In this document: positions 1-64,000 of the stretch, one piece after another
Position numbering within the stretch: position 1 is the first letter of the stretch
Layout of the letters: every line of letters begins with the position of its first letter
Assembly: GCF_001029105.3 (NCBI RefSeq)
Contig: NZ_CP011807.3
Coordinates: 2,232,001 to 2,296,000 of the forward strand
Length of the DNA: 64,000 bases
From: Pandoraea faecigallinarum
Lineage (GTDB): Bacteria; Pseudomonadota; Gammaproteobacteria; Burkholderiales; Burkholderiaceae
Direction: 5' to 3'
Notes under the pieces: generated by a model
The model's input: only the letters and a program-made list of their open reading frames with translations
The model's database searches: none
Told to the model about the DNA's origin: nothing
Program-made: the position numbers and the translations under genes

Positions 1-573
<573 letters not shown>

Positions 574-583
574 GTTCAAATTG

Positions 584-615
584 CGGCGTCGGCGTGCATT
601 GGCGCGCCGACGCCG
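584..615 (+). promoter_or_regulatory. Strong hairpin between pyrH and frr
   Basis: An 11-bp perfect stem (584-594 with 605-615) extends inward by three more pairs to a 4-nt loop. It lies 10 nt after the pyrH stop and 45 nt before the frr start. The bases after it (TATCATTTATGTTT) are only moderately T-rich, so it could be a weak terminator or attenuator or an mRNA-stabilising structure. Confidence 0.55.
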
Positions 616-660
616 TATCATTTATGTTTGCGTAACAAATTTCAAGGTTTGGAGGTTGCC

Positions 661-1221
661 ATGAGCGTTGCTGACGTCAAGAAGAATGTCGAGCAAAAGA
701 TGAAGAGCTCGATCGAGTCGTTCAAGAACAACCTGGCGAAGATTCGTACCGGCCGCGCGCACGTGGGCCTGCTCGATCACGTTCAGGTCGATTACTACGG
801 TTCGATGGTGCCCATCTCTCAGGTTGCCAACGTGAGCCTCGTCGATGGCCGCACGATCGGTGTGCAACCGTGGGAAAAGAACATGGTTGCCAAGGTCGAG
901 AAGGCGATCCGCGAGTCGGACCTCGGTCTGAACCCGGCCACGCAAGGCGATCTGATTCGCGTGCCGATGCCGCAACTGACGGAAGAGCGTCGTCGCGAGA
1001 TGACCAAGCTGGTCAAGTCGGAAGGCGAAAACGCCAAGGTGGCCGTGCGTAATCTGCGTCGCGATGCCAATGAGCAGCTCAAGAAGCTGGTGAAGGACAA
1101 GGAAATTTCGGAAGACGACGAGCGCCGTGGCGGTGACGACGTCCAGAAGTTCACCGACAAGTTCGTCGCCGAGATCGACGAGTTGGTGAAGCAGAAGGAC
1201 GCCGAGATCATGACGGTCTAA
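661..1221 (+). CDS. frr: Ribosome recycling factor
   Basis: Splits the post-termination ribosome together with EF-G and releases mRNA. The 186-residue product matches the usual 185-186 residues. It begins [14 protein letters not shown] and carries the conserved [13 protein letters not shown] and VQPWEKN segments; the C-terminal helix is rich in Lys, Glu and Asp. The frame is open upstream to 628, but the ATG at 661 has a GGAGG box at 651-655 and matches the family N-terminus, so it was chosen. It follows pyrH, and a small UUCG-loop hairpin (1221-1234) begins at the last base of its stop codon. Confidence 0.97.
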
Positions 1222-1285
1222 GTGCTTCGGCACTCACCGTAAGATCTCCGCAGACTTTCGCGCTCGACTCCCGCACCGTATCTCA

Positions 1286-2068
1286 ATGGGTTTTCTCAGC
1301 TCTACGCTTTCTGCTCCCGAGACAGCGAGCATTCCGCGCCACGTTGCCATCGTCATGGACGGCAACGGGCGTTGGGCTACCAGTCGTAAATTGCCTCGCG
1401 TTGCGGGGCATAAGCGGGGCGTTGACGCCGTGCGAGAAGCGGTGACCGCGTGTGCCGAACTCGGCGTCGAATACCTGACCCTGTTCGCGTTCAGTTCCGA
1501 GAACTGGCGTCGGCCGCAGGATGAGGTTTCGACGCTGATGCAGTTGTTCATCCTCGCGCTCGAGCGTGAAGTGGGCAAATTGCACAGCAACGGTATTCGG
1601 CTTCGCGTGATCGGTGCCCTCGAAGCGTTCGAGCCGCGCATTCAGGAACTCGTGCGCCGCGCAGAAGAGCGTACGCAGGACAACAAAGGTCTCACATTGA
1701 CCATCGCAGCCAACTACGGCGGGCGATGGGATATTCTCCAGGCCGCTCGGAAGCTTGCCGCTGCGCGTGTTGCGCAGGGCGGGGCAGAGGCGCTCGAGAC
1801 ATCGTTCTCGGAGGACGATCTCGCGCCGTATCTGAGCATGGCCTATGCGCCGGAACCGGATCTCTTCATCCGTACCGGCGGCGATCAGCGCGTCAGTAAT
1901 TTTCTGCTTTGGCAACTGGCGTACACTGAGCTGTATTTCACCGAAGAATTCTGGCCGGACTTCAACGCCAATACCCTCAAACGCGCCGTTGCAGAGTTTC
2001 AGCAGCGCGAGCGCCGTTTCGGCCGTACCAGCGCGCAAGTCCAGAACCCCTCGGGACAATCCGCCTGA
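1286..2068 (+). CDS. uppS: Undecaprenyl diphosphate synthase (cis-prenyltransferase)
   Basis: Condenses isopentenyl diphosphate units onto farnesyl diphosphate to make the C55 lipid carrier for peptidoglycan and O-antigen. The product is 260 residues. The substrate-binding motif [12 protein letters not shown] is near the N-terminus with the catalytic Asp at residue 25, followed by [13 protein letters not shown], and the C-terminal pair [12 protein letters not shown] and TELYF. The stop overlaps the cdsA start by one base, so the two are translationally coupled. No clear Shine-Dalgarno sequence precedes the ATG, but no better start fits the family. Confidence 0.96.
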
Positions 2069-2877
2069 TGCTCAAGACACGCGTTATTACCGCTGTCGTA
2101 CTTCTCGCCATTCTGTTGCCCGTGATCTTCGTCGGTACACCGGCGCAGTTCGCATTGCTCGCGGCCGTAATCGTAGCGGCGGGGGGATGGGAATGGGGCC
2201 GTCTGGTCGGACTGAACGGCACCGGCGCCGTCTTCTACGGTGCGCTCGCCCTGCTGGGCGTCGGCCTTACGTGGGCGGGCGGATGGATGCTCTCACCGAT
2301 CTGGCTCAAGCCGGCCGCCGTTTTCTGGGTGTTGGCCGGTCCCTATACGCTTGCGCGCAGACCCGCGACGAAGGGCGCATGGCGCGGCCTGTTGCTCGTC
2401 GCCGGTCCCGTGCTCCTGATCGCCGCGTGGCAGGCACTTTGTCTGGCGCGTGAGCGCGGCGTGGCGTTCCTGCTTTCCGTGCTTGTGATCGTCTGGCTGG
2501 CGGACACCGGCGCCTATTCCGCCGGGCGCGCCTTCGGCAAGCGCAAGCTGGCGCCGTCCATCAGTCCCGGAAAGTCCTGGGAAGGCGCCGTCGGCGGATG
2601 GTTGCTGGTGCTGGCGGTAGCGGCGGCCGTGCTTGCCAGCGGCTTGCAGGCACCGACCATCGTGTCTCATCTCGCCAGTACGCAGGGGCTGGGTGTCGGC
2701 GCACTGACGCTCACCATGCTGGTGGCCTTCTCGGTCGTGGGCGATTTGTTCGAATCTCAACTCAAGCGGCAGGCCGGCGTGAAGGATTCCAGCGCGCTGC
2801 TGCCCGGCCATGGTGGCGTGCTCGACAGAATCGACGCATTGCTGCCGGTGCTTCCACTGGCTCTGCTCTTCGTCTGA
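2068..2877 (+). CDS. cdsA: Phosphatidate cytidylyltransferase (CDP-diglyceride synthase)
   Basis: Integral membrane enzyme making CDP-diacylglycerol from phosphatidate and CTP, the branch point of phospholipid synthesis. The product is 269 residues with several hydrophobic segments, beginning with one at about residues 5-25. The family signature is clear near the C-terminus: SPGKSWEG, then [11 protein letters not shown] and [18 protein letters not shown], which supply the metal-binding acidic residues. It overlaps uppS by one base, and dxr starts 3 nt after its stop codon ends, so these genes are probably one transcript. Confidence 0.95.
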
Positions 2878-2879
2878 TC

Positions 2880-4079
2880 ATGTCGCAACGTCTCTCCATT
2901 CTCGGCTCCACTGGCTCCATCGGCGTTAGCACGCTCGATGTCGTGGGGCGCCATCCCGACCGCTTCTCGGTCTATGCGCTGTCGGCGCACCGCAATCTCG
3001 ATCGTCTCTTCGAGCAGTGCGTCGCTCATCGCCCGCAAGTGGCTGTCGTGGCCGATGCCGAGGGCGCTGCCGTGTTGTCGGCGCGTCTGGTGGAGGCGGG
3101 GCTGAAGGTCGATGTGGCATACGGCCCGCAAGCGCTGATCGACATCGCCGAGGCAGCCGAGCCAACGATGGTCGTCGCGGCGATCGTGGGTGCCGCTGGT
3201 CTGCAGTCGACGCTGGCGGCCGCGCGCGCGGGCAAGCGCATTTTGCTTGCGAACAAGGAATCCCTGGTGCTCTCCGGCGCGCTGTTCATGGCGACCGCCG
3301 AGCGTGCCGGTGCCACGCTGCTGCCGCTCGATAGCGAACACAACGCCATTTTTCAGTGCTTGCCCCAGGTGGCCGGTGAGAACCGCATTTCCACGCGTGG
3401 CGTGGAGAAATTGGTGCTGACCGCTTCGGGGGGGCCGTTTCGCGAACGCGAACTGGCATCGCTTGAAAACGTGACGCCGGACGAAGCATGCGCGCATCCC
3501 AACTGGGTGATGGGGCGCAAGATTTCGGTGGATTCGGCCAGCATGATGAACAAGGGGCTCGAAGTGATCGAGGCCCATTGGCTGTTCAATATGCCGCCGG
3601 AGAAGATCGAGGTGTTGATCCACCCGCAAAGCGTGATCCATTCGATGGTCACCTATACGGACGGTTCCACGCTGGCGCAGCTCGGCAATCCCGATATGCG
3701 CACGCCGATCGCGCACGCGCTCGCGTTCCCGGATCGGGTGACGTCGGGGATTGCCGGGCTGAACCTCGCCGATATCGGCAAGCTGACGTTCGAAGCCCCG
3801 GATCTGCGTCGCTTCCCGTGCCTGCGTCTTGCATTCGATTCGCTGCATCGAGGCGGCACCGCCGGCGCATTGCTCAACGCGTCCAACGAAATTGCCGTGG
3901 CGGCGTTCCTTGACGGACGTATTCGTTTCACGGCCATTGCGCAGGTCGTCGAGCAGGTGCTCGATGCCGTGCCGGTGGGCGAAGCCACATCGCTCGACGT
4001 TGTGCTCGACGCCGACCGTCATGCGCGTGAACTGGCGACGGCCATCGTGGCCAAGCTGCCCGCGCCAGCGCGTTCCTGA
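2880..4079 (+). CDS. dxr: 1-deoxy-D-xylulose 5-phosphate reductoisomerase
   Basis: Second step of the MEP isoprenoid pathway: NADPH-dependent rearrangement of DXP to MEP in the cytoplasm. The ATG at 2880 gives 399 residues, the usual family size; the frame is open upstream only because it shadows cdsA. The NADPH-binding loop LGSTGSIG is at residues 8-15. [18 protein letters not shown] (with metal-binding Asp and Glu), ASGGPFRE and the [23 protein letters not shown] region are all intact. It supplies IPP for the uppS product two genes upstream. Confidence 0.97.
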
Positions 4080-4121
4080 CGCCGCTGATCATGTCGTAAC
4101 GTCCCCGGGGTCTGTCCGCTC

Positions 4122-5513
4122 ATGAATCTGTTGACCACGTTGCTTGCGTTCGCCATCGCCATTGGCGTGCTGGTGGTGTTCCATGAGTTGGGCCACTATA
4201 CGGTCGCGCGCCTGTGCGGCGTGAAGGTGCTCCGGTTTTCCGTGGGGTTCGGTGCGCCGCTGCTCAAGTGGACGATGGGCCGGGACCGCACGGAATGGAC
4301 GATCTGCGCACTGCCGCTCGGCGGTTACGTCCGCATGCTCGACGAGCGCGATGAGACGCAGATCGTGGCGCCCGAGGACAGGGCGCGCGCATTCAACCAG
4401 AAGTCCGTCTACAAACGGTTCGCTATCGTGGCGGCCGGCCCCGTCGCCAACTTCCTTCTTGCCATTGCGCTGTACGCGAGTCTGAATCTTGCCGGCGTCA
4501 CCGAACCGGTTGCCCGCATTGCGCCGCCCGCTCCCGGAACGCTGGCGGCACGGGCGGGGTTGTCGGGCGGCGAACTTATTACCGGCGTCCGGAAAAACGG
4601 GAGGAATCCCGACGAGGCGAACGCAGACGAGACGGCCGTTCGTTCGTGGGAGGATCTGCGCTGGCGCCTCGTCGACCCGATGATCGAGGGACAGCGCGTG
4701 ACGCTGGTGGCGCGCACACGGGACGGTCGTGCCGAATACACGCTGGATGCGGCCGGGCAGCACTTCGATGCCGATGGCGAACAAGACTTCATGCAACGTC
4801 TGGGTCTGGTGCCATCGGCGCGAGTCAAAGTGGGGCAGATCATGGCGGGCGGGGCGGCAGGACTCGCGGGACTGCGCGTCGGCGACGAAATTACCGCGGT
4901 CGACGGCAGTCCGGTGACGTCCGCCAAGGGATTCGTGGACGCGGTGCGCGCCCACCCGGCGAAGCCGATGACCTTGACCGTGCGCAGGGAGGGCAGTGTG
5001 CGCAGCGTCACGTTGACACCTGCGGTCGAAATCGATCCGGCAGTGGACGGGGGCGTGCGCGTCGGCAAGATCGGTGCGGCACTGGCGAGCCAGGTCGATT
5101 CCGTGACGGTTCGTTACGGTTTGTTCGAGGCCATCGGTCGAGGGGCGCAGCGTACGTGGGAAGTCACGACGTTCAGCGTGCGGATGTTTGGGAAGATGAT
5201 CGCGGGCCAGGCATCGCTCAAGAATCTGAGCGGGCCGGTCACGATTGCAGATTACGCAGGACGTTCTGCGCGGCTGGGGCTGGACTATTTCATCGCCTTT
5301 CTGGCGCTTGTCAGCATTAGCCTCGGCGTATTGAATCTGTTGCCGATTCCGGTTCTGGACGGTGGCTATCTGTTATATTATGCGGTCGAAGCGATTACCG
5401 GTCGGGCAGTTTCCGAGCGGTGGCAGGGCGCGCTGCAACGAGTGGGCATCGTTTGCATCCTTGCGCTCTCTGCCGTAGCACTTTTCAACGACCTGTCGAA
5501 GTTGCTGCACTAG
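4122..5513 (+). CDS. rseP: RIP zinc metalloprotease RseP (site-2 protease)
   Basis: Inner-membrane intramembrane protease that in E. coli cuts RseA to release sigma E and also clears signal-peptide remnants. The product is 463 residues. The zinc motif HELGH is at residues 21-25 in the first membrane helix, and the second metal-binding motif (LLPIPVLDGG) lies in the C-terminal third. The middle holds a periplasmic PDZ region, clearest in the second repeat (GLAGLRVGDEITAVDG); the first is shorter. It sits between dxr and bamA as in many Gram-negative bacteria. Confidence 0.95.
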   Translation: MNLLTTLLAFAIAIGVLVVFHELGHYTVARLCGVKVLRFSVGFGAPLLKWTMGRDRTEWTICALPLGGYVRMLDERDETQIVAPEDRARAFNQKSVYKRFAIVAAGPVANFLLAIALYASLNLAGVTEPVARIAPPAPGTLAARAGLSGGELITGVRKNGRNPDEANADETAVRSWEDLRWRLVDPMIEGQRVTLVARTRDGRAEYTLDAAGQHFDADGEQDFMQRLGLVPSARVKVGQIMAGGAAGLAGLRVGDEITAVDGSPVTSAKGFVDAVRAHPAKPMTLTVRREGSVRSVTLTPAVEIDPAVDGGVRVGKIGAALASQVDSVTVRYGLFEAIGRGAQRTWEVTTFSVRMFGKMIAGQASLKNLSGPVTIADYAGRSARLGLDYFIAFLALVSISLGVLNLLPIPVLDGGYLLYYAVEAITGRAVSERWQGALQRVGIVCILALSAVALFNDLSKLLH

Positions 5514-5586
5514 GACAGCGTCACGTGCCTGCCGGTCGCAGGCAAATCCGAGTTTTTACGATTCAATTGTTTCTTGGGGAAGCAAG

Positions 5587-7890
5587 TTGTCGAATAAATA
5601 CCACCTTGTTCCGAAGACCCTGGTGATTGCGGTTCTGGCGGCACACAGTTTCCTGGCACGCGCCGTCGAGCCGTTCGTGGTCAAGGATATCCGAGTGGAG
5701 GGCTTGCAGCGCATCGAACCCGGAACCGTGTTCTCGTACCTGCCGGTGAAACCGGGTGACAAGTTCAACGATGATAAGGGCACCGAAGCAATTCGTGCCC
5801 TTTATGCCACGGGCCTGTTCTCGGACGTGAGCGTTGAAGCGCAAGGCAGCGTGCTGGTGGTGCACGTCAACGAGCGTCCCGCCATCGCTTCCATCGACTT
5901 CCTCGGCATCAAGGAATTCGACAAGGATGGTCTCAAGAAGGCATTGCGCTCGGTCGGCCTGACCGAAGGCCGCAGCTTCGACCGGAACCTGCTCGACAAG
6001 TCGGAGCAGGAACTCAAACGTCAATACCTTACGCGCGGTTACTACGCTGCCGAGGTCAAGACGACGGTCACGCCGCTCGAACGCAATCGCGTGGGTATTC
6101 AGTTTTCCGTGACGGAAGGCCCGAAGGCCACCATTCAGCAGATCAACTTCGTCGGCAACAAGGCCTTTTCGTCGTCGGACCTGATGTCCGAAATGGAACT
6201 GGGCACGCCGAACTGGCTGTCGTGGTACTCCAAGAACGACCTGTATTCCAAGGACAAACTGACGGGTGACCTGGAAAAGCTGCGCTCCTTCTATCTGAAC
6301 CGCGGCTATCTGGAATTCAACATCGACTCCACCGACGTTTCGATCACGCCGGACAAGGACGAGATGTTCCTGACGATCAACCTGCACGAAGGCGAGCCGT
6401 ACAAGGTGTCGGACGTAAAGTTGTCGGGCGAGATGCTCGGCAAACAGGACGACATCCAGAAACTCGTGCAGCTCAAGGCGGGCGACACGTTCTCGGCAGC
6501 CAAGCTGCAAGCGAGCACGAAGGCCATTTCGGATTTGCTGGGTAACTACGGTTTCGCGTTCGCAAGCGTGAATGCGCAGCCGACGATCGACCGCAACAAT
6601 CACACGGTCGCGTTGACGCTGACGATCGATCCGGGTCGTCGCGTGTACGTTCGCAAGATCAACATCGTAGGCAACTCGCGTACGCGTGACGAAGTGATTC
6701 GCCGCGAACTGCGTCAGCTCGAAAGCTCGTGGTACGACGCCGATCGCCTCAAGCTGTCGCAGGACCGTATCAACCGTCTGGGTTACTTTACCGACGTCAA
6801 CGTGACGACCGAGCCGGTGGCCGGTTCGAACGATCAGGTCGACCTCCAGGTGAAGGTGGAAGAAAAACCGACGGGCACCATCAACGTGGGTGCGGGCTTC
6901 TCGTCGACCGACAAGGTGGTGTTGCAAGCCGGTATCAGTCAGGACAACGTGTTCGGTTCGGGAACGTCGCTATCGGTGAACGTCAACACCGGTAAAACGT
7001 ACCGTACCCTGGCTGTCACGCAGGTCGATCCCTACTTCACGGTCGATGGTGTCAGCCGTATTACCGACATCTACTACCGCACATATCAGCCGCTGCTGCT
7101 CACGAGCGATTCCGATTTCCGTATCAACACGCTCGGTGGCAACCTGAAGTTCGGTGTGCCGTTCTCGGAAGTGGATACGGTCTTCTTCGGTCTGGGCTTC
7201 GAGCAGACGCGTCTGCACCTCACGAGCGACGGTACGACGCCGCAGCGCTACATCGACTACGCGAACCAGTTCGGCTACGTCAGCAACAACTATCCGCTGA
7301 CGGTGGGCTGGTCTCGCGACTCGCGTGACAGCGCGCTCATTCCGAACCGCGGTCACTATCAGCAGGCCAACCTGGAAATCGGCACGCCGATCGGAACGAC
7401 CAAGTACTTCCGTGCCTACTACCAGCACCAGTACTACTATCCGGTGAGCCGCGGCTTTACGCTGGCCCTGAATGGCGAAGTCGGTTACGGTCACGGCATG
7501 GGCGGTCAGCCGTTCCCGATCTTCAAGAACTACTTCGCCGGCGGTATCGGTTCGGTGCGGGGCTACGAGCCGAGCTCGCTGGGGCCCAAGGACACCAACG
7601 GCGAACCGCTGGGCGGTGCGTCGAAGCTGATCGGTAACGTGGAACTCACGTTCCCGTTGCCGGGTACGGGTTATGACCGCACGCTCCGTATCTTCACGTT
7701 CCTCGACGGCGGTAACGTGTTCGATAACGGCCAGGCGATTACCTTCAATAACCTGCGCTATTCTTACGGTTTCGGCCTGTCGTGGATTTCGCCGATTGGC
7801 CCGCTCAAGCTCTCGATGGGCTTCCCGCTCGTCAAGAAGACGGGCGATCAGTACCAGAAATTCCAGTTCCAGGTCGGTACGTCGTTCTAA
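5587..7890 (+). CDS. bamA: Outer membrane protein assembly factor BamA
   Basis: Omp85 family core of the BAM machine that folds beta-barrels into the outer membrane. The product is 767 residues: a signal peptide of about 22 residues ending near FLARA, five POTRA domains to about residue 420, and a C-terminal 16-strand barrel ending in Phe. The loop-6 motif GSVRGYEP is intact. The start is TTG at 5587, preceded by GGGGAA; no ATG lies within the signal peptide region, so TTG is the only start that gives an intact signal sequence. It is followed by skp, its chaperone partner. Confidence 0.96.
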   Translation: MSNKYHLVPKTLVIAVLAAHSFLARAVEPFVVKDIRVEGLQRIEPGTVFSYLPVKPGDKFNDDKGTEAIRALYATGLFSDVSVEAQGSVLVVHVNERPAIASIDFLGIKEFDKDGLKKALRSVGLTEGRSFDRNLLDKSEQELKRQYLTRGYYAAEVKTTVTPLERNRVGIQFSVTEGPKATIQQINFVGNKAFSSSDLMSEMELGTPNWLSWYSKNDLYSKDKLTGDLEKLRSFYLNRGYLEFNIDSTDVSITPDKDEMFLTINLHEGEPYKVSDVKLSGEMLGKQDDIQKLVQLKAGDTFSAAKLQASTKAISDLLGNYGFAFASVNAQPTIDRNNHTVALTLTIDPGRRVYVRKINIVGNSRTRDEVIRRELRQLESSWYDADRLKLSQDRINRLGYFTDVNVTTEPVAGSNDQVDLQVKVEEKPTGTINVGAGFSSTDKVVLQAGISQDNVFGSGTSLSVNVNTGKTYRTLAVTQVDPYFTVDGVSRITDIYYRTYQPLLLTSDSDFRINTLGGNLKFGVPFSEVDTVFFGLGFEQTRLHLTSDGTTPQRYIDYANQFGYVSNNYPLTVGWSRDSRDSALIPNRGHYQQANLEIGTPIGTTKYFRAYYQHQYYYPVSRGFTLALNGEVGYGHGMGGQPFPIFKNYFAGGIGSVRGYEPSSLGPKDTNGEPLGGASKLIGNVELTFPLPGTGYDRTLRIFTFLDGGNVFDNGQAITFNNLRYSYGFGLSWISPIGPLKLSMGFPLVKKTGDQYQKFQFQVGTSF

Positions 7891-7942
7891 CGACGGCGCT
7901 TCGACCGGTTCCGAACGTTTTATCGTTGTAAGGGGTAATACA

Positions 7943-8476
7943 TTGAACGGTATCCGTAAGCATTGCCTTCGCGGCGTCGCCGCGGCGTTGCTGGCTGGTG
8001 CAGCTTTCGCTGCGTCGGCTCAGGATGCGCGCATCGCCGCTGTCAATTCGGATCGCATTCTGCGCGATTCCACACCGGCCAAGGCTGCGCAGGCCAAACT
8101 CGAAGCCGAGTTCTCCGCGCGGGACAAGGCTTTGCAGGATATGGCCCAACGTCTCAAGGCGATGTCGGACAAGCTCGACAAGGACAATCCGACGTTGAGC
8201 GACGCCGAGCGCGCCAAGCGCCAGCGCGATCTAGCCGCGGCCGACACCGAATTTCAGCGCAAACAGCGGGAGTTTCGTGAAGACCTGAACCAGCGTCGTA
8301 ACGAAGAACTCGCAGCGGTGCTCGATCGTGCCAATCGCGTCATCAAGCAAATTGCCGAGGCGGACAAGTACGATCTGATCGTCCAGGAAGCGGTCTACGT
8401 GAGTCCGCGTATCGACATCACGGACAAGGTGCTCAAGACCCTGAACGCGAGTTCGGGCGGCGCCAGCGGCAAGTGA
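7943..8476 (+). CDS. skp: Periplasmic chaperone Skp/OmpH
   Basis: Trimeric periplasmic holdase that carries unfolded outer-membrane proteins to BAM. The product is 177 residues with a signal peptide ending AFAASA-QD, then [10 protein letters not shown] and a long charged coiled-coil region (about residues 55-140) rich in Lys, Glu, Asp, Arg and Gln. The start is TTG at 7943, with AAGGGG at 7930-7935 seven bases upstream; no ATG precedes the signal peptide in frame. It lies between bamA and lpxD, its conserved neighbours. Confidence 0.93.
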
Positions 8477-8490
8477 CGGGCGCGCCATCC

Positions 8491-9570
8491 ATGTCGGGAT
8501 CGTCGTCCGCAGTAACCGTTACCCTCGCTCAGTTGGTCGCACGCTTCGGCGGCGACCTGGTGGGCGACGGTAACGTCGCCGTCGAGGGCCTCGCCCCGCT
8601 CGATCGGGCGGGAGCAAGCCACCTCGCTTTCCTGTCCAATCCGCTTTATCTCGCAGAAGTGCCGAATTCCAAGGCTGCTGCGGTCATTCTTTCCAAAGCC
8701 GATTTCGACAAGCTGCCTTCGCATGAAGGCCGGGCGTGGATCGTTGCTCCGAATCCGTACGCCTACTTCGCGCGCGTCGCGCAGATGTTCGCGCAGGCCG
8801 CCGCGCCGGTGCCGGCCCCAGGCGTTCATCCGAGTGCTTCGGTCGACCCCACGGCTGTGGTGCCGGCGTCGTGCGTGATCGGGCCCAACGTCGTGATCGA
8901 AGCTGGCGTGCGTCTGGGCGAGCGCGTGCGTTTGATGGCAAACGTGTTCATCGGGCGCGGCACGACGCTGGGTGACGATGTGCTCATCTATCCGAATGCG
9001 ACGCTGTATCACACGACAGTCATCGGTGCGCGCTGTGTGATTCACGCCGGTGCGGTGATCGGTTCCGACGGTTTCGGCTTCGCCCCCGATTTCTCCGCCA
9101 CAGGCGGCGAATGGGTGAAGATTCCGCAGGTCGGCCGGGCAGTGATCGAAGACGATGTCGAAATCGGCGCGTCGACGTCGATCGACCGTGGCGCCATGGC
9201 CGACACGGTGATCGAGCGCGGCTGCAAGATCGACAATCAAGTACAGATCGCTCACAACGTGCGTGTTGGCGCATTCACGGTGATCGCCGCATGCACGGGC
9301 ATCGCCGGCAGCAGCACGATCGGAAAATTCTGTATGTTGGGGGGCAATGTCGGTATTGCCGGACACGTGACGCTCGGGGACAAAGTTATCGTGACGGCCA
9401 AGTCGGGCGTGTCGAAGTCGATTCCCGGCCCGGGCACGTATACCAGCGCGTTTCCTGCGATTCCGAACGCTGAATGGAACAAAAACGCGGCCATCATGCG
9501 CAATCTGGACAAGATGCGCGACCGCGTGCGACAACTCGAAGCGAAGGTCAAGGACCTGCAAGACAAATGA
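8491..9570 (+). CDS. lpxD: UDP-3-O-(3-hydroxyacyl)glucosamine N-acyltransferase
   Basis: Third step of lipid A synthesis: adds the N-linked hydroxyacyl chain to UDP-acyl-glucosamine. It has an N-terminal uridine-binding domain ([15 protein letters not shown]), then a left-handed beta-helix of hexapeptide repeats (about residues 105-310) and a C-terminal helix rich in Lys and Arg. [10 protein letters not shown] is the family active-site region. ATG 8491 gives 359 residues and fits the family N-terminus ([11 protein letters not shown]). A GTG at 8473 that overlaps the skp stop would add six residues and cannot be excluded. Confidence 0.95.
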
Positions 9571-10025
9571 GCGAGACCACTATCAATATCGACATCCACA
9601 AGATCATGAAGCTGCTGCCGCATCGCTATCCGATGCTGATGGTGGACCGCGTGATCGACCTGGAGCCGCACAAGAACATCAAGGTTATCAAGAACGTCAC
9701 GATCAATGAGCCGTACTTCACCGGCCATTACCCGCAGCGTCCGGTGATGCCGGGCGTGCTGATCGTCGAAGCGCTGGCTCAGGCCGCCGCGCTGCTCACG
9801 TTCTCGGACGAGCCGGTTCACGACGAAAACACGCTGTACTATTTCGTCGGCATCGATAAGGTTCGATTCAAGCGTCCGGTCGAGCCGGGCGATCAACTCA
9901 TTCTCTCGGTCGACTTCATCAGCCACAAGCGGGGCTTCTTCAAGTTCAACGGTGTGGCGACGGTCGACGGCAAACTGGCTGCCGAAGCCGAGTTCGTTTG
10001 CATGGTCAAGAAGAACGGCGAATAA
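9567..10025 (+). CDS. fabZ: 3-hydroxyacyl-[acyl-carrier-protein] dehydratase FabZ
   Basis: Dehydrates 3-hydroxyacyl-ACP in fatty acid elongation and so competes with LpxA/LpxD for hydroxyacyl-ACP. The product is 152 residues, a single hot-dog fold. The catalytic His is in [11 protein letters not shown] and the catalytic Glu in [24 protein letters not shown] at the N-terminus is typical. The start overlaps the lpxD stop in an ATGA arrangement, implying translational coupling. Confidence 0.97.
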
Positions 10026-10042
10026 TCGGAACCGAGACGCTC

Positions 10043-10834
10043 ATGACCAACATTCATCCCACTGCTATCGTCGATCCGAAGGCGCAACTGGCCGGCGACG
10101 TCGTCGTTGGCCCTTATGCGATCGTCGGCCCGAACGTAACGATCGGCGCGGGTTCGCAAATTCTTGCGCATACGGTCGTCGACGGTCATACGACGCTGGG
10201 CGAGGGCAACAAGATCGGCCCATTCGCGTCGATTGGCGGTAGCCCGCAGGACATGAAGTACGCAGGCGAGCCGACCAGGCTCGTGATCGGCGACCGCAAT
10301 ACGATCCGTGAGTTCACGACCATCCACACCGGCACGGTGCAGGACGGCGGACTGACGAGTGTCGGTAACGATAACTGGATCATGGCTTACGTGCACATTG
10401 CGCATGATTGCCATGTGGCAAACCATACGGTGTTCTCGAGCAACGCGCAGTTGGCGGGGCACGTCCATGTCGACGACTGGGCGATTATCGGCGGCATGAC
10501 CGGTGTGCACCAGTTCGTGCGTATCGGGGCCCACGCGATGGTGGGTGGTGCTTCGGTACTCGTGCAGGACGTGCCGTCGTTCGTGATCGCATCGGGCGAC
10601 CGCGCGGTGCCGTACGGTATCAACGTCGAAGGCCTGCGCCGACGCGGTTTTAGCGCCGACGCCATTACCGCATTGCGTCACGCGTACAAGCTGCTTTACA
10701 AGAGTGGGTTGACGCTCGACGAGGCCAAGGTGCAGATTGAAGCCTTTGGCAATGCCGGTGCGCCAGACGTCTTCGAAGCGGTGCGCGCACTGCTCGATTT
10801 CCTCAACGCAAGCACGCGCGGTATCGTGCGCTGA
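10043..10834 (+). CDS. lpxA: UDP-N-acetylglucosamine acyltransferase
   Basis: First step of lipid A synthesis: moves a 3-hydroxyacyl chain from ACP to UDP-GlcNAc. The product is 263 residues, matching the family (about 262). It begins [26 protein letters not shown] and runs as a left-handed beta-helix of hexapeptides. The catalytic-His region reads [11 protein letters not shown], and [13 protein letters not shown] follows. The C-terminal helical domain ([11 protein letters not shown]) is also present. It lies between fabZ and lpxB, only 3 nt before the latter. Confidence 0.97.
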
Positions 10835-10837
10835 CCT

Positions 10838-12013
10838 ATGTCGCCGACCCTTCCCGGCGCCGGCCAGCGAACCCTGGCGATGGTGGCCGGGGAGCTGTCG
10901 GGCGATCTCATTGCCGGCAACGTGCTTGCCGGCCTCAAACGAAGTCTTCCGGCCGACATCGCATACGCGGGTGTCGGTGGTCCACATATGGCGGAAGAGG
11001 GCTTCGGCGCCTATTGGCCGATCGACAAGCTCTCCGTCATGGGCTACGTCGAAGTCATCAAGCATCTGCGCGAAATTCTCTCGATCCGCAAGCAGCTTCG
11101 CGAGCGTTGGCTCGCCGAGAAGCCGCTGGCGTTCGTGGGTTTCGATGCCCCCGATTTCAATTTCGATCTCGAAATCAAATTGCGCGAGGCGGGTGTTCCG
11201 ACGATTCACTTCGTGAGTCCGTCCATTTGGGCGTGGCGGGGCGGGCGTATCAAGAAAATCAAGCGCGCCGTCGATCACATGCTGTGCCTGTTCCCGTTCG
11301 AGCCGGAGATCTATCACCGCGCGGGCATCGACGCGACGTTCGTCGGTCATCCCATGGCCGACAAGATTCCAATGGTGCCGGATGTCGCGGGCGCGCGTAC
11401 GACGTTGGGGTTGACGGGCGACGGCCCGGTCGTGGCGATTCTTCCCGGTAGCCGTACGTCCGAAGTGCAGCGCCTGACGCCCGTGTTCTTCGCCGCGATG
11501 CGCTTGCTCGCGAAGCGCGATCCCTCGGTGCAGTTCGTGTTACCCGCGGCGACGCCGCGTCTGCGTGCGTTGATGCAACCGGTTTTCGACGCACACGGCG
11601 ATCTTCGTCTCACGGTGATCGATGGCCGTGCGCCGCTCGCGTTGGAGGCCGCTGACAGCGTACTCCTTGCGAGTGGGACGGCAACGCTCGAAGCCGCGCT
11701 GTACAAGAAGCCGATGGTGATTTCCTACAAGGTGCCCTGGCTCACTGCGCAGATCATGAAGCGACAGGGGTATCTGCCCTATGTTGGGTTGCCCAACATT
11801 CTGTGCGGCGAGTTTGTCGTGCCGGAGCTTCTGCAACATTTCGCGACGCCGGAAGCGCTGGCGGACGCCGTGTGGCAGCAACTGACCGATCCGGCGCTGC
11901 GGGAGTCGCTGCAAGCGCGTTTTACGAAGATCCACGAACAACTTCGGCAGAATACTGCCGCACGTTCGGCCGAAGTGATCGAGCGCGTGCTGCGGGAGAA
12001 GGGGCGCATATGA
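10838..12013 (+). CDS. lpxB: Lipid-A-disaccharide synthase
   Basis: GT19 glycosyltransferase that joins UDP-diacylglucosamine and lipid X to make the lipid A disaccharide at the inner membrane surface. The product is 391 residues, the usual size. Motifs seen are [63 protein letters not shown] and the C-terminal [10 protein letters not shown]. Its last codons overlap the rnhB start in the arrangement ATATGA. Confidence 0.97.
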
Positions 12014-12729
12014 GCGAAGACGTGAAAGTGCGTCGGACGGTGCGCCACGTGACGTCGCGCGAACGCGCGAGCGTAAAAGCCGCGTCTGCGCAAATGGCGT
12101 TTGACCTGTTTGCCGACGTCGCCGCCGACCTGACCTGCGGGGTGGACGAAGTGGGGCGTGGTCCGTTGGCCGGCCCGGTCGTCACCGCGGCCGTGATTCT
12201 CGACCCGTCGCGCCCGATCAAGGGGCTTGCCGATTCGAAGAAACTCACGGCGCTTCGTCGTGAAGCGCTCTATGAGGAAATCGTCGAACGATCGTTGGCA
12301 TTTTGCATCGCCGAGGCGAGCGTTGCCGAGATCGATTCACTGAATATCCTGCACGCGACCATGCTGGCCATGCAGCGCGCCGTCAACGGCCTGTCGCGGG
12401 TGCCGTCACTCGCGCTCATCGACGGCAATCGTTGCCCAGTATTGCCGATGCGTGCCGAAGCCATCGTCAAGGGGGACGACAAGGTTCCGGCGATTTCGGC
12501 CGCGTCGATTCTCGCCAAGGTCACGCGCGACCGGCAACTCACGGCATTGCACGATGAGTTTCCGCAGTACGGGTTCAACGAGCATGTCGGCTACGGGACA
12601 CCGAAGCACCTTGAAGCGCTGCGCGCTCACGGACCGAGCCCGCACCATCGCCAGTCGTTTGCGCCGGTGCGCGAGGCGTTTGAAATTTTCGGCACGCTTA
12701 CGGTGTCGCGCGTGGTCCGTTCGTCATGA
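12010..12729 (+). CDS. rnhB: Ribonuclease HII
   Basis: Removes ribonucleotides embedded in DNA and cleaves RNA-DNA hybrids. The product is 239 residues. The signature [14 protein letters not shown] carries Asp46 and Glu47 of the acidic active site; LADSKKL and the late [13 protein letters not shown] segment are intact. About 40 charged residues precede the catalytic domain compared with E. coli. The ATG at 12010 overlapping lpxB was preferred, but the internal ATG at 12094 ([10 protein letters not shown]) would give a protein nearer the minimal size. Confidence 0.93.
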
Positions 12730-13505
12730 AACTCATCAGTTCCAAAGACAATCCGTTCTACAAGCGCCTGAAGCAACTGGCGCAGTCGAATCAGCAGCGT
12801 CGCAAGCTGGGGCAGACGCTGCTCGAAGGCGTGCATCTGGCTGACGCTTATCTTGGCTCTCTTGGGCAGCCGCTCGTTTGCGTGGCCGCGGAGCCGGCGT
12901 TGGAAAACGACGAGGTGGCGCACATCTGGGCGGGTGTCGAGGCCGACCGCCGCGTATGTTTGCCGCAGGCGCTGTTCGAGCCGCTGTCGACGCTCGTCAA
13001 TGGCGTGCCGCTTCTGTTCGTCGTGGAGATGCCGTCCGGTCATCTGCCAGCATCGCAGACTACCGACTGCGTCATTCTCGACGCGGTGCAGGACGCGGGT
13101 AACGTGGGCTCCATCCTGCGTAGCGCAGCGGCGGCGGGGGTGCGCGATGTGTACTGCATGTCGGGAACCGCACTTGCTTGGTCGAGCAAGGTGCTGCGCG
13201 CCGGGATGGGGGCGCATTTCTCGCTGAACATCGTTGAGCATTGCACGCCCGATTCCCTCGCGCCGCGCCTTGCGGTGCCATTGCTGGCTACCAGTTTGCA
13301 GGCGAGCACGTCGCTTTACGAGCGGGATCTGCGCGAGCCGGTAGCGTGGGTCTTCGGTAACGAGGGAGCGGGTGTTTCCCCGCACTGGCTCGATCGTGTG
13401 CAAACGCCCGTACGGATTCCTCAGCCTGGCGGCATGGAGTCGCTGAACGTCGCGGCATGTGCGGCTATCTGCCTGTTCGAGGCGGTGCGTCAGCGATTGC
13501 CGTAA
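12726..13505 (+). CDS. TrmH/SpoU-family RNA 2'-O-methyltransferase
   Basis: SAM-dependent RNA ribose methyltransferase of the SPOUT class. The product is 259 residues: an N-terminal substrate-binding domain ([12 protein letters not shown], then LLEGVHL) and a C-terminal knotted catalytic domain with the three SpoU motifs: [26 protein letters not shown] and [18 protein letters not shown]. It overlaps the rnhB stop in an ATGA arrangement and ends the long plus-strand gene series. The exact target (rRNA or tRNA site) cannot be assigned from sequence, so no symbol is given. Confidence 0.88.
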
Positions 13506-13541
13506 TGGCGCGCGGCGGGCACGTGAACGCCGCTCAGACGG

Positions 13542-13571
13542 AAAAAGGGACGCTCATGGCGTCCCGTTTTG
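13542..13571. terminator. Bidirectional terminator between the methyltransferase gene and ppsR
   Basis: Stem GGGACGC (13547-13553) and GCGTCCC (13559-13565) with a 5-nt loop; AAAAA lies on the left and GTTTTG on the right, so both strands read as a rho-independent terminator. It sits between convergent genes. Confidence 0.8.
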
Positions 13572-13608
13572 CAACGCTCGCATTGACATGATGGGTTGCC
13601 CGCAATCG

Positions 13609-14499
13609 TCAATAAACGTCTCGTTCCAGCTTGATTTCCTGCAAGATCGTCGTGGCGATTTCCTCGATCGACTTGTGCGTCGACGACAGCCATTTGATTC
13701 CTTCACGACGCATCATCGCTTCCGCTTCGTTGACTTCGTAGCGGCAATTCTCCAGCGATGCGTACTTGCTCCCCGGGCGACGTTCGTTGCGGATCTCCGA
13801 TAGGCGTTGCGGGTCGATGGAAAGACCGAAAATCTTGTCCTTGTACTGATCGAGCGTGGAAGGCAGTCTCTCACGCTCGAAGTCGTCGGGAATCAGCGGG
13901 TAATTGGCCGCCTTCACGCCGTACTGCATTGCGAGATAAAGCGTTGTCGGTGTCTTGCCGCTGCGCGACACGCCCACGAGGATCACATCGGCGCTTTGCA
14001 GGTTCTTGTTGGACTGTCCGTCGTCGTGCGCGAGCGAAAAGTTCACCGCTTCGATGCGGTTCTTGTACGCTTCGCTGTCGGCGTTCTGATGCACCCGGCC
14101 GATGGCGTGCATCGACTTGAGGCCAAGTTCCAGTTCGAGCGGTTCGATGAACGTCTGGAACATGTCGAGAATCACGCCCTGGCAATTGCGGAGGATCTCG
14201 TTGGCGCGCGCGTCCACAAGCGTGCTGAAGATGATTGGGCGAACGCCATCGGCCCGATACATTTCATTGATCCGTTGCGCGGTTTCATAGGCTTTATCGA
14301 CGGAATCCACGAACGGGACGCGAATCTGACGGAAACGCATCTCGAATTGCGCCAGGATCGAATGCGCGAACGTCTCCGCCGTGATCCCCGTGCCGTCGGA
14401 CACGATGAAGACCGGCCGTGCGGCGACCGGTTTGGGTGCCGCTGCGGGTGCGTCGGCAGCGGGTGCAGGGGGATTTCCGGGAGTGGTGGCTTCGCTCAT
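13609..14499 (-). CDS. ppsR: Phosphoenolpyruvate synthase regulatory protein (bifunctional kinase/pyrophosphorylase)
   Basis: DUF299 family. Inactivates PEP synthase by ADP-dependent phosphorylation of a Thr and reactivates it by Pi-dependent dephosphorylation. The product is 296 residues from the ATG at 14499 (MSEATTPG); an upstream in-frame start at 14544 would add 15 unlikely residues. The first 30 residues are a Pro/Ala-rich leader. Then come [12 protein letters not shown] and the P-loop-like [11 protein letters not shown], both characteristic, and late SIDPQRL. It is divergent from ppsA, its substrate, the common arrangement in proteobacteria. Confidence 0.94.
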
Positions 14500-14530
14500 G
14501 CGCAGAATCGCAAAATGGTGCATTGCACGG

Positions 14531-14560
14531 TAGAATAGCGGCAACTTGTTGGATAAGCAA
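14531..14560 (-). promoter_or_regulatory. Candidate ppsR promoter
   Basis: On the minus strand, TTGCTT (complement of 14555-14560) and TATTCT (complement of 14532-14537) are separated by 17 bp, about 30 nt upstream of the ppsR start. The -35 matches the sigma-70 consensus at three of six positions only. The copy of the motif shared with ppsA overlaps it. Confidence 0.4.
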
Positions 14561-14710
14561 TTGCGCGACCATCGCGTGCCACTCCCGGTCAGGCCCGTGC
14601 GGCGGGGAGTTTCGGGAAACGGCGATGGTTCGGCGCAGGTCGTCGGGCGCTGGCCCCGGTACTCGACGATGCTCAGGCGTGAGCAAAGCGCGATTTCTTA
14701 TCCAACAGGT
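14544..14710. repeat. Inverted pair of a 17-nt motif upstream of both ppsR and ppsA
   Basis: TGTTGGATAAG at 14547-14557 and its complement CTTATCCAACA at 14697-14707 are perfect. Read toward each gene, both copies become TTnCTTATCCAACArGT in the same orientation. They lie in the 275-bp divergent promoter region and could bind a common regulator. Confidence 0.5.
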
Positions 14711-14774
14711 GGGTCGGCCCATGTCAGTCCCAGCCGATCCTCCGAGAATTTTTTTTCTTACCTTAGGGGCTTTT

Positions 14775-17165
14775 ATGACTAACGCAGCACACGACGGCGC
14801 CTACGTGGTGCCGTTTGAGCATCTGCGCATGACCGACGTCGAGTCGGTCGGCGGCAAGAATGCATCGCTCGGCGAGATGATCAGCCAACTGGCCAACGCA
14901 GGGGTTCGCGTGCCGGGCGGCTTCGCCACCACGTCTTTCGCATTCCGCGAGTTCCTCCAGCACAACAATCTGACCGAGCGCATTGCCAAGCGCCTCGATG
15001 GTCTCGACGTGGACAACGTCAAGGCGCTTGCGGAAGCCGGCGCCGAGATCCGCCAATGGATCGTCGACGCACCGCTGCAACCGCAGCTCGAAAAGGATAT
15101 CCGCGAGCAGTTCGCCCGCATCGCCGCCGATCAACCGGACGCCTCGTTCGCCGTGCGTTCGTCGGCCACGGCCGAAGACTTGCCGGATGCCTCGTTCGCC
15201 GGCCAGCAGGAAAGCTACCTGAACGTCGTCGGTATCGACGACGTGCTCGATCGTATGAAGCACGTGTTTGCGTCGCTTTACAACGACCGCGCCATCTCGT
15301 ACCGCGTCCACAAAGGTTTCACGCACGCCGAAGTGGCGCTGTCGGCCGGCGTGCAGCGTATGGTGCGCTCGGACTGCGGCGCGTCGGGTGTGATGTTCAC
15401 GATCGACACCGAGTCGGGCTTCCAGGATGTCGTCTTCATCACCGCAAGCTATGGCCTGGGTGAGACGGTCGTGCAAGGCGCCGTGAACCCGGACGAATTC
15501 TATGTCTTCAAGCCGACGCTCAACGCCGGCAAGTATCCGATCATTCGCCGTACGCTGGGCTCGAAGCTGGTCAAGATGGAATTCACGCAGCCGGGCGAAC
15601 CGGGCCGCGTGAAGACCATCGACGTGCCGATGGAACTGCGCAACCGCTATTCGATTACCGACGACGATTGCGCCGAACTGGCCAGGTTCGCGCTGATCAT
15701 CGAGAAGCACTATGGCCGTCCGATGGACATCGAGTGGGGCAAGGACGGCAAGGATGGAAAGATTTACATCCTTCAGGCCCGTCCGGAAACCGTGAAGAGC
15801 CAATCGGCGGGAAAGGCCGAGCAGCGCTTCAAGCTCAAGGGTGACGCCCCGGTGCTGGCCACGGGCCGCGCAATCGGACAGAAGATCGGCGCAGGCCCCG
15901 TGCGTGTGATCATGGACCCGAGCGAGATGGAACGCGTGCAACCGGGCGACGTGCTGGTGGCGGACATGACCGATCCGAACTGGGAGCCGGTGATGAAGCG
16001 CGCTTCGGCCATCGTCACGAACCGTGGCGGCCGTACCTGTCACGCGGCCATCATTGCGCGTGAACTGGGCGTGCCGGCTGTGGTCGGGTGCGGCGATGCC
16101 ACCGACGTCCTCAAGGACGGTGCCCTCGTGACCGTGTCGTGCGCCGAAGGCGATGAAGGGAAGATCTACGACGGCCTGCTCGAGACCGAAGTGACCGAGA
16201 TCCAGCGTGGTGAAATGCCGAAGATCCCGGTGAAGATCACGATGAACGTCGGCAACCCGCAACTGGCCTTCGATTTCGCACAGTTGCCGAACGACGGTGT
16301 GGGTCTGGCGCGTCTGGAATTCATTATCAACAACAACATCGGCGTGCACCCGCGCGCGATCCTTGAGTACCCGAACATCGACGCCGATCTGAAGAAAGCG
16401 GTGGAGTCGGTGGCTCGCGGTCATGCGTCGCCGCGTGCGTTCTACGTCGACAAGCTGGCCGAGGGCGTGGCAACGATCGCCGCGGCTTTCTATCCGAAGG
16501 CCGTGATCGTGCGCTTGTCGGACTTCAAGTCCAACGAGTACAAGAAGCTCATCGGCGGTTCGCGTTATGAGCCGGACGAAGAAAACCCGATGCTGGGTTT
16601 CCGTGGTGCGTCGCGTTATATCTCGGAAGACTTCGCTGAAGCGTTCGAAATGGAATGCCGTGCGCTCAAGCGCGTTCGTGACGAGATGGGCCTGACGAAC
16701 GTCGAGATCATGGTGCCGTTCGTGCGTACGCTGGGTCAGGCGGAGCGCGTGGTCAACATGCTGGCCGAATATGGTCTGAAGCGAGGCGAAAACGGCCTCA
16801 AGCTGATCATGATGTGCGAAGTGCCGTCGAACGCCATTCTCGCCGACGAGTTCCTTGAGTACTTCGACGGCTTCTCCATCGGCTCGAACGACCTGACACA
16901 GCTCACGCTGGGTCTGGATCGCGATTCGGGCATGGAACTGCTGGCGAAGGACTTCGACGAACGCGACCCGGCCGTGCAATTCATGCTGAGCCGCGCCATC
17001 AAGGCTTGCTTGTCCAAGGGCAAGTACGTCGGTATCTGCGGTCAGGGCCCGTCGGACCATCCGGATCTGGCCGAGTGGCTGGTGAAGGAAGGTATCGTGT
17101 CGATGTCCCTGAACCCGGACACCGTGGTGGAGACGTGGCAACAGCTCGCCAAAGTGGCGAAGTAA
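14775..17165 (+). CDS. ppsA: Phosphoenolpyruvate synthase
   Basis: Converts pyruvate, ATP and water to PEP, AMP and Pi for gluconeogenesis. The product is 796 residues. It has an N-terminal ATP-binding domain ([13 protein letters not shown], then [20 protein letters not shown]), a central phospho-His domain ([18 protein letters not shown], carrying the His and the Thr targeted by PpsR), and a C-terminal TIM-barrel ([18 protein letters not shown]). The ATG at 14775 matches the family N-terminus; the frame is open far upstream but without homology. Confidence 0.97.
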
Positions 17166-17193
17166 GCGTCACGAGAAACGCCTGAAATAGGAC

Positions 17194-17217
17194 GCGTCCG
17201 AGTGGCATCTCGGACGC
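17194..17217 (+). other. Hairpin just after ppsA
   Basis: Nine-base-pair perfect stem (17194-17202 with 17209-17217) and 6-nt loop, without a T run. It precedes the proper terminator by about 60 nt and may protect the 3' end of the ppsA message. Confidence 0.4.
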
Positions 17218-17277
17218 ACCCGAAAGGCGGCGCGCATCCTTGGAGTGCGTGCGCCGATCGGCGGGTTTCATGCTATA

Positions 17278-17305
17278 AACCCCGGTATCACACCGGGGTT
17301 TTTTT
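17278..17305 (+). terminator. Rho-independent terminator of ppsA
   Basis: Stem AACCCCGG (17278-17285) with CCGGGGTT (17293-17300), a 7-nt loop, and an uninterrupted run of T at 17299-17305. It ends the ppsA transcript just upstream of the NfeD gene. Confidence 0.9.
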
Positions 17306-17321
17306 GTGTCTGGGAGTTGCG

Positions 17322-17756
17322 ATGGAACAGGCTTGGCTTTGGTTCGGCGTGGCCGGATTGATCGTGGTGCTGGAGCTGGCCAGCGGGACGTTCTATCTCC
17401 TGATGGTGGCGTTGGGCGTGGCGGCTGGCGGTATTGCCGCGCTGCTGCGAGCGGACTGGCCGCTGCAATGGGTGAGTGCGGCGATTGTCGCAGGCTTGGC
17501 CGTGTGGTTGTTGCGACGCAGCCGGTTCGGTCGGCGGCGTATCAAGATCGACGTGTCGGCCGATCCCAATACCAATCTCGACATCGGTCAGCGTCTGCGG
17601 GTGGATGCCTGGCAGCCGGGTGGCCAGGCGCGCGCCATGTATCGCGGCGCCGAATGGGATGTCGAGCTTCTGCCGGGCGAGTTGCTGGATGCCGGATGGT
17701 TCGTTATCCGAGAGGTACGTGGCAGCCGTTTGTATGTCGCTCACGTGCCAGCTTGA
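17322..17756 (+). CDS. NfeD-like membrane protein
   Basis: The 144-residue product has two or three hydrophobic segments (about residues 5-30, 32-48 and 52-68) followed by basic residues (RRSRFGRRR) and a C-terminal OB-fold-like domain with the pattern IGQRLRVD...GQARAMYRGAEWDVEL. This is the short NfeD class, usually paired with an SPFH protein, and an SPFH gene follows 190 nt downstream. Such pairs are thought to organise membrane domains; the molecular role is not established. ATG 17322 follows GGGAG at 17312-17316. Confidence 0.88.
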   Translation: MEQAWLWFGVAGLIVVLELASGTFYLLMVALGVAAGGIAALLRADWPLQWVSAAIVAGLAVWLLRRSRFGRRRIKIDVSADPNTNLDIGQRLRVDAWQPGGQARAMYRGAEWDVELLPGELLDAGWFVIREVRGSRLYVAHVPA

Positions 17757-17946
17757 CGGAACGCACCGGTACCAATGAGGCAGCGGCTGCGTCGACACCG
17801 TCATCGACATTGTTCGCGGGACGATCGCAGCGTTGCCTGAACGCGCAGACGAACACTTTGGCTTCGGTGTGGTCAGACAGCAAGTCCCGCTATCGCGGTG
17901 ACGGGGAACCAGCCGGCCGGTAAGGTCGGCGTATTCGGGGGAAATC

Positions 17947-18921
17947 ATGTTATCCAACGTCGCATTTATTCTCTTCATCATTGCGGTCATCATCGCGGCG
18001 CGCTCGATCAAGATCGTGCCTCAGCAGCACGCCTGGGTGGTGGAACGCCTTGGGAAATTTCACGCGACGCTCACGCCGGGCCTCTCCATCGTCGTGCCGT
18101 TCGTGGATCGCGTCGCATACAAGCATGTGCTCAAGGAGATTCCGCTCGACGTCCCGAGCCAGATCTGTATCACGAAGGACAATACGCAGTTGCAGGTCGA
18201 CGGCATTCTGTACTTCCAGGTGACGGATCCGATGAAGGCGTCGTATGGTTCGAGCAACTTCATCGTGGCCATCACGCAGCTCGCGCAAACGACGTTGCGC
18301 AGTGTGGTCGGCAAACTCGAACTCGACAAGACGTTCGAAGAGCGCGAGTTCATCAATCACAGTGTGGTGAACGCCCTCGATGAGGCGGCTGCGAACTGGG
18401 GGGTGAAGGTGCTGCGCTACGAGATCAAGGATCTGACGCCGCCGAAGGAAATCCTGCACGCCATGCAGGCGCAGATTACGGCCGAGCGCGAAAAGCGCGC
18501 GCTGATTGCAGCCTCCGAAGGCAAGAAGCAGGAACAGATCAACCTGGCGTCCGGTGCGCGCGAGGCGGCCATTCAGAAGTCGGAGGGCGAGCGCCAGGCC
18601 GCCATCAATCAGGCGCACGGCGAAGCGGCTGCGATTCTCGCAGTGGCCGAAGCGAACGCCGAAGCCATTCACAAAATTGCGATGGCCATTCAGACGCAGG
18701 GGGGGATGGAGGCCGTCAACCTGAAGGTCGCCGAACAATATGTGGACGCGTTCAGCAAGATCGCGAAGACGAACAATACGCTGATCGTGCCTGGCAATCT
18801 GTCGGACATGAGCGGGATGATCGCGTCGGCTCTGAAGATCGTTCGCGGCACGGAAGGCGGTTCGAATACGCCTGCCGAGGGCAGCACGAGCGGCTTCGGC
18901 AATCCGGGCACGCGACGCTAA
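17947..18921 (+). CDS. SPFH/Band 7 protein (paraslipin, QmcA/stomatin-like)
   Basis: Membrane scaffold protein of 324 residues. One N-terminal membrane helix (about residues 3-20) is followed by the SPFH/Band 7 domain (VPQQHAWVVERLGKFHATL to LTPPKEILHAM) and an Ala/Glu/Gln-rich coiled coil (about residues 175-270) that mediates oligomerisation. The tail is low-complexity Gly/Ser/Thr. It resembles E. coli QmcA. The upstream NfeD-like gene is its usual partner. A bidirectional terminator follows. Confidence 0.9.
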   Translation: MLSNVAFILFIIAVIIAARSIKIVPQQHAWVVERLGKFHATLTPGLSIVVPFVDRVAYKHVLKEIPLDVPSQICITKDNTQLQVDGILYFQVTDPMKASYGSSNFIVAITQLAQTTLRSVVGKLELDKTFEEREFINHSVVNALDEAAANWGVKVLRYEIKDLTPPKEILHAMQAQITAEREKRALIAASEGKKQEQINLASGAREAAIQKSEGERQAAINQAHGEAAAILAVAEANAEAIHKIAMAIQTQGGMEAVNLKVAEQYVDAFSKIAKTNNTLIVPGNLSDMSGMIASALKIVRGTEGGSNTPAEGSTSGFGNPGTRR

Positions 18922-18956
18922 AGGGTTTTGTCGGCGCGTTGGCGCCGGCCAAAATG

Positions 18957-18985
18957 AAAACGGCCCGAAAGGGCCGTTTTCTTTT
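18957..18985. terminator. Bidirectional terminator between the SPFH gene and smpB
   Basis: AAAACGGCCC (18957-18966), a GAAA loop, and GGGCCGTTTT (18971-18980) followed by CTTTT form a perfect 10-bp stem with A and T tracts on both sides. It serves the convergent SPFH and smpB genes. Confidence 0.92.
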
Positions 18986-19035
18986 GCAGACGCTGCCAGT
19001 CGCGGGAAGCGAGCCACACGGTGCGTGCCGGTGTT

Positions 19036-19482
19036 TCACGTGGGGTTGCGCATCAAGCGCGCTTTTTCGCGGTTCCAGTCGCGTTCTTTTTCCGTCTCGC
19101 GCTTGTCGTGCAACTTCTTGCCCTTACCCAATCCGATCTCGCACTTCACGAGACCTTTGCTGTAGTGCAGGTTGATCGGGACGAGCGTGTAGCCGCGTTG
19201 CTCGACCTTGCCGATGAGCTTCTTGATCTCGTCGGCCTTGAGAAGCAACTTGCGGGTGCGCACGGGATCGGGCTTGATATGTGTCGATGCCGATTGCAGC
19301 GGGCTGATGTGCGCGCCGATCAGAAAGATTTCGCCGTTTTTGATAACGACATAGCCTTCCTTGATCTGCGCCCGCCCGGCGCGAATGGCCTTGACTTCCC
19401 ATCCCTCCAGCGCGATCCCGGCTTCGTATCGCTCCTCGATGAAGTAGTCGAAGAAGGCCTTTCTGTTGTCGATGATACTCAT
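19036..19482 (-). CDS. smpB: SsrA-binding protein SmpB
   Basis: Binds tmRNA and places it in the A site of stalled ribosomes for trans-translation. The product is 148 residues, the normal size. Conserved parts are [33 protein letters not shown] and the C-terminal Lys/Arg tail with [10 protein letters not shown]. It is divergent from ratA, an arrangement widely kept in proteobacteria. The tmRNA gene itself is not in the window. Confidence 0.97.
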
Positions 19483-19529
19483 GGATCCTTGGCGGGTAAC
19501 TTGGTCGGACCCGGTGAGTCGGGCTCGGG

Positions 19530-19545
19530 TAAAATAGCGATTTTA
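19530..19545. promoter_or_regulatory. AT-rich palindromic core between smpB and ratA
   Basis: TAAAAT (19530-19535), AGCG, ATTTTA (19540-19545) reads as a -10-like TAAAAT on both strands. No well-spaced -35 was found for either direction, so the assignment as a pair of face-to-face promoters is tentative. Confidence 0.3.
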
Positions 19546-19639
19546 ACAAAGAGTCTCGGCAAGAGGCGGCTAGCGACACACGCGGATCGACCCGACGTCG
19601 ATAGCGAACGCGCCGTCAGCACACCTCGCCCGACCGACG

Positions 19640-20074
19640 ATGGCCGAAGTCAGTAAAACCGTTCTCGTGCATTTCTCCGACGAGCAAATGTACGATCTGG
19701 TGACCAATGTCGCCGATTACCCCAAATTCCTGCCGTGGTGCGGTGGTGTCGACATTCGGCATCAGGACGAACACAGCATGGAAGCGTCGCTCATCATCGA
19801 CTTCAAGGGACTGAAGCATTCGTTCGCGACGCGAAATATTCAGGAGCGTCCGCATTCCATCCAGATGACGTTCGTCGAAGGACCGTTCAAGCGATTTCAC
19901 GGGACGTGGAAATTTACCGCGCTGCGCGAGAATGCCTGCAAGATCGAGTTCGGCCTGCATTACGAATTTGCGAATTTTCTGTTGGAGAAGGTCATCGGTC
20001 CGGTGTTCAGCCATATCGCCAACACGTTTGTCGACGCCTTCGTGAAGCGTGCGGAGACCGTCTATGCCCAGTGA
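19640..20074 (+). CDS. ratA: RatA/COQ10-type START-domain protein
   Basis: The 144-residue polyketide cyclase/START-like protein shows VADYPKFLPWCGG near the N-terminus and FVEGPFKRFHGTWKF in the middle, the hallmarks of the RatA/COQ10 family. In E. coli it was described as a toxin blocking 50S-30S association; COQ10 relatives bind ubiquinone, and which role dominates here is unclear. It overlaps the following rnfH-like gene by 11 nt and is divergent from smpB. Confidence 0.9.
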   Translation: MAEVSKTVLVHFSDEQMYDLVTNVADYPKFLPWCGGVDIRHQDEHSMEASLIIDFKGLKHSFATRNIQERPHSIQMTFVEGPFKRFHGTWKFTALRENACKIEFGLHYEFANFLLEKVIGPVFSHIANTFVDAFVKRAETVYAQ

Positions 20075-20402
20075 GTTGAACGTCGAGGTCTGCTATGCCT
20101 TGCCGGGCGAACAAACGATTGTCCCGCTGACGCTTTCGGCAGGGGCCACGATGCGCGACGCCATCGAGCGCAGCGGCTTGCTGCAACGATTTCCCGAACT
20201 CGATCTGACGCGCATGAAAGCCGGGGTGTTCGGTAAGGTGCGCGCGTTGGATGCGGTACTCGATGCGGGAGATCGCGTCGAGATTTATCGCACGCTCAAG
20301 GCGGACCCGAAGCTGGCGCGTCAGCGCCGTGTCGAGAAGGTGCGCAATGAAGGCAGTCGCGAGGGACAGAAGTGGCTGGGGAGCAGTCGTCGCGGTAGTT
20401 GA
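20064..20402 (+). CDS. rnfH: RnfH/UPF0125 ubiquitin-fold protein
   Basis: A 112-residue small beta-grasp protein: LNVEVCYALPGEQTIVPL, then GATMRDAIERSGLL and RVEIYRTLKADPKLARQRR, the family signature. It is paired with ratA (historically called RatB). The start at 20064 lies inside the ratA 3' end, 11 nt before its stop. It may carry a sulfur or assembly role by analogy with other beta-grasp proteins, but its function is unproven. Confidence 0.88.
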   Translation: MPSELNVEVCYALPGEQTIVPLTLSAGATMRDAIERSGLLQRFPELDLTRMKAGVFGKVRALDAVLDAGDRVEIYRTLKADPKLARQRRVEKVRNEGSREGQKWLGSSRRGS

Positions 20403-20488
20403 GATAGCCGTCGAGGTGGTCGTTCAGGCGGCAACCGGGACCGGCGCCGCGACGGCGAACGGCCGGGCGGCACCGGGCAGCGCCCGGT

Positions 20489-21418
20489 TCAGTTCGACGA
20501 GCGTCTCGCGTGCAGGCGCACGGACGCGCTCACGCCGGCGAGCAGCAGCACGATAGCGGCAAGTTCCAGCCAACGCGGCGCGCGATGCTCGTAAAGGAAT
20601 CCATAGACGAGTGCGAACAGCGTTTCGAACACGATCATCTGTCCCGAGAGCGTCAGTGGCAGGCGTCGGCTTGCCGCATTCCAGAAAGCATTGCCAATGG
20701 TCGACGCGCCGAGCGCCACGGCAATATTCACGATCAGAAACATCTGCCAGTCTCGCTGTGCGTCGGCGGCAACCGGGGGCGGCAATAGCGCCGCGGGAAT
20801 CGCGAGTGCCACGGCTAGCACACCCGTGGCGACACCCGTCAGCAAGGACCATTCTTGACTCGTGAAATGTCCGAATTCTGCGAGATAGCGGGCGTTCGCG
20901 ACGGCGTACCAGGTCCAACTCAGCAGCGCACCCACGGCGCAGGCGACGCCGATGAGCGTCAATCGCCAGTCGCCGCCGCTGGCTGCGGCATGGGCAAAGA
21001 CATCCACATTGATGCAGACGATGCCCGCGGCGACCAGCGCCAGCGGGCCGGCAAGCTTCGACAGGGGCAAGGCGCCGTGATCCCGGCTGCCCACCAGCGT
21101 CACGGTGACCGGCAGCACGCCGACGATCAGCGATGCGGGGGCGATGCCCGCCATCTGGACGGCACCTGCGAGAAACAGGTAATAGACGAGATTGCCGACG
21201 AGGCTCAGTCGAAACAATGCGCGCCAGTCGTTGCCGGAGACGGAATGGCGCAGGCGGGACCAGAGCGGGGCTAGCAGCACGGCGGACACCAGTCCGTACA
21301 GCACGTAGCGAGCGGCAGATAGCTCAAGTGGCGAGAAGCCCGGCAGCAGGCGGGGCGCCAGAAACACCAGCCCCCATAACGCGCCCGCTGCCAAGCCATA
21401 AGAAATGCCTTTCCCCAT
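20489..21418 (-). CDS. EamA/DMT-family membrane transporter
   Basis: A 309-residue drug/metabolite transporter with about ten hydrophobic segments arranged as two EamA repeats. The N-terminus (GKGISYGLAAGALWGLVFLAPRLL) is a typical first helix and the C-terminus ends in basic residues. Substrate unknown. ATG 21418 was chosen because it begins the first helix. The frame stays open upstream through an octanucleotide repeat to a GTG at 21628, which would add about 70 residues of repetitive sequence. No strong Shine-Dalgarno precedes 21418. Confidence 0.85.
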   Translation of the reverse strand: MGKGISYGLAAGALWGLVFLAPRLLPGFSPLELSAARYVLYGLVSAVLLAPLWSRLRHSVSGNDWRALFRLSLVGNLVYYLFLAGAVQMAGIAPASLIVGVLPVTVTLVGSRDHGALPLSKLAGPLALVAAGIVCINVDVFAHAAASGGDWRLTLIGVACAVGALLSWTWYAVANARYLAEFGHFTSQEWSLLTGVATGVLAVALAIPAALLPPPVAADAQRDWQMFLIVNIAVALGASTIGNAFWNAASRRLPLTLSGQMIVFETLFALVYGFLYEHRAPRWLELAAIVLLLAGVSASVRLHARRSSN

Positions 21419-21443
21419 GAAATTCGTATCCGTGTCTAATGAT

Positions 21444-21569
21444 GCCGAACCGCCGAACCGCCGAACCGCCGAACCGCCGAACCGCCGAACCGCCGAACCG
21501 CCGAACCGCCGAACCGCCGAACCGCCGAACCGCCGAACCGCCGAACCGCCGAACCGCCGAACCGCCGAA
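21444..21569. repeat. Octanucleotide tandem repeat GCCGAACC, 15 full copies plus 6 nt
   Basis: Unit GCCGAACC repeats perfectly from 21444 to 21563 and then gives GCCGAA before diverging. It ends 25 nt upstream of the EamA start (minus strand). As the unit is 8 nt, one copy more or fewer shifts the reading frame; the sequence is free of stop codons in all frames. The open frames over it (AEPPNRRT on plus, AVRRFGGS on minus) are by-products of the repeat. Confidence 0.95.
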
Positions 21570-21795
21570 TTGGGCGCCGGCCGGTAAATCGGCGGCGGGT
21601 GTCCTCTGGAAGGGCGCAAGAATAGCACTCATGCCGAGCGTCGCTATTGTGAAATCCGGCAGTTGGCCGGCGCCGCCGGGGCTTCGCGGCATACCGTGGA
21701 AATACCGACTGGCGGTCGGAGCCCCGGTCTTTGCACGTCGGGCGCTATCTCGCCGACGTCTCGGGGAAAAAGCCCCTTGACATGTGGGGCGGACG

Positions 21796-23311
<1,516 letters not shown>

Positions 23312-23317
23312 TTGCCC

Positions 23318-24010
23318 ATGAAGGCCATGTTGCGTACGGTACTGTTCCTCGATGCGGCGTTGAATCTGGCACTCGGTGTGTTCCTGATCGCGTCGTTCTG
23401 GTCATCGCTGTATGCGGCCATCGATGTCCCTGCGCCGTCGCCCGTGCTTTATGCGCAGGTGCTCGGCGTGGCCTTCATCGGTGTGGCCTGGCTGCAATGG
23501 CACGCGACCGTGAATGGCCAGTTGACGGCGACCGTCGCGAAAGTGACGGGCCATGTCAACTGGGTGAGCGGTGCGTTCGTGCTGGGCTGGCTGATCTCCG
23601 GCCAGTTGGTCGTGTCGACGGGCGGCAAGCTGATGCTGGCCGTGCTCGGCGCCGTCCTGCTGGTAATAGGCGGTATTCTCGTCAAGCTGGCGTCGAGTGT
23701 GCGCACGAAAGAGCGCGTACAGGCGGCGCAACAGGCTGGCGAGCGGGTGCGTGGCGGTGTCGTGAGCGACACGCGGCGCGACGCACCGCAAGATTATTCC
23801 GATGCCCGGGTCGTCGACGAGTCCCGTGGCAGGCGCGCTGAGCCGCGTATGGAGACGCCTCGCGGCGGCTCCGCTCCCGTCAATACCACGCCGGTCGCGC
23901 CCGTGGGCGCCACCGGCATTGTCACGCCCGTGCCTTCTGCCACGGCGCCGACGTCCAACGAATCCACTTCATCCGTACCTCACGATGCACGACAAAATCC
24001 TCATTCTTGA
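23318..24010 (+). CDS. Small membrane protein of unknown function between guaB and guaA
   Basis: The 230-residue product has about four hydrophobic helices in the first 130 residues (around 8-28, 42-60, 78-95 and 100-120), then a basic stretch and a polar Arg/Pro/Thr/Ser-rich tail of roughly 100 residues that looks disordered. I do not recognise a family with confidence. It starts 7 nt after guaB, and its last 26 nt overlap the guaA start in another frame, so it is part of the gua transcript. A TTG six bases upstream is an alternative start. Confidence 0.75.
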
Positions 24011-25568
24011 CTTCGGCTCGCAAGTCACCCAGCTCATCGGACGCCGCGTTCGCGAAGCGCACGTCTACTGCGAGATTCACCCGAACGACGTTTCGAACGA
24101 ATTCATCCGCGAATTCAACCCGAAGGCGATCATTCTGTCGGGAAGTCACGCGAGCACGTACGAGGATCAGGATCTGCGCGCGCCGCAGGCGGTCTGGGAT
24201 CTGGGCGTGCCGGTGCTGGGCATTTGCTACGGCATGTTCGCGATGACGGTGCAACTGGGCGGTCAGGTCGAAGCCAGCAACCATCGCGAGTTTGGCTATG
24301 CGGAAGTGCGCGCGCATGGTCATACGCCGCTGCTCGACGGTCTCGAGGATTTCCGCACGGACGAAGGTCATGGCATGCTCAAGGTGTGGATGAGCCACGG
24401 CGACAAGGTGACGCAGCTGCCGGAAGGTTTTGCACTGATGGCGTCGACACCGAGTTGCCCGATTGCCGGGATGGCCGATGTAAAGCGTCATTACTATGCG
24501 GTGCAGTTCCACCCGGAAGTCACGCATACCGTGAAGGGTCGCGAACTGCTTGAGCGTTTCGTGCTGGAGATCGCCGGGGCCAAACCGGACTGGATCATGC
24601 GCGATCACATCGAGGAGGCCGTCAAGGCGATACGCGAGCAGGTGGGCGATGAGGAAGTGATTCTCGGTCTGTCGGGCGGCGTCGATTCGAGTGTCGCGGC
24701 GGCGCTCATTCATCGTGCGATTGGCGATCAGTTGACGTGTGTGTTCGTCGATCACGGTCTGCTGCGTCTGGACGAAGGCAAGATGGTGATGGAGATGTTC
24801 CAGGGCCGTCTGCATGCGAAGGTGGTGCACGTGGACGCCACGGCGCAGTTCATGGGCCACTTGGCGGGCGTGACGGATCCGGAGCAGAAGCGCAAGATCA
24901 TCGGCCGCGAGTTCGTCGAAGTGTTCCAGGCGGAAGCGAAGAAGCTGAAGAACGCGAAGTGGCTGGCGCAGGGAACGATCTATCCGGACGTTATCGAGTC
25001 GGGCGGCGCGAAGACAAAGAAGGCGACGACGATCAAGAGCCACCACAACGTGGGCGGCTTGCCGGAGACGCTGGGCCTGAAGTTGTTGGAACCGCTGCGC
25101 GATCTGTTCAAGGACGAAGTGCGCGAACTGGGCGTTGCGCTTGGCCTGCCGCATGACATGGTCTACCGCCACCCGTTCCCGGGTCCGGGCCTCGGTGTAC
25201 GTATTCTGGGTGAAGTGAAGCAGGAGTACGCCGATCTGCTGCGTCGCGCGGATGCGATCTTCATCGAAGAGCTGCGCAACACGGTCGAGCCGAACAGCGG
25301 CAAGACGTGGTACGAACTGACGAGTCAGGCGTTTGCCGTGTTCCTCCCGGTGAAGAGCGTTGGCGTGATGGGCGATGGCCGCACTTACGAGTGGGTCGTG
25401 GCACTGCGTGCCGTGCAGACGCAAGACTTCATGACGGCACACTGGGCGCACCTGCCGCACGAGCTGCTCGGCAAGGTGTCGAACCGTATCATCAACGAAG
25501 TGCGTGGCTTGAACCGTGTCGTGTACGACATCTCGGGCAAGCCGCCTGCGACGATCGAGTGGGAATGA
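23985..25568 (+). CDS. guaA: GMP synthase (glutamine-hydrolysing)
   Basis: Aminates XMP to GMP with ATP and glutamine. The product is 527 residues. The class I amidotransferase domain has [18 protein letters not shown], nucleophile Cys81 in GICYGM and QFHPEV. The ATP pyrophosphatase domain has the P-loop [13 protein letters not shown], followed by the C-terminal dimerisation domain ending PPATIEWE. The ATG at 23985 lies inside the upstream gene and matches the family N-terminus ([12 protein letters not shown]). Confidence 0.97.
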
Positions 25569-25631
25569 TCTGAAATCACCTCATGGCCGTTATGGCAGTA
25601 TCAAAGTCACCATAAAGCCTTCCGATACAAG

Positions 25632-25660
25632 AGGGCGAGGCAAACGTGCAGTCTCGCCCT
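25632..25660 (+). other. Hairpin downstream of guaA
   Basis: AGGGCGAG (25632-25639) pairs with CTCGCCCT (25653-25660) around a 13-nt loop; no T tract follows. It may be a weak terminator or processing signal in the 209-nt space between guaA and the convergent SDR gene, where nothing else was recognised. Confidence 0.35.
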
Positions 25661-25777
25661 GTACGGGGCATTACGGCGGTAAGGCCTGCATCGCGGAATG
25701 GATTCGACGATGCGAGCGCGCCGCACATTGGTGAATGTCGCGAATGTCGTGGGCTGGTTGAGCCACGACTGCACGCC

Positions 25778-26482
25778 TCAGACCGAACGCGTCAGTCCGC
25801 CGTCGACCCGAATGTTCTGTCCCGTGATGTAGCCGCCGCCCTCCGAGGCAAGAAACGCCACGGTCGCAGCGATCTCCTCGGCCTTGCCGTAGCGCCGCAT
25901 CGGCACGCTTTCACGCCGCGTTTCCTGTTGCGGCAGGCTATCGATCCAGCCCGGCAAAATGTTGTTCATGCGGATGTTGTCCTTCGCATACTTGTCCGCG
26001 AACAGCTTGGTGAACGACGCGAGTCCGGCGCGGAAAACGGCCGACGTCGGAAACATTTCGCTGGGTTCGAACGCCCATGCGGTCGAGATGTTGATGATCG
26101 CGCCCGCGCCTTGCGCCTGCATGATCGGCGTGACGAGCCGCGTCGGACGGATGACGTTCATAAGATACGTGTCCATGCCGCGATGCCAGTCTTCGTCGCT
26201 AATCTCCAGGACCGCCGCGCGCGGCCCATGACCAGCGCTATTCACCAGCACGTCGATACGTCCCCAGCGCGCGAGCGCCAGATCGACCAGCGCTTTCAGA
26301 TCGTCGTTCGACTGATTCGACCCGGTCACGCCGACGCCACCCAACTCGGCAGCGAGCGCCTCGCCCTTGCCGGACGACGACAGAATGCCGACCTTGAACC
26401 CGTCCGCGGCCAGCCGCCGCGCCGCCGCGGCACCCATGCCGCTACCACCGGCGGTGATCAACGCCACTTTTTCCACTGTCAT
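25778..26482 (-). CDS. Short-chain dehydrogenase/reductase with atypical active site
   Basis: A 234-residue classical-SDR-sized protein. The cofactor loop reads ITAGGSGMGAAAARR, NAG is present (LVNSAGHG), and INISTAWAF supplies the catalytic Ser position. Where the family has YxxxK, this protein reads SAVFRAGLASFTK, so Tyr appears replaced by Ser and Lys by Arg. The C-terminus (GGGYITGQNIRVDGG) is standard. Start 26482 has GGAGAG upstream. It may use another mechanism or bind without catalysis. A truncated LysR gene is divergent from it. Confidence 0.82.
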   Translation of the reverse strand: MTVEKVALITAGGSGMGAAAARRLAADGFKVGILSSSGKGEALAAELGGVGVTGSNQSNDDLKALVDLALARWGRIDVLVNSAGHGPRAAVLEISDEDWHRGMDTYLMNVIRPTRLVTPIMQAQGAGAIINISTAWAFEPSEMFPTSAVFRAGLASFTKLFADKYAKDNIRMNNILPGWIDSLPQQETRRESVPMRRYGKAEEIAATVAFLASEGGGYITGQNIRVDGGLTRSV

Positions 26483-26617
26483 GCTGATACTCTCCGGATA
26501 CGCTGGCTGACGCCCGTATGGCGGCCAGATCTCGTGAAACATGTTCGAGAGCGTACCACCGTGCGACCGCCGCGGCGCATCAGTTTTCGACACGTCATTC
26601 AGTAGAAAAATTACGCC

Positions 26618-26770
26618 GTGACAGAGGCCATCGGCCGGTTGCCGTCGCTCGATGCGCTGCATGCTTTCGAGACAGCCAGCCGCTATCTCGACTTCCGGCT
26701 GGCGGCGCAGGCGTGGGGCGTCGCGCAGGGCATGGTGGCCCAACAGGTGCGCGCACTCGAAGCCGATCAC
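26618..26770 (+). pseudogene. LysR-type regulator, broken after the DNA-binding domain
   Basis: From GTG 26618 the frame encodes a GcvA-like LysR N-terminus: LPSLDALHAFETASRYLDFR, then AAQAW and VAQQVRALEAD. This is the winged helix-turn-helix of about 50 residues. After LEAD the frame runs into the 3' end of the convergent MFS gene (which stops at 26767) and all similarity ends, so the roughly 240-residue effector domain is missing. It is divergent from the SDR gene, the normal place for its regulator. A deletion joining it to the MFS gene is the simplest explanation. Confidence 0.75.
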
Positions 26771-28002
26771 GCCTCGGCATCGATGCCGGCGCGCTGTACG
26801 AAGCCATGTCGTTTGGCGGCAAACGTCACTCCCCAGGCAGCGAGCGCGAGGACGATCAGCACATGCGGCAGTGCGCAGGCACCCCATGTCGACAATACGG
26901 CGCCGCCGAGTATGCCGCTACCGGCGAAGGACAGATTGAAGACTGTCACGAGCATCGATTGCGCCACGTGTTCGTGCCTGCCGGCCGCGTTACCGAGGGC
27001 CGTTTGCAGGATCGTTGGCGCACCACTGAAACTCAGGCCCCACAGCACGGCCCCCGCCATGAGCACCGGCCATGAGCCGGGCCAGCCGCCGAACGCGACG
27101 ATCACCGCGACAAACGTCCCCAATGCCAACAGCGCGAGCCTGCGCAACCACCGGTCCACCCACAGCCCAATCCCCCACAGGCCCACGAGCGTGAAGATAC
27201 CGAACGTCGATAACAGCGTCGCAAGCCCGTCGCTCATGCCGGCCGACGCGAGAAACGGCGCGATATAGGTGTACATCGTGTAATGCGCGACGACCCACAG
27301 CATGACCACCGCGAGGACTGGACGCACGCCAGGCAGGCGGAGTACGTCCACGACACGGGTGCGGGCGGATTGACCGTCGGCACTCTCGTTTGCATTGCTC
27401 ACATTGGGCACGATCAGCAACATCCAGCCAACCAGCACGAAGGCGAATGCCGACAGGCCGCCGAAGACCCATCGCCATCCGATCAGATGGCCGAGCGTCG
27501 TGGCGGCGGGCACCCCAATGGCCAGCGCCAGCGGAATGCCGAGCATGGCGAATGCGAGGGCACGGCCCTGGCGGGCCGGATTCACGAGCCGTCGGGCGTA
27601 GGTCGCAATCTCGCTCCACGCAACGCCTGTAGCGAGCCCCACGACGAAGCGCGCGACGAGAGTCCATGTGAAATCGGACGAGATCGCCGTGGCCGCGTTG
27701 CACAGGGCAAAGCCGAGCAGGGCGGCGACGAGCACGGTCCGGCGCGACCAGCGGTGCATCAATACCGTGAGCGGCACCGCGCCGAGTCCGGCGCCCAACG
27801 CGCAAAGCGTGACCATCTGGCCCGCCCATGATTCGGAGATACGAAATCCGTCGGCCAATTGCGGCAACAATCCGGCGGGCACCGTTTCGTTCGCCGCAGC
27901 GATGAAGGAAGCGAGCATCAGCGCGGTGAGCGATGCCCAGGGCGTGGCGTCGACCGGCGGCGCGACGGCGGAGGAAGAAATCGAGGCAGGGGAAGCGGAC
28001 AT
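26767..28002 (-). CDS. MFS transporter, DHA1 (AraJ-like efflux) type
   Basis: A 411-residue protein with about twelve hydrophobic helices. The N-terminus is a Ser/Ala/Pro-rich leader before the first helix (ASFIAAANETVPAGLLPQLA), a pattern of sugar and drug efflux DHA1 proteins. HRWSRRTVLV is the loop 2-3 motif and FVVGLATGVAW is typical of helix 4. The substrate is unknown. It is divergent from a LysR regulator 112 nt away, likely its controller. Its stop codon lies at the junction with the truncated LysR fragment. Confidence 0.88.
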   Translation of the reverse strand: MSASPASISSSAVAPPVDATPWASLTALMLASFIAAANETVPAGLLPQLADGFRISESWAGQMVTLCALGAGLGAVPLTVLMHRWSRRTVLVAALLGFALCNAATAISSDFTWTLVARFVVGLATGVAWSEIATYARRLVNPARQGRALAFAMLGIPLALAIGVPAATTLGHLIGWRWVFGGLSAFAFVLVGWMLLIVPNVSNANESADGQSARTRVVDVLRLPGVRPVLAVVMLWVVAHYTMYTYIAPFLASAGMSDGLATLLSTFGIFTLVGLWGIGLWVDRWLRRLALLALGTFVAVIVAFGGWPGSWPVLMAGAVLWGLSFSGAPTILQTALGNAAGRHEHVAQSMLVTVFNLSFAGSGILGGAVLSTWGACALPHVLIVLALAAWGVTFAAKRHGFVQRAGIDAEA

Positions 28003-28042
28003 GGTGGCTAGTCAATCGAATGTCCCTGGCGGGACGACGTGG

Positions 28043-28081
28043 GATAGTCTGCCGACATCCGCGATATTTGATAATCTGCCG
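28043..28081. promoter_or_regulatory. Direct repeat in the MFS/LysR divergent region
   Basis: GATAGTCTGCCG (28043-28054) and GATAATCTGCCG (28070-28081) differ at one base and are offset by 27 bp in the 112-bp space between divergent genes. They are candidate binding half-sites for the adjacent LysR regulator. Confidence 0.35.
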
Positions 28082-28114
28082 GGAATTTGAATGACTTTCA
28101 AATCCAGATAGAAG

Positions 28115-29053
28115 ATGGCGACTGACAAACTGGGCGACATGCGATTGTTCAGCACGGCGGCGGCGCTTGGCAGCCTGTCTGCGGCGGGCCGCAAACTGGG
28201 CCTTTCGCCGGCAGCGGCCAGTGCGCGGCTTGCGAAGCTGGAGGCCGCATTGCATACGCGGCTGTTCATGCGCACCACGCGGCAGTTGCGACTGACCGAG
28301 GAGGGGCGTGTCTATCTCGCGCACTGCCTGATTGCCTTGCAGGCTATTGAAGACGGGGAGGCGGCGCTCCAGGCCGGGTGCGCGGCGATTCGCGGCAAGA
28401 TCCGCGTGTCGGCGTCGACCGATTTCGGCACGCACAAGCTTTCGCCCTGGCTCGACGAGTTCACCGAGCGTTATCCGGACATCCGGTTATCGCTGACACT
28501 CACGGACTCTCTGTCCAATCTCGTGCAGGACGACGTCGACCTGGCCATCCGTTTCAGCGAACCGGACGACGGCACGCTCGTGGCGCGGCGTCTCGCGCCG
28601 ATGTGCCGCGTGCTGTGCGCGTCGCCCGACTATCTGGCGCGGCATGGCGAACCGGCGACGCCCGACGCGTTGTCGGCTCATCGGTTCATCGTGCTGGTGA
28701 CGGCCGCGGGGCCGCTCAATGACTTCCACTTCCGCAGGGGCGAAGCGACATGGCGATTCACGGTGCCGATGGCGCAGGCGTGGGAGACGAACGATGGCAC
28801 GATCGCGCGGCGCTGGGCGCTCGATGGGCGTGGCATCGTCCGAAAAACGCTTTGGGACGCCGCGGACGATGTGCGCGCCGGACGGCTGAAGATCGTGCTG
28901 CCGGACTTCATCGCGAAGGAACCCGGCGTGTATGCGGTGCGGCATCGCACGCGTTACATGGTGCCGCGCGTGCGTGCGCTGCTCGACTTCCTGATCGACA
29001 GGTTCGAACGGGAGACGAGAGCCTGGCCCGACGTTGATACTTGCCGAGTGTGA
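28115..29053 (+). CDS. LysR-family transcriptional regulator
   Basis: The 312-residue product has an N-terminal winged helix-turn-helix (MRLFSTAAALGSLSAAGRKL to FMRTTRQLRLTEEGR) and a C-terminal type-2 periplasmic-binding-like domain (IRVSASTDFGTHKLSP, then DDVDLAIRF), typical of the CrgA/DmlR-like subgroup. It is divergent from the MFS exporter and probably controls it. The last bases lie just before the LON-domain gene start. Confidence 0.92.
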   Translation: MATDKLGDMRLFSTAAALGSLSAAGRKLGLSPAAASARLAKLEAALHTRLFMRTTRQLRLTEEGRVYLAHCLIALQAIEDGEAALQAGCAAIRGKIRVSASTDFGTHKLSPWLDEFTERYPDIRLSLTLTDSLSNLVQDDVDLAIRFSEPDDGTLVARRLAPMCRVLCASPDYLARHGEPATPDALSAHRFIVLVTAAGPLNDFHFRRGEATWRFTVPMAQAWETNDGTIARRWALDGRGIVRKTLWDAADDVRAGRLKIVLPDFIAKEPGVYAVRHRTRYMVPRVRALLDFLIDRFERETRAWPDVDTCRV

Positions 29054-29057
29054 CTTC

Positions 29058-29687
29058 ATGTCATCATACGGCATGGCCCAGATCCCGCTCTTCCCGCTCG
29101 GCAACGCCTTGTTTCCCGCTGGGGTGTTGCATTTGCGCATCTTCGAGGTGCGCTATCTCGACATGATCAAGCGGTGTCTTGCCGATGGCACGGAGTTTGG
29201 CGTCGTCGTGTTGCGGCAGGGCAGTGAGGTGCGGTTGCCCGACAGCGTGGAGGAGCCCGCGATGATCGGCACCATGGCGCGTATCGAGGACTGGCGTGCG
29301 CCTATGCCTGCGTTGCTCGAACTGGTTTGCCGCGGAACGACCAAGTTCCGGCTCTCGTCCGTTGCGCTTGGCAAATACGGACTGTGGACGGGCGAAGCGG
29401 AAATGTTGCCCGCCGACGTCAGTGTCGCGCTGCCCGACACGCTTCAGGTCAGTGCCGATACGCTGGGCAAGCTGATTGCCGGTTTGCAGCGCGATCCGGC
29501 GCGCGCGGCAAAGCTTCCATTGGCGCCGCCTTACCGGCTGGACGAATGCGGCTGGGTGGCGGACCGCTGGGCGGAGTTGCTGCCGCTGCCCGCGCATGAG
29601 AAAGAAACGCTGCTGGGCATCGACGACCCGGTCGCGCGGCTTGCCCGCATTCAGGCCTTTCTGACCGATCACGGCGTGTTGTCCTGA
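29058..29687 (+). CDS. LON substrate-binding-domain protein
   Basis: A stand-alone 209-residue protein related to the N-terminal domain of Lon protease: IPLFPLGNALFPAGVLHLRI, FEVRYLDMI and GTMARIEDW are diagnostic. There is no ATPase or protease domain. Such proteins are common in proteobacteria; the role is not defined. The start could be 29058 (MSSYGMAQ) or 29073 (MAQIPLF). It begins 4 nt after the LysR gene ends. Confidence 0.9.
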   Translation: MSSYGMAQIPLFPLGNALFPAGVLHLRIFEVRYLDMIKRCLADGTEFGVVVLRQGSEVRLPDSVEEPAMIGTMARIEDWRAPMPALLELVCRGTTKFRLSSVALGKYGLWTGEAEMLPADVSVALPDTLQVSADTLGKLIAGLQRDPARAAKLPLAPPYRLDECGWVADRWAELLPLPAHEKETLLGIDDPVARLARIQAFLTDHGVLS

Positions 29688-29816
29688 GCCTTTCGCCCCG
29701 GGCCCGTTCGGCGTCACGGCGGGAATGTCGTCATTCCCGTGCGGACAGGCGATAATGTCGCCTGTCCAGATTTCCCCATGCCATCGCCGTGTGCGGCGGC
29801 ATCGTCACACGAATCC

Positions 29817-30725
29817 ATGACAGTCCAGATCAACGAAGAACTCAAGGCGTACATCGATCCGCTCACGCCTGACGAATACGCTGCACTCGAACAGAGTCTG
29901 CTTGCCGAAGGTTGCCGCGATGCGCTCGTGCTGTGGGGCGACGTGCTGGTCGACGGCCACAACCGTTACGAAATTTGCCGCAAGCACGACATCGAATTCC
30001 GCACGGTCCAGAATCCGTCGTTCAAGTCGATGGACGATGTCCACCTGTGGATGATCGACAACCACCTGGGCCGCAGAAGCGTGTCCGACTATCAGCGCGG
30101 CGTGCTGGCGTTGCGCAAGAAGACGATCCTCGAAGCGCGCGATGTGCCCGCCGGCTCTGTGCCCGGGGCGGCGTCCGCTGCGCCGCAGGACACCGCACAG
30201 TCGGGCGCGGCCGCCGGTGAAGCGCCGTCGCGGGATGCGTCGAAGCCGTCGATTCCCGCTCACACCATGGCGCTCACGCGCGCAGCGCTGGCGCGTGCGG
30301 CGCGTTTGTCGAGCAATACGCTGGGGCAGATCGAGCAGATCCATAATGCGGCGGCGCCTGAACTCGTGGACGCCGTCAAGCGTGGCGAAGTCTCGATCAA
30401 TGCCGCCGCTGCCGTGTCGACGTTGCCGCAGGCGGCACAGGTCGCTGCGGTGGTTGCGGGCAAGCAGGAATTGCGGGAGCTGGCGCGCTCAGTGCGTGAG
30501 GCGCGTCCGGTCAAGCCGCGCAAGAAGAAGGAAGAGGAGATCACCGGGGAGGACGACGGCACGCCGCCTTGGGACACGAGCGCCGATCCGTCGGACGAAC
30601 TGATGCGGCTTGCCCGGGAACTCAAGGCCGTGACGGCCGAGCGCGACGCGCTCAAGAAAAAAGTCGCCCATCTCACCATCGCGCTGGCCGAGGCGCGCGC
30701 CGGGAAGTCGGCAGGGCAGCCTTGA
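29817..30725 (+). CDS. ParB-like (plasmid replication/partition-related) protein
   Basis: The 302-residue product has an N-terminal ParB/sulfiredoxin-like fold with VDGHNRYEICRKHDIEF, a helical middle (NHLGRRSVSDYQRGVLALRK), an Ala/Pro/Ser-rich linker, then ALARAARLSSNTLGQIEQI and EVSINAAAAVS as in ParB-type helix-turn-helix regions, and a charged coiled-coil C-terminus. No parA or replication gene is nearby, so it is an orphan. The start is uncertain: 29778 (MPSPCAAA) would add 13 residues, and neither start has a strong ribosome binding site. Confidence 0.8.
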   Translation: MTVQINEELKAYIDPLTPDEYAALEQSLLAEGCRDALVLWGDVLVDGHNRYEICRKHDIEFRTVQNPSFKSMDDVHLWMIDNHLGRRSVSDYQRGVLALRKKTILEARDVPAGSVPGAASAAPQDTAQSGAAAGEAPSRDASKPSIPAHTMALTRAALARAARLSSNTLGQIEQIHNAAAPELVDAVKRGEVSINAAAAVSTLPQAAQVAAVVAGKQELRELARSVREARPVKPRKKKEEEITGEDDGTPPWDTSADPSDELMRLARELKAVTAERDALKKKVAHLTIALAEARAGKSAGQP

Positions 30726-30727
30726 CA

Positions 30728-30762
30728 CTTCATGGCGTGCAAACCTGCTGCACGCCATGAAG
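30728..30762. terminator. Long hairpin after the ParB-like gene
   Basis: A 14-bp perfect stem (30728-30741 with 30749-30762) with a 7-nt loop begins 2 nt after the stop codon. It lacks a T tract on either side, so it may act as a transcript-stabilising or factor-dependent terminator for the convergent ParB-like and livF genes. Confidence 0.5.
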
Positions 30763-30810
30763 CCGTCGCCCCCCGGCGCCGAAAGGCCGGCGCGATGCGA
30801 TGGGCAGTCC

Positions 30811-30840
30811 GGGAACCACGGGAACCACGGGAACCACGGG
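30811..30840. repeat. Nonanucleotide tandem repeat GGGAACCAC, 3 copies plus GGG
   Basis: GGGAACCAC is repeated three times without error and followed by GGG, in the short space between the ParB-like gene and the livF stop. No coding role is seen. Confidence 0.85.
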
Positions 30841-30860
30841 CACTATGGGCTCTATGGACA

Positions 30861-31580
30861 TTACGCCGCCCGGCCGCCCAGATACAACTGCCGCACCTGT
30901 TCGTCTTCGAGCAGCGCATTGGCTGCCCCGGTCAGTGCGACCGTCCCCATCGAGAGCACGTAGGCGCGATCCGAGATCCGAAGCGCTTCCATCGCGTTCT
31001 GCTCGACCATCAGAATCGTCACCTGTTCCTGATCGCGCACGCGCACGATCGCGTCGAACACTTCGTGCAAGACCTTGGGCGAGAGCCCAGCCGAGGGCTC
31101 GTCGAGCAACAGCAGACGCGGGCGCGGCATTAGCGCCCGTGCGAGCGCCAGAATCTGCCGTTCGCCGCCCGACATCGACGCCGCAGGTGCGTTGCGCTTT
31201 CGTCCCAGCACGGGATACAGCTCGCACAGTTCGTCGATGCGCTTCGCGCAGGCGCTGTCGCTCAGATAGTGCCCGCCGACCTGAAGATTCTCGCGGATCG
31301 TCAGTGAGCCGAAGACGTTGTCCGTCTGCGGCACGAACCCGACGCCGCATTCACGGATTTTCCGGTGCACCGGCACTTGCGACACGTCGGCCGTTTCGAG
31401 CACGATACGGCCCTCGCGCGGGAGCAGGAATCCGGCAATGGTCTTGAGCAGCGTCGATTTGCCGCAACCGTTTGGGCCGAGGAGCGTGACGATCTCGCGC
31501 GATGCGGCGTGCAGCGTCATTCCCTTCAGGATGTCGACTTCGACGGAGTAGCCCGCCACGACGTTCTCGATCTGAATCAT
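30861..31580 (-). CDS. livF: Branched-chain amino acid-type ABC transporter, ATP-binding protein LivF
   Basis: Cytoplasmic ATPase of a HAAT-family importer. The product is 239 residues. Walker A GPNGCGKST at 35-43, Q-loop VPQTDNVF, ABC signature MSGGERQ, Walker B LLLLDEPSAGL and switch His region VEQN are all intact. The start overlaps the livG stop by 4 nt (TCAT in plus orientation). It is last in the livKHMGF order on this strand. The substrate may not be an amino acid: related systems import urea, amides or other small polar compounds. Confidence 0.92.
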   Translation of the reverse strand: MIQIENVVAGYSVEVDILKGMTLHAASREIVTLLGPNGCGKSTLLKTIAGFLLPREGRIVLETADVSQVPVHRKIRECGVGFVPQTDNVFGSLTIRENLQVGGHYLSDSACAKRIDELCELYPVLGRKRNAPAASMSGGERQILALARALMPRPRLLLLDEPSAGLSPKVLHEVFDAIVRVRDQEQVTILMVEQNAMEALRISDRAYVLSMGTVALTGAANALLEDEQVRQLYLGGRAA

Positions 31581-32392
31581 GCGGACTCCATTTCTCTGGC
31601 ACGGGCGGCCGGCGCGGCGGAATGTGCGCCACCGCCGAGATACGCCTGCAAAACACGTTCGTTGGACGAGAGTTCGTCCGGATGGCAACTCGCCACGATG
31701 TGACCGCGATCGAGCACGATGCACCGGGTGCACAGTTCGCGGATGAAGTGCATGTCGTGCTCCACGACGACAAGCGTCATGCCTTGTGCGTTCAGGCGCT
31801 TGATTGCTGCGACGATGTCACGCCGCAGATTCGGGTGCACCCCCGCCGTGGGCTCGTCGAGCATGACCATGCGAGGCGAACCCATCAGGGCGCACACGAT
31901 GCCGAGCAACTTCTTCTGCCCGCCCGAAAGCGCGCTGGACGGCAGGTCGCGCACCCGCGTGAGCAGCAATTCGTCGAGCAGCGCGCTTGCCTTGGCGTGC
32001 GCGGCGGTTTCCGCATCGCGGGCGCCGCGCGTTCGCAGTAACGTGGAGAACACCCCGTGATGCGAGGTAGCCGCCGCCATCGCGACCTCCATGACGGACA
32101 TGCGCGCGGGCATCGAGGGCAACTGAAACGTACGTGCAACACCTTGCGCCACAATCCGGTCGGCGCGCAGCGTGTCGATGCGATGCGCATCGAGCGAGAT
32201 GCTGCCCGCGTCCAGACTCTCGAAGCCGGTGATCGTGTTGAGCAGCGTGCTCTTGCCCGAGCCGTTCGGGCCGAGCAAACCGACGATCTCGCCGGGCATG
32301 ACGTCGAAAGTGACATCTTGCAGCACCTTGTTGCCGCCGAACGCCTTGGCGACGGAACGGACTTCGAGCAAAGGTTTGACGGAATGCGTCAT
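31577..32392 (-). CDS. livG: Branched-chain amino acid-type ABC transporter, ATP-binding protein LivG
   Basis: Second ATPase of the importer, 271 residues. Walker A GPNGSGKST at 41-49, the LivG-type insertion carrying ARTFQLPSMPARMSV, signature LSGGQKK, Walker B MVMLDEPTAGVHP and HIS-switch VVEHDM are present. The C-terminal Ala-rich tail (SAAPAARAREMESA) is longer than usual. It overlaps livM and livF by 4 nt on each side, so translation of the three is coupled. Confidence 0.92.
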   Translation of the reverse strand: MTHSVKPLLEVRSVAKAFGGNKVLQDVTFDVMPGEIVGLLGPNGSGKSTLLNTITGFESLDAGSISLDAHRIDTLRADRIVAQGVARTFQLPSMPARMSVMEVAMAAATSHHGVFSTLLRTRGARDAETAAHAKASALLDELLLTRVRDLPSSALSGGQKKLLGIVCALMGSPRMVMLDEPTAGVHPNLRRDIVAAIKRLNAQGMTLVVVEHDMHFIRELCTRCIVLDRGHIVASCHPDELSSNERVLQAYLGGGAHSAAPAARAREMESA

Positions 32393-33276
32393 GCCATTTT
32401 CCTCAGTTTTTCGGGCACGAGGCCTTCGCTGCGCCACAGCAGACAGGCGAGCAGGATCAGGCCGATGACACCCAGACGCAGCGCACCGGCGCTGTCCGAG
32501 CTGAAATGCAGATAGTCCTTGGCGAATGGAACCAGCGTGTATGCCGCCTGCACGACCGCCGTGCCCACGAGTACGCCCCAAACGTTGCCGATGCCGCCGA
32601 TCATCAGGATCGTCCAGAGGGCGAACGTTTCCGCCGAGAGCAGGTAATCGGGACCAGTGAAGCTCATGTAATGCGCATACAGGGAACCGGCGACCGCCGT
32701 CACGGCGGCGCTGGTCATCACGGCACGGGATTTGAGCGTACGCAGGTTGTAGCCGAAGCATGCGGCGAGCTTCGGTTCCTCGCGCATGACACGCAGGGCG
32801 CGTCCGAAACGGCCGTCGGCGAGCCGCTTCGTCAGCCACGCAAAGGCGATCAGCACGGCGAGCACGAGGGCGAGGAATGCCAGCGAGTCGTATGGGCGCG
32901 GCAGCGAGTCGAAGAGCATCGGAATCGGGCTGATGCCATTTGCACCGCCCGTGAGCCAGCCTTCGTTCGTGGCGACGGTTCGCAGGATCTCCGCGACGGC
33001 GAGTGTGGCGATGCCCCAATAGTCGGCACCCAACTGACGCCCGAGGTGTGCGATGCCGGACCCGAGCGCGACCGCGAGGACGACACCGATGGCCATGCCG
33101 GCGAGCGGCGAGCCGCCCGCCTGAATCGTGATGCCTGTGGCGTAGGCGCCAAGCCCAGCGAAAGCGATGTGACCGAAGTTGAGCAACCCGGCGTAACCGG
33201 CTTGCAGGTTCAGGCCGAGGGCCATGATCCCGTAGATGCCTGCCACGGTGAGAGTGGCGACGATGAACTCAAACAC
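32389..33276 (-). CDS. livM: Branched-chain amino acid-type ABC transporter, permease LivM
   Basis: Inner-membrane permease of 295 residues with about eight or nine hydrophobic segments. GLNLQAGYAGLLNFGHIAFAGLGAY is the family signature near the N-terminus, and RALRVMREEPKLAACFG is the cytoplasmic coupling (EAA-like) loop that meets the ATPases. The start is GTG at 33276, with AGGTG upstream; the frame is open further upstream but only over livH. It overlaps livH by 8 nt. Confidence 0.9.
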   Translation of the reverse strand: MFEFIVATLTVAGIYGIMALGLNLQAGYAGLLNFGHIAFAGLGAYATGITIQAGGSPLAGMAIGVVLAVALGSGIAHLGRQLGADYWGIATLAVAEILRTVATNEGWLTGGANGISPIPMLFDSLPRPYDSLAFLALVLAVLIAFAWLTKRLADGRFGRALRVMREEPKLAACFGYNLRTLKSRAVMTSAAVTAVAGSLYAHYMSFTGPDYLLSAETFALWTILMIGGIGNVWGVLVGTAVVQAAYTLVPFAKDYLHFSSDSAGALRLGVIGLILLACLLWRSEGLVPEKLRKMA

Positions 33277-34162
33277 GGCGCACCTCGCGATCGAACAGTC
33301 CGTAGGGTTTGAAAAGCAGGGCCAGGAGCAGGATGAGGAACGCACCGGCATTGATGTAACCGACAGGCAGGAAGGCAACGGCCTTGCCCAGCACCGGTCC
33401 GAAATTCAGGTTCGTGACGAGGGTCTCCGTCAGCGCGATCAACACCGCGCCCGCAACGGCGCCGAGCGGATTGCCCAGACCGCCGAGAATGGCGGCGGCG
33501 AACACCGGCAACAGCATGTCGTTGCCGAGTTGCACGTGTGCGCCCGCCGACAGCGCAAGCAGTCCGCCGCCAAGGCCCGCCACGGCGCCGGAGGCGAACG
33601 TCACACCGCGCGTGATCCACTCTGCGTTGAGCCCCGACGCCGCAGCGAGCGCCGGATTGGTGGCCAGCGCGCGCATGGCGCGACCGGCACGGGTGTAGAA
33701 CAGGATCAGCGCAAACACCACGAGCAGGGCGAAGGTAGTGGACACCGAGTAGAGCTGGACCTCCGTCACGCGCGCGTCGCCGAAGACCAACGGCTGCGTA
33801 AGCGGCAGATTGAACATCTTCGGGAACGAACCGGCAACGCCCTGACATACGGCGATGACGAGCATCGACACGGCGAGCGAGCCGATCATCGCGATGGCGG
33901 GGCCGCCGCGCAACAATTTGCGAAAGACGAGACGGTGCATGGCGAGCGTCAGCGCACCCGTGGCGAGCGCGGCGACGGCGAGCGCCATCACCAGTGGCAT
34001 GCCAAAAGCGAACATGGCATAGGTTACGTAGGCACCGGCCATGGCGTACTGCACATGGGCGATGTTGGGAAACTTGACGAGTCCGTAGACCATGGACAGC
34101 CCTAGGGCGACCAGAGCGAGATCGGACGCGCGTAACAGCGTATCGACGAGAAGTTGGAGCAT
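33269..34162 (-). CDS. livH: Branched-chain amino acid-type ABC transporter, permease LivH
   Basis: Partner permease, 297 residues. It begins MLQLLVDTLLRASDLALVALGLSM (start at 34162) and contains VKFPNIAHVQYAMAGAYVTY, the coupling-loop AMRALATNPALAAASGLN and AILGGLGNPLGAVAGAVLIA, all characteristic of LivH. No good Shine-Dalgarno lies before 34162. The gene follows livK after 202 nt, with a strong hairpin between them. Confidence 0.9.
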   Translation of the reverse strand: MLQLLVDTLLRASDLALVALGLSMVYGLVKFPNIAHVQYAMAGAYVTYAMFAFGMPLVMALAVAALATGALTLAMHRLVFRKLLRGGPAIAMIGSLAVSMLVIAVCQGVAGSFPKMFNLPLTQPLVFGDARVTEVQLYSVSTTFALLVVFALILFYTRAGRAMRALATNPALAAASGLNAEWITRGVTFASGAVAGLGGGLLALSAGAHVQLGNDMLLPVFAAAILGGLGNPLGAVAGAVLIALTETLVTNLNFGPVLGKAVAFLPVGYINAGAFLILLLALLFKPYGLFDREVRRV

Positions 34163-34278
34163 GGAAGGGATCCGCGGTGTGGCAAGGGCGTCGCCGGGGC
34201 ATGCCGGTCGTGAGATCGTGACGTGTGTGCCTGCGCGCAGACGGGACAGGCCTGCGGTGCGTGCGCCGCTACACACGA

Positions 34279-34310
34279 CATAGGCAACGCCATGCAGGGC
34301 GTTGCCTATG
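34279..34310 (-). promoter_or_regulatory. Intercistronic hairpin between livK and livH
   Basis: A 13-bp perfect stem (34279-34291 with 34298-34310) and 6-nt loop lie 55 nt after the livK stop, with no T tract. This placement is common for binding-protein genes, where a stabilising or attenuating structure makes the first gene more abundant than the permease genes. Confidence 0.6.
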
Positions 34311-34364
34311 GGCATTACATCGAGACGAACCGGCCGATGCCAGCGTCGGCGAAGGTGAGGGCGA

Positions 34365-35474
34365 TCAGCGCGGCACCACCTTGCCGTCGTACTTGAGCTT
34401 CGCGTACGGCGGGTCGATGCGCTGGCGATCGGCGTCGAACCTGATCGGGCCGGTGACACCATCGAAGTTTTTGCCCACGTCTTTCAGTGCGGCCTGCACC
34501 GCGGCGGGTTGCGTCGACTTCGCCTTGTTGATGGCTGCGGCCGTGAGCATGACGGCGTCGTAGGCATACCCCGTGTATGAAGTCTTCGGTGCCTGACCGT
34601 ACTTCGCCTGGAACGCATCGATATAGCGCTTGCCGTTCGCGCCGTTCACCGAACCGACTTCCATGCCGAGCTGGCCGTTGGCGATGTTCGCGGGCGTATC
34701 CGAGAGGCTCATCGACAACAGAATCGCGTACCACGGCTTCTGACGCAGGCCTAGCTCGAACGCTTCGCGATCGAGTACCGCCGATTCCTGCCCGTAGGCG
34801 GTGTAAATGTAGGCGTCGGGCTGGCTGCGCGAAGCTTGCTGGAGTTCGCGCCGATACGTCGACTGCCCGGCGGTGTAGAGCAGTTCGGTCGCGACCTTGC
34901 CGCCGAGTTTTTCGAATTCCTCGCGGAAGCCGTGGGCCACGCCCTGACCGTAGGCGTTGTTCGGTGCGATGAGCGCGACGTTGCGATAGCCGAGCGCCCA
35001 GGCGTCGGCAGCCGAGAACTTGTTGCCGAGATTCTCCAGCCCGATCAGGTTGAACGACGTGGCGCCGAGGTCCTTGACCTTCACACTTGTGCTGGCGATG
35101 TTGATATGCGTGACCCCTTCCTTGACGAGGTACTGTGCCATCGGCAGCGTGATGCCCGACGAATACTCGCCGATCACGACCGGCACCTTGTCGACGGTGG
35201 CCAGCTTGCGCGCTGCGTTCAATGCCGTGGTGGCATTGCCGCCCGAGTCTTCGACGATGACGTCGAACTTCTTGCCCATGACGCCGCCCTGGGCGTTCAC
35301 CTTCTCGACCGCGAGCGCAACGGCGCGGCGCACGTCTTCCCCGACCGTGGCGTTCGCGCCGGTAAGCGAGAGCACGGCCCCCATGTGGACGGCGTCGTCG
35401 GCCGCATGGGCATGCGACGCCAAGGCGAGTGCCATTGCGGCGGGAACGATCAACTTACGAAGTTTCAATGACAT
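34365..35474 (-). CDS. livK: Periplasmic solute-binding protein of a Liv-type ABC transporter
   Basis: The 369-residue product has a signal peptide ending SHAHAA-DDAV. It is a type-1 periplasmic-binding protein fold: GAVLSLTGANATVGEDVRRAV, ALNAARKLATVDKVPVVIGE, then IALIAPNN-like ALIAPNNAYGQG and YDAVMLTAAAIN. The ligand is unknown. Start 35474 is preceded by a purine-rich GGGGGAAAA. It is divergent from a GntR gene with three operator-like palindromes between, and is the first gene of the livKHMGF series. Confidence 0.9.
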   Translation of the reverse strand: MSLKLRKLIVPAAMALALASHAHAADDAVHMGAVLSLTGANATVGEDVRRAVALAVEKVNAQGGVMGKKFDVIVEDSGGNATTALNAARKLATVDKVPVVIGEYSSGITLPMAQYLVKEGVTHINIASTSVKVKDLGATSFNLIGLENLGNKFSAADAWALGYRNVALIAPNNAYGQGVAHGFREEFEKLGGKVATELLYTAGQSTYRRELQQASRSQPDAYIYTAYGQESAVLDREAFELGLRQKPWYAILLSMSLSDTPANIANGQLGMEVGSVNGANGKRYIDAFQAKYGQAPKTSYTGYAYDAVMLTAAAINKAKSTQPAAVQAALKDVGKNFDGVTGPIRFDADRQRIDPPYAKLKYDGKVVPR

Positions 35475-35628
35475 GGTTTTCCCCCGGAAAAACTCAGTTG
35501 AGCCTGCAAGAAAATGCGTTTGACCGATGACCGTGCGTCCACATGTCGGCGGCGACGCCCAGGTGAGCGGCCGCGCGACGGCCGTCGCCGTCGAATCCGC
35601 TGTCACCCCTGATGGAACCGGGTCGCAC

Positions 35629-35657
35629 TTGATAAAACTACGCGATTTTGGATCCAA
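35629..35657 (-). promoter_or_regulatory. Candidate livK promoter overlapping the first GGATCC palindrome
   Basis: On the minus strand TTGGAT (complement of 35652-35657) and TATCAA (complement of 35629-35634) are separated by exactly 17 bp. The -35 lies inside the palindrome at 35646-35659, so a protein bound there would block polymerase. Confidence 0.55.
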
Positions 35658-35697
35658 AATAATATATTGGATCCAATGCTATATGATTGGATCCAGA
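35646..35697. promoter_or_regulatory. Three evenly spaced GGATCC palindromes, probable GntR operators
   Basis: TTTTGGATCCAAAA (35646-35659), ATTGGATCCAAT (35666-35677) and ATTGGATCCAGA (35686-35697) have centres 19 and 20 bp apart, about two DNA turns. They lie between divergent livK and gntR, 40 nt upstream of the gntR start. The sequence around them is unusually AT-rich. Confidence 0.65.
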
Positions 35698-35736
35698 ATC
35701 GCAATGTGGGTAAAAAATATGCTCTAATCGCGCCAT

Positions 35737-36408
35737 ATGCGAACCTCCGGACCCCAAGCACTTCATCAGGCCATCCGCGACACGCTTCGAGACGAGATCT
35801 TGAGCGGCGTGCTCCCGGGTGGATATCAATTGCGTCAAGAAGCGCTCGCAGAGCGATTCAATTCGAGCCGGGTGCCGGTGCGCGAGGCGTTGCGGCAACT
35901 GGAAGCGGAGGGGTTGGTCACGCACCATCTGAATCGTGGTGCGACGGTGGCGAGCATGAATCTCGAACAGCTTTGCGAGATGCTCGACATTCGCGTGGCG
36001 CTCGAATGCCATGCCGCAAAGCTCGCGGTGCCGAACATGGCCGAGCGCGACTTTCAGGTGATGGAACAGATCCTGGCGCAATACTCGGCCTCGGAGGTCG
36101 TGTCCGAGTGGGCCGAATACAACCGCCGTTTCCATCTGGCGTTGTCGGCCCCGGCGAACAATCGCCGGCTGCGGATGTTGATCGAAGAGTATTGCCTCAA
36201 TACCGATAGGTATTCGCACCTTGCGATGTCGCAGGCGACCGGCAAGGAAAAGCCGCAGCACGATCACTACGAGATCCTGGCCGCATGCCGGCGGCGTGAC
36301 GTTTCGGCTGTGGTGTCGATGCTCGAAGCGCATATCCTTACGACGCGCAACGAAATCAAGGCGATGGCCCGCGACGATATCAGCTTCCTGTCGCGCGCCG
36401 CGTTCTAG
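35737..36408 (+). CDS. GntR-family transcriptional regulator, FadR/FCD subfamily
   Basis: The 223-residue product has an N-terminal winged helix-turn-helix (LHQAIRDTLRDEILSGVLPG, then LAERFNSSRVPVREALRQLEAEGLV) and a C-terminal all-helical FCD ligand domain with metal-binding His residues (NRRFHLALS, DHYEILAACRRRD). Such regulators sense small organic acids or amino acids. It is divergent from livK, and the three palindromes between them are its likely operators, suggesting control of the transporter and of itself. Confidence 0.92.
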   Translation: MRTSGPQALHQAIRDTLRDEILSGVLPGGYQLRQEALAERFNSSRVPVREALRQLEAEGLVTHHLNRGATVASMNLEQLCEMLDIRVALECHAAKLAVPNMAERDFQVMEQILAQYSASEVVSEWAEYNRRFHLALSAPANNRRLRMLIEEYCLNTDRYSHLAMSQATGKEKPQHDHYEILAACRRRDVSAVVSMLEAHILTTRNEIKAMARDDISFLSRAAF

Positions 36409-36514
36409 GCGTTTGCCGGGACATCACGGGCCGGAGGCGACGCGCCGGCGCGGCGTGGCTTCACAAGTCGGGGGTGTCCCCGGACTTGCACTGACCGCGC
36501 CTATGCGAGAATAG

Positions 36515-38091
<1,577 letters not shown>

Positions 38092-38416
38092 CGTGCGCGC
38101 GGGCACGACGCACGCGCCTGCCGGGTCGAACCGGCGATGCGGGATGCTTTCTCGCTATCTGCGAAAAAGTCGCCAATTGGCGTGTGTTCGGGGCACTTGA
38201 TGGTCGTTTCAAAGAGATTCGTGGCCGAAACGACTGCTTCGACGATGAGGCTGGCGCACGCCGGCGCCCGTTTTTTTTGCAAATCGGGCGATCGGCGGGG
38301 CAGGCGACTATACGTTTAAGCACAGCCTGAATATCTGAATATGGCTATGTTTCGTCCCACCTTAATTGGCTAAACTTCTTCGATCGTTTCGCCAACAGGA
38401 AGGACGCCAAGACATC
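38092..38416. other. Intergenic region between ldcA and puuE
   Basis: This 325-nt stretch has no convincing gene. Its right half is AT-rich (TTTAAGCACAG, then TGAATATCTGAATATGG at about 38325-38343) and probably holds the promoter for the ureide genes, but no clear -35/-10 pair could be fixed. AGGAAGGA at 38398-38405 lies 11 nt before the puuE start. Confidence 0.5.
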
Positions 38417-39361
38417 ATGGCCAGCCACAGCAGCAGCTCCAAGGATTATCCTCGCGACCTTATCGGTTATGGCCGTCACGTGCCGTTTGCCGATTGGCCG
38501 GGGCGTGCGCGAATTGCCGTGCAGTTCGTCCTGAACTACGAGGAAGGGGGCGAAAACTGTGTTTTGCATGGTGATCGTGCCTCGGAGCAATTCCTGTCCG
38601 AGATCATTGGCGCGGCTGCGTACGAGGCGCGCCACATGAGCATGGAGTCGATTTACGAGTACGGTTCGCGCGCCGGCGTGTGGCGCATTCTGCGCGAGTT
38701 CGAGCGCCGGAATTTGCCGCTGACCGTGTTCGGTGTGGCGATGGCCATGCAGCGTCATCCGGAGGTGACGGCGGCCTTTCAGGAACTCGGGCACGAAATC
38801 GCATGCCACGGCTGGCGCTGGATTCATTACCAGAACGTGGATGAGGCGACCGAGCGCGAGCACATGCGCATCGCCATCGACATTTTCAAGGAAATGACGG
38901 GCAGCGCGCCGCTGGGTTGGTACACCGGTCGCGACAGCCCCAACACGCGCCGGCTCGTGGTCGAACAGGGCGGTTTCGTGTATGACTCCGACAACTACGG
39001 CGACGATCTGCCTTTCTGGACACAGGTGCAGACCGGCAATGGCGATGTCAAGCCGCATCTGGTCGTACCGTACACGCTCGATTCCAACGACATGCGCTTT
39101 GCCGCGCCCCAGGGTTTCAATACGGCCGATCACTTCTTCCATTATTTGCGCGACGCGTTCGATGTGCTCTATGCCGAGGGCGATGAGGCGCCGAAGATGT
39201 TGTCGATCGGCATGCATTGCCGTTTGCTGGGGCGTCCGGGCCGCTTTGCCGCGTTGCAGCGGTTCCTCGATCACATCGAAAAACACGATCGCGTGTGGGT
39301 GTGCCGCCGCATCGACGTGGCGCGTCACTGGCAGGAGCGCCATCCGTTCGTGGCGGCCTGA
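38417..39361 (+). CDS. puuE: Allantoinase PuuE (polysaccharide-deacetylase fold, metal-independent type)
   Basis: Hydrolyses allantoin to allantoate. The product is 314 residues from ATG 38417 (MASHSSSSKDYPRDLIGYG); an upstream start at 38366 would add 17 residues. RDLIGYGRHVP, the ARIAVQFVLNYEEGGENC segment, HEIACHGWRWI and GWYTGRDSPNTRRL are hallmarks of the PuuE family, which belongs to the NodB-homology group rather than the amidohydrolase allantoinases. It is first of four ureide genes in order: puuE, uraD, alc, allA. Confidence 0.95.
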   Translation: MASHSSSSKDYPRDLIGYGRHVPFADWPGRARIAVQFVLNYEEGGENCVLHGDRASEQFLSEIIGAAAYEARHMSMESIYEYGSRAGVWRILREFERRNLPLTVFGVAMAMQRHPEVTAAFQELGHEIACHGWRWIHYQNVDEATEREHMRIAIDIFKEMTGSAPLGWYTGRDSPNTRRLVVEQGGFVYDSDNYGDDLPFWTQVQTGNGDVKPHLVVPYTLDSNDMRFAAPQGFNTADHFFHYLRDAFDVLYAEGDEAPKMLSIGMHCRLLGRPGRFAALQRFLDHIEKHDRVWVCRRIDVARHWQERHPFVAA

Positions 39362-39507
39362 GCGTCAATCCGGTCGAGCCGTTGTTTCGCGGGGCTGCCA
39401 TGTCCGCAGGGTGTGGCGGCAGACATCGAAATTTGAATCCGACAGGCGTCATCGGGCTGTGCGAGAGCATGGCGGGGCGCCACCTTTGTTCTCCAGGAGA
39501 GCAGTGA

Positions 39508-40041
39508 ATGAATGCCCCGTTGCCTATGACCCAACGAACCGTAGCCGAATTGTCGGCGCTGCCGCGCGCCGAGTTCATTGCCGCGCTCGACGGCATTTTC
39601 GAGCATTCCCCGTGGGTGGCCGAAGCGGCGTGGGACGACCGTCCGTTCGCGAGCGTCGATGCCTTGCATGACGCCATGTGCCAGGCCGTCATCGATGCCG
39701 GCGAAACGCCGCAGCTCGCGCTCATTCGCGCCCACCCGGAGTTGGCGGGCAAAGCCGCGGTGCGCGGCGAGCTGACGGCGGAGTCGACTCGCGAGCAGGC
39801 GGGTGCCGGGCTCGATCAGTGCAGCGCCCAGGAGTTTGCGCGGCTGACCGAATTGAACGACGCATACAAGGCCAAATTCGGCTTTCCCTACATTCTTGCG
39901 GTGCGGGGACATACGCGCACGAGCATCATCGAGAACTTCGCCGGGCGGCTTGAGAACAGTCGTGCGGACGAAATCGAAGAGTGCCTGCGCCAGATTTTCC
40001 GCATTGCCGGTTTCCGTTTGCAGGATCTGGTGCGCGACTGA
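39508..40041 (+). CDS. uraD: 2-oxo-4-hydroxy-4-carboxy-5-ureidoimidazoline decarboxylase
   Basis: Decarboxylates OHCU to S-allantoin, the third step from urate. The product is 177 residues. The catalytic His is in AHPELAGKA, followed by STREQAGAGL and FPYILAVRGHTRTSI, the standard signatures. It precedes alc by 57 nt. GGAGAG at 39496-39501 is the ribosome binding site. Its partner uraH lies 6.6 kb away on the other strand. Confidence 0.96.
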   Translation: MNAPLPMTQRTVAELSALPRAEFIAALDGIFEHSPWVAEAAWDDRPFASVDALHDAMCQAVIDAGETPQLALIRAHPELAGKAAVRGELTAESTREQAGAGLDQCSAQEFARLTELNDAYKAKFGFPYILAVRGHTRTSIIENFAGRLENSRADEIEECLRQIFRIAGFRLQDLVRD

Positions 40042-40098
40042 TCGCGTTGCGCGCTGGCATCGATTCGTTTCAGACATTACAGAGTTTCAGGAGTTGGC

Positions 40099-41121
40099 AT
40101 GGCCCTCGCCCCCCAAGATCCGAACGCACCGGAATTCGTGCGCCGTTACGTCAATCTGGCGGACCCGCGTCTGGGTGCGCAGGCGCTGGTCGCCAGCGAC
40201 GAGTTCTTCGCGGCCAAGGAGCGCATGCTCAACCCCGAGCCTGCGGTCTTCATCCCCGGCAAATACGACGAGAACGGCAAGTGGATGGACGGTTGGGAGA
40301 CGCGTCGCAAGCGCGTGAACGGATACGACTGGTGCATCGTGAAGCTCGCGCGCCCGGGCGTGTTGTTCGGCGTCGATCTCGACACGAGCCACTTCACCGG
40401 CAACTTCCCGCCCGCGGCGTCGCTCGAAGGCTGCTACAGCCCGGGCGGTGCGCCGACCGATGCGGCCGAATGGTTCGAGTTGCTCGCGTCGACCACATTG
40501 CAGGGCAACTCGCACCACTACCACGCCATTGCCGGGCAGCGCCCTGTCACGCACGTGCGCGTGAATCTGTACCCGGATGGCGGTCTGGCGCGTTTGCGTC
40601 TGTACGGTTTGCCGCAGAGCGACTGGGCGGCACGCTCGCGCGACGAGCTGATCGATCTGATCGCGATGGAAAACGGCGGCTACGTCGTTGCGGCCAACAA
40701 TCAGCATTTCGGCCTGGCGTCGAACTTGTTGATGCCGGGTCGCGGCGTGAACATGGGCGACGGCTGGGAGACGCGCCGTCGTCGCGAGCCGGGCAACGAC
40801 TGGGCGATCATCGCGCTGGCGCAGCCGGGCGAGATCGACAGGATCGAAGTCGACACCGCGCACTTCAAGGGCAACTTCCCGGACCGCTGTTCGATTCAGG
40901 CCGCGTATGTCACGGGCGGCACCGAGCAGTCGCTCATCACGCAGTCGATGTTCTGGCCGGTGTTGCTGCCCGAGCAGAAATTGGCGATGGACAAGGCGTT
41001 TCAGTTCGAAGCGCAGGTGCAGAAGTTGGGGGCGATCACGCACATCCGCTTCAACATCATTCCGGACGGGGGCGTGTCGCGTCTGCGGCTGTGGGGGCGA
41101 CTGAGCGACGCGAAGGCGTGA
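40099..41121 (+). CDS. alc: Allantoicase
   Basis: Hydrolyses allantoate to ureidoglycolate and urea. The product is 340 residues and shows the internal duplication of the family: [10 protein letters not shown]...[11 protein letters not shown] with [10 protein letters not shown] in the first half, and [10 protein letters not shown]...[11 protein letters not shown] with [10 protein letters not shown] in the second. [15 protein letters not shown] and [14 protein letters not shown] end each repeat. It uses the urea-releasing route rather than the ammonia-releasing AllC route. Confidence 0.96.
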
Positions 41122-41134
41122 GATCCGCACAAAC

Positions 41135-41163
41135 CTCTGTCGCGCACGAGCTGCGCGACAGAG
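41135..41163 (+). promoter_or_regulatory. Intercistronic hairpin between alc and allA
   Basis: An 11-bp perfect stem (41135-41145 with 41153-41163) and 7-nt loop lie in the 72-nt space between the genes. A run of seven A follows on the plus strand (the AAAAAAAGGAG ahead of allA), not a T tract, so it may stabilise the upstream message rather than end it. Confidence 0.5.
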
Positions 41164-41193
41164 CAACGAATCGAGAAAAAAAGGAGTGGGGAA

Positions 41194-41727
41194 ATGGCGG
41201 GACCGGCATTGAAGATCGAGCGGTTGACGCGCGAGGCGTTTGCGCCGTTTGGCGACGTGATCGAGTTGGCGGGGGCGAAGCATTTCGCGATCAATGGCGG
41301 GACGACCGAGCGTTTTCACGATTTGGCGACGGTGGATTTGGGGCCGCAGGGCGGGCGTACGCTGGTCAACGTCTTCCGGGGGCAGCCCAGGCAGTTGCCG
41401 TATGAGGTGAAGATGTTGGAGCGTCACCCGCTGGGCAGTCAGGCGTTCATTCCGCTGAAGACGACGCCGTACCTCGTGGTGGTTGCGCCGGCGGGCGAGT
41501 TGGACGTGAGCAAGATGCGCGCGTTCGTCTCGGAGGGTTGGCAGGGGGTGAACTATGCAAAGGGCGTGTGGCACCACCCGCTGTTGGCGCTCCATGAGGT
41601 GAGCGACTTCGTAGTGGTGGACCGGGGCGGCGAGGGTCACAACTGCGACGAGCAGGATTTGCCGGGCGTGTATTTGCTGACGCAGGCGGCTTTGGATGCC
41701 GTGCAGGCAACGCAGAAGGTCGCGTAG
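41194..41727 (+). CDS. allA: Ureidoglycolate lyase
   Basis: Splits ureidoglycolate to glyoxylate and urea. The product is 177 residues. [14 protein letters not shown] at the N-terminus, [14 protein letters not shown], and [12 protein letters not shown] are family motifs of the AllA cupin. The start is preceded by a strong AGGAG at 41182-41186. It is the last gene of the puuE-uraD-alc-allA series; the terminator that follows (41803-41827) has been interrupted by an IS1182-type element. Confidence 0.95.
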
Positions 41728-41805
41728 AACAGGAAACACGAGAAGCACGACGAAAACCGCGAGCCAGGCACGGGAGCGGAAGCGGAAGCGGCCATGAAAA
41801 TGAAA

Positions 41806-41827
41806 ACGCCGGGCTATTGCCCGGCGT
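41806..41827. repeat. Left copy of a 22-bp target-site duplication (terminator hairpin)
   Basis: A perfect 9-bp stem (41806-41814 with 41819-41827) around a TATT loop, preceded by AAA. An identical copy lies at 43397-43418, directly beyond the other end of the insertion sequence. The hairpin originally served as a bidirectional terminator between allA and the MATE gene. Confidence 0.9.
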
Positions 41828-43396
41828 CAGATTGCTGACGAACCCCTCGTTTTTCGGAGCGAGGGGTTTTATCTTTTAGGCAAGGGCGAATGGGCAGCGT
41901 AAGGGCGCGCACATTGAGAGACAAGCCCTCAGGACGCTCATGAGCCACCGAAACGGGCGCCAGAGGTACGAACGCTCGCCTAAACGCGCCCGTAGGCGCG
42001 CCACCAGCATCGCAATTTTCTTGATGTTCTGCGCCGCCGCAGCCAACAAGCACTGCTCGGCCACCTTGCGCAGCCCGCGCATGCGCGCATAGCGATGCCC
42101 ATGCAGTTGCTTGGCATCGGCAAAGCTGCGTTCCACCGTCTCCTTGCGCCGCGCGTAAATGCGTCGTCCCCACTCGCTCAGCCGCCTCGCGTCCACCCGC
42201 TGCTTGGCGCGCTCCCAGACGTGGCGCGTCACCACCTTCACCGCGTTGGCACTGTTCGTGCACTGTGCTCGTACCGGGCAGCACCGGCATATCCGAGCAT
42301 CGGATTTGTATTCCCGATAGCCGAGCCGGTTAGTCGTGCTGTACGGCAGCGCCTGTCCCTGCGGGCACACGTACTCGTTGCGGTACGCGTCGTACTGGAA
42401 CTGCCGTTTGTAGAACAGCCCCGGCTTGTGGTTCGGCGTGCGATAGCCCATCACCCCGGCAATCTCCCGCTCCTCCAGCCCCTGGCACACCGCTGGCGTG
42501 AAGTAGCCAGCATCCAGCCCCACCGCTTCCACCTTGAACTCAAAGCGCTCGCGCTGTCGATCCAGCCGCTCCAGATACGGCTGGCTGTCGTGCACCGAGG
42601 CCGGCGTCACATGCGTATCGGTAATGATCGCGTGCTTGGCGTCCACCGTGCGGTGGTCCAGATAGAAGAAGCCCTTCGGCTTGTCGTCCCGCACCATGTA
42701 GCCGCTGTCCGGATCGGTCCGGCTAATCTTGGTGTCCTTGCTCGACGGCGGCTCATCGTCGTCCCGATTCAGCGGCTTCTTGCCATGCGCGGCCCGGTCC
42801 GCATCCACTGCCGCATTGAGCTTCTCCAGATAGGCCGCAGGCGTCTGTTCCAGCTTTACCACGTCGAACTTGTTCTTGTTCGCGTTGGCCTTCAGGTGCG
42901 TGCTGTCGGTGTACAGCACACGGCCATCGACCAGACCACGGCCCATCGCCTGGCGCACGATCTCGTCGAAGATCTCCTGATACACCGTCGTGTCCGTGAA
43001 GCGTCGGCGGCGATTCTGTGAGAACGTCGACGCATCCGGCACCTTGTCGGTCAGCCGAAACCGGGCGAACCACCGGTAGGCGACGTTGACCTGGACCTCG
43101 CGCATCAACTGCCGCTCACTGCGCACCCCAAACAGGTAGCCGATGAACAGCAGCTTGAACATCACCACCGGATCGAGCGCCGGACGACCGTTGTCTGCGC
43201 AGTACAGATGCGCGACCTTTTCGCGGATGAATTCGAAATCCACTGCCGCGTCGATCTGGCGCAGCAGGTGGTCCTTCGGCACGAGTTCCTCGAGCGTCAC
43301 CATCTCGAGTTCGTGCTGCGTGGGCGTCGGGATCTTTAGCATCCTGCTATTAAAAAACAAAACCCTCGCACTTGGCGAGGGTTTGTCAGCAATCTG
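41828..43396 (-). mobile_element. IS1182-family insertion sequence, complete, 1569 bp
   Basis: Bounded by inverted repeats that begin CAGATTGCTGAC at both ends (left from 41828; right end at 43396 on the complement); the match continues as rAACCC. Each end then carries a stem-loop resembling a terminator (41841-41872 and 43356-43384). It contains one intact transposase gene and is flanked by a perfect 22-bp direct repeat. Long and variable duplications and insertion at hairpins are known for this family. Confidence 0.9.
41876..43342 (-). CDS. IS1182-family DDE transposase
   Basis: A 488-residue intact transposase. The N-terminal DUF772 domain reads DHLLRQIDAAVDF, then PALDPVVMFKLLFIGYLFGV and SERQLMREVQVNVAYRWF; the catalytic core follows with VLYTDSTHLKANANK and AVGLDAGYFTP, and YRTPNHKPG; a zinc-finger-like CRCCPVRAQC precedes ETVERSFADAKQLHGHRYAR, with the catalytic Glu. 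ATG 43342 (MLKIPTPTQHELEMV) was preferred to an earlier in-frame start at 43360, which would lie in the end structure. Confidence 0.92.
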   Translation of the reverse strand: MLKIPTPTQHELEMVTLEELVPKDHLLRQIDAAVDFEFIREKVAHLYCADNGRPALDPVVMFKLLFIGYLFGVRSERQLMREVQVNVAYRWFARFRLTDKVPDASTFSQNRRRRFTDTTVYQEIFDEIVRQAMGRGLVDGRVLYTDSTHLKANANKNKFDVVKLEQTPAAYLEKLNAAVDADRAAHGKKPLNRDDDEPPSSKDTKISRTDPDSGYMVRDDKPKGFFYLDHRTVDAKHAIITDTHVTPASVHDSQPYLERLDRQRERFEFKVEAVGLDAGYFTPAVCQGLEEREIAGVMGYRTPNHKPGLFYKRQFQYDAYRNEYVCPQGQALPYSTTNRLGYREYKSDARICRCCPVRAQCTNSANAVKVVTRHVWERAKQRVDARRLSEWGRRIYARRKETVERSFADAKQLHGHRYARMRGLRKVAEQCLLAAAAQNIKKIAMLVARLRARLGERSYLWRPFRWLMSVLRACLSMCAPLRCPFALA

Positions 43397-43418
43397 ACGC
43401 CGGGCTATTGCCCGGCGT
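43397..43418. repeat. Right copy of the 22-bp target-site duplication (terminator hairpin)
   Basis: Identical to 41806-41827, followed by TTTTC on the plus strand. On the minus strand the same stem ends the MATE transcript, so each side of the insertion kept one working hairpin. Confidence 0.9.
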
Positions 43419-43478
43419 TTTCATTTCGAGGAGGGAGAAAAAATACGAAGTGCGGGCAGGTGTGTGGACGATGCCCGG

Positions 43479-44876
43479 TCACGACGAACGCTGTTGGCAG
43501 CGTTTTGTGACGTGATGCCTGCCGTGCCGTTTTCGGTACAGCCAGGCGCTGACGGCAAGCGTTGTCGTTTCCGTGGCGAGGAGCGTGTACCAGATGGCGT
43601 CGCCACCGAAGTGTGCGTCGAGCATCCACAGAATCCCAAGCAGCAGAACCCAGCTTCGCAGCATGGCAATGGCCGCCGACGGGCCAGGGGCTTCGACGGC
43701 CGTGAGGTAGCCGGCCACGATCAGGTTGCCTGCCGCGGGCAGAAATGCGAGCGCGTACCAGATCACCGCATGCGCCAGAATCGCCCATGCTTCGCCGCCT
43801 GCGGGCAGGAACAGGAAAGTCAGCGGGCGCGCCAGCGTCGCCATCGCGATGGCCACCAGCAGCGAGAACCCCATGACGGCCACAACACCCAACCGGAACG
43901 CCCCTTGCAGGGCCTTAGCGTCCTGCGCGCCGCGATAGAAGCTGATCATCGGCTGCATGCTTTGCACGAGCGCAACCATCGTGACCGTTGCGCCGAGGGT
44001 CATGTACTCGAGAATCGCGTAGGCTGCGAGACCCGGTTCGCCGAAGTTCGTCAGAATGACGCGGTTGAAGGCGAAGACCGTCACGGCCGGGGCAATGGCG
44101 CCGAGAAATTCCGATGCGCCGTTATACATCGCGCGCCACACATGCGTCTGTCCGCCCCCGCCAAATGCATTGCGGGCTGGCACCACCTGCTTGGCGAACA
44201 CGAAGTGATAGGCGAGCATGAGGCTGCTCGACACCATCATCGACAACCCGGTTGCCAGCGACGCACCGTACATTCCCATTTCGCGCGCGACGATGAGCCA
44301 ATAGTCGAGCGCCACGTTCGCGAGCGCCCCGAGAAGCATCGCGTACAAACCGAACCGCGCGGCGCACGCGCCCTCCACGCGCAGGAACAACTCCATGGCA
44401 TAAAGACCATTCGCGAAGAGCACGAACCAGCCCCAGCCCGACAGGTAGGCCGCCACATCGGCTGTGAGGGCGCCTTCGGCGCCCAGCGCCGCGGCGATCT
44501 CATGCCGGAAGACGAGCACCGCGGCGCTCATCGCCACCCCCGCCACCAGCATGACCCAAAGGACTTGCGAGAATGCCCGGCGTGCGTCGGCGTGGCGTTG
44601 TTCGCCGAGCAAACGCGCAATGAGTGTGGCCCCGCCGACGCCGACCATCACACTGATTGCATACGGCACGTAGAGCAGCGGCACCACCAGATTCAGCGCT
44701 GCGAGCGCCTGCTGGCCGACGTAGCGGCCGATAAAGATGCCGTCGATCAGCGTATAGATCGTGTAGACCCAACCGGACAGGATCGTGGGTACGGCGAGAG
44801 ACGTGAATTCCTTGAGCAGCGACGTCGTCGCGCGCTGCACGTGGTGGTGTTGATTCGTAGATGTGGAAAGAGACAT
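43479..44876 (-). CDS. MATE-family multidrug/metabolite efflux transporter
   Basis: A 465-residue inner-membrane protein with about twelve helices in two repeats. The start of helix 1 reads LAVPTILSGWVYTIYTLIDG, followed by FIGRYVGQQALAALNLVVPL, a MATE signature; the second half repeats it as FAFNRVILTNFGEPGLAAYAI. It is of the DinF/MepA-like type. The substrate is unknown, but it lies between the ureide genes and puuD, so a purine breakdown product is possible. A histidine-bearing leader (NQHHHVQ) precedes helix 1. Confidence 0.9.
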   Translation of the reverse strand: MSLSTSTNQHHHVQRATTSLLKEFTSLAVPTILSGWVYTIYTLIDGIFIGRYVGQQALAALNLVVPLLYVPYAISVMVGVGGATLIARLLGEQRHADARRAFSQVLWVMLVAGVAMSAAVLVFRHEIAAALGAEGALTADVAAYLSGWGWFVLFANGLYAMELFLRVEGACAARFGLYAMLLGALANVALDYWLIVAREMGMYGASLATGLSMMVSSSLMLAYHFVFAKQVVPARNAFGGGGQTHVWRAMYNGASEFLGAIAPAVTVFAFNRVILTNFGEPGLAAYAILEYMTLGATVTMVALVQSMQPMISFYRGAQDAKALQGAFRLGVVAVMGFSLLVAIAMATLARPLTFLFLPAGGEAWAILAHAVIWYALAFLPAAGNLIVAGYLTAVEAPGPSAAIAMLRSWVLLLGILWMLDAHFGGDAIWYTLLATETTTLAVSAWLYRKRHGRHHVTKRCQQRSS

Positions 44877-45309
44877 GGTCCCCCCGATGACATCGCACCG
44901 CGTCGTTTCGGGACGCGGCTCACCGTGGCTTGCACATCGAAAACTTCAGGGTGGGGAGTGTTGCCGCTCACGCGCAAGCGATGGCGTAAGCGCTCCACCG
45001 CGCGGCGTCGCGCCCTGTAGCGGGGGACGCCGGCGGGGCGGTCAGACGGACGGAGGGAACATCGCCTGGTGCAAATGCACCCAGACGACGCCTTGCCGGG
45101 AGGCGGAAAAAAGCAGGAAATTCATGATATTGATCATGGTGTCGATCGTTCGTCCCGGACAGGCCGGGCGCGTATGACAGACACCGACCTTCACGCGCGA
45201 GTTCCCCGGCGTGTGACGGTCTGACGGGCGGGGGAGGGGGCGATGGCTGTAGCTACCACCATGGGAATCCCGGAACGAACGCGATACGCTTCGCGGCGAA
45301 CGCCGGACG
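44877..45309. other. Intergenic region between the MATE gene and the puuD terminator
   Basis: About 430 nt without a believable gene; the open frames here are GC-biased shadows. An inverted repeat CATGAT-ATTG-ATCATG at 45123-45138 lies some 250 nt upstream of the MATE start and could be an operator. Otherwise nothing was recognised. Confidence 0.5.
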
Positions 45310-45333
45310 AAAAAAGGGGCGCCGAAGCGCCCC
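45310..45333 (-). terminator. Rho-independent terminator of puuD
   Basis: On the minus strand GGGGCGC (complement of 45327-45333), a TTCG loop and GCGCCCC are followed by six T (complement of 45310-45315). It lies 45 nt after the puuD stop. Confidence 0.9.
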
Positions 45334-45377
45334 AACATGGGTCCAGCAAGAAAGTCGGTCGTTGCCGGCGTGCGCCG

Positions 45378-46583
45378 TTACTGCTGCGCGCCGCCGTTGA
45401 ACCAGGCAGCAATCTTCTGACGTTCTTCGTCGGTCATCTGGGTCACATTGCCCAGCGGCATTGACTTGAGCGCCACCGATTGCTGATAAATGCGTTGGGC
45501 GTTCTGCGAGATTTCGGCCGGGGTGTCGAGCATCACGCCTGCCGGTGCGCTGCCCATCATGGTCGGCTTGGCCGAGTGGCAGGTGGCGCAACGTTGCGTG
45601 AGAATCGGCTGAATCTCCGAGAGTTTCACGGCCGGGGCGGCAGTTTCGCCATGGGCGCCCGCGGCCGGGGCCGGCGCGGGACGCGGCGCGGCGAACACGG
45701 CAACGCCGGCGAGCAGTGCGGCGCCAGCCACGGGCAGCGCGTACAGATTCTTGCCAGCGTGACGCAGCACGAAGAACTGACGAATCATCGCGCCTGCGGC
45801 CATGATGATCGTGAGGATCACCCAGTTGTACGGGTTGCTGTACGTGAACGCGTAGTGGTTGCTGATCATGATGAACACGACCGGCAGCGTGAAATACGTG
45901 TTGTGCACCGAGCGTTGCTTGCCGAGCTTGCCCCAGACCGGGTTCGGGACTTCGCCTTTCGCGAGTGCGTCCACGCTCTTGCGTTGCCCCGGAATGATCC
46001 AGAAGAAGACATTGGCCGACATCGACGTGGCCATCATGGCGCCCACGATCAGGAACGCGGCACGACCCGCGAAGATGTGCGTCGTGGCAAACGTCGCGGC
46101 CACCACGAACAGGGCGACGGCGATGCCGAGCACGCGTTCGTTCTTGCCCAGCAGGCGGCACAGGAAGTCGTAGACGAACCAGCCCCCGATCAGGAACGCC
46201 ACCGCAAGGCCCACGGCCTGACCCGGTTGCAGATCCATCACGTTCTTGTCGATCAAATAGGTTTGCGGTTGCAGCAGGTACAGTACGCAGAACAGGGCGA
46301 AGCCCGAAAGCCACGTGGTGTACGACTTCCACTTCGACCAGTGCAGGTCCTCAGGCATCTGCGGCGGCGAGTTCAGGTACTTCTGCGCGTGGTAGAAACC
46401 CCCGCCGTGCACCGACCACATCTCGCCGAATACGCCTTTTTGCTTGTCTTCGGCGGCCTTGGGCGGCTTCAGACCGTTGTCCAGCATCACGAAATAGAAC
46501 GACTCGCCAATCCAGGCAATGGCGGCCACCACGTGCAGCCAGCGCAGCAACAGATTGACCCAGTCGGTAATAAACGCTTCCAT
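45378..46583 (-). CDS. puuD: Membrane urate oxidase PuuD with cytochrome c domain
   Basis: Oxidises urate to 5-hydroxyisourate and passes electrons to its fused cytochrome c, so needs no soluble uricase. The product is 401 residues. The N-terminal part (about 1-295) is a membrane domain of about eight helices, with conserved WLHVVAAIAWIGESFYF and MWSVHGGGFYHAQKY. An Ala/Pro linker leads to a cytochrome c domain with the haem motif CATCH at 332-336 and later a Met (SMPLGNVTQM) as likely sixth ligand. It lies 40 nt downstream of uraH on the same strand. Confidence 0.94.
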   Translation of the reverse strand: MEAFITDWVNLLLRWLHVVAAIAWIGESFYFVMLDNGLKPPKAAEDKQKGVFGEMWSVHGGGFYHAQKYLNSPPQMPEDLHWSKWKSYTTWLSGFALFCVLYLLQPQTYLIDKNVMDLQPGQAVGLAVAFLIGGWFVYDFLCRLLGKNERVLGIAVALFVVAATFATTHIFAGRAAFLIVGAMMATSMSANVFFWIIPGQRKSVDALAKGEVPNPVWGKLGKQRSVHNTYFTLPVVFIMISNHYAFTYSNPYNWVILTIIMAAGAMIRQFFVLRHAGKNLYALPVAGAALLAGVAVFAAPRPAPAPAAGAHGETAAPAVKLSEIQPILTQRCATCHSAKPTMMGSAPAGVMLDTPAEISQNAQRIYQQSVALKSMPLGNVTQMTDEERQKIAAWFNGGAQQ

Positions 46584-46623
46584 CTTATGTTCTCCTCAAC
46601 TGCCTGACGTTCACGTTCGCGGT

Positions 46624-46974
46624 TTAGCTACCGCGATACGTGGAAAAGCTCCACGGCGACACCAGAAGGGGCACGTGGTAATGCTGCGAAGGCTCGGCGA
46701 TGCCGAAACGCAGGACAACGCGATCGACGAAGCGCGGCGTGGGCACGTTCACACCCTGCGCAGCAAAGTAGTCGCCCGCGTGGAACACAAGCTCATATTC
46801 GCCAGTAACGAAGTCTTCGCCTTCGAGCAACGGCTTGTCGCAACGGCCGTCGGCATTGGTCTGCACGTCGCGCAGCGAACGGCGCTCGCCGTCAACGCGC
46901 CACAACTCGACACGGATGCCGGCGCCGGGCTTGCCGTGCGATGTATCTAGTACGTGGGTAGTCAGTCGTCCCAT
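46624..46974 (-). CDS. uraH: 5-hydroxyisourate hydrolase (transthyretin-related protein)
   Basis: Hydrolyses 5-hydroxyisourate to OHCU, between PuuD and UraD. The product is 116 residues: GRLTTHVLDTSHGKPGAG at the N-terminus, RVELWR, and the diagnostic C-terminal YRGS tetrapeptide. It is the first gene of a uraH-puuD pair. An IS1111-group element lies only 6 nt upstream of its ATG, so the bases just before the start no longer provide a Shine-Dalgarno sequence (GTTCATATAGACATC-ATG). The coding region is intact; expression is in doubt. Confidence 0.94.
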   Translation of the reverse strand: MGRLTTHVLDTSHGKPGAGIRVELWRVDGERRSLRDVQTNADGRCDKPLLEGEDFVTGEYELVFHAGDYFAAQGVNVPTPRFVDRVVLRFGIAEPSQHYHVPLLVSPWSFSTYRGS

Positions 46975-46983
46975 GATGTCTAT

Positions 46984-47261
46984 ATGAACGCGTCCCGTTT
47001 GCAACAGTTTTCGCGTGTTTTGATAGACAGGATGGGCTGCAGCTCTATATCCGGCCTCGATGCAGTCGGTACAGTCGCTGCGGGCCCCTATGAAATTCGC
47101 TGACTCGCACCTCATTCTCCCGGCGAGCTCAAAGCTCGAGGCATCATTCAGGTTTAGCGAGTCCCGGTCCTACCTGGCTTGTCATCACACTCGATTGCTG
47201 CGCAACCTTTCGACGTTCACCCTGTGTTTAAACGTTAATCCTCTACGCAAGCGCTGCCCGT
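46984..47261 (-). ncRNA. Noncoding end of the IS1111 element, probable guide (bridge/seeker) RNA region
   Basis: About 280 nt between the transposase stop and the right-end repeat hold no gene but several short stems, such as CGAGCT/AGCTCG (47123-47128 with 47132-47137) and CCCGT/ACGGG (47257-47271). In the IS1111 group this 3' end encodes the guide RNA that directs target choice. Assignment is from position only. Confidence 0.45.
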
Positions 47262-48281
47262 TTAGACGGGTTTCACGCTCACGTATCCCTTCTGGTACTG
47301 CCGGTCATGGGCAAGAACTGCCCAGATCGTTCGCGCCATCTTGTTGGCTAACGCGACGATTACGACATTTTTTGGCCGCCGCTTCTGGATTTGTTCGACC
47401 CACTCACCGGGCTCTTTCGCATGCGTCAGCACAGATCGTGCACCGTGAATCAGCAGGGTGCGCAGATATGTGTCGCCGCGCTTTGATATGCCATGCAAGT
47501 TCACCTTGCCGCCCGAACCCGTCTGCTTCGGCACGATCCCAACCCACGCGGCAAACTCTCGTCCCGAACTGAACGCTTTCGCATCTCCCATCATCGCGAC
47601 AGCTGCTGTTGCCGTCAGTAATCCAACACCGGGAATCTCGCTGATGGCCTTGACCGCCTTATCCTCTTTCTTCCACTCGCGCATCCGACGCTCGATCTCA
47701 GCGATCTGCTCATCAAGCTTCTCCAGTCCGTTCCACTGCGCGCGAAACGTATCGATCAGCACGGCAGGCAAACGCTCCGCAATCCGTTCGAGCACAGCGG
47801 GTATTTCCTTATCGAGCTTCGCCCGACTCTTGCCCATCACTTCACCGTATTCCGTTAGCAGCCCTCGCAGAGCATTAATCTGCATCGTGCGAAATTTGAT
47901 CAGTTGCTGTCTCATCCGGTGCAGCCCCAGCATGGCTTGCTGCATTTCGGTCTTTACTGCGACCGGCTTGCCCGGCTGCTGCACGGCCAGCCAGATCGCC
48001 TTCGCATCAGCCGCATCGCTCTTGTTCCTGATGTTGAAAGCCTTTACGAACTCCCCCGGCATCAGCTTCACCTCGTGGCCCAGCTTCGCGAGTTGCCGGG
48101 CCCAGTGGTGCGCACCACCGCACGCTTCCATCCCGATCAGGCACGGCGCTCGGTTCGCAAAATGCTCAAGGAACTTTGCCCGCTTGATCGGCTTGTTCAC
48201 GATCTCGCCAGTTTCCTGATCGACGTAATGCACTTGGAACACACTTTTCGCGATGTCTACACCCACTGCCGTACAATTCAC
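47262..48281 (-). CDS. IS110-family transposase (IS1111 group)
   Basis: A 339-residue DEDD recombinase. The N-terminal RuvC-like domain begins VGVDIAKSVFQVHYVD, with IGMEACGGAHHWARQL, MPGEFVKAFNIRNKSDAADA and LGLHRMRQQLIKFRTMQIN. The C-terminal Tnp_20 domain has ISEIPGVGLLTATA, FAAWVGIVPKQTGSGGKVN and GDTYLRTLLIHGARS with the catalytic Ser region. The start is GTG at 48281, preceded by GGAGG six bases away; the upstream open frame to 48374 is not coding. Confidence 0.92.
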   Translation of the reverse strand: MNCTAVGVDIAKSVFQVHYVDQETGEIVNKPIKRAKFLEHFANRAPCLIGMEACGGAHHWARQLAKLGHEVKLMPGEFVKAFNIRNKSDAADAKAIWLAVQQPGKPVAVKTEMQQAMLGLHRMRQQLIKFRTMQINALRGLLTEYGEVMGKSRAKLDKEIPAVLERIAERLPAVLIDTFRAQWNGLEKLDEQIAEIERRMREWKKEDKAVKAISEIPGVGLLTATAAVAMMGDAKAFSSGREFAAWVGIVPKQTGSGGKVNLHGISKRGDTYLRTLLIHGARSVLTHAKEPGEWVEQIQKRRPKNVVIVALANKMARTIWAVLAHDRQYQKGYVSVKPV

Positions 48282-48407
48282 TCGGATCCTCCGGTTGCTT
48301 TGGAAAACTTCGTATTTTCCACTTTGGGCACATCGATGCCGTTGGCCCGTGAGGATCCACCTTCCTTTGCTCACTCGGTCACGGGGTGGGACGCGTTCAT
48401 TTCATTC

Positions 48408-48850
48408 TCCTGTGATGGATGGGTGCATTGTAGGGAGATGGCGGCCCGGCAACGCGCGCAATACCAAAGATAAAAACGTGCACATACCCTGTCACGCCGG
48501 ACAAAAAGCCGAAGCCCGTCAAGCGGCACGTCAATATGGCATGGGGACGTCTCAAGCGTACGTCGCATGCGCGGGAATTGGGATTTTTGGGAGCGCTATC
48601 CGGTTTCGTTATCGCGGATATAACGATATTCGTATGACCCGTTATCGCAGCAGGAGACACGTCGCCCGGAAAGCCCAATGGTTACGTGGATCCTTGGGGA
48701 AAACCCGAAACGCATAATAAGCATTCATGCATACGTTCCATGAAAAAAACACTATAGCCGTGGGTGGTCTTGCCGCAAAAGGCGTCGACCTGCACCATTG
48801 AGTCACCCTAAAAATAGACATCAAACAGCCCCCCGAGGGACGGAGACGCA
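48408..48850. other. Divergent control region between uraH (displaced) and the purine permease gene
   Basis: About 440 nt without a gene. On the minus strand AGGA at 48408-48411 and TACAAT (complement of 48427-48432) look like the original uraH ribosome binding site half and -10. Toward the permease, GTTATCGC occurs at 48608-48615 and 48641-48648, and CGTTAT/ATAACG form an inverted repeat at 48607-48625. The right third is AT-rich. A GGAG at 48840-48843 serves the permease. Confidence 0.5.
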
Positions 48851-50218
48851 ATGAGTGTGACGACTAACGCCGTGGATCCGGTCGACGAGCGACTGCCGAT
48901 CGGAAAATTGTTCATGCTGGGCCTGCAACACGTTTTGGTCATGTATGCGGGGGCGGTCGCCGTGCCCCTCATCATTGGCGGCGCTCTTGGACTGCCCAAG
49001 GACCAGATTGCGTTTTTGATTTCCGCCGACCTGATGTGCTGCGGCATCGCCACGCTGATCCAGAGCGTTGGCATCGGCCGCTTCGGTATTCGCATGCCTG
49101 TCATCATGGCCGTGACGTTCGCGGCCGTCGGTCCCATGCTCGCGATCGGCACCAATCCCTCGCTCGGCCTGCCCGGCATCTTCGGGGCGACGATTGCCTC
49201 CGGCATCATCGGCACCCTGATTGCGCCGCTCGTCGGCAAGCTCCTGCGGTTCTTTCCGCCCATCGTCACGGGCATCGTCATTACGTCCATCGGTCTGACG
49301 ATCATCGGCGTAGGCATCAACTGGGCGGCCGGCGGCGTGGGTAACCCCGACTATGGCGATCCCGTCTACCTCGGTGTGTCGTTCGCGGTGCTTATCTTCA
49401 TCTTGCTGGTCACGCGCTTCGTGAAGGGCTTCTTCTCGAACATCGCCGTGCTGCTGGGCATTCTGTTCGGTTTCGTGATTGCGCTGATGCTGCACAAAGT
49501 GAATTTCGACGGTCTCGATCAGGTGAAGTGGTTCGACATCGTGTTGCCGTTCCATTTCGGCATGCCGGTATTCGATCCGTGGGCGATTCTCACGCTCACC
49601 ATCGTGATCCTCATCACGTTCATCGAGTCGACGGGCATGTTCCTCGCGCTGGGGGAAATCGTCGGCAAACCGGTCGACGAAAAGACACTGGTGGCCGGGC
49701 TGCGTGTGGATGGCGTGGCGACCGTGATCGGCGGGTTGTTCAATACGTTCCCGCACACCTCGTTCTCGCAAAACATCGGTCTCGTGGGTGTAACGGGGGT
49801 GAAGAGCCGCTGGGTGTGCGCTGCCGCCGGGGTCATCCTGCTGGTATTCGGCCTGATTCCGAAAATGTCGGTGGTCGTGGCGTCGATTCCCCAGTTCGTG
49901 CTGGGCGGCGCAGGCGTCGTCATGTTCGGCATGGTGCTCGCCACGGGCATCAAGATCCTGTCCAAGGTCGATTACGCGCACAACCGCTACAACCTGTATA
50001 TCGTAGCAATCAGCATCGGTATGGCGATGATCCCGGTCGCGTCGAACAAGTTCTTCGCAAAGATGCCGGAACAGCTCGCACCGCTGCTGCATAGCGGAAT
50101 TCTGCTTGCCACACTGTCTGCCGTGATTCTTAACGCCTATTTCAATGGTTTCAAAACCCCCGTGGCGGATGCCCATGGCAGGAAGAATGGCTCGGGCATG
50201 GGGTTGGAGGCGCACTGA
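48851..50218 (+). CDS. Purine (urate/xanthine-type) permease, NAT/NCS2 family
   Basis: A 455-residue inner-membrane proton symporter with about 14 hydrophobic segments. It starts LGLQHVLVMYAGAVAVPLIIG, the first-helix signature. The NAT family motif appears as QNIGLVGVTG after HTSFS, and ESTGMFLALGEIVGKPVDE precedes it. Residues match the UacT/XanP/UraA cluster; its place beside urate genes suggests urate or xanthine. It overlaps the 8-oxoguanine deaminase gene by one base. Confidence 0.92.
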   Translation: MSVTTNAVDPVDERLPIGKLFMLGLQHVLVMYAGAVAVPLIIGGALGLPKDQIAFLISADLMCCGIATLIQSVGIGRFGIRMPVIMAVTFAAVGPMLAIGTNPSLGLPGIFGATIASGIIGTLIAPLVGKLLRFFPPIVTGIVITSIGLTIIGVGINWAAGGVGNPDYGDPVYLGVSFAVLIFILLVTRFVKGFFSNIAVLLGILFGFVIALMLHKVNFDGLDQVKWFDIVLPFHFGMPVFDPWAILTLTIVILITFIESTGMFLALGEIVGKPVDEKTLVAGLRVDGVATVIGGLFNTFPHTSFSQNIGLVGVTGVKSRWVCAAAGVILLVFGLIPKMSVVVASIPQFVLGGAGVVMFGMVLATGIKILSKVDYAHNRYNLYIVAISIGMAMIPVASNKFFAKMPEQLAPLLHSGILLATLSAVILNAYFNGFKTPVADAHGRKNGSGMGLEAH

Positions 50219-51576
50219 TGAAAACGCTGCTCGTCAAGAATGCCGAAGTGCTCGTGACGATGGACGCCGGCCGCCGCGAGATCGCCCGCGGCGGGCTGTA
50301 CGTCGAGGGCAACCGGATCGTGGCCGTCGGCACCAGCGACAGTCTGCCGGCGAGTGCGGACGAAGTGATCGATCTGACCGGGCACGTTGTGATTCCCGGT
50401 CTCGTCAATACGCACCACCACATGTACCAGAGCCTCACGCGCGCGATTCCGGCTGCGCAGGATGGCGAGCTTTTCAACTGGCTGACAAACCTCTACCCGG
50501 TGTGGGCAAATCTCACGCCGGAGATGATCCGTGTCTCGACGAAGACGGCGATGGCCGAACTGCTGCTCTCCGGGTGTACCACGTCGAGCGACCATCTCTA
50601 CATCTATCCGAACGGATGCAAGCTGGACGACAGCATCGAAGCCGCCGCCGAGATCGGCATGCGCTTTCATGCGAGCCGGGGAAGCATGAGCGTGGGGCAG
50701 AGTCAGGGCGGCTTGCCGCCGGACCGCGTGGTCGAGCGCGAAGACGACATTCTCAGAGACACCCAGCGACTTATCGAGACGTATCACGACGAAGGCCGTT
50801 ACGCGATGTTGCGTGTGGTGGTGGCCCCGTGCTCGCCGTTCTCCGTGAGCCGCGACCTGATGCGCGAGTCGGCGACGATGGCGCGCCACTATGGCGTGTC
50901 GCTGCACACCCATCTTGCCGAGAACGTCAACGATATCGCCTACAGCCGCGAGAAGTTCGGCATGACGCCGGCGCAGTACGCGCAGGATCTGGGCTGGGTC
51001 GGCCACGATGTCTGGCATGCCCACTGCGTCCAGCTCGACGATGCGGGCATTGCGCTATTCGCGAAGACCGGCACGGGCGTGGCGCATTGCCCATGTTCGA
51101 ACATGCGGCTTGCGTCGGGCATTGCCCCGATTCGACGCATGCGCGACGCCGGTGTGCCCGTCGGGCTCGGCGTGGACGGCTCGGCGTCGAACGACGCCGC
51201 GAGCCTGATCAACGAAGCGCGTCAGGCGCTGCTGCTCCAACGGGTGGGCTTCGGCCCGAGTGCCATGACGGCGCGCGAGGCGCTGGAGATCGCGACCGTG
51301 GGCGGCGCGCGTGTACTCGGGCGCGACGATATCGGCGTGCTCGCCGAAGGCATGGCCGCAGACTTCGTGGCGTTCGACACGCGCGGTGTGGGCATGGCCG
51401 GCGGCTTGCACGATCCGGTCGCCTCGCTCGTCTTCTGTAATCCTGGACAAGCCGCGTACAGCGTGGTGAACGGACGGGTGGTGGTGCGCGAAGGGCGTCT
51501 CGAGACGCTCGACCTGCCGGCGCTCGTCACGCGTCACAACGCGCTGGCGCGGCAACTGGCCGAGGCTTCCCGATAA
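50218..51576 (+). CDS. 8-oxoguanine deaminase (amidohydrolase)
   Basis: Probably deaminates 8-oxoguanine to urate. The product is 452 residues, a metal-dependent amidohydrolase of the TrzA/AtzB-like group: HHHMYQ (metal ligands), SGCTTSSDHLYIYP, HTHLAEN, WHAHCVQL and the late DGSASNDAASL Asp. The HHHMYQSLTRAIPAAQDGELF pattern is that of the 8-oxoguanine deaminases, often mislabelled hydroxydechloroatrazine ethylaminohydrolase. Coupling to the purine permease and the nearby urate genes support this role. Guanine or another hydroxylated purine is the alternative. Confidence 0.85.
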   Translation: MKTLLVKNAEVLVTMDAGRREIARGGLYVEGNRIVAVGTSDSLPASADEVIDLTGHVVIPGLVNTHHHMYQSLTRAIPAAQDGELFNWLTNLYPVWANLTPEMIRVSTKTAMAELLLSGCTTSSDHLYIYPNGCKLDDSIEAAAEIGMRFHASRGSMSVGQSQGGLPPDRVVEREDDILRDTQRLIETYHDEGRYAMLRVVVAPCSPFSVSRDLMRESATMARHYGVSLHTHLAENVNDIAYSREKFGMTPAQYAQDLGWVGHDVWHAHCVQLDDAGIALFAKTGTGVAHCPCSNMRLASGIAPIRRMRDAGVPVGLGVDGSASNDAASLINEARQALLLQRVGFGPSAMTAREALEIATVGGARVLGRDDIGVLAEGMAADFVAFDTRGVGMAGGLHDPVASLVFCNPGQAAYSVVNGRVVVREGRLETLDLPALVTRHNALARQLAEASR

Positions 51577-51754
51577 GGCGTTGTCACACCGGCCGCATAT
51601 TCATGGTGTGTGGCCGAGCGTGGCAATGGGCAAACGGGAAGTCGGGGTGGCGTGCCTGTGCATGGGGCGCGCCGCCGTGCGGTTCGGCGGAGCGGTGGGG
51701 GCCGCTCCGCCGGTAAAACCGGTGAATGCCCGTGAATGCCTGTGAATGCGGAAA

Positions 51755-52693
51755 TTACGGCTGCGTACGCGATTCGAGCAGCGTGCGCGTGGCGTCCGAA
51801 ATCACGCTGCGCAGCCAGCGAACTTCATCCGAGTAGTGCGTGCGCTCGTGCCACAACTGGTAGTACTGCATGGGCGGGAAGTCGATCGGCGCTTCGAGTA
51901 CCGTCAGCGGCAGGAACTCTGCGTAATGATCGGCAAACAGGCGTGTCGTCGTAAAAATCAAATCGGATTTCAGCAGCACGTACGGCGCGAGATTGAAGTA
52001 CGGGATCGTCACGACCACGTTGCGCTTCAGGCGCTCGCGCGCAAGATGCATGTCGATCGCGCCGCGTTGCGCGACGGAATAGGGCGTCGGTGCGAGGTGC
52101 GGGCTACCGAGATACTGTTCCAGTGTCAGCCCGCGCTTGGCATACGGATGGCTATTGCGCACCAGACACACGATTTGATCCACGAACAGATTCGAGAGGT
52201 GAAGCTGCTCGGGCGGTTCGGGCCAGTTTCCGATGACGATGTCGACTTTGCCGTCTTCGAGCGCGTGTTCGTAATCGAATGCCGGGCCGAGCGAGTGCAG
52301 TTCGAGCTGTGCGTTGGGCGCTTGTTGCCGGAAGCGCTCGACGACCGTCGGCACGAAAAGCGTATTCAGGTAGTCGGGGGAGCCGATACGGAACGTGCGC
52401 ACCGTCGTGGCCGGATCGAAGTTCGATTGCTGGACCGTGATGCGTTCGATCTCTCGCAGCGCATTCTGCGTGGGCTCCAGCAGCGACTGACCGTATTCGG
52501 TCGGCACCATCCCCGATTTGCCACGTACCAGCAACGGATCGCCGGTAATGTCGCGCAAACGGCGCAGGGCAGCGCTGATGGCCGGCTGCGACTGGTTCAG
52601 CTTGACGGCCGCACGCGTCACGCTGCGCTCGATCAACAGGGTGTGAAGAACGCGCAGCAAATAGGTGTCAATCGGTTCGCGGTTTTGGCTCAT
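51755..52693 (-). CDS. LysR-family transcriptional regulator
   Basis: A 312-residue protein of the NodD/NahR/LinR-like type: helix-turn-helix in SVTRAAVKLNQSQPAISAALRRLR, then LLVRGKSGMVPTEYG, and an effector domain with FRIGSPDYLNTLFVPTVVERF and VDIVIGNWPEPP. Start 52693 (MSQNREPIDTYLL) was preferred to 52735. It is convergent with the deaminase gene and divergent from the BMP-type transporter, so it may control purine uptake and salvage. Confidence 0.9.
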   Translation of the reverse strand: MSQNREPIDTYLLRVLHTLLIERSVTRAAVKLNQSQPAISAALRRLRDITGDPLLVRGKSGMVPTEYGQSLLEPTQNALREIERITVQQSNFDPATTVRTFRIGSPDYLNTLFVPTVVERFRQQAPNAQLELHSLGPAFDYEHALEDGKVDIVIGNWPEPPEQLHLSNLFVDQIVCLVRNSHPYAKRGLTLEQYLGSPHLAPTPYSVAQRGAIDMHLARERLKRNVVVTIPYFNLAPYVLLKSDLIFTTTRLFADHYAEFLPLTVLEAPIDFPPMQYYQLWHERTHYSDEVRWLRSVISDATRTLLESRTQP

Positions 52694-52772
52694 GAGAAAT
52701 ATAACGATCCGAATATGCCGGACCCTGTAGTGCATAAGGAAATCATTATGAAGGACAAGCTCGAACGTCTCT

Positions 52773-52790
52773 ATAGCGGAAAGTCCCTAT
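52773..52790. promoter_or_regulatory. Possible LysR box upstream of the nucleoside transporter
   Basis: ATAG-N10-CTAT, an imperfect T-N11-A-type dyad, lies 80 nt from the LysR start and 158 nt upstream of the ATPase start. A TTGACA at 52853-52858 follows, but without a convincing -10 at the right distance. Confidence 0.35.
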
Positions 52791-52947
52791 CACCGAAATA
52801 GAGGCTGGCCATGCATCGCATCGTCGGTCAGGTGACGTCGGATGGCGGGTTATTGACACACGCTCGACATTTCTACGCGAATTGGGTATTTTCGGACCGC
52901 CCAGGCCCCAACTCAGACTCAGTCAGACTTCGCCAGTGACCTTTTCC

Positions 52948-54486
52948 ATGCAACCGACACCACGTCTGGCGCTGACCGGCATTACCAAACGCTATCCGGG
53001 CGTGGTGGCCAATGACGATATCGCCTTGAGCGTGCTTCCCGGCGAAATCCATGCCGTACTCGGCGAGAACGGCGCCGGCAAGAGCACCTTGATGAAGATC
53101 ATCTACGGCGCGGTGCGCCCCGATGCCGGGGAAATTCGCTGGGAAGGGCAGCCGGTCGGCATCGAGAGCCCGGCTGCGGCGCGCAAGCTCGGCATCGGCA
53201 TGGTGTTCCAGCATTTCTCACTGTTCGAGACGCTGACCGTTACCGAGAACATCTCGCTCGCGCTCGACGACGCCGGTCACGATTTGAGGGCGCTCGCAAA
53301 TCGTATTCGCGAGGTGTCGGCGCAGTATGGCCTGGACATCGATCCGCAACGGCATGTGCACAGTCTGTCTGTAGGCGAGCGTCAGCGCGTGGAAATCGTG
53401 CGCTGCCTGTTGCAGAACCCGCGTCTGCTTATCATGGACGAACCGACCTCCGTGCTCACGCCGCAGGCCGTCCAGAAGCTTTTCTCGACGTTGCGCCGGC
53501 TCGCCGCCGAAGGGTGCAGCATCGTCTACATCAGTCACAAGCTCGACGAAATTCGCGATCTGTGCGACCGCGCGACCGTGCTGCGGGGCGGGCGCGTGTC
53601 CGGACATGCCGTGCCGCGCGACGAAACGGCGCAGACGCTCGCGCAGATGATGATCGGCCGGGCGTTGCCGAGCATCGAGCGCCGGGCGCATTCGCCGGGC
53701 GACGTGCGGCTCTCGCTGCGCAATCTGTCGATGACCAGCGAAGACCCGTTCGGAACGTCGCTGCACGAGCTCAGTCTCGACGTTCACGCCGGGGAGATCG
53801 TCGGGATTGCGGGCGTGTCCGGCAATGGGCAGGCTGAATTGCTGGCGGCGCTCTCCGGCGAGGCGCGCGCGCCACACGCGCAGGCCATTGCGCTCAACGA
53901 CCGTGACGTCGGGCGCATGGGCGCGGCCGCCCGCCGGCGCCTCGGGCTGGCGTTCGTGCCCGAGGAGCGTCTGGGACGCGGGGCGGTGCCGAGTATGTCG
54001 CTCACGGAGAATGCGCTGCTGGGCGCCTCCGGCACGGCGCATCTCGGACTCTTGCGTGGCGGCTGGATTCGCCGCGGCACGCTGCGCAAGTTCGCTTCGC
54101 TGTGCATCGAGCGGTTCAACGTGAAGGCCGGTGGGCCGGACACGGCGGCGCAAAGCCTGTCCGGCGGCAACCTGCAGAAGTTCATCGTCGGGCGAGAAAT
54201 CCTCCAAGAGCCCAGGGTGTTGGTGGTGGCGCAGCCGACGTGGGGCGTCGACGTCGGCGCGGCGGCTTTCATTCGTCAGCAATTGCTGGACTTGTCGGCA
54301 CGTGGGGTTGCCGTGCTGGTGCTGTCCGAGGAACTCGACGAACTGTTCGAGATATGCGACCGGATCACGGTGCTGGCGCAGGGACGTTTGTCGCCGGTTC
54401 GCAAGCCCGAACAGACCGACGCCCGCGAAATCGGCTTGTGGATGGCGGGGATATTCCCCGGTGGCCCGGGCGAGCGCGCTGCCTGA
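52948..54486 (+). CDS. Nucleoside/purine ABC transporter, duplicated ATP-binding protein
   Basis: A 512-residue fusion of two ATPase domains, as in sugar- and BMP-type importers. Domain 1 has Walker A GENGAGKST, signature LSVGERQ and Walker B LLIMDEPTSVLTP. Domain 2 has a degenerate Walker A (GVSGNGQAEL, lacking the Lys), signature LSGGNLQK and VVAQPTWGVD, where Gln replaces the Walker B Asp. This asymmetry is normal for the BMP family. It heads a series of two permeases and a lipoprotein. Confidence 0.92.
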   Translation: MQPTPRLALTGITKRYPGVVANDDIALSVLPGEIHAVLGENGAGKSTLMKIIYGAVRPDAGEIRWEGQPVGIESPAAARKLGIGMVFQHFSLFETLTVTENISLALDDAGHDLRALANRIREVSAQYGLDIDPQRHVHSLSVGERQRVEIVRCLLQNPRLLIMDEPTSVLTPQAVQKLFSTLRRLAAEGCSIVYISHKLDEIRDLCDRATVLRGGRVSGHAVPRDETAQTLAQMMIGRALPSIERRAHSPGDVRLSLRNLSMTSEDPFGTSLHELSLDVHAGEIVGIAGVSGNGQAELLAALSGEARAPHAQAIALNDRDVGRMGAAARRRLGLAFVPEERLGRGAVPSMSLTENALLGASGTAHLGLLRGGWIRRGTLRKFASLCIERFNVKAGGPDTAAQSLSGGNLQKFIVGREILQEPRVLVVAQPTWGVDVGAAAFIRQQLLDLSARGVAVLVLSEELDELFEICDRITVLAQGRLSPVRKPEQTDAREIGLWMAGIFPGGPGERAA

Positions 54487-54608
54487 CGGAGCGCGCCATT
54501 TTTCGTCTGTCCGGCCCCATTGGCATGACCTGCGATCCCGGTTTTGGCGGTCTCGCCGGTGTCGGCAGGACACCGATACCGTAACGTTTTCTTCGATTCC
54601 CAGACACC

Positions 54609-55715
54609 ATGTTCGATTTCACGCTTGAGCCACGGCCAAGTCCCTCCCGCATCATGCGGCTTGCCATGCCGCTGGTGGCCACGCTCGTTACGCTCGTCGG
54701 CGGCGTGTTGATTTTCAGCTTTCTCGGCAAGAACCCGGCTCAGGCGATGGCGGCGTTCTTTCTTGCGCCGGTCAGTAGTCTGAACGGCTGGTCGGAGCTG
54801 CTGCTCAAGGCGTCACCCCTGTGCCTGATCGCGTTGGGGCTGGCGATCGGCTATCGCGCGAACGTCTGGAACATCGGCGCGGAAGGTCAATTGTTGCTCG
54901 GGGGCATCTTCGCATCGGGCGTCGCGATCCACTTCGACGGACATGGCGGCCCGTGGCTGCTGCCTTTGATGATGGCGGCCGGCGCGCTCGGCGGCATGTT
55001 GTGGGCCGCCATCCCCGCGCTGCTGCGGGTGCGCTTTAACGCCAACGAGATTCTCGTGAGCCTGATGCTGACCTACGTGGCTACGCAATTACTAATCTAT
55101 CTTGTCAGCGGTCCGTGGCAGGATCCGCACGGCATGAATTTCCCGCAGTCGATCAACTTCGGCCGCGACGCGTTGTTCCCGCGCTTGTTCGGCGACTGGC
55201 ACTGGGCGAGCTGGCGCGGCACGCGTCTGAACGCATCGGTCTTCATGGCGGTGCTCGCGGTACCGGCCGCGTGGTGCTTCATGCGCAAGAGTTTTGCGGG
55301 GTACCGGATGGAAGTCGGGGGTCTTGCGCCGCTCGCGGCACGCTACGCCGGCTATTCGGAGCCGCGCGCCGTGTGGCTGGCATTGCTCATCGGCGGTGCA
55401 GCGGCCGGGCTTGCGGGCACCGGCGAGGTGGCGGGACCCGTGGGCCAATTGCAGGCGACGTGGGCGCCCGGCTATGGCTTTACCGCCATCATCGTGGCGT
55501 TCGTCGGCCGTCTGCATCCCGTGGGGATCGTGCTGGCAAGCTTGCTCATGGCGCTGCTATACCTTGGTGGCGAAGCGGTACAGACTTCGCTTCAATTGCC
55601 CAAGGCCATCAGCGGTGTGTTCCAGGGGCTGTTGCTGTTCAGCCTGCTGGGGTGCGATGTTTTCGTGAATTACCGTTTGCGTCGTCGCGCTCGCGCGCTC
55701 ACGCGAGACGCCTGA
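54609..55715 (+). CDS. Nucleoside/purine ABC transporter, permease 1
   Basis: A 368-residue inner-membrane protein of the BPD_transp_2 family, with about nine hydrophobic helices. LIALGLAIGYRANVWNIGAEGQLLLGG is characteristic of BMP/YufP-type permeases, and RFNANEILVSLMLTYVA follows. GEVAGPVGQLQATWAPGYGF is near the C-terminus. It pairs with the next permease, whose start is 10 nt after this stop. Confidence 0.9.
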   Translation: MFDFTLEPRPSPSRIMRLAMPLVATLVTLVGGVLIFSFLGKNPAQAMAAFFLAPVSSLNGWSELLLKASPLCLIALGLAIGYRANVWNIGAEGQLLLGGIFASGVAIHFDGHGGPWLLPLMMAAGALGGMLWAAIPALLRVRFNANEILVSLMLTYVATQLLIYLVSGPWQDPHGMNFPQSINFGRDALFPRLFGDWHWASWRGTRLNASVFMAVLAVPAAWCFMRKSFAGYRMEVGGLAPLAARYAGYSEPRAVWLALLIGGAAAGLAGTGEVAGPVGQLQATWAPGYGFTAIIVAFVGRLHPVGIVLASLLMALLYLGGEAVQTSLQLPKAISGVFQGLLLFSLLGCDVFVNYRLRRRARALTRDA

Positions 55716-55725
55716 GGAGCGCCGC

Positions 55726-56655
55726 ATGAACTGGATCAATTTGCTCACGCCGCTGGCCGCAAGCGCTGTGATCGCCGCCATTCCGCTGATGCTGGCGGCG
55801 CTGGGCGAACTGGTAACGGAGAAGTCCGGCGTTCTCAATCTCGGCGTGGAAGGCACGATGCTCATGGGCGCGATCGGCGCATTTGCGGTGACCGTGCAGA
55901 CCGGCAGCCTCTGGCTTGGCGTGCTCGCGGGCATTGCCGCGGGTGTGGCCATGTCGGCCATTTTCGCCTGGCTCACTCTCTCGTTGATGGCCAATCAGGT
56001 CGCGACCGGTCTCGCGCTGACCATCTTCGGCATCGGTCTGTCGGCCTATATCGGGCGGCCGTACACCGACGCGACGATTCCGCTGCTCGCCGACATGCCG
56101 ATTCCGGGGTTGTCGTCGATCCCGGTACTCGGGCCGTCGATCTTTTCGCTCAACCCGCTGGGCTACCTCTCGGCGCTGCTGCTTGTGGCAATCGCGTGGT
56201 TTCTGTACCGTTCGCGCGCCGGGCTGGTGCTGCGCTCGATCGGCGAGGCGCCTTCGGTGGCGCATGCCATCGGCTATCCGGTGGTGCGGATTCGCTATCT
56301 CGCGACGCTGTTCGGCGGGGCGATGTCGGGCCTCGCGGGCGCTTATTATTCCGTCGGCTATCTACGTTTGTGGCAGGAGAACCTGACTGCCGGACGCGGG
56401 TGGATCGCGCTGGCGCTGGTCGTGTTCGCGACGTGGCGGCCGGGTCGCACGGCGCTGGGGGCAATGCTGTTCGGCGTGGTGATGGCACTGCAATTTCAGG
56501 CGCAGGCGATGGGGATTCGCGTCCCGTCGCAGGCGCTGGCGAGCCTGCCGTATCTCGCGACCATCGTCGTGCTGGTCATCATCTCGCGCAATCGTCAGAC
56601 GATTCGTCTGAATGCACCGGCCTCGCTGGGCAAGCCGTTCTTTGCCGGGTCCTGA
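55726..56655 (+). CDS. Nucleoside/purine ABC transporter, permease 2
   Basis: A 309-residue permease of the same family. [22 protein letters not shown] is the typical first conserved block of the YufQ type, and [20 protein letters not shown] follows. [21 protein letters not shown] is the coupling loop. [30 protein letters not shown] near the C-terminus is diagnostic. The BMP lipoprotein gene starts 90 nt downstream. Confidence 0.9.
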
Positions 56656-56745
56656 GCGTGGCGTGGGTGCATGGCCGGCGGGCAACGGGGAGCGGCAAGC
56701 AGCACAAGAATTCAACCGAAACAATCGATCACGAGGAGAAAATCG

Positions 56746-57894
56746 ATGCGACGTAAAGTCCTGATCACGATGGCAAGCCTGGCGGCCGCCATGCTGGTTT
56801 GCGCCTGCGGCAAGCAGGAAAACACCACGGCAAACGCGTCGGCGGCGGCGTCCGACGCCCAAGCGTCGGCGGCGTCGGCGAGTAAGGGCCCGATGGGTGT
56901 GGCGTTCGTCTATATCGGAAACCCGGGCGATGCCGGCTGGACCTACGCTCACGAGCAGGGCGCGAAGGCCGTCGAGGCAAAGTTCGGCGACAAGGTCACG
57001 GTGACCCGGGTCGAGAACGTGCCGGAAGGCGCGGACTCGGAACGTGTGTTCCGCGATCTGGCGAGCAAAGGCAACAAGCTGGTGTTCGGTACGTCGTTCG
57101 GTTACATGGATTCGATGGTCAAGACAGCCGCGGACTTTCCCGATGTGACGTTCGAGCACGCCACGGGCTTCAAGTCGGCACCGAACCTCGGCACGTACGA
57201 TGTCCGCACGTATGAAGGCGCACATCTGGCCGGCGTGGTCGGCGGTCATGTGACGAAGTCGAACGTGATCGGCTACGTGGCGTCGGTGCCGATTCCCGAA
57301 GTGATCCGCAACATCGACGCCTTCACCATCGCTGCGCGCGAAGTCAATCCGAAAGTCAAGGTCAAGGTTGTCTGGATCAATAGCTGGTTCGATCCGGGCA
57401 AGGAGCGTCAGGCTGCGGAATCGCTGGTCGGGCAGGGCGCGGACGTGCTGATGCAGAACGTCGATTCGGCTGTCGTCATGCAAGTGGCCGAGGAGAAGAA
57501 GATCCACGCCTTCGGCTGGGATTCGGACATGAGCAAGTTCGGTCCGAACGCTCACCTCGCGTCGGCAGCGATCGACTGGAGCAAGTATTACCTGCGCACC
57601 GTCGACGAAGTCATGAAGGGCACGTGGAAGAACGCGCCTGTCTGGGGCGGCATCAAGGAGGACGAGATCAATCTCGTGGCCCTCAACGACACGGCCGTGC
57701 CGGAAGCGGCACGCAAGGCCGTGACGGCACGTCACGACGCGATCCGCGACGGCAAGTACGATCCGTTCACCGGTCCGATCAAGGGGCAGGACGGCAAGGA
57801 GATCGTGCCGGCCGGCAAGACGCTGAACGACGACGAGAAGCACCAGATCAACTGGTTCGTGGAAGGCGTCGAGGGTTCGCTGCCGAAGCCATAA
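56746..57894 (+). CDS. BMP-family (Med/PnrA-like) nucleoside-binding lipoprotein
   Basis: The 382-residue substrate-binding protein begins with a lipoprotein signal: hydrophobic run MASLAAAMLVCAC, lipobox LVCAC with Cys at about residue 21. An Ala/Ser linker follows. The BMP fold appears as VAFVYIGNPGDAGWTYAHEQGA, VFGTSFGYMDSMVK, and EDEINLVALNDTAVPEAA. BMP proteins of this class usually bind purine nucleosides. ATG 56746 has GAGGAGAA upstream. A good terminator follows. Confidence 0.92.
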   Translation: MRRKVLITMASLAAAMLVCACGKQENTTANASAAASDAQASAASASKGPMGVAFVYIGNPGDAGWTYAHEQGAKAVEAKFGDKVTVTRVENVPEGADSERVFRDLASKGNKLVFGTSFGYMDSMVKTAADFPDVTFEHATGFKSAPNLGTYDVRTYEGAHLAGVVGGHVTKSNVIGYVASVPIPEVIRNIDAFTIAAREVNPKVKVKVVWINSWFDPGKERQAAESLVGQGADVLMQNVDSAVVMQVAEEKKIHAFGWDSDMSKFGPNAHLASAAIDWSKYYLRTVDEVMKGTWKNAPVWGGIKEDEINLVALNDTAVPEAARKAVTARHDAIRDGKYDPFTGPIKGQDGKEIVPAGKTLNDDEKHQINWFVEGVEGSLPKP

Positions 57895-57956
57895 CCCGAG
57901 GCAAGGCCGGACCGGGCGCCCGTGCTGCCGTGCGCGGCGCGGCGCCCCATGAAACG

Positions 57957-57982
57957 CCGCCGGTGTTGCCGGCGGTTTTTTT
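57957..57982 (+). terminator. Rho-independent terminator of the BMP transporter series
   Basis: CCGCCGG (57957-57963), loop TGTTG, CCGGCGG (57969-57975), then seven T at 57976-57982. Confidence 0.92.
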
Positions 57983-58146
57983 GTGGGCGGACGGTTTGCG
58001 AACGGGTCGTGCCGTGTGACTTCGCGAATAGGCGGGTTCCCATGCGGAAGGGTTGGACCGGGGGCGCGTGACACGCATCGGTGCTAAAATGTCAGGTTTC
58101 GTGGCGCAATTTCGTGCCGCCGCACCTCATCACCCGGATACCGCCT

Positions 58147-59742
58147 GTGCTGTCTACCGCCAATATCACGATGCAATTCGGCGCCAAGCCGCTCTTCGAG
58201 AACATCTCCGTCAAGTTCGGCGGGGGCAACCGCTATGGCCTGATCGGCGCGAACGGCTGCGGCAAGTCGACGTTCATGAAGATTCTCGGCGGCGATCTCG
58301 AGCCGAGCGCCGGCAACGTCATGCTCGAACCCAACGTGCGTCTGGGTAAGCTCAAACAGGACCAGTTCGCGTACGAAGACATGCGTGTGCTGGACGTCGT
58401 GATGATGGGGCACACCGAGATGTGGGCAGCCATGAGCGAGCGCGACGCGATCTACGCCAATCCGGAGGCGACCGACGACGACTACATGCACGCCGCCGAA
58501 CTCGAAGCGAAGTTCGCCGAGTACGACGGCTACACGGCCGAAGCGCGTGCGGGCGAACTGCTGCTGGGCGTGGGCATTCCGACGGATCAGCATCAGGGCC
58601 CGATGAGCAATGTCGCGCCGGGCTGGAAGCTGCGTGTGCTGCTCGCGCAGGCGCTGTTTTCGAATCCGGATGTGCTGTTGCTCGACGAGCCGACCAACAA
58701 CCTGGACATCAACACGATCCGCTGGCTGGAAGATGTGCTCAACGAGCGCAACTCCACCATGATCATCATTTCGCACGATCGCCACTTCCTGAACGCCGTG
58801 TGCACGCACATGGCCGATATGGACTACGGCACGCTGAAGATCTACCCGGGCAACTACGACGACTACATGCTGGCCTCGGCACAGGCCCGCGAGCGCCAGA
58901 TGGCGGCCAACACGAAGGCGAAGGAACGCATTACCGACCTGCAGGACTTTGTGCGTCGCTTCTCGGCGAACAAGTCGAAGGCGCGTCAGGCGACGAGCCG
59001 TCTCAAGCAGATCGAGAAGATCAAGGTCGAGGACATCAAGCCGTCGTCACGTCAGAACCCATTCATCCGCTTCGAATTCGAGAAGAAGCTGCACAACCTC
59101 GCGTTCGAATTCGAGGGTATTTCCAAGTCGTACGACCGTCAGATTTTCAAGAACTACTCGGGCGCCGTGCGCGCGGGCGAACGTGTGGCCATCATCGGTG
59201 AGAACGGTGCGGGCAAGACGACCCTGCTGCGTAGTCTCATGGCGGATCTGGCCCTCGACGCAGGCACGGTGAAATGGGCCGAGAACGCGAACATCGGTTA
59301 TTTCCCGCAGGACACGTCCGAGGCGTTTCCGGAAGACCAGACGCTGACCGACTGGATGGCGCAGTGGGGCAAGGAGGGCGACGACGATCAGGTGATTCGC
59401 GGCTCGCTTGGCCGTCTGTTGTTCGGCGGCGACGATGTGGGCAAGTCCGTGCGAGTGCTCTCCGGCGGGGAGAAGGGGCGCATGATCTGGGGCAAGCTGA
59501 TGCTGGGCCGTCACAACGTCATGATGATGGACGAGCCGACCAACCACATGGACATGGAATCGATCGAGTCGCTTCAGATCGCGCTCGACAAGTATCCGGG
59601 CACGCTCGTCTTTGTCTCGCATGACCGTGAATTCGTGTCGGGGCTGGCCACGCGCATCATCGAAGTGAAGAGCGACGGTACGCTGGTCGATTACGCCGGT
59701 ACATACGAGGAATATCTCGCCAGCCAGGGCGTGGAAGTCTGA
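58147..59742 (+). CDS. ybiT: ABC-F family ATPase YbiT
   Basis: Ribosome-associated translation factor of the ABC-F class, 531 residues, very close in length to E. coli YbiT. Two ATPase domains: Walker [10 protein letters not shown] with WLEDVLN and [12 protein letters not shown], then Walker [10 protein letters not shown] with LSGGEKGRM and [13 protein letters not shown]. The linker ([16 protein letters not shown]) contains the P-site tRNA interaction motif region. The start is GTG at 58147, which matches the YbiT N-terminus ([20 protein letters not shown]); the frame is open upstream to an in-frame ATG at 58087 and beyond, without conservation. Confidence 0.93.
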
Positions 59743-59782
59743 CGCAGGGCACGCACGGCGCGTATTTCCCGGTAATTCGTCG

Positions 59783-59815
59783 ACAGGGCGCTTGCATGGC
59801 AGGCGCCCTGTTTGC
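59783..59815 (+). terminator. Terminator-like hairpin after ybiT
   Basis: Stem of 9 bp (59783-59791 with 59803-59811) extended by three weaker pairs, 5-nt loop, followed by TTGCGTTT, a short T-rich tail. Confidence 0.65.
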
Positions 59816-60008
59816 GTTTACTGCATTTACGCGGCAACGATGGGGAAACGATGGCGTCCGGTTACCGTCTCGGAAAACGGGAAGAGGCGGATCGGAATCG
59901 ACCGATTTCATCCTTGGCATGAGAAGCGGGGCGGTGAGCGGACTACAATGGCCGTTCGTCAGTGGTTCGCTATTCATCGGTTGCTCAGACGCGAGCAGGA
60001 GGCATTGC

Positions 60009-61442
60009 ATGAAGACGTACGACAGGTTTTTCATTGACGGACGGTGGGTAACACCGGTCGGGCGCGGCACGCTGGACGTTTTTCATTCGGCCGACGGCAG
60101 GCTGATGGGCCGCATTCCCGAAGGTGCCGCCGAAGACGCGCAAGCCGCCGTTGCGGCCGCGCGCAAGGCACGTGACACGTGGGCGGCCACACCGGCGGCC
60201 GAGCGTGCCGGTTACCTGCGCAAGATCGCTGCGGGCCTCAAGGCACGCACCGACGAACTGGCGCAGGTCATGACGGGTGAGACGGGCATGCCGATCAAGC
60301 TCGTGCGTGCCATTCAGGTCGGTGGTCCTGTGTACCACTGGAACAACTACGCGGAACTGGCGGAAACGTTCGAATTCGAGGCGCGCGTGGGTAATTCGCT
60401 CGTGGTGCGCGAGCCGGTGGGGGTGGTCGGTGCGATTACGCCGTGGAACTATCCGCTTAACCAGATCACGTTGAAAGTGGCGCCTGCGCTGGCGGCGGGC
60501 TGCACCGTTGTGCTGAAGCCATCGGAGGTGGCGCCGTTCAATGCCTTCATTCTGGCCGAGGTCATTGCCGAAGCCGGATTGCCGGCGGGCGTTTTCAATC
60601 TGGTGACGGGGCTGGGGCCGGTCGTCGGCGAGGTGCTCGCCCGGCATCCGGACGTCGACATGGTGTCGTTTACCGGTTCGACGCGTGCGGGCAAGCGCGT
60701 GTCGGAAGTGGCGTCGCAAACGGTCAAACGTGTGGCGCTGGAGTTGGGGGGCAAGTCGGCGTCGGTCATTCTCGACGATGCGGATCTTGCGGTTGCGGTG
60801 AAAGGCACGCTTAACGCCTGCTATTTGAACTCGGGGCAGACTTGCTCGGCTCACACGCGCATGCTGGTGCCGGCATCGCGCTATGACGAGATCAAGGCGC
60901 TGGCGAAGGACGCCGTGGCGCGTTTCACGCTGGGGGATCCGCGTGAGGAAACAACGCGTCTCGGGCCGCTGGCTTCCGCGGCACAGCAAGAACGTGTGCA
61001 AACGTATATCCGCAAGGGGTTGTCCGAAGGTGCTGAGTTGATCGCCGGGGGAGACGCGGTGCCGGCAGGTTTCGAGGCGGGCTTTTTCGTGCAGCCGACC
61101 GTGCTCGGGCGCGTAACGCCGGATGCCACGGTAGCGCAAGAAGAGATTTTTGGCCCTGTACTATCGATCATTACGTATCAGGATGAGGCCGATGCGGTGC
61201 GCATCGCCAACGACTCCATCTACGGTCTGGGCGGGGCCGTATGGTCAGGCGACGAGGCGCGCGCCGTGCGCGTGGCGCGTCAGATCCGGACCGGGCAGGT
61301 GGACATCAACGGCGGGGAGTTCAATGTGCGGGCCCCGTTCGGCGGTTTCAAGCAATCGGGGCACGGACGTGAAAACGGCGTGTACGGCTTCGAGGAGTTT
61401 CTTGAGTACAAGTCGCTCCAGTTCAAGTCTGCGAAGTCGTAG
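60009..61442 (+). CDS. NAD(P)-dependent aldehyde dehydrogenase
   Basis: A 477-residue class 3-type ALDH fold enzyme of the broad aldehyde dehydrogenase family. Conserved parts are [20 protein letters not shown], the general base Glu245 in [13 protein letters not shown], catalytic Cys279 in [12 protein letters not shown], and [15 protein letters not shown]. The C-terminal [13 protein letters not shown] is standard. The substrate cannot be told from sequence. ATG 60009 was chosen over an upstream open frame; GAGGA lies at 59997-60001. Its 3' end overlaps the DUF1289 gene tail by 20 nt. Confidence 0.92.
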
Positions 61443-61638
61443 AACTGCTGTCGCAAAAGCGCATCGCCGTGCCGTCGCGGGTGATGCGCTCCCACACCGC
61501 TGCCTTCTCCGCTTCGGTGAAGAACACCCAGTTGGAGACTTCGTAGGCGGTGCGGCCGCAGCCTTTGCAGACGTCGTCGAAAAGTGTCGAGCAAACGCCA
61601 ATGCAAGGGCTGTCGGGACGGTCGTGCAATTCGGACAT
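61423..61638 (-). CDS. DUF1289 (Fe-S-like cysteine motif) small protein
   Basis: A 71-residue protein with the DUF1289 pattern [21 protein letters not shown], four Cys that may bind metal, then the W...A motif in [17 protein letters not shown]. The function of the family is unknown. It is convergent with the aldehyde dehydrogenase gene and overlaps it by 20 nt. The start at 61638 matches the usual N-terminus; the open frame continues to 61689. Confidence 0.88.
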
Positions 61639-61803
61639 AGGAAGGCGGATTCGGCCTGCCGCAGCGGGCATGTTGAAAGACGGAGCCATTATCGCATCGA
61701 TGGCCGGATGGCTTTCGAATCTCCCTACGACGGGGTGCGAGTGGTGGACATCTCCGCCGATTTCCGCTTAGGCGGGTGCAATCTTCGATAGGTAACGATC
61801 TTT

Positions 61804-62226
61804 ATGCTGCGTAGCTGGCAACTGTTTGCGCTGGGCTCGGCGTTCTTCGCGGCGCTCACGGCGATTTTCGGCAAGCTCGGGGTGACGCAGGTCAATTCGA
61901 ACATGGCCACGCTGATTCGCACCGTCATTATTTTCGGCGTCACGCTGGCAATCGTCGGCATGCGCGGCGAATGGCAGCGGCCCACCAGCCTGAGCGCCAA
62001 CACGTGGGTATTCCTGGTCTTGTCGGGTATCGCAACGGGATTGTCGTGGCTATGCTATTTCCGGGCGCTGCAATTGGGACCGGTGTCGGGCGTCGCACCG
62101 CTCGACAAGTTGAGCGTGGCCATGGCGATGCTGATCGGCTGGGTGGTGCTGGGTGAACCGTTCTCGCTGAAGGAGGCGTTGGGCGGGGCGTTGATTCTCG
62201 CAGGAGCGTTGGTGCTGGTGTTATGA
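61804..62226 (+). CDS. Half-length EamA-family membrane protein
   Basis: A 140-residue membrane protein with about four or five helices, one EamA repeat instead of the usual two. WQLFALGSAFFAALTAIFGKLGV is the first helix and the C-terminal LSVAMAMLIGWVVLGEPFSLKEALGGALIL is the EamA signature. Such short forms are common and should work as dimers. Substrate unknown. Independent of its neighbours. Confidence 0.88.
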   Translation: MLRSWQLFALGSAFFAALTAIFGKLGVTQVNSNMATLIRTVIIFGVTLAIVGMRGEWQRPTSLSANTWVFLVLSGIATGLSWLCYFRALQLGPVSGVAPLDKLSVAMAMLIGWVVLGEPFSLKEALGGALILAGALVLVL

Positions 62227-62288
62227 ACCGGCGGGGGCGATCGGATGATCCGTCGTCCCCGGCATGGGGCGATGGCCGGTCGTTACCG

Positions 62289-63605
62289 TTACCAGCGGAA
62301 CACGCTGTAGCCGATGCGAACCTGTGACGGCGAATGGCGATTGTAGTCGAGCATGTCTTCACCGTAGCCGGTGAAGTACCCGAGCCAGATGTAACCGCCG
62401 GTGCCCGGGATGAGCTTGCCCAGAGGGTAGGTCACCTGCACGTCCACGCTGCCGTAGTTGCGCTTCATGCCCTTGCGGAAAGTGGCGCCGACCTGCCAGC
62501 CGTTCGGTTTGCCCCATAGCACGAGCAAATCCATGTAGCCGCGGTAATTCTGGATGTCGGGATTGTCCTTCTTCTCCACATAGGCGTAGAGCTTCGGTGC
62601 CACCGTCCAGTGATATTCCGACGGATTGCCGAACGTGAGGATCGGCTTGACGAAGACGGTGTTGATGCTGCGAGAGTCGTCGCCGGCCTTGCCGTTGGAC
62701 TCGTGCTCGATACCGGCGGCCACGCCCAATGAAGAGAACCAGCCAGCGCGCACGCCGGTATCGGGAATGTAATAGAACAGGCTGGGCCGGTAGTTGGAGT
62801 CGCGAAATGGTGCCGATTCAGCCTCCAGGTCCCATATCGACAACTGTGTGTAGCCGAAGTACAGATTGTCGAGGAAGGACTTCGACGCCGGGTTGTCAGG
62901 CTTCAGAATGTGGAACTTGAAGCTTAGCTGGAAGCGCGCGTTGGTGTCGCCGTTCTTTCCGAAGGCGATGTACATCGGCTCGTGTGAGGAAATACGGGCG
63001 AATTCGGCATCGGACGTGGGGGCAATCGCGTCGGGAGACGCCGCAGCGCCAACCCCCGACGCAGGTGCCGCGGCCAAGGCAGTGGCGCCAGGTGCCCCGG
63101 CTGTGCTGCCGGTCGTCCCGCCGCTTACCCCACCTTGTGCGGGCAGCGGGGCGGCGGCGACCATCGGCTCGGCGGGGGCGGCACGATCGAGGACGATGGT
63201 TGTGGTCGAGGCATCCCAGTCGACGGGCTCGATGCGGACGGTGCCCCGCAGTTCCGTTGGTAGTACTGCGGAATAGGAGATCCGGCGGAACTGGCCGTTG
63301 GCGAGCGTCACCTGCGCGGGCGCCACCGCTTCTCGCTTGAGGTGCAGCAGCGTGGGCTTGAAGTCGTCGTTGGAAATGCGAACGACGATTGCATCCGGCA
63401 GCTTGATCGTTTTGCGCCCCGGCGAGTCCTGCGTGACCAGAAGGTTCAGTTGCAACGGTGCGCCGCCGCTCAGCGCACGCGGCGGTTGCAGGAGCGAGAG
63501 ATCGGCGCGCGCAGCACCGCTCAGGGCCAGGCACAGGGCGGCCGCGCCGAACTGGATAGCGCGAAGCGGCGATGGGGCGAATGTCGCGAGATTCGTCTTG
63601 GGCAT
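62289..63605 (-). CDS. pldA: Outer membrane phospholipase A1
   Basis: A 438-residue secreted outer-membrane hydrolase. A signal peptide ends near GAARA-DLS. The N-terminal domain (about 40-160) is a beta-rich region outside the classic enzyme, followed by an Ala/Gly/Thr/Pro linker (about 165-220), then the 12-strand barrel. The catalytic triad is seen as His301-Glu-Ser303-Asn-Gly and Asn315, with the same spacing as E. coli OMPLA. The protein ends in Trp, as outer membrane proteins do. ATG 63605 is the chosen start. Confidence 0.9.
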   Translation of the reverse strand: MPKTNLATFAPSPLRAIQFGAAALCLALSGAARADLSLLQPPRALSGGAPLQLNLLVTQDSPGRKTIKLPDAIVVRISNDDFKPTLLHLKREAVAPAQVTLANGQFRRISYSAVLPTELRGTVRIEPVDWDASTTTIVLDRAAPAEPMVAAAPLPAQGGVSGGTTGSTAGAPGATALAAAPASGVGAAASPDAIAPTSDAEFARISSHEPMYIAFGKNGDTNARFQLSFKFHILKPDNPASKSFLDNLYFGYTQLSIWDLEAESAPFRDSNYRPSLFYYIPDTGVRAGWFSSLGVAAGIEHESNGKAGDDSRSINTVFVKPILTFGNPSEYHWTVAPKLYAYVEKKDNPDIQNYRGYMDLLVLWGKPNGWQVGATFRKGMKRNYGSVDVQVTYPLGKLIPGTGGYIWLGYFTGYGEDMLDYNRHSPSQVRIGYSVFRW

Positions 63606-63624
63606 CGGTCCGGTCTGAGTTGGC

Positions 63625-63650
63625 GACTTCAGGCCGGGATGCCTGAAGTC
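63625..63650 (-). other. Hairpin between the GGDEF and pldA genes
   Basis: A 10-bp perfect stem (63625-63634 with 63641-63650) and 6-nt loop lie immediately after the GGDEF stop (63653) and before pldA (63605). No T tract follows on the minus strand, so it is not a clear terminator. Confidence 0.45.
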
Positions 63651-63652
63651 GG

Positions 63653-64000
63653 TTACGTCCCGCCCCGGGTAAGCACCCGGAGGTCGGATTCGCGGGCGCA
63701 GCGATCGCGTCCGCGAGATTTGGCCAGGTACAGCGCTGCGTCGGCGCGTTGCAGCCACGCATTGTCGTCGTCTCCCGCATGCCATTGGGCCACGCCGGCA
63801 CTTATCGTGAACTTTAGCGAACGGCCGTCGACATCGATGCGCGCTGCGCGAACCGCCTCGCGCAAGCGTTCGGCGGCGTCAAAGGCCCGTGCCTCGGTAG
63901 CGCCACTCAGGATAATAGCGAATTCTTCGCCGCCCAAACGACCGCAAATGTCATCTTCGCGTAACGAATCGTGACAAAGACGCACGAACGTGGCCAATAC
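63653..64000 (-). CDS. GGDEF-domain protein (diguanylate cyclase), C-terminal part
   Basis: Makes cyclic di-GMP if active. Only the last 115 codons are present; the gene continues beyond the window's right edge. The active-site motif RLGGEEFAIIL is intact (GGEEF variant), followed by FDAAERLREAV and ISAGVAQW, then LQRADAALYLAKSRGRDR. The N-terminal sensory region is not visible. Confidence 0.93.
   Translation of the reverse strand, partial: VLATFVRLCHDSLREDDICGRLGGEEFAIILSGATEARAFDAAERLREAVRAARIDVDGRSLKFTISAGVAQWHAGDDDNAWLQRADAALYLAKSRGRDRCARESDLRVLTRGGT

What the first reader, a model, noticed from the sequence alone, without database searches (positions are those of the whole stretch)
46971..48440. 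IS1111-group insertion has separated uraH from its ribosome binding site and probably its promoter
Seen: the uraH ATG (46972-46974 on the complement) is 6 nt from the inferred IS end, and the bases before it have no Shine-Dalgarno. Removing 46981-48407 joins CACAGGA to GACATCATG, giving AGGAGA four bases before the ATG. This also matches the known 7-bp and 3-bp subterminal offsets of IS1111-group ends. Inference: urate catabolism via PuuD-UraH is now silenced, or driven by outward transcription from the element.
Basis: partly seen in the sequence, partly recalled or inferred. Interest (0 to 1): 0.75.

Follow-up and report, generated by a model that had tools for sequence, protein, structure and literature searches.

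The report
Jumping gene guided to gene starts
A mobile DNA element has inserted exactly between the ribosome-binding site and the start codon of a urate-breakdown gene, and all nine copies in this genome sit at gene starts in the same way, matching a guide sequence in the element's own non-coding region.

Summary
A 1427-bp IS1111-group element (46981-48407, minus strand) lies between the Shine-Dalgarno sequence (SD) and the ATG of uraH. In 26 of 29 fetched Pandoraea orthologues the site is unbroken AGGAGACA(T/C)CATG, 12 of them exactly CACAGGAGACATCATG.

The larger finding was missed. The genome holds nine identical copies, all sense-oriented between GGAG and an ATG with an open frame. The element's 3' non-coding region has a seekRNA/bridge-RNA-like loop: AATGATGCC complements the right target half GGCATCAT, including AT of the start codon; CCGGGAG equals the SD half. 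Across 49 distinct guide pairs, guides match their own flanks far beyond permutation. Of 86 distinct sites, those whose left guide ends in GGAG (36 sites, 15 guide pairs) lie at gene starts in 31 of 36 cases, against 13 of 50 for the others. On the transposase tree this programme changed at least five times.

Best reading: an RNA-guided insertion sequence programmed to recognise translation-start signals. IS900 is the precedent for the target type. Loss of UraH is likely but untested; puuD keeps its own SD.

The parts
46981..48407 (-). IS1111-group insertion sequence, 1427 bp
   Evidence: nine copies identical over this span; empty site in relatives
48388..48400 (-). left subterminal inverted repeat ATGAACGCGTCCC, 7 bp inside the left end
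46984..46996 (-). right subterminal inverted repeat GGGACGCGTTCAT, 3 bp inside the right end
47262..48281 (-). transposase, 339 aa from GTG 48281 (SD GGAGGA)
   Evidence: PF01548 + PF02371, NF033542 IS110 family RNA-guided transposase, 345 bits, cut-off 140
47102..47163 (-). predicted seekRNA/bridge-RNA target loop (stem, internal loop with both guides, apical hairpin)
   Evidence: folding of the strand and of 49 aligned relatives; no Rfam family at E <= 1 on this strand
47140..47148 (-). guide AATGATGCC, complementary to right target half GGCATCAT (includes AT of the start codon)
   Evidence: covariation with right flanks of relatives
47117..47123 (-). guide CCGGGAG, same sequence as left target half (the SD)
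   Evidence: covariation with left flanks of relatives
48407..48411 (-). SD of uraH (AGGAG), now stranded before the element
46624..46974 (-). uraH, 5-hydroxyisourate hydrolase, 116 aa, without SD
   Evidence: PF00576, TIGR02962; only PF00576 match in the genome
45378..46583 (-). puuD-type membrane urate oxidase, with its own SD GAGGAG
   Evidence: PF06181, SD energy
48427..48495 (-). probable uraH promoter region (GTGACA-17-TATCTT at 48495-48467; conserved TACAAT at 48432-48427), reads into the element
   Evidence: prediction only, the consensus scan is at chance level
48371..48400 (-). short frame MNASHPVTE that begins in the left repeat, 6 bases after the captured GGAG
   Evidence: length and end not conserved, so probably not a gene

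Best explanation
This is an IS1111-group, RNA-guided insertion sequence whose seekRNA is programmed for translation-start signals: one guide reads the SD (...GGAG), the other reads the bases up to and including AT of the ATG start codon. It inserts precisely, without target duplication, between SD and ATG, in all nine copies here with the transposase in the sense of the target gene. Shown: position, precision, nine of nine sites, guide-target covariation. Inferred: the 3' non-coding region is made into a guide RNA, the target gene loses most of its translation, and the host promoter now transcribes the transposase. At uraH this should stop or strongly cut UraH synthesis while leaving puuD translatable if read-through occurs.
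For: Nine identical copies at nine different places: 9 of 9 with GGAG before and ATG 6-7 bases after the element, ORF of at least 70 codons, same orientation. An ATG at +5..+9 with ORF >=50 is found at 3.3% of random positions in 22 loci of this genome. Empty sites: uraH 26 of 29 loci; a GST-like gene, 14 of 14 fetched orthologues uninterrupted, 13 of 14 with GGGAGACATCATG; an SDR gene, 14 of 14 uninterrupted with GGAG five bases before ATG. Guides match own flanks over 49 distinct guide pairs (from 68 of 70 sites): right 6.98 of 8 versus permuted mean 3.83 (max 4.51 of 10,000); left 5.41 of 7 versus 3.75 (max 4.16). The guide order (top-strand match 5' of bottom-strand match) is the one reported for IS1111 seekRNAs (PMC11187229, sections 6, 9, 13 read). 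Left guide NNNGGAG: 31 of 36 sites at gene starts, other guides 13 of 50, Fisher p 2.4e-8; by guide pair 13 of 15 versus 11 of 40. SD energy -7.4 empty, +0.5 occupied.
Against: No RNA or transposition data. 5 of 36 sites with GGAG guides are not at a start by the ORF rule: L080, L206, L125, and L098 and L195, which have an ATG but an ORF under 50 codons. L125's right flank also fails to match its guide (5 of 9). 13 of 50 sites with other guides pass the rule, and 25 of 40 other guide pairs also carry the AT that pairs with ATG (13 of 14 in the GGAG class), so part of the ATG signal is family-wide. Sites of one element share one guide and are not independent draws. The SDR orthologues do not have the exact own-genome motif. 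Predicted starts were not checked against protein data.
Confidence: 0.88

Rival explanations
1. The insertions are random or loosely targeted, and selection removed those inside coding sequences, leaving upstream ones.
For: Intergenic survivors are usual for insertion sequences (general knowledge).
Against: All nine share one orientation, the same motif and, within one base, the same spacing; the guide loop contains that motif and covaries in relatives. In this genome 5 GGAGRCATCATG sites are free and 5 of the nine occupied sites have that motif by their flanks, so about half of the best sites are filled.
Confidence: 0.03
2. The transposase protein, not an RNA, recognises the SD-ATG motif.
For: DNA-binding specificity of transposases is common (general knowledge).
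Against: Transposases 87-88% identical to this one (L104, L113, L116, L118) sit at other targets, and in each the loop sequence differs and matches its own target.
Confidence: 0.04
3. uraH is still expressed: read-through or an outward promoter gives mRNA, and translation starts without SD or as an N-terminally extended UraH from ATG 47115 inside the element.
For: The frame is open for 65 codons into the right end in 8 of 9 copies; the ORF listing gives a 163-aa frame; no minus-strand terminator-like site in the IS.
Against: No SD at the ATG (+0.5 kcal/mol); ATG 47115 has only a weak one at 2 bases (-3.4); no consensus promoter at the right end. The open frame is the same DNA in eight copies, so it is one observation, not eight.
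Confidence: 0.2
4. The element is a reversible switch: precise excision restores SD and ATG in part of the population, so the target gene varies in phase.
For: Insertion leaves no duplication or scar, so exact excision would restore the gene; high-frequency precise excision is known for IS492 (title seen in the reference list of PMC11208160).
Against: No excised form was seen here; one assembly of this strain was searched, and no reads.
Confidence: 0.15

Closest known systems
IS1111 group of the IS110 family with seekRNA / bridge RNA (e.g. ISEc11, ISPa11, ISKpn4, IS4321; Siddiquee 2024 PMC11187229, Durrant 2024 PMC11208160)
   Same: PF01548/PF02371 transposase of 339 aa, 13-bp subterminal repeats with 7/3-bp extensions, non-coding region downstream of the gene, two guides in one stem-loop in the IS1111 order, precise insertion.
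   Different: Targets that I saw named for the family are Tn21-family ends, REP sequences and attC sites (reference titles); this element and relatives target translation starts. In PMC11187229 'Shine' and 'ATG' do not occur and 'start codon' and 'ribosome' occur once each in other contexts; in PMC11208160 'start codon' and 'ribosome' do not occur and 'translation initiation' only in a reference. Their figures (target logos) are not held, so a start-site logo there cannot be excluded.
IS900 of Mycobacterium avium subsp. paratuberculosis (IS110 family, recalled)
   Same: Targets translation initiation signals (Doran 1997, title seen in a reference list; motif CATGNNNNNNTCTCCTT in PMC8141618, passages read).
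   Different: There hed, a frame on the strand opposite to the transposase, uses the host signals, so the transposase is antisense to the target gene (inferred from those passages); here it is sense. IS900 is not named in the main text of the two guide-RNA papers.
IS1111-attC group (Tetu & Holmes 2008; Post & Hall 2009, titles seen)
   Same: Same family, conserved targets.
   Different: Target is the integron attC site, not gene starts.

Membership tests
IS1111 group | transposase of 330-350 aa with PF01548 and PF02371 | tested here: met
   339 aa; both Pfam families and NF033542 over cut-off
IS1111 group | subterminal inverted repeats with short extensions outside | tested here: met
   13 of 13 bp repeats, 7 and 3 bp outside, boundaries set by empty sites
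IS1111 group | longer non-coding region downstream of the transposase gene | tested here: met
   281 nt downstream, 126 nt upstream
IS1111 seekRNA / bridge RNA system | two short guides in the non-coding region that match top and bottom target strands, top-strand match first | tested here: met
   against section 9 of PMC11187229
IS1111 seekRNA / bridge RNA system | RNA made and bound by the transposase, needed for transposition | not testable with these tools
   no expression or biochemical data
IS900-type targeting | insertion between RBS and start codon | tested here: met
   9 of 9 copies in this genome
IS900-type targeting | host RBS drives a long frame (hed) opposite to the transposase | tested here: not met
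   transposase is in the sense of the target gene in 9 of 9; the frame after the captured SD has 9 codons

The most novel reading that the evidence does not exclude
A lineage of RNA-guided insertion sequences, mostly in Burkholderiaceae, has repeatedly rewritten its guide RNA to the grammar of translation initiation (SD on one guide, start codon on the other, free variation in the spacer). This gives it a landing signal that every bacterial host carries, places its transposase under host promoters, and makes each insertion a precise, possibly reversible translational off-switch.
Probability: 0.4. Interest if true: 0.78.

Novelty: new variant of a known kind. Interest (0 to 1): 0.64.

Why it matters
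It links two things known apart: insertion sequences that hit translation starts (IS900) and RNA-guided target choice in IS110/IS1111. If right, it explains how a mobile element can use the most conserved short signal of bacterial genes as a landing site, and it lets one predict target genes from the guide alone. It also offers natural guide pairs for testing how much mismatch these RNAs tolerate.

Tried and rejected
Outward promoter at the right end: no consensus site. Leader peptide MNASHPVTE after the captured SD as a conserved gene: in relatives of the GGAG class the frame ends after 6 to 10 codons, in one (L055) after 50, and its first codons are fixed by the inverted repeat, so not supported. 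Rfam match for the guide RNA: only a below-threshold hit on the other strand, outside the loop. The element in phages: no match. The ten literature searches for IS1111, IS110 or IS900 with Shine-Dalgarno, start codon, ribosome binding site, translation initiation, seekRNA or bridge RNA showed in their listings no report of an IS1111 element guided to gene starts; only open-licence papers are held, so this is no proof of absence. Passages of PMC7823733 and PMC11616780 were looked at and do not report gene-start targeting.

Counting. A first left-guide score was too narrow in its offsets and was redone (then 45; L092 and L176 left out of both). The looser class of SD-like left guides (42 sites, 29 with ORF; others 26 sites, 6 with ORF) was replaced by the strict class NNNGGAG. 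One search used hits covering over 200 residues, skipped 34 stretches (ends not found, too near a contig end, or no guide) and counted repeated flanks once. Its script misread the guide of L125, which belongs in the GGAG class; moving it gives 31 of 36 and 13 of 50 in place of 31 of 35 and 13 of 51. L092 and L102 have misplaced ends in the script; without them the other class is 13 of 48. The tree label is strict too: L124, L133 and L205, whose left guide is shifted by one base (GGAGG) and which lie at starts, count there as 'other'.

Full report
What is there. On the minus strand the order is a probable promoter region, the SD of uraH, a 1427-bp insertion sequence, the uraH ATG, uraH and puuD. 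The element encodes a 339-aa transposase with PF01548 and PF02371 and scores 345 bits (cut-off 140) to the NCBI model for IS110 family RNA-guided transposases. It has 13-bp subterminal inverted repeats with 7 and 3 bp outside them, and a 281-nt non-coding region after the gene. The genus is Pandoraea: two genus-mates in the search (G018, G031) match named plasmid records of P. oxalativorans and P. vervacti by coordinates. The species of the window itself is not named.

Empty site. Of 32 genus genomes searched (own included), 31 have a uraH match. Of the 29 loci fetched from other genomes, 26 show AGGAGACA(T/C)CATG without interruption (12 the exact predicted CACAGGAGACATCATG), one is cut off, and two have a different SD. 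The same was seen for two other copies, for which 14 orthologues each were read (of 30 other genomes with a match in each search). A GST-like gene is uninterrupted in 14 of 14, 13 of 14 with GGGAGACATCATG. An SDR gene is uninterrupted in 14 of 14 with GGAG five bases before ATG, but none has exactly the own genome's GGAGGCATCATG.

Nine copies, one rule. The genome holds nine copies identical over the whole element, six on contig C1 and three on the 387-kb contig C2. All nine have (A/G)GGA|G on the left and an ATG 6 or 7 bases after the right end. All have an open frame of at least 70 codons from that ATG and the same orientation. By Pfam the target genes are uraH, a LysR regulator, a GST-like gene, an SDR, a CsbD-like gene and a methyltransferase-like gene; two more were scanned without family match (L003, L007), and L008 is a paralogue of L007 that was not scanned. 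A random position in 22 loci of this genome has an ATG at +5..+9 with ORF of 50 or more in 3.3% of 200,000 trials (the loci are not a random sample of the genome). Nine of nine by chance would be about 4e-14, though the copies share one guide and the figure only rules out random insertion.

Guide. The non-coding region folds into a stem with an internal loop. Its 5' side AATGATGCC is the reverse complement of GGCATCATT, the right target half GGCATCAT plus one base that does not match the G of ATG. Its 3' side CCGGGAG is the left half. This is the order published for IS1111 seekRNAs (PMC11187229, sections 6, 9 and 13 read). Aligning the loop with relatives shows the stems conserved and the two guide segments variable. 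Over 49 distinct guide pairs (68 of 70 sites; two left out) the right guide matches its own flank at 6.98 of 8 positions against 3.83 when flanks are permuted (highest of 10,000 permutations 4.51). The left guide matches at 5.41 of 7 against 3.75 (highest 4.16). I regard target choice by this loop as well supported in silico; that it acts as RNA is inferred from the published systems.

Recurrent programming to gene starts. Of 86 distinct sites with readable ends and guides (34 stretches skipped, duplicates merged), 36 have a left guide ending in GGAG, with 15 guide pairs. 31 of these 36 have an ATG at +5..+9 with an ORF of at least 50 codons (own element 9 of 9, relatives 22 of 27). Among the 50 other sites, 13 do; Fisher p 2.4e-8. 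Counted by guide pair, 13 of 15 have most sites at starts, against 11 of 40 others (one misread row moved). In 13 of the 14 GGAG guide pairs read by the script the right guide carries the AT of the start codon, but so do 25 of 40 others, so that feature is partly family-wide. The exceptions are L080, L098, L125, L195 and L206. A tree of 56 transposases (of 86; identical or broken ones left out) needs six changes of the strict label, at least five forced by well-supported branches. The nearest relative of the window's element on it, L102, has no SD guide. The programme was therefore gained or lost repeatedly.

How it probably works at uraH. The SD (-7.4 kcal/mol with a generic anti-SD sequence, which is recalled) now lies before the element, and the uraH ATG has none (+0.5); puuD keeps -8.6. 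The conserved upstream sequence (TATCTT, TACAAT) and the only sigma-70-like site found (48495-48467; 0.8 expected by chance) point into the element, so the uraH promoter probably now serves the transposase. Read-through to puuD is possible, since no minus-strand terminator-like site lies in the element. UraH is the only PF00576 match of the genome, so UraH activity is likely lost. Whether urate use suffers is open.

Saturation. Five free GGAGRCATCATG sites remain in the genome, with none for the pattern read backwards; four of the five precede ORFs of 74 codons or more. Five of the nine occupied sites had this motif by their flanks. About half of the best sites are thus filled. Of seven free sites of the wider motif RGGAGNNATCATG, one starts a gene that I recognise from memory as atpE (L186), which would probably not tolerate insertion.

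Known and new. The target type is known from IS900 (title of Doran 1997 in a reference list; motif in PMC8141618, passages read), but there the transposase appears to be antisense to the target gene. RNA guidance is known for IS1111/IS110 (PMC11187229; PMC11208160, passages and section 12 read). My ten searches listed no report that joins the two (open-licence papers only, figures not held). I therefore rate it a new variant of a known kind.

Noticed in passing
L010 1501-2944 and L011 1501-2817 (same genome, contigs C2 and C3): A second, 74% identical IS1111 element sits after AAAGG and 8 bases before ATG of a frame beginning MKVAVLNFSG (ParA/StbB-like by memory); for L010 the guides CCGAAAAT / CTAAGGA match.
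   Followed up: partly
window 41876-43360: Another transposase gene (PF13751, PF05598) lies on the far side of the MATE-family gene beside puuD, so the urate locus is flanked by two mobile elements.
   Followed up: no
window 48851-51576: Xanthine-permease-like gene and 8-oxoguanine-deaminase-like gene diverge from uraH: a purine salvage or breakdown cluster.
   Followed up: no
L121, L123, L132: Relatives inserted in a short inverted repeat (GGCTCC...GGAGCC ATG) shared by three different genera; may be a regulatory hairpin before a gene.
   Followed up: no
L125, L069, L156: Right flank TGCGAC-like is shared while the right guide does not match it (3-5 of 9); possibly a hybrid or secondary rearrangement at the right end.
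   Followed up: no
window 46624-47115: The uraH frame stays open 47 codons upstream of its ATG to ATG 47115, which overlaps the guide loop; in 8 of 9 copies the same open end is in frame with the target gene.
   Followed up: partly
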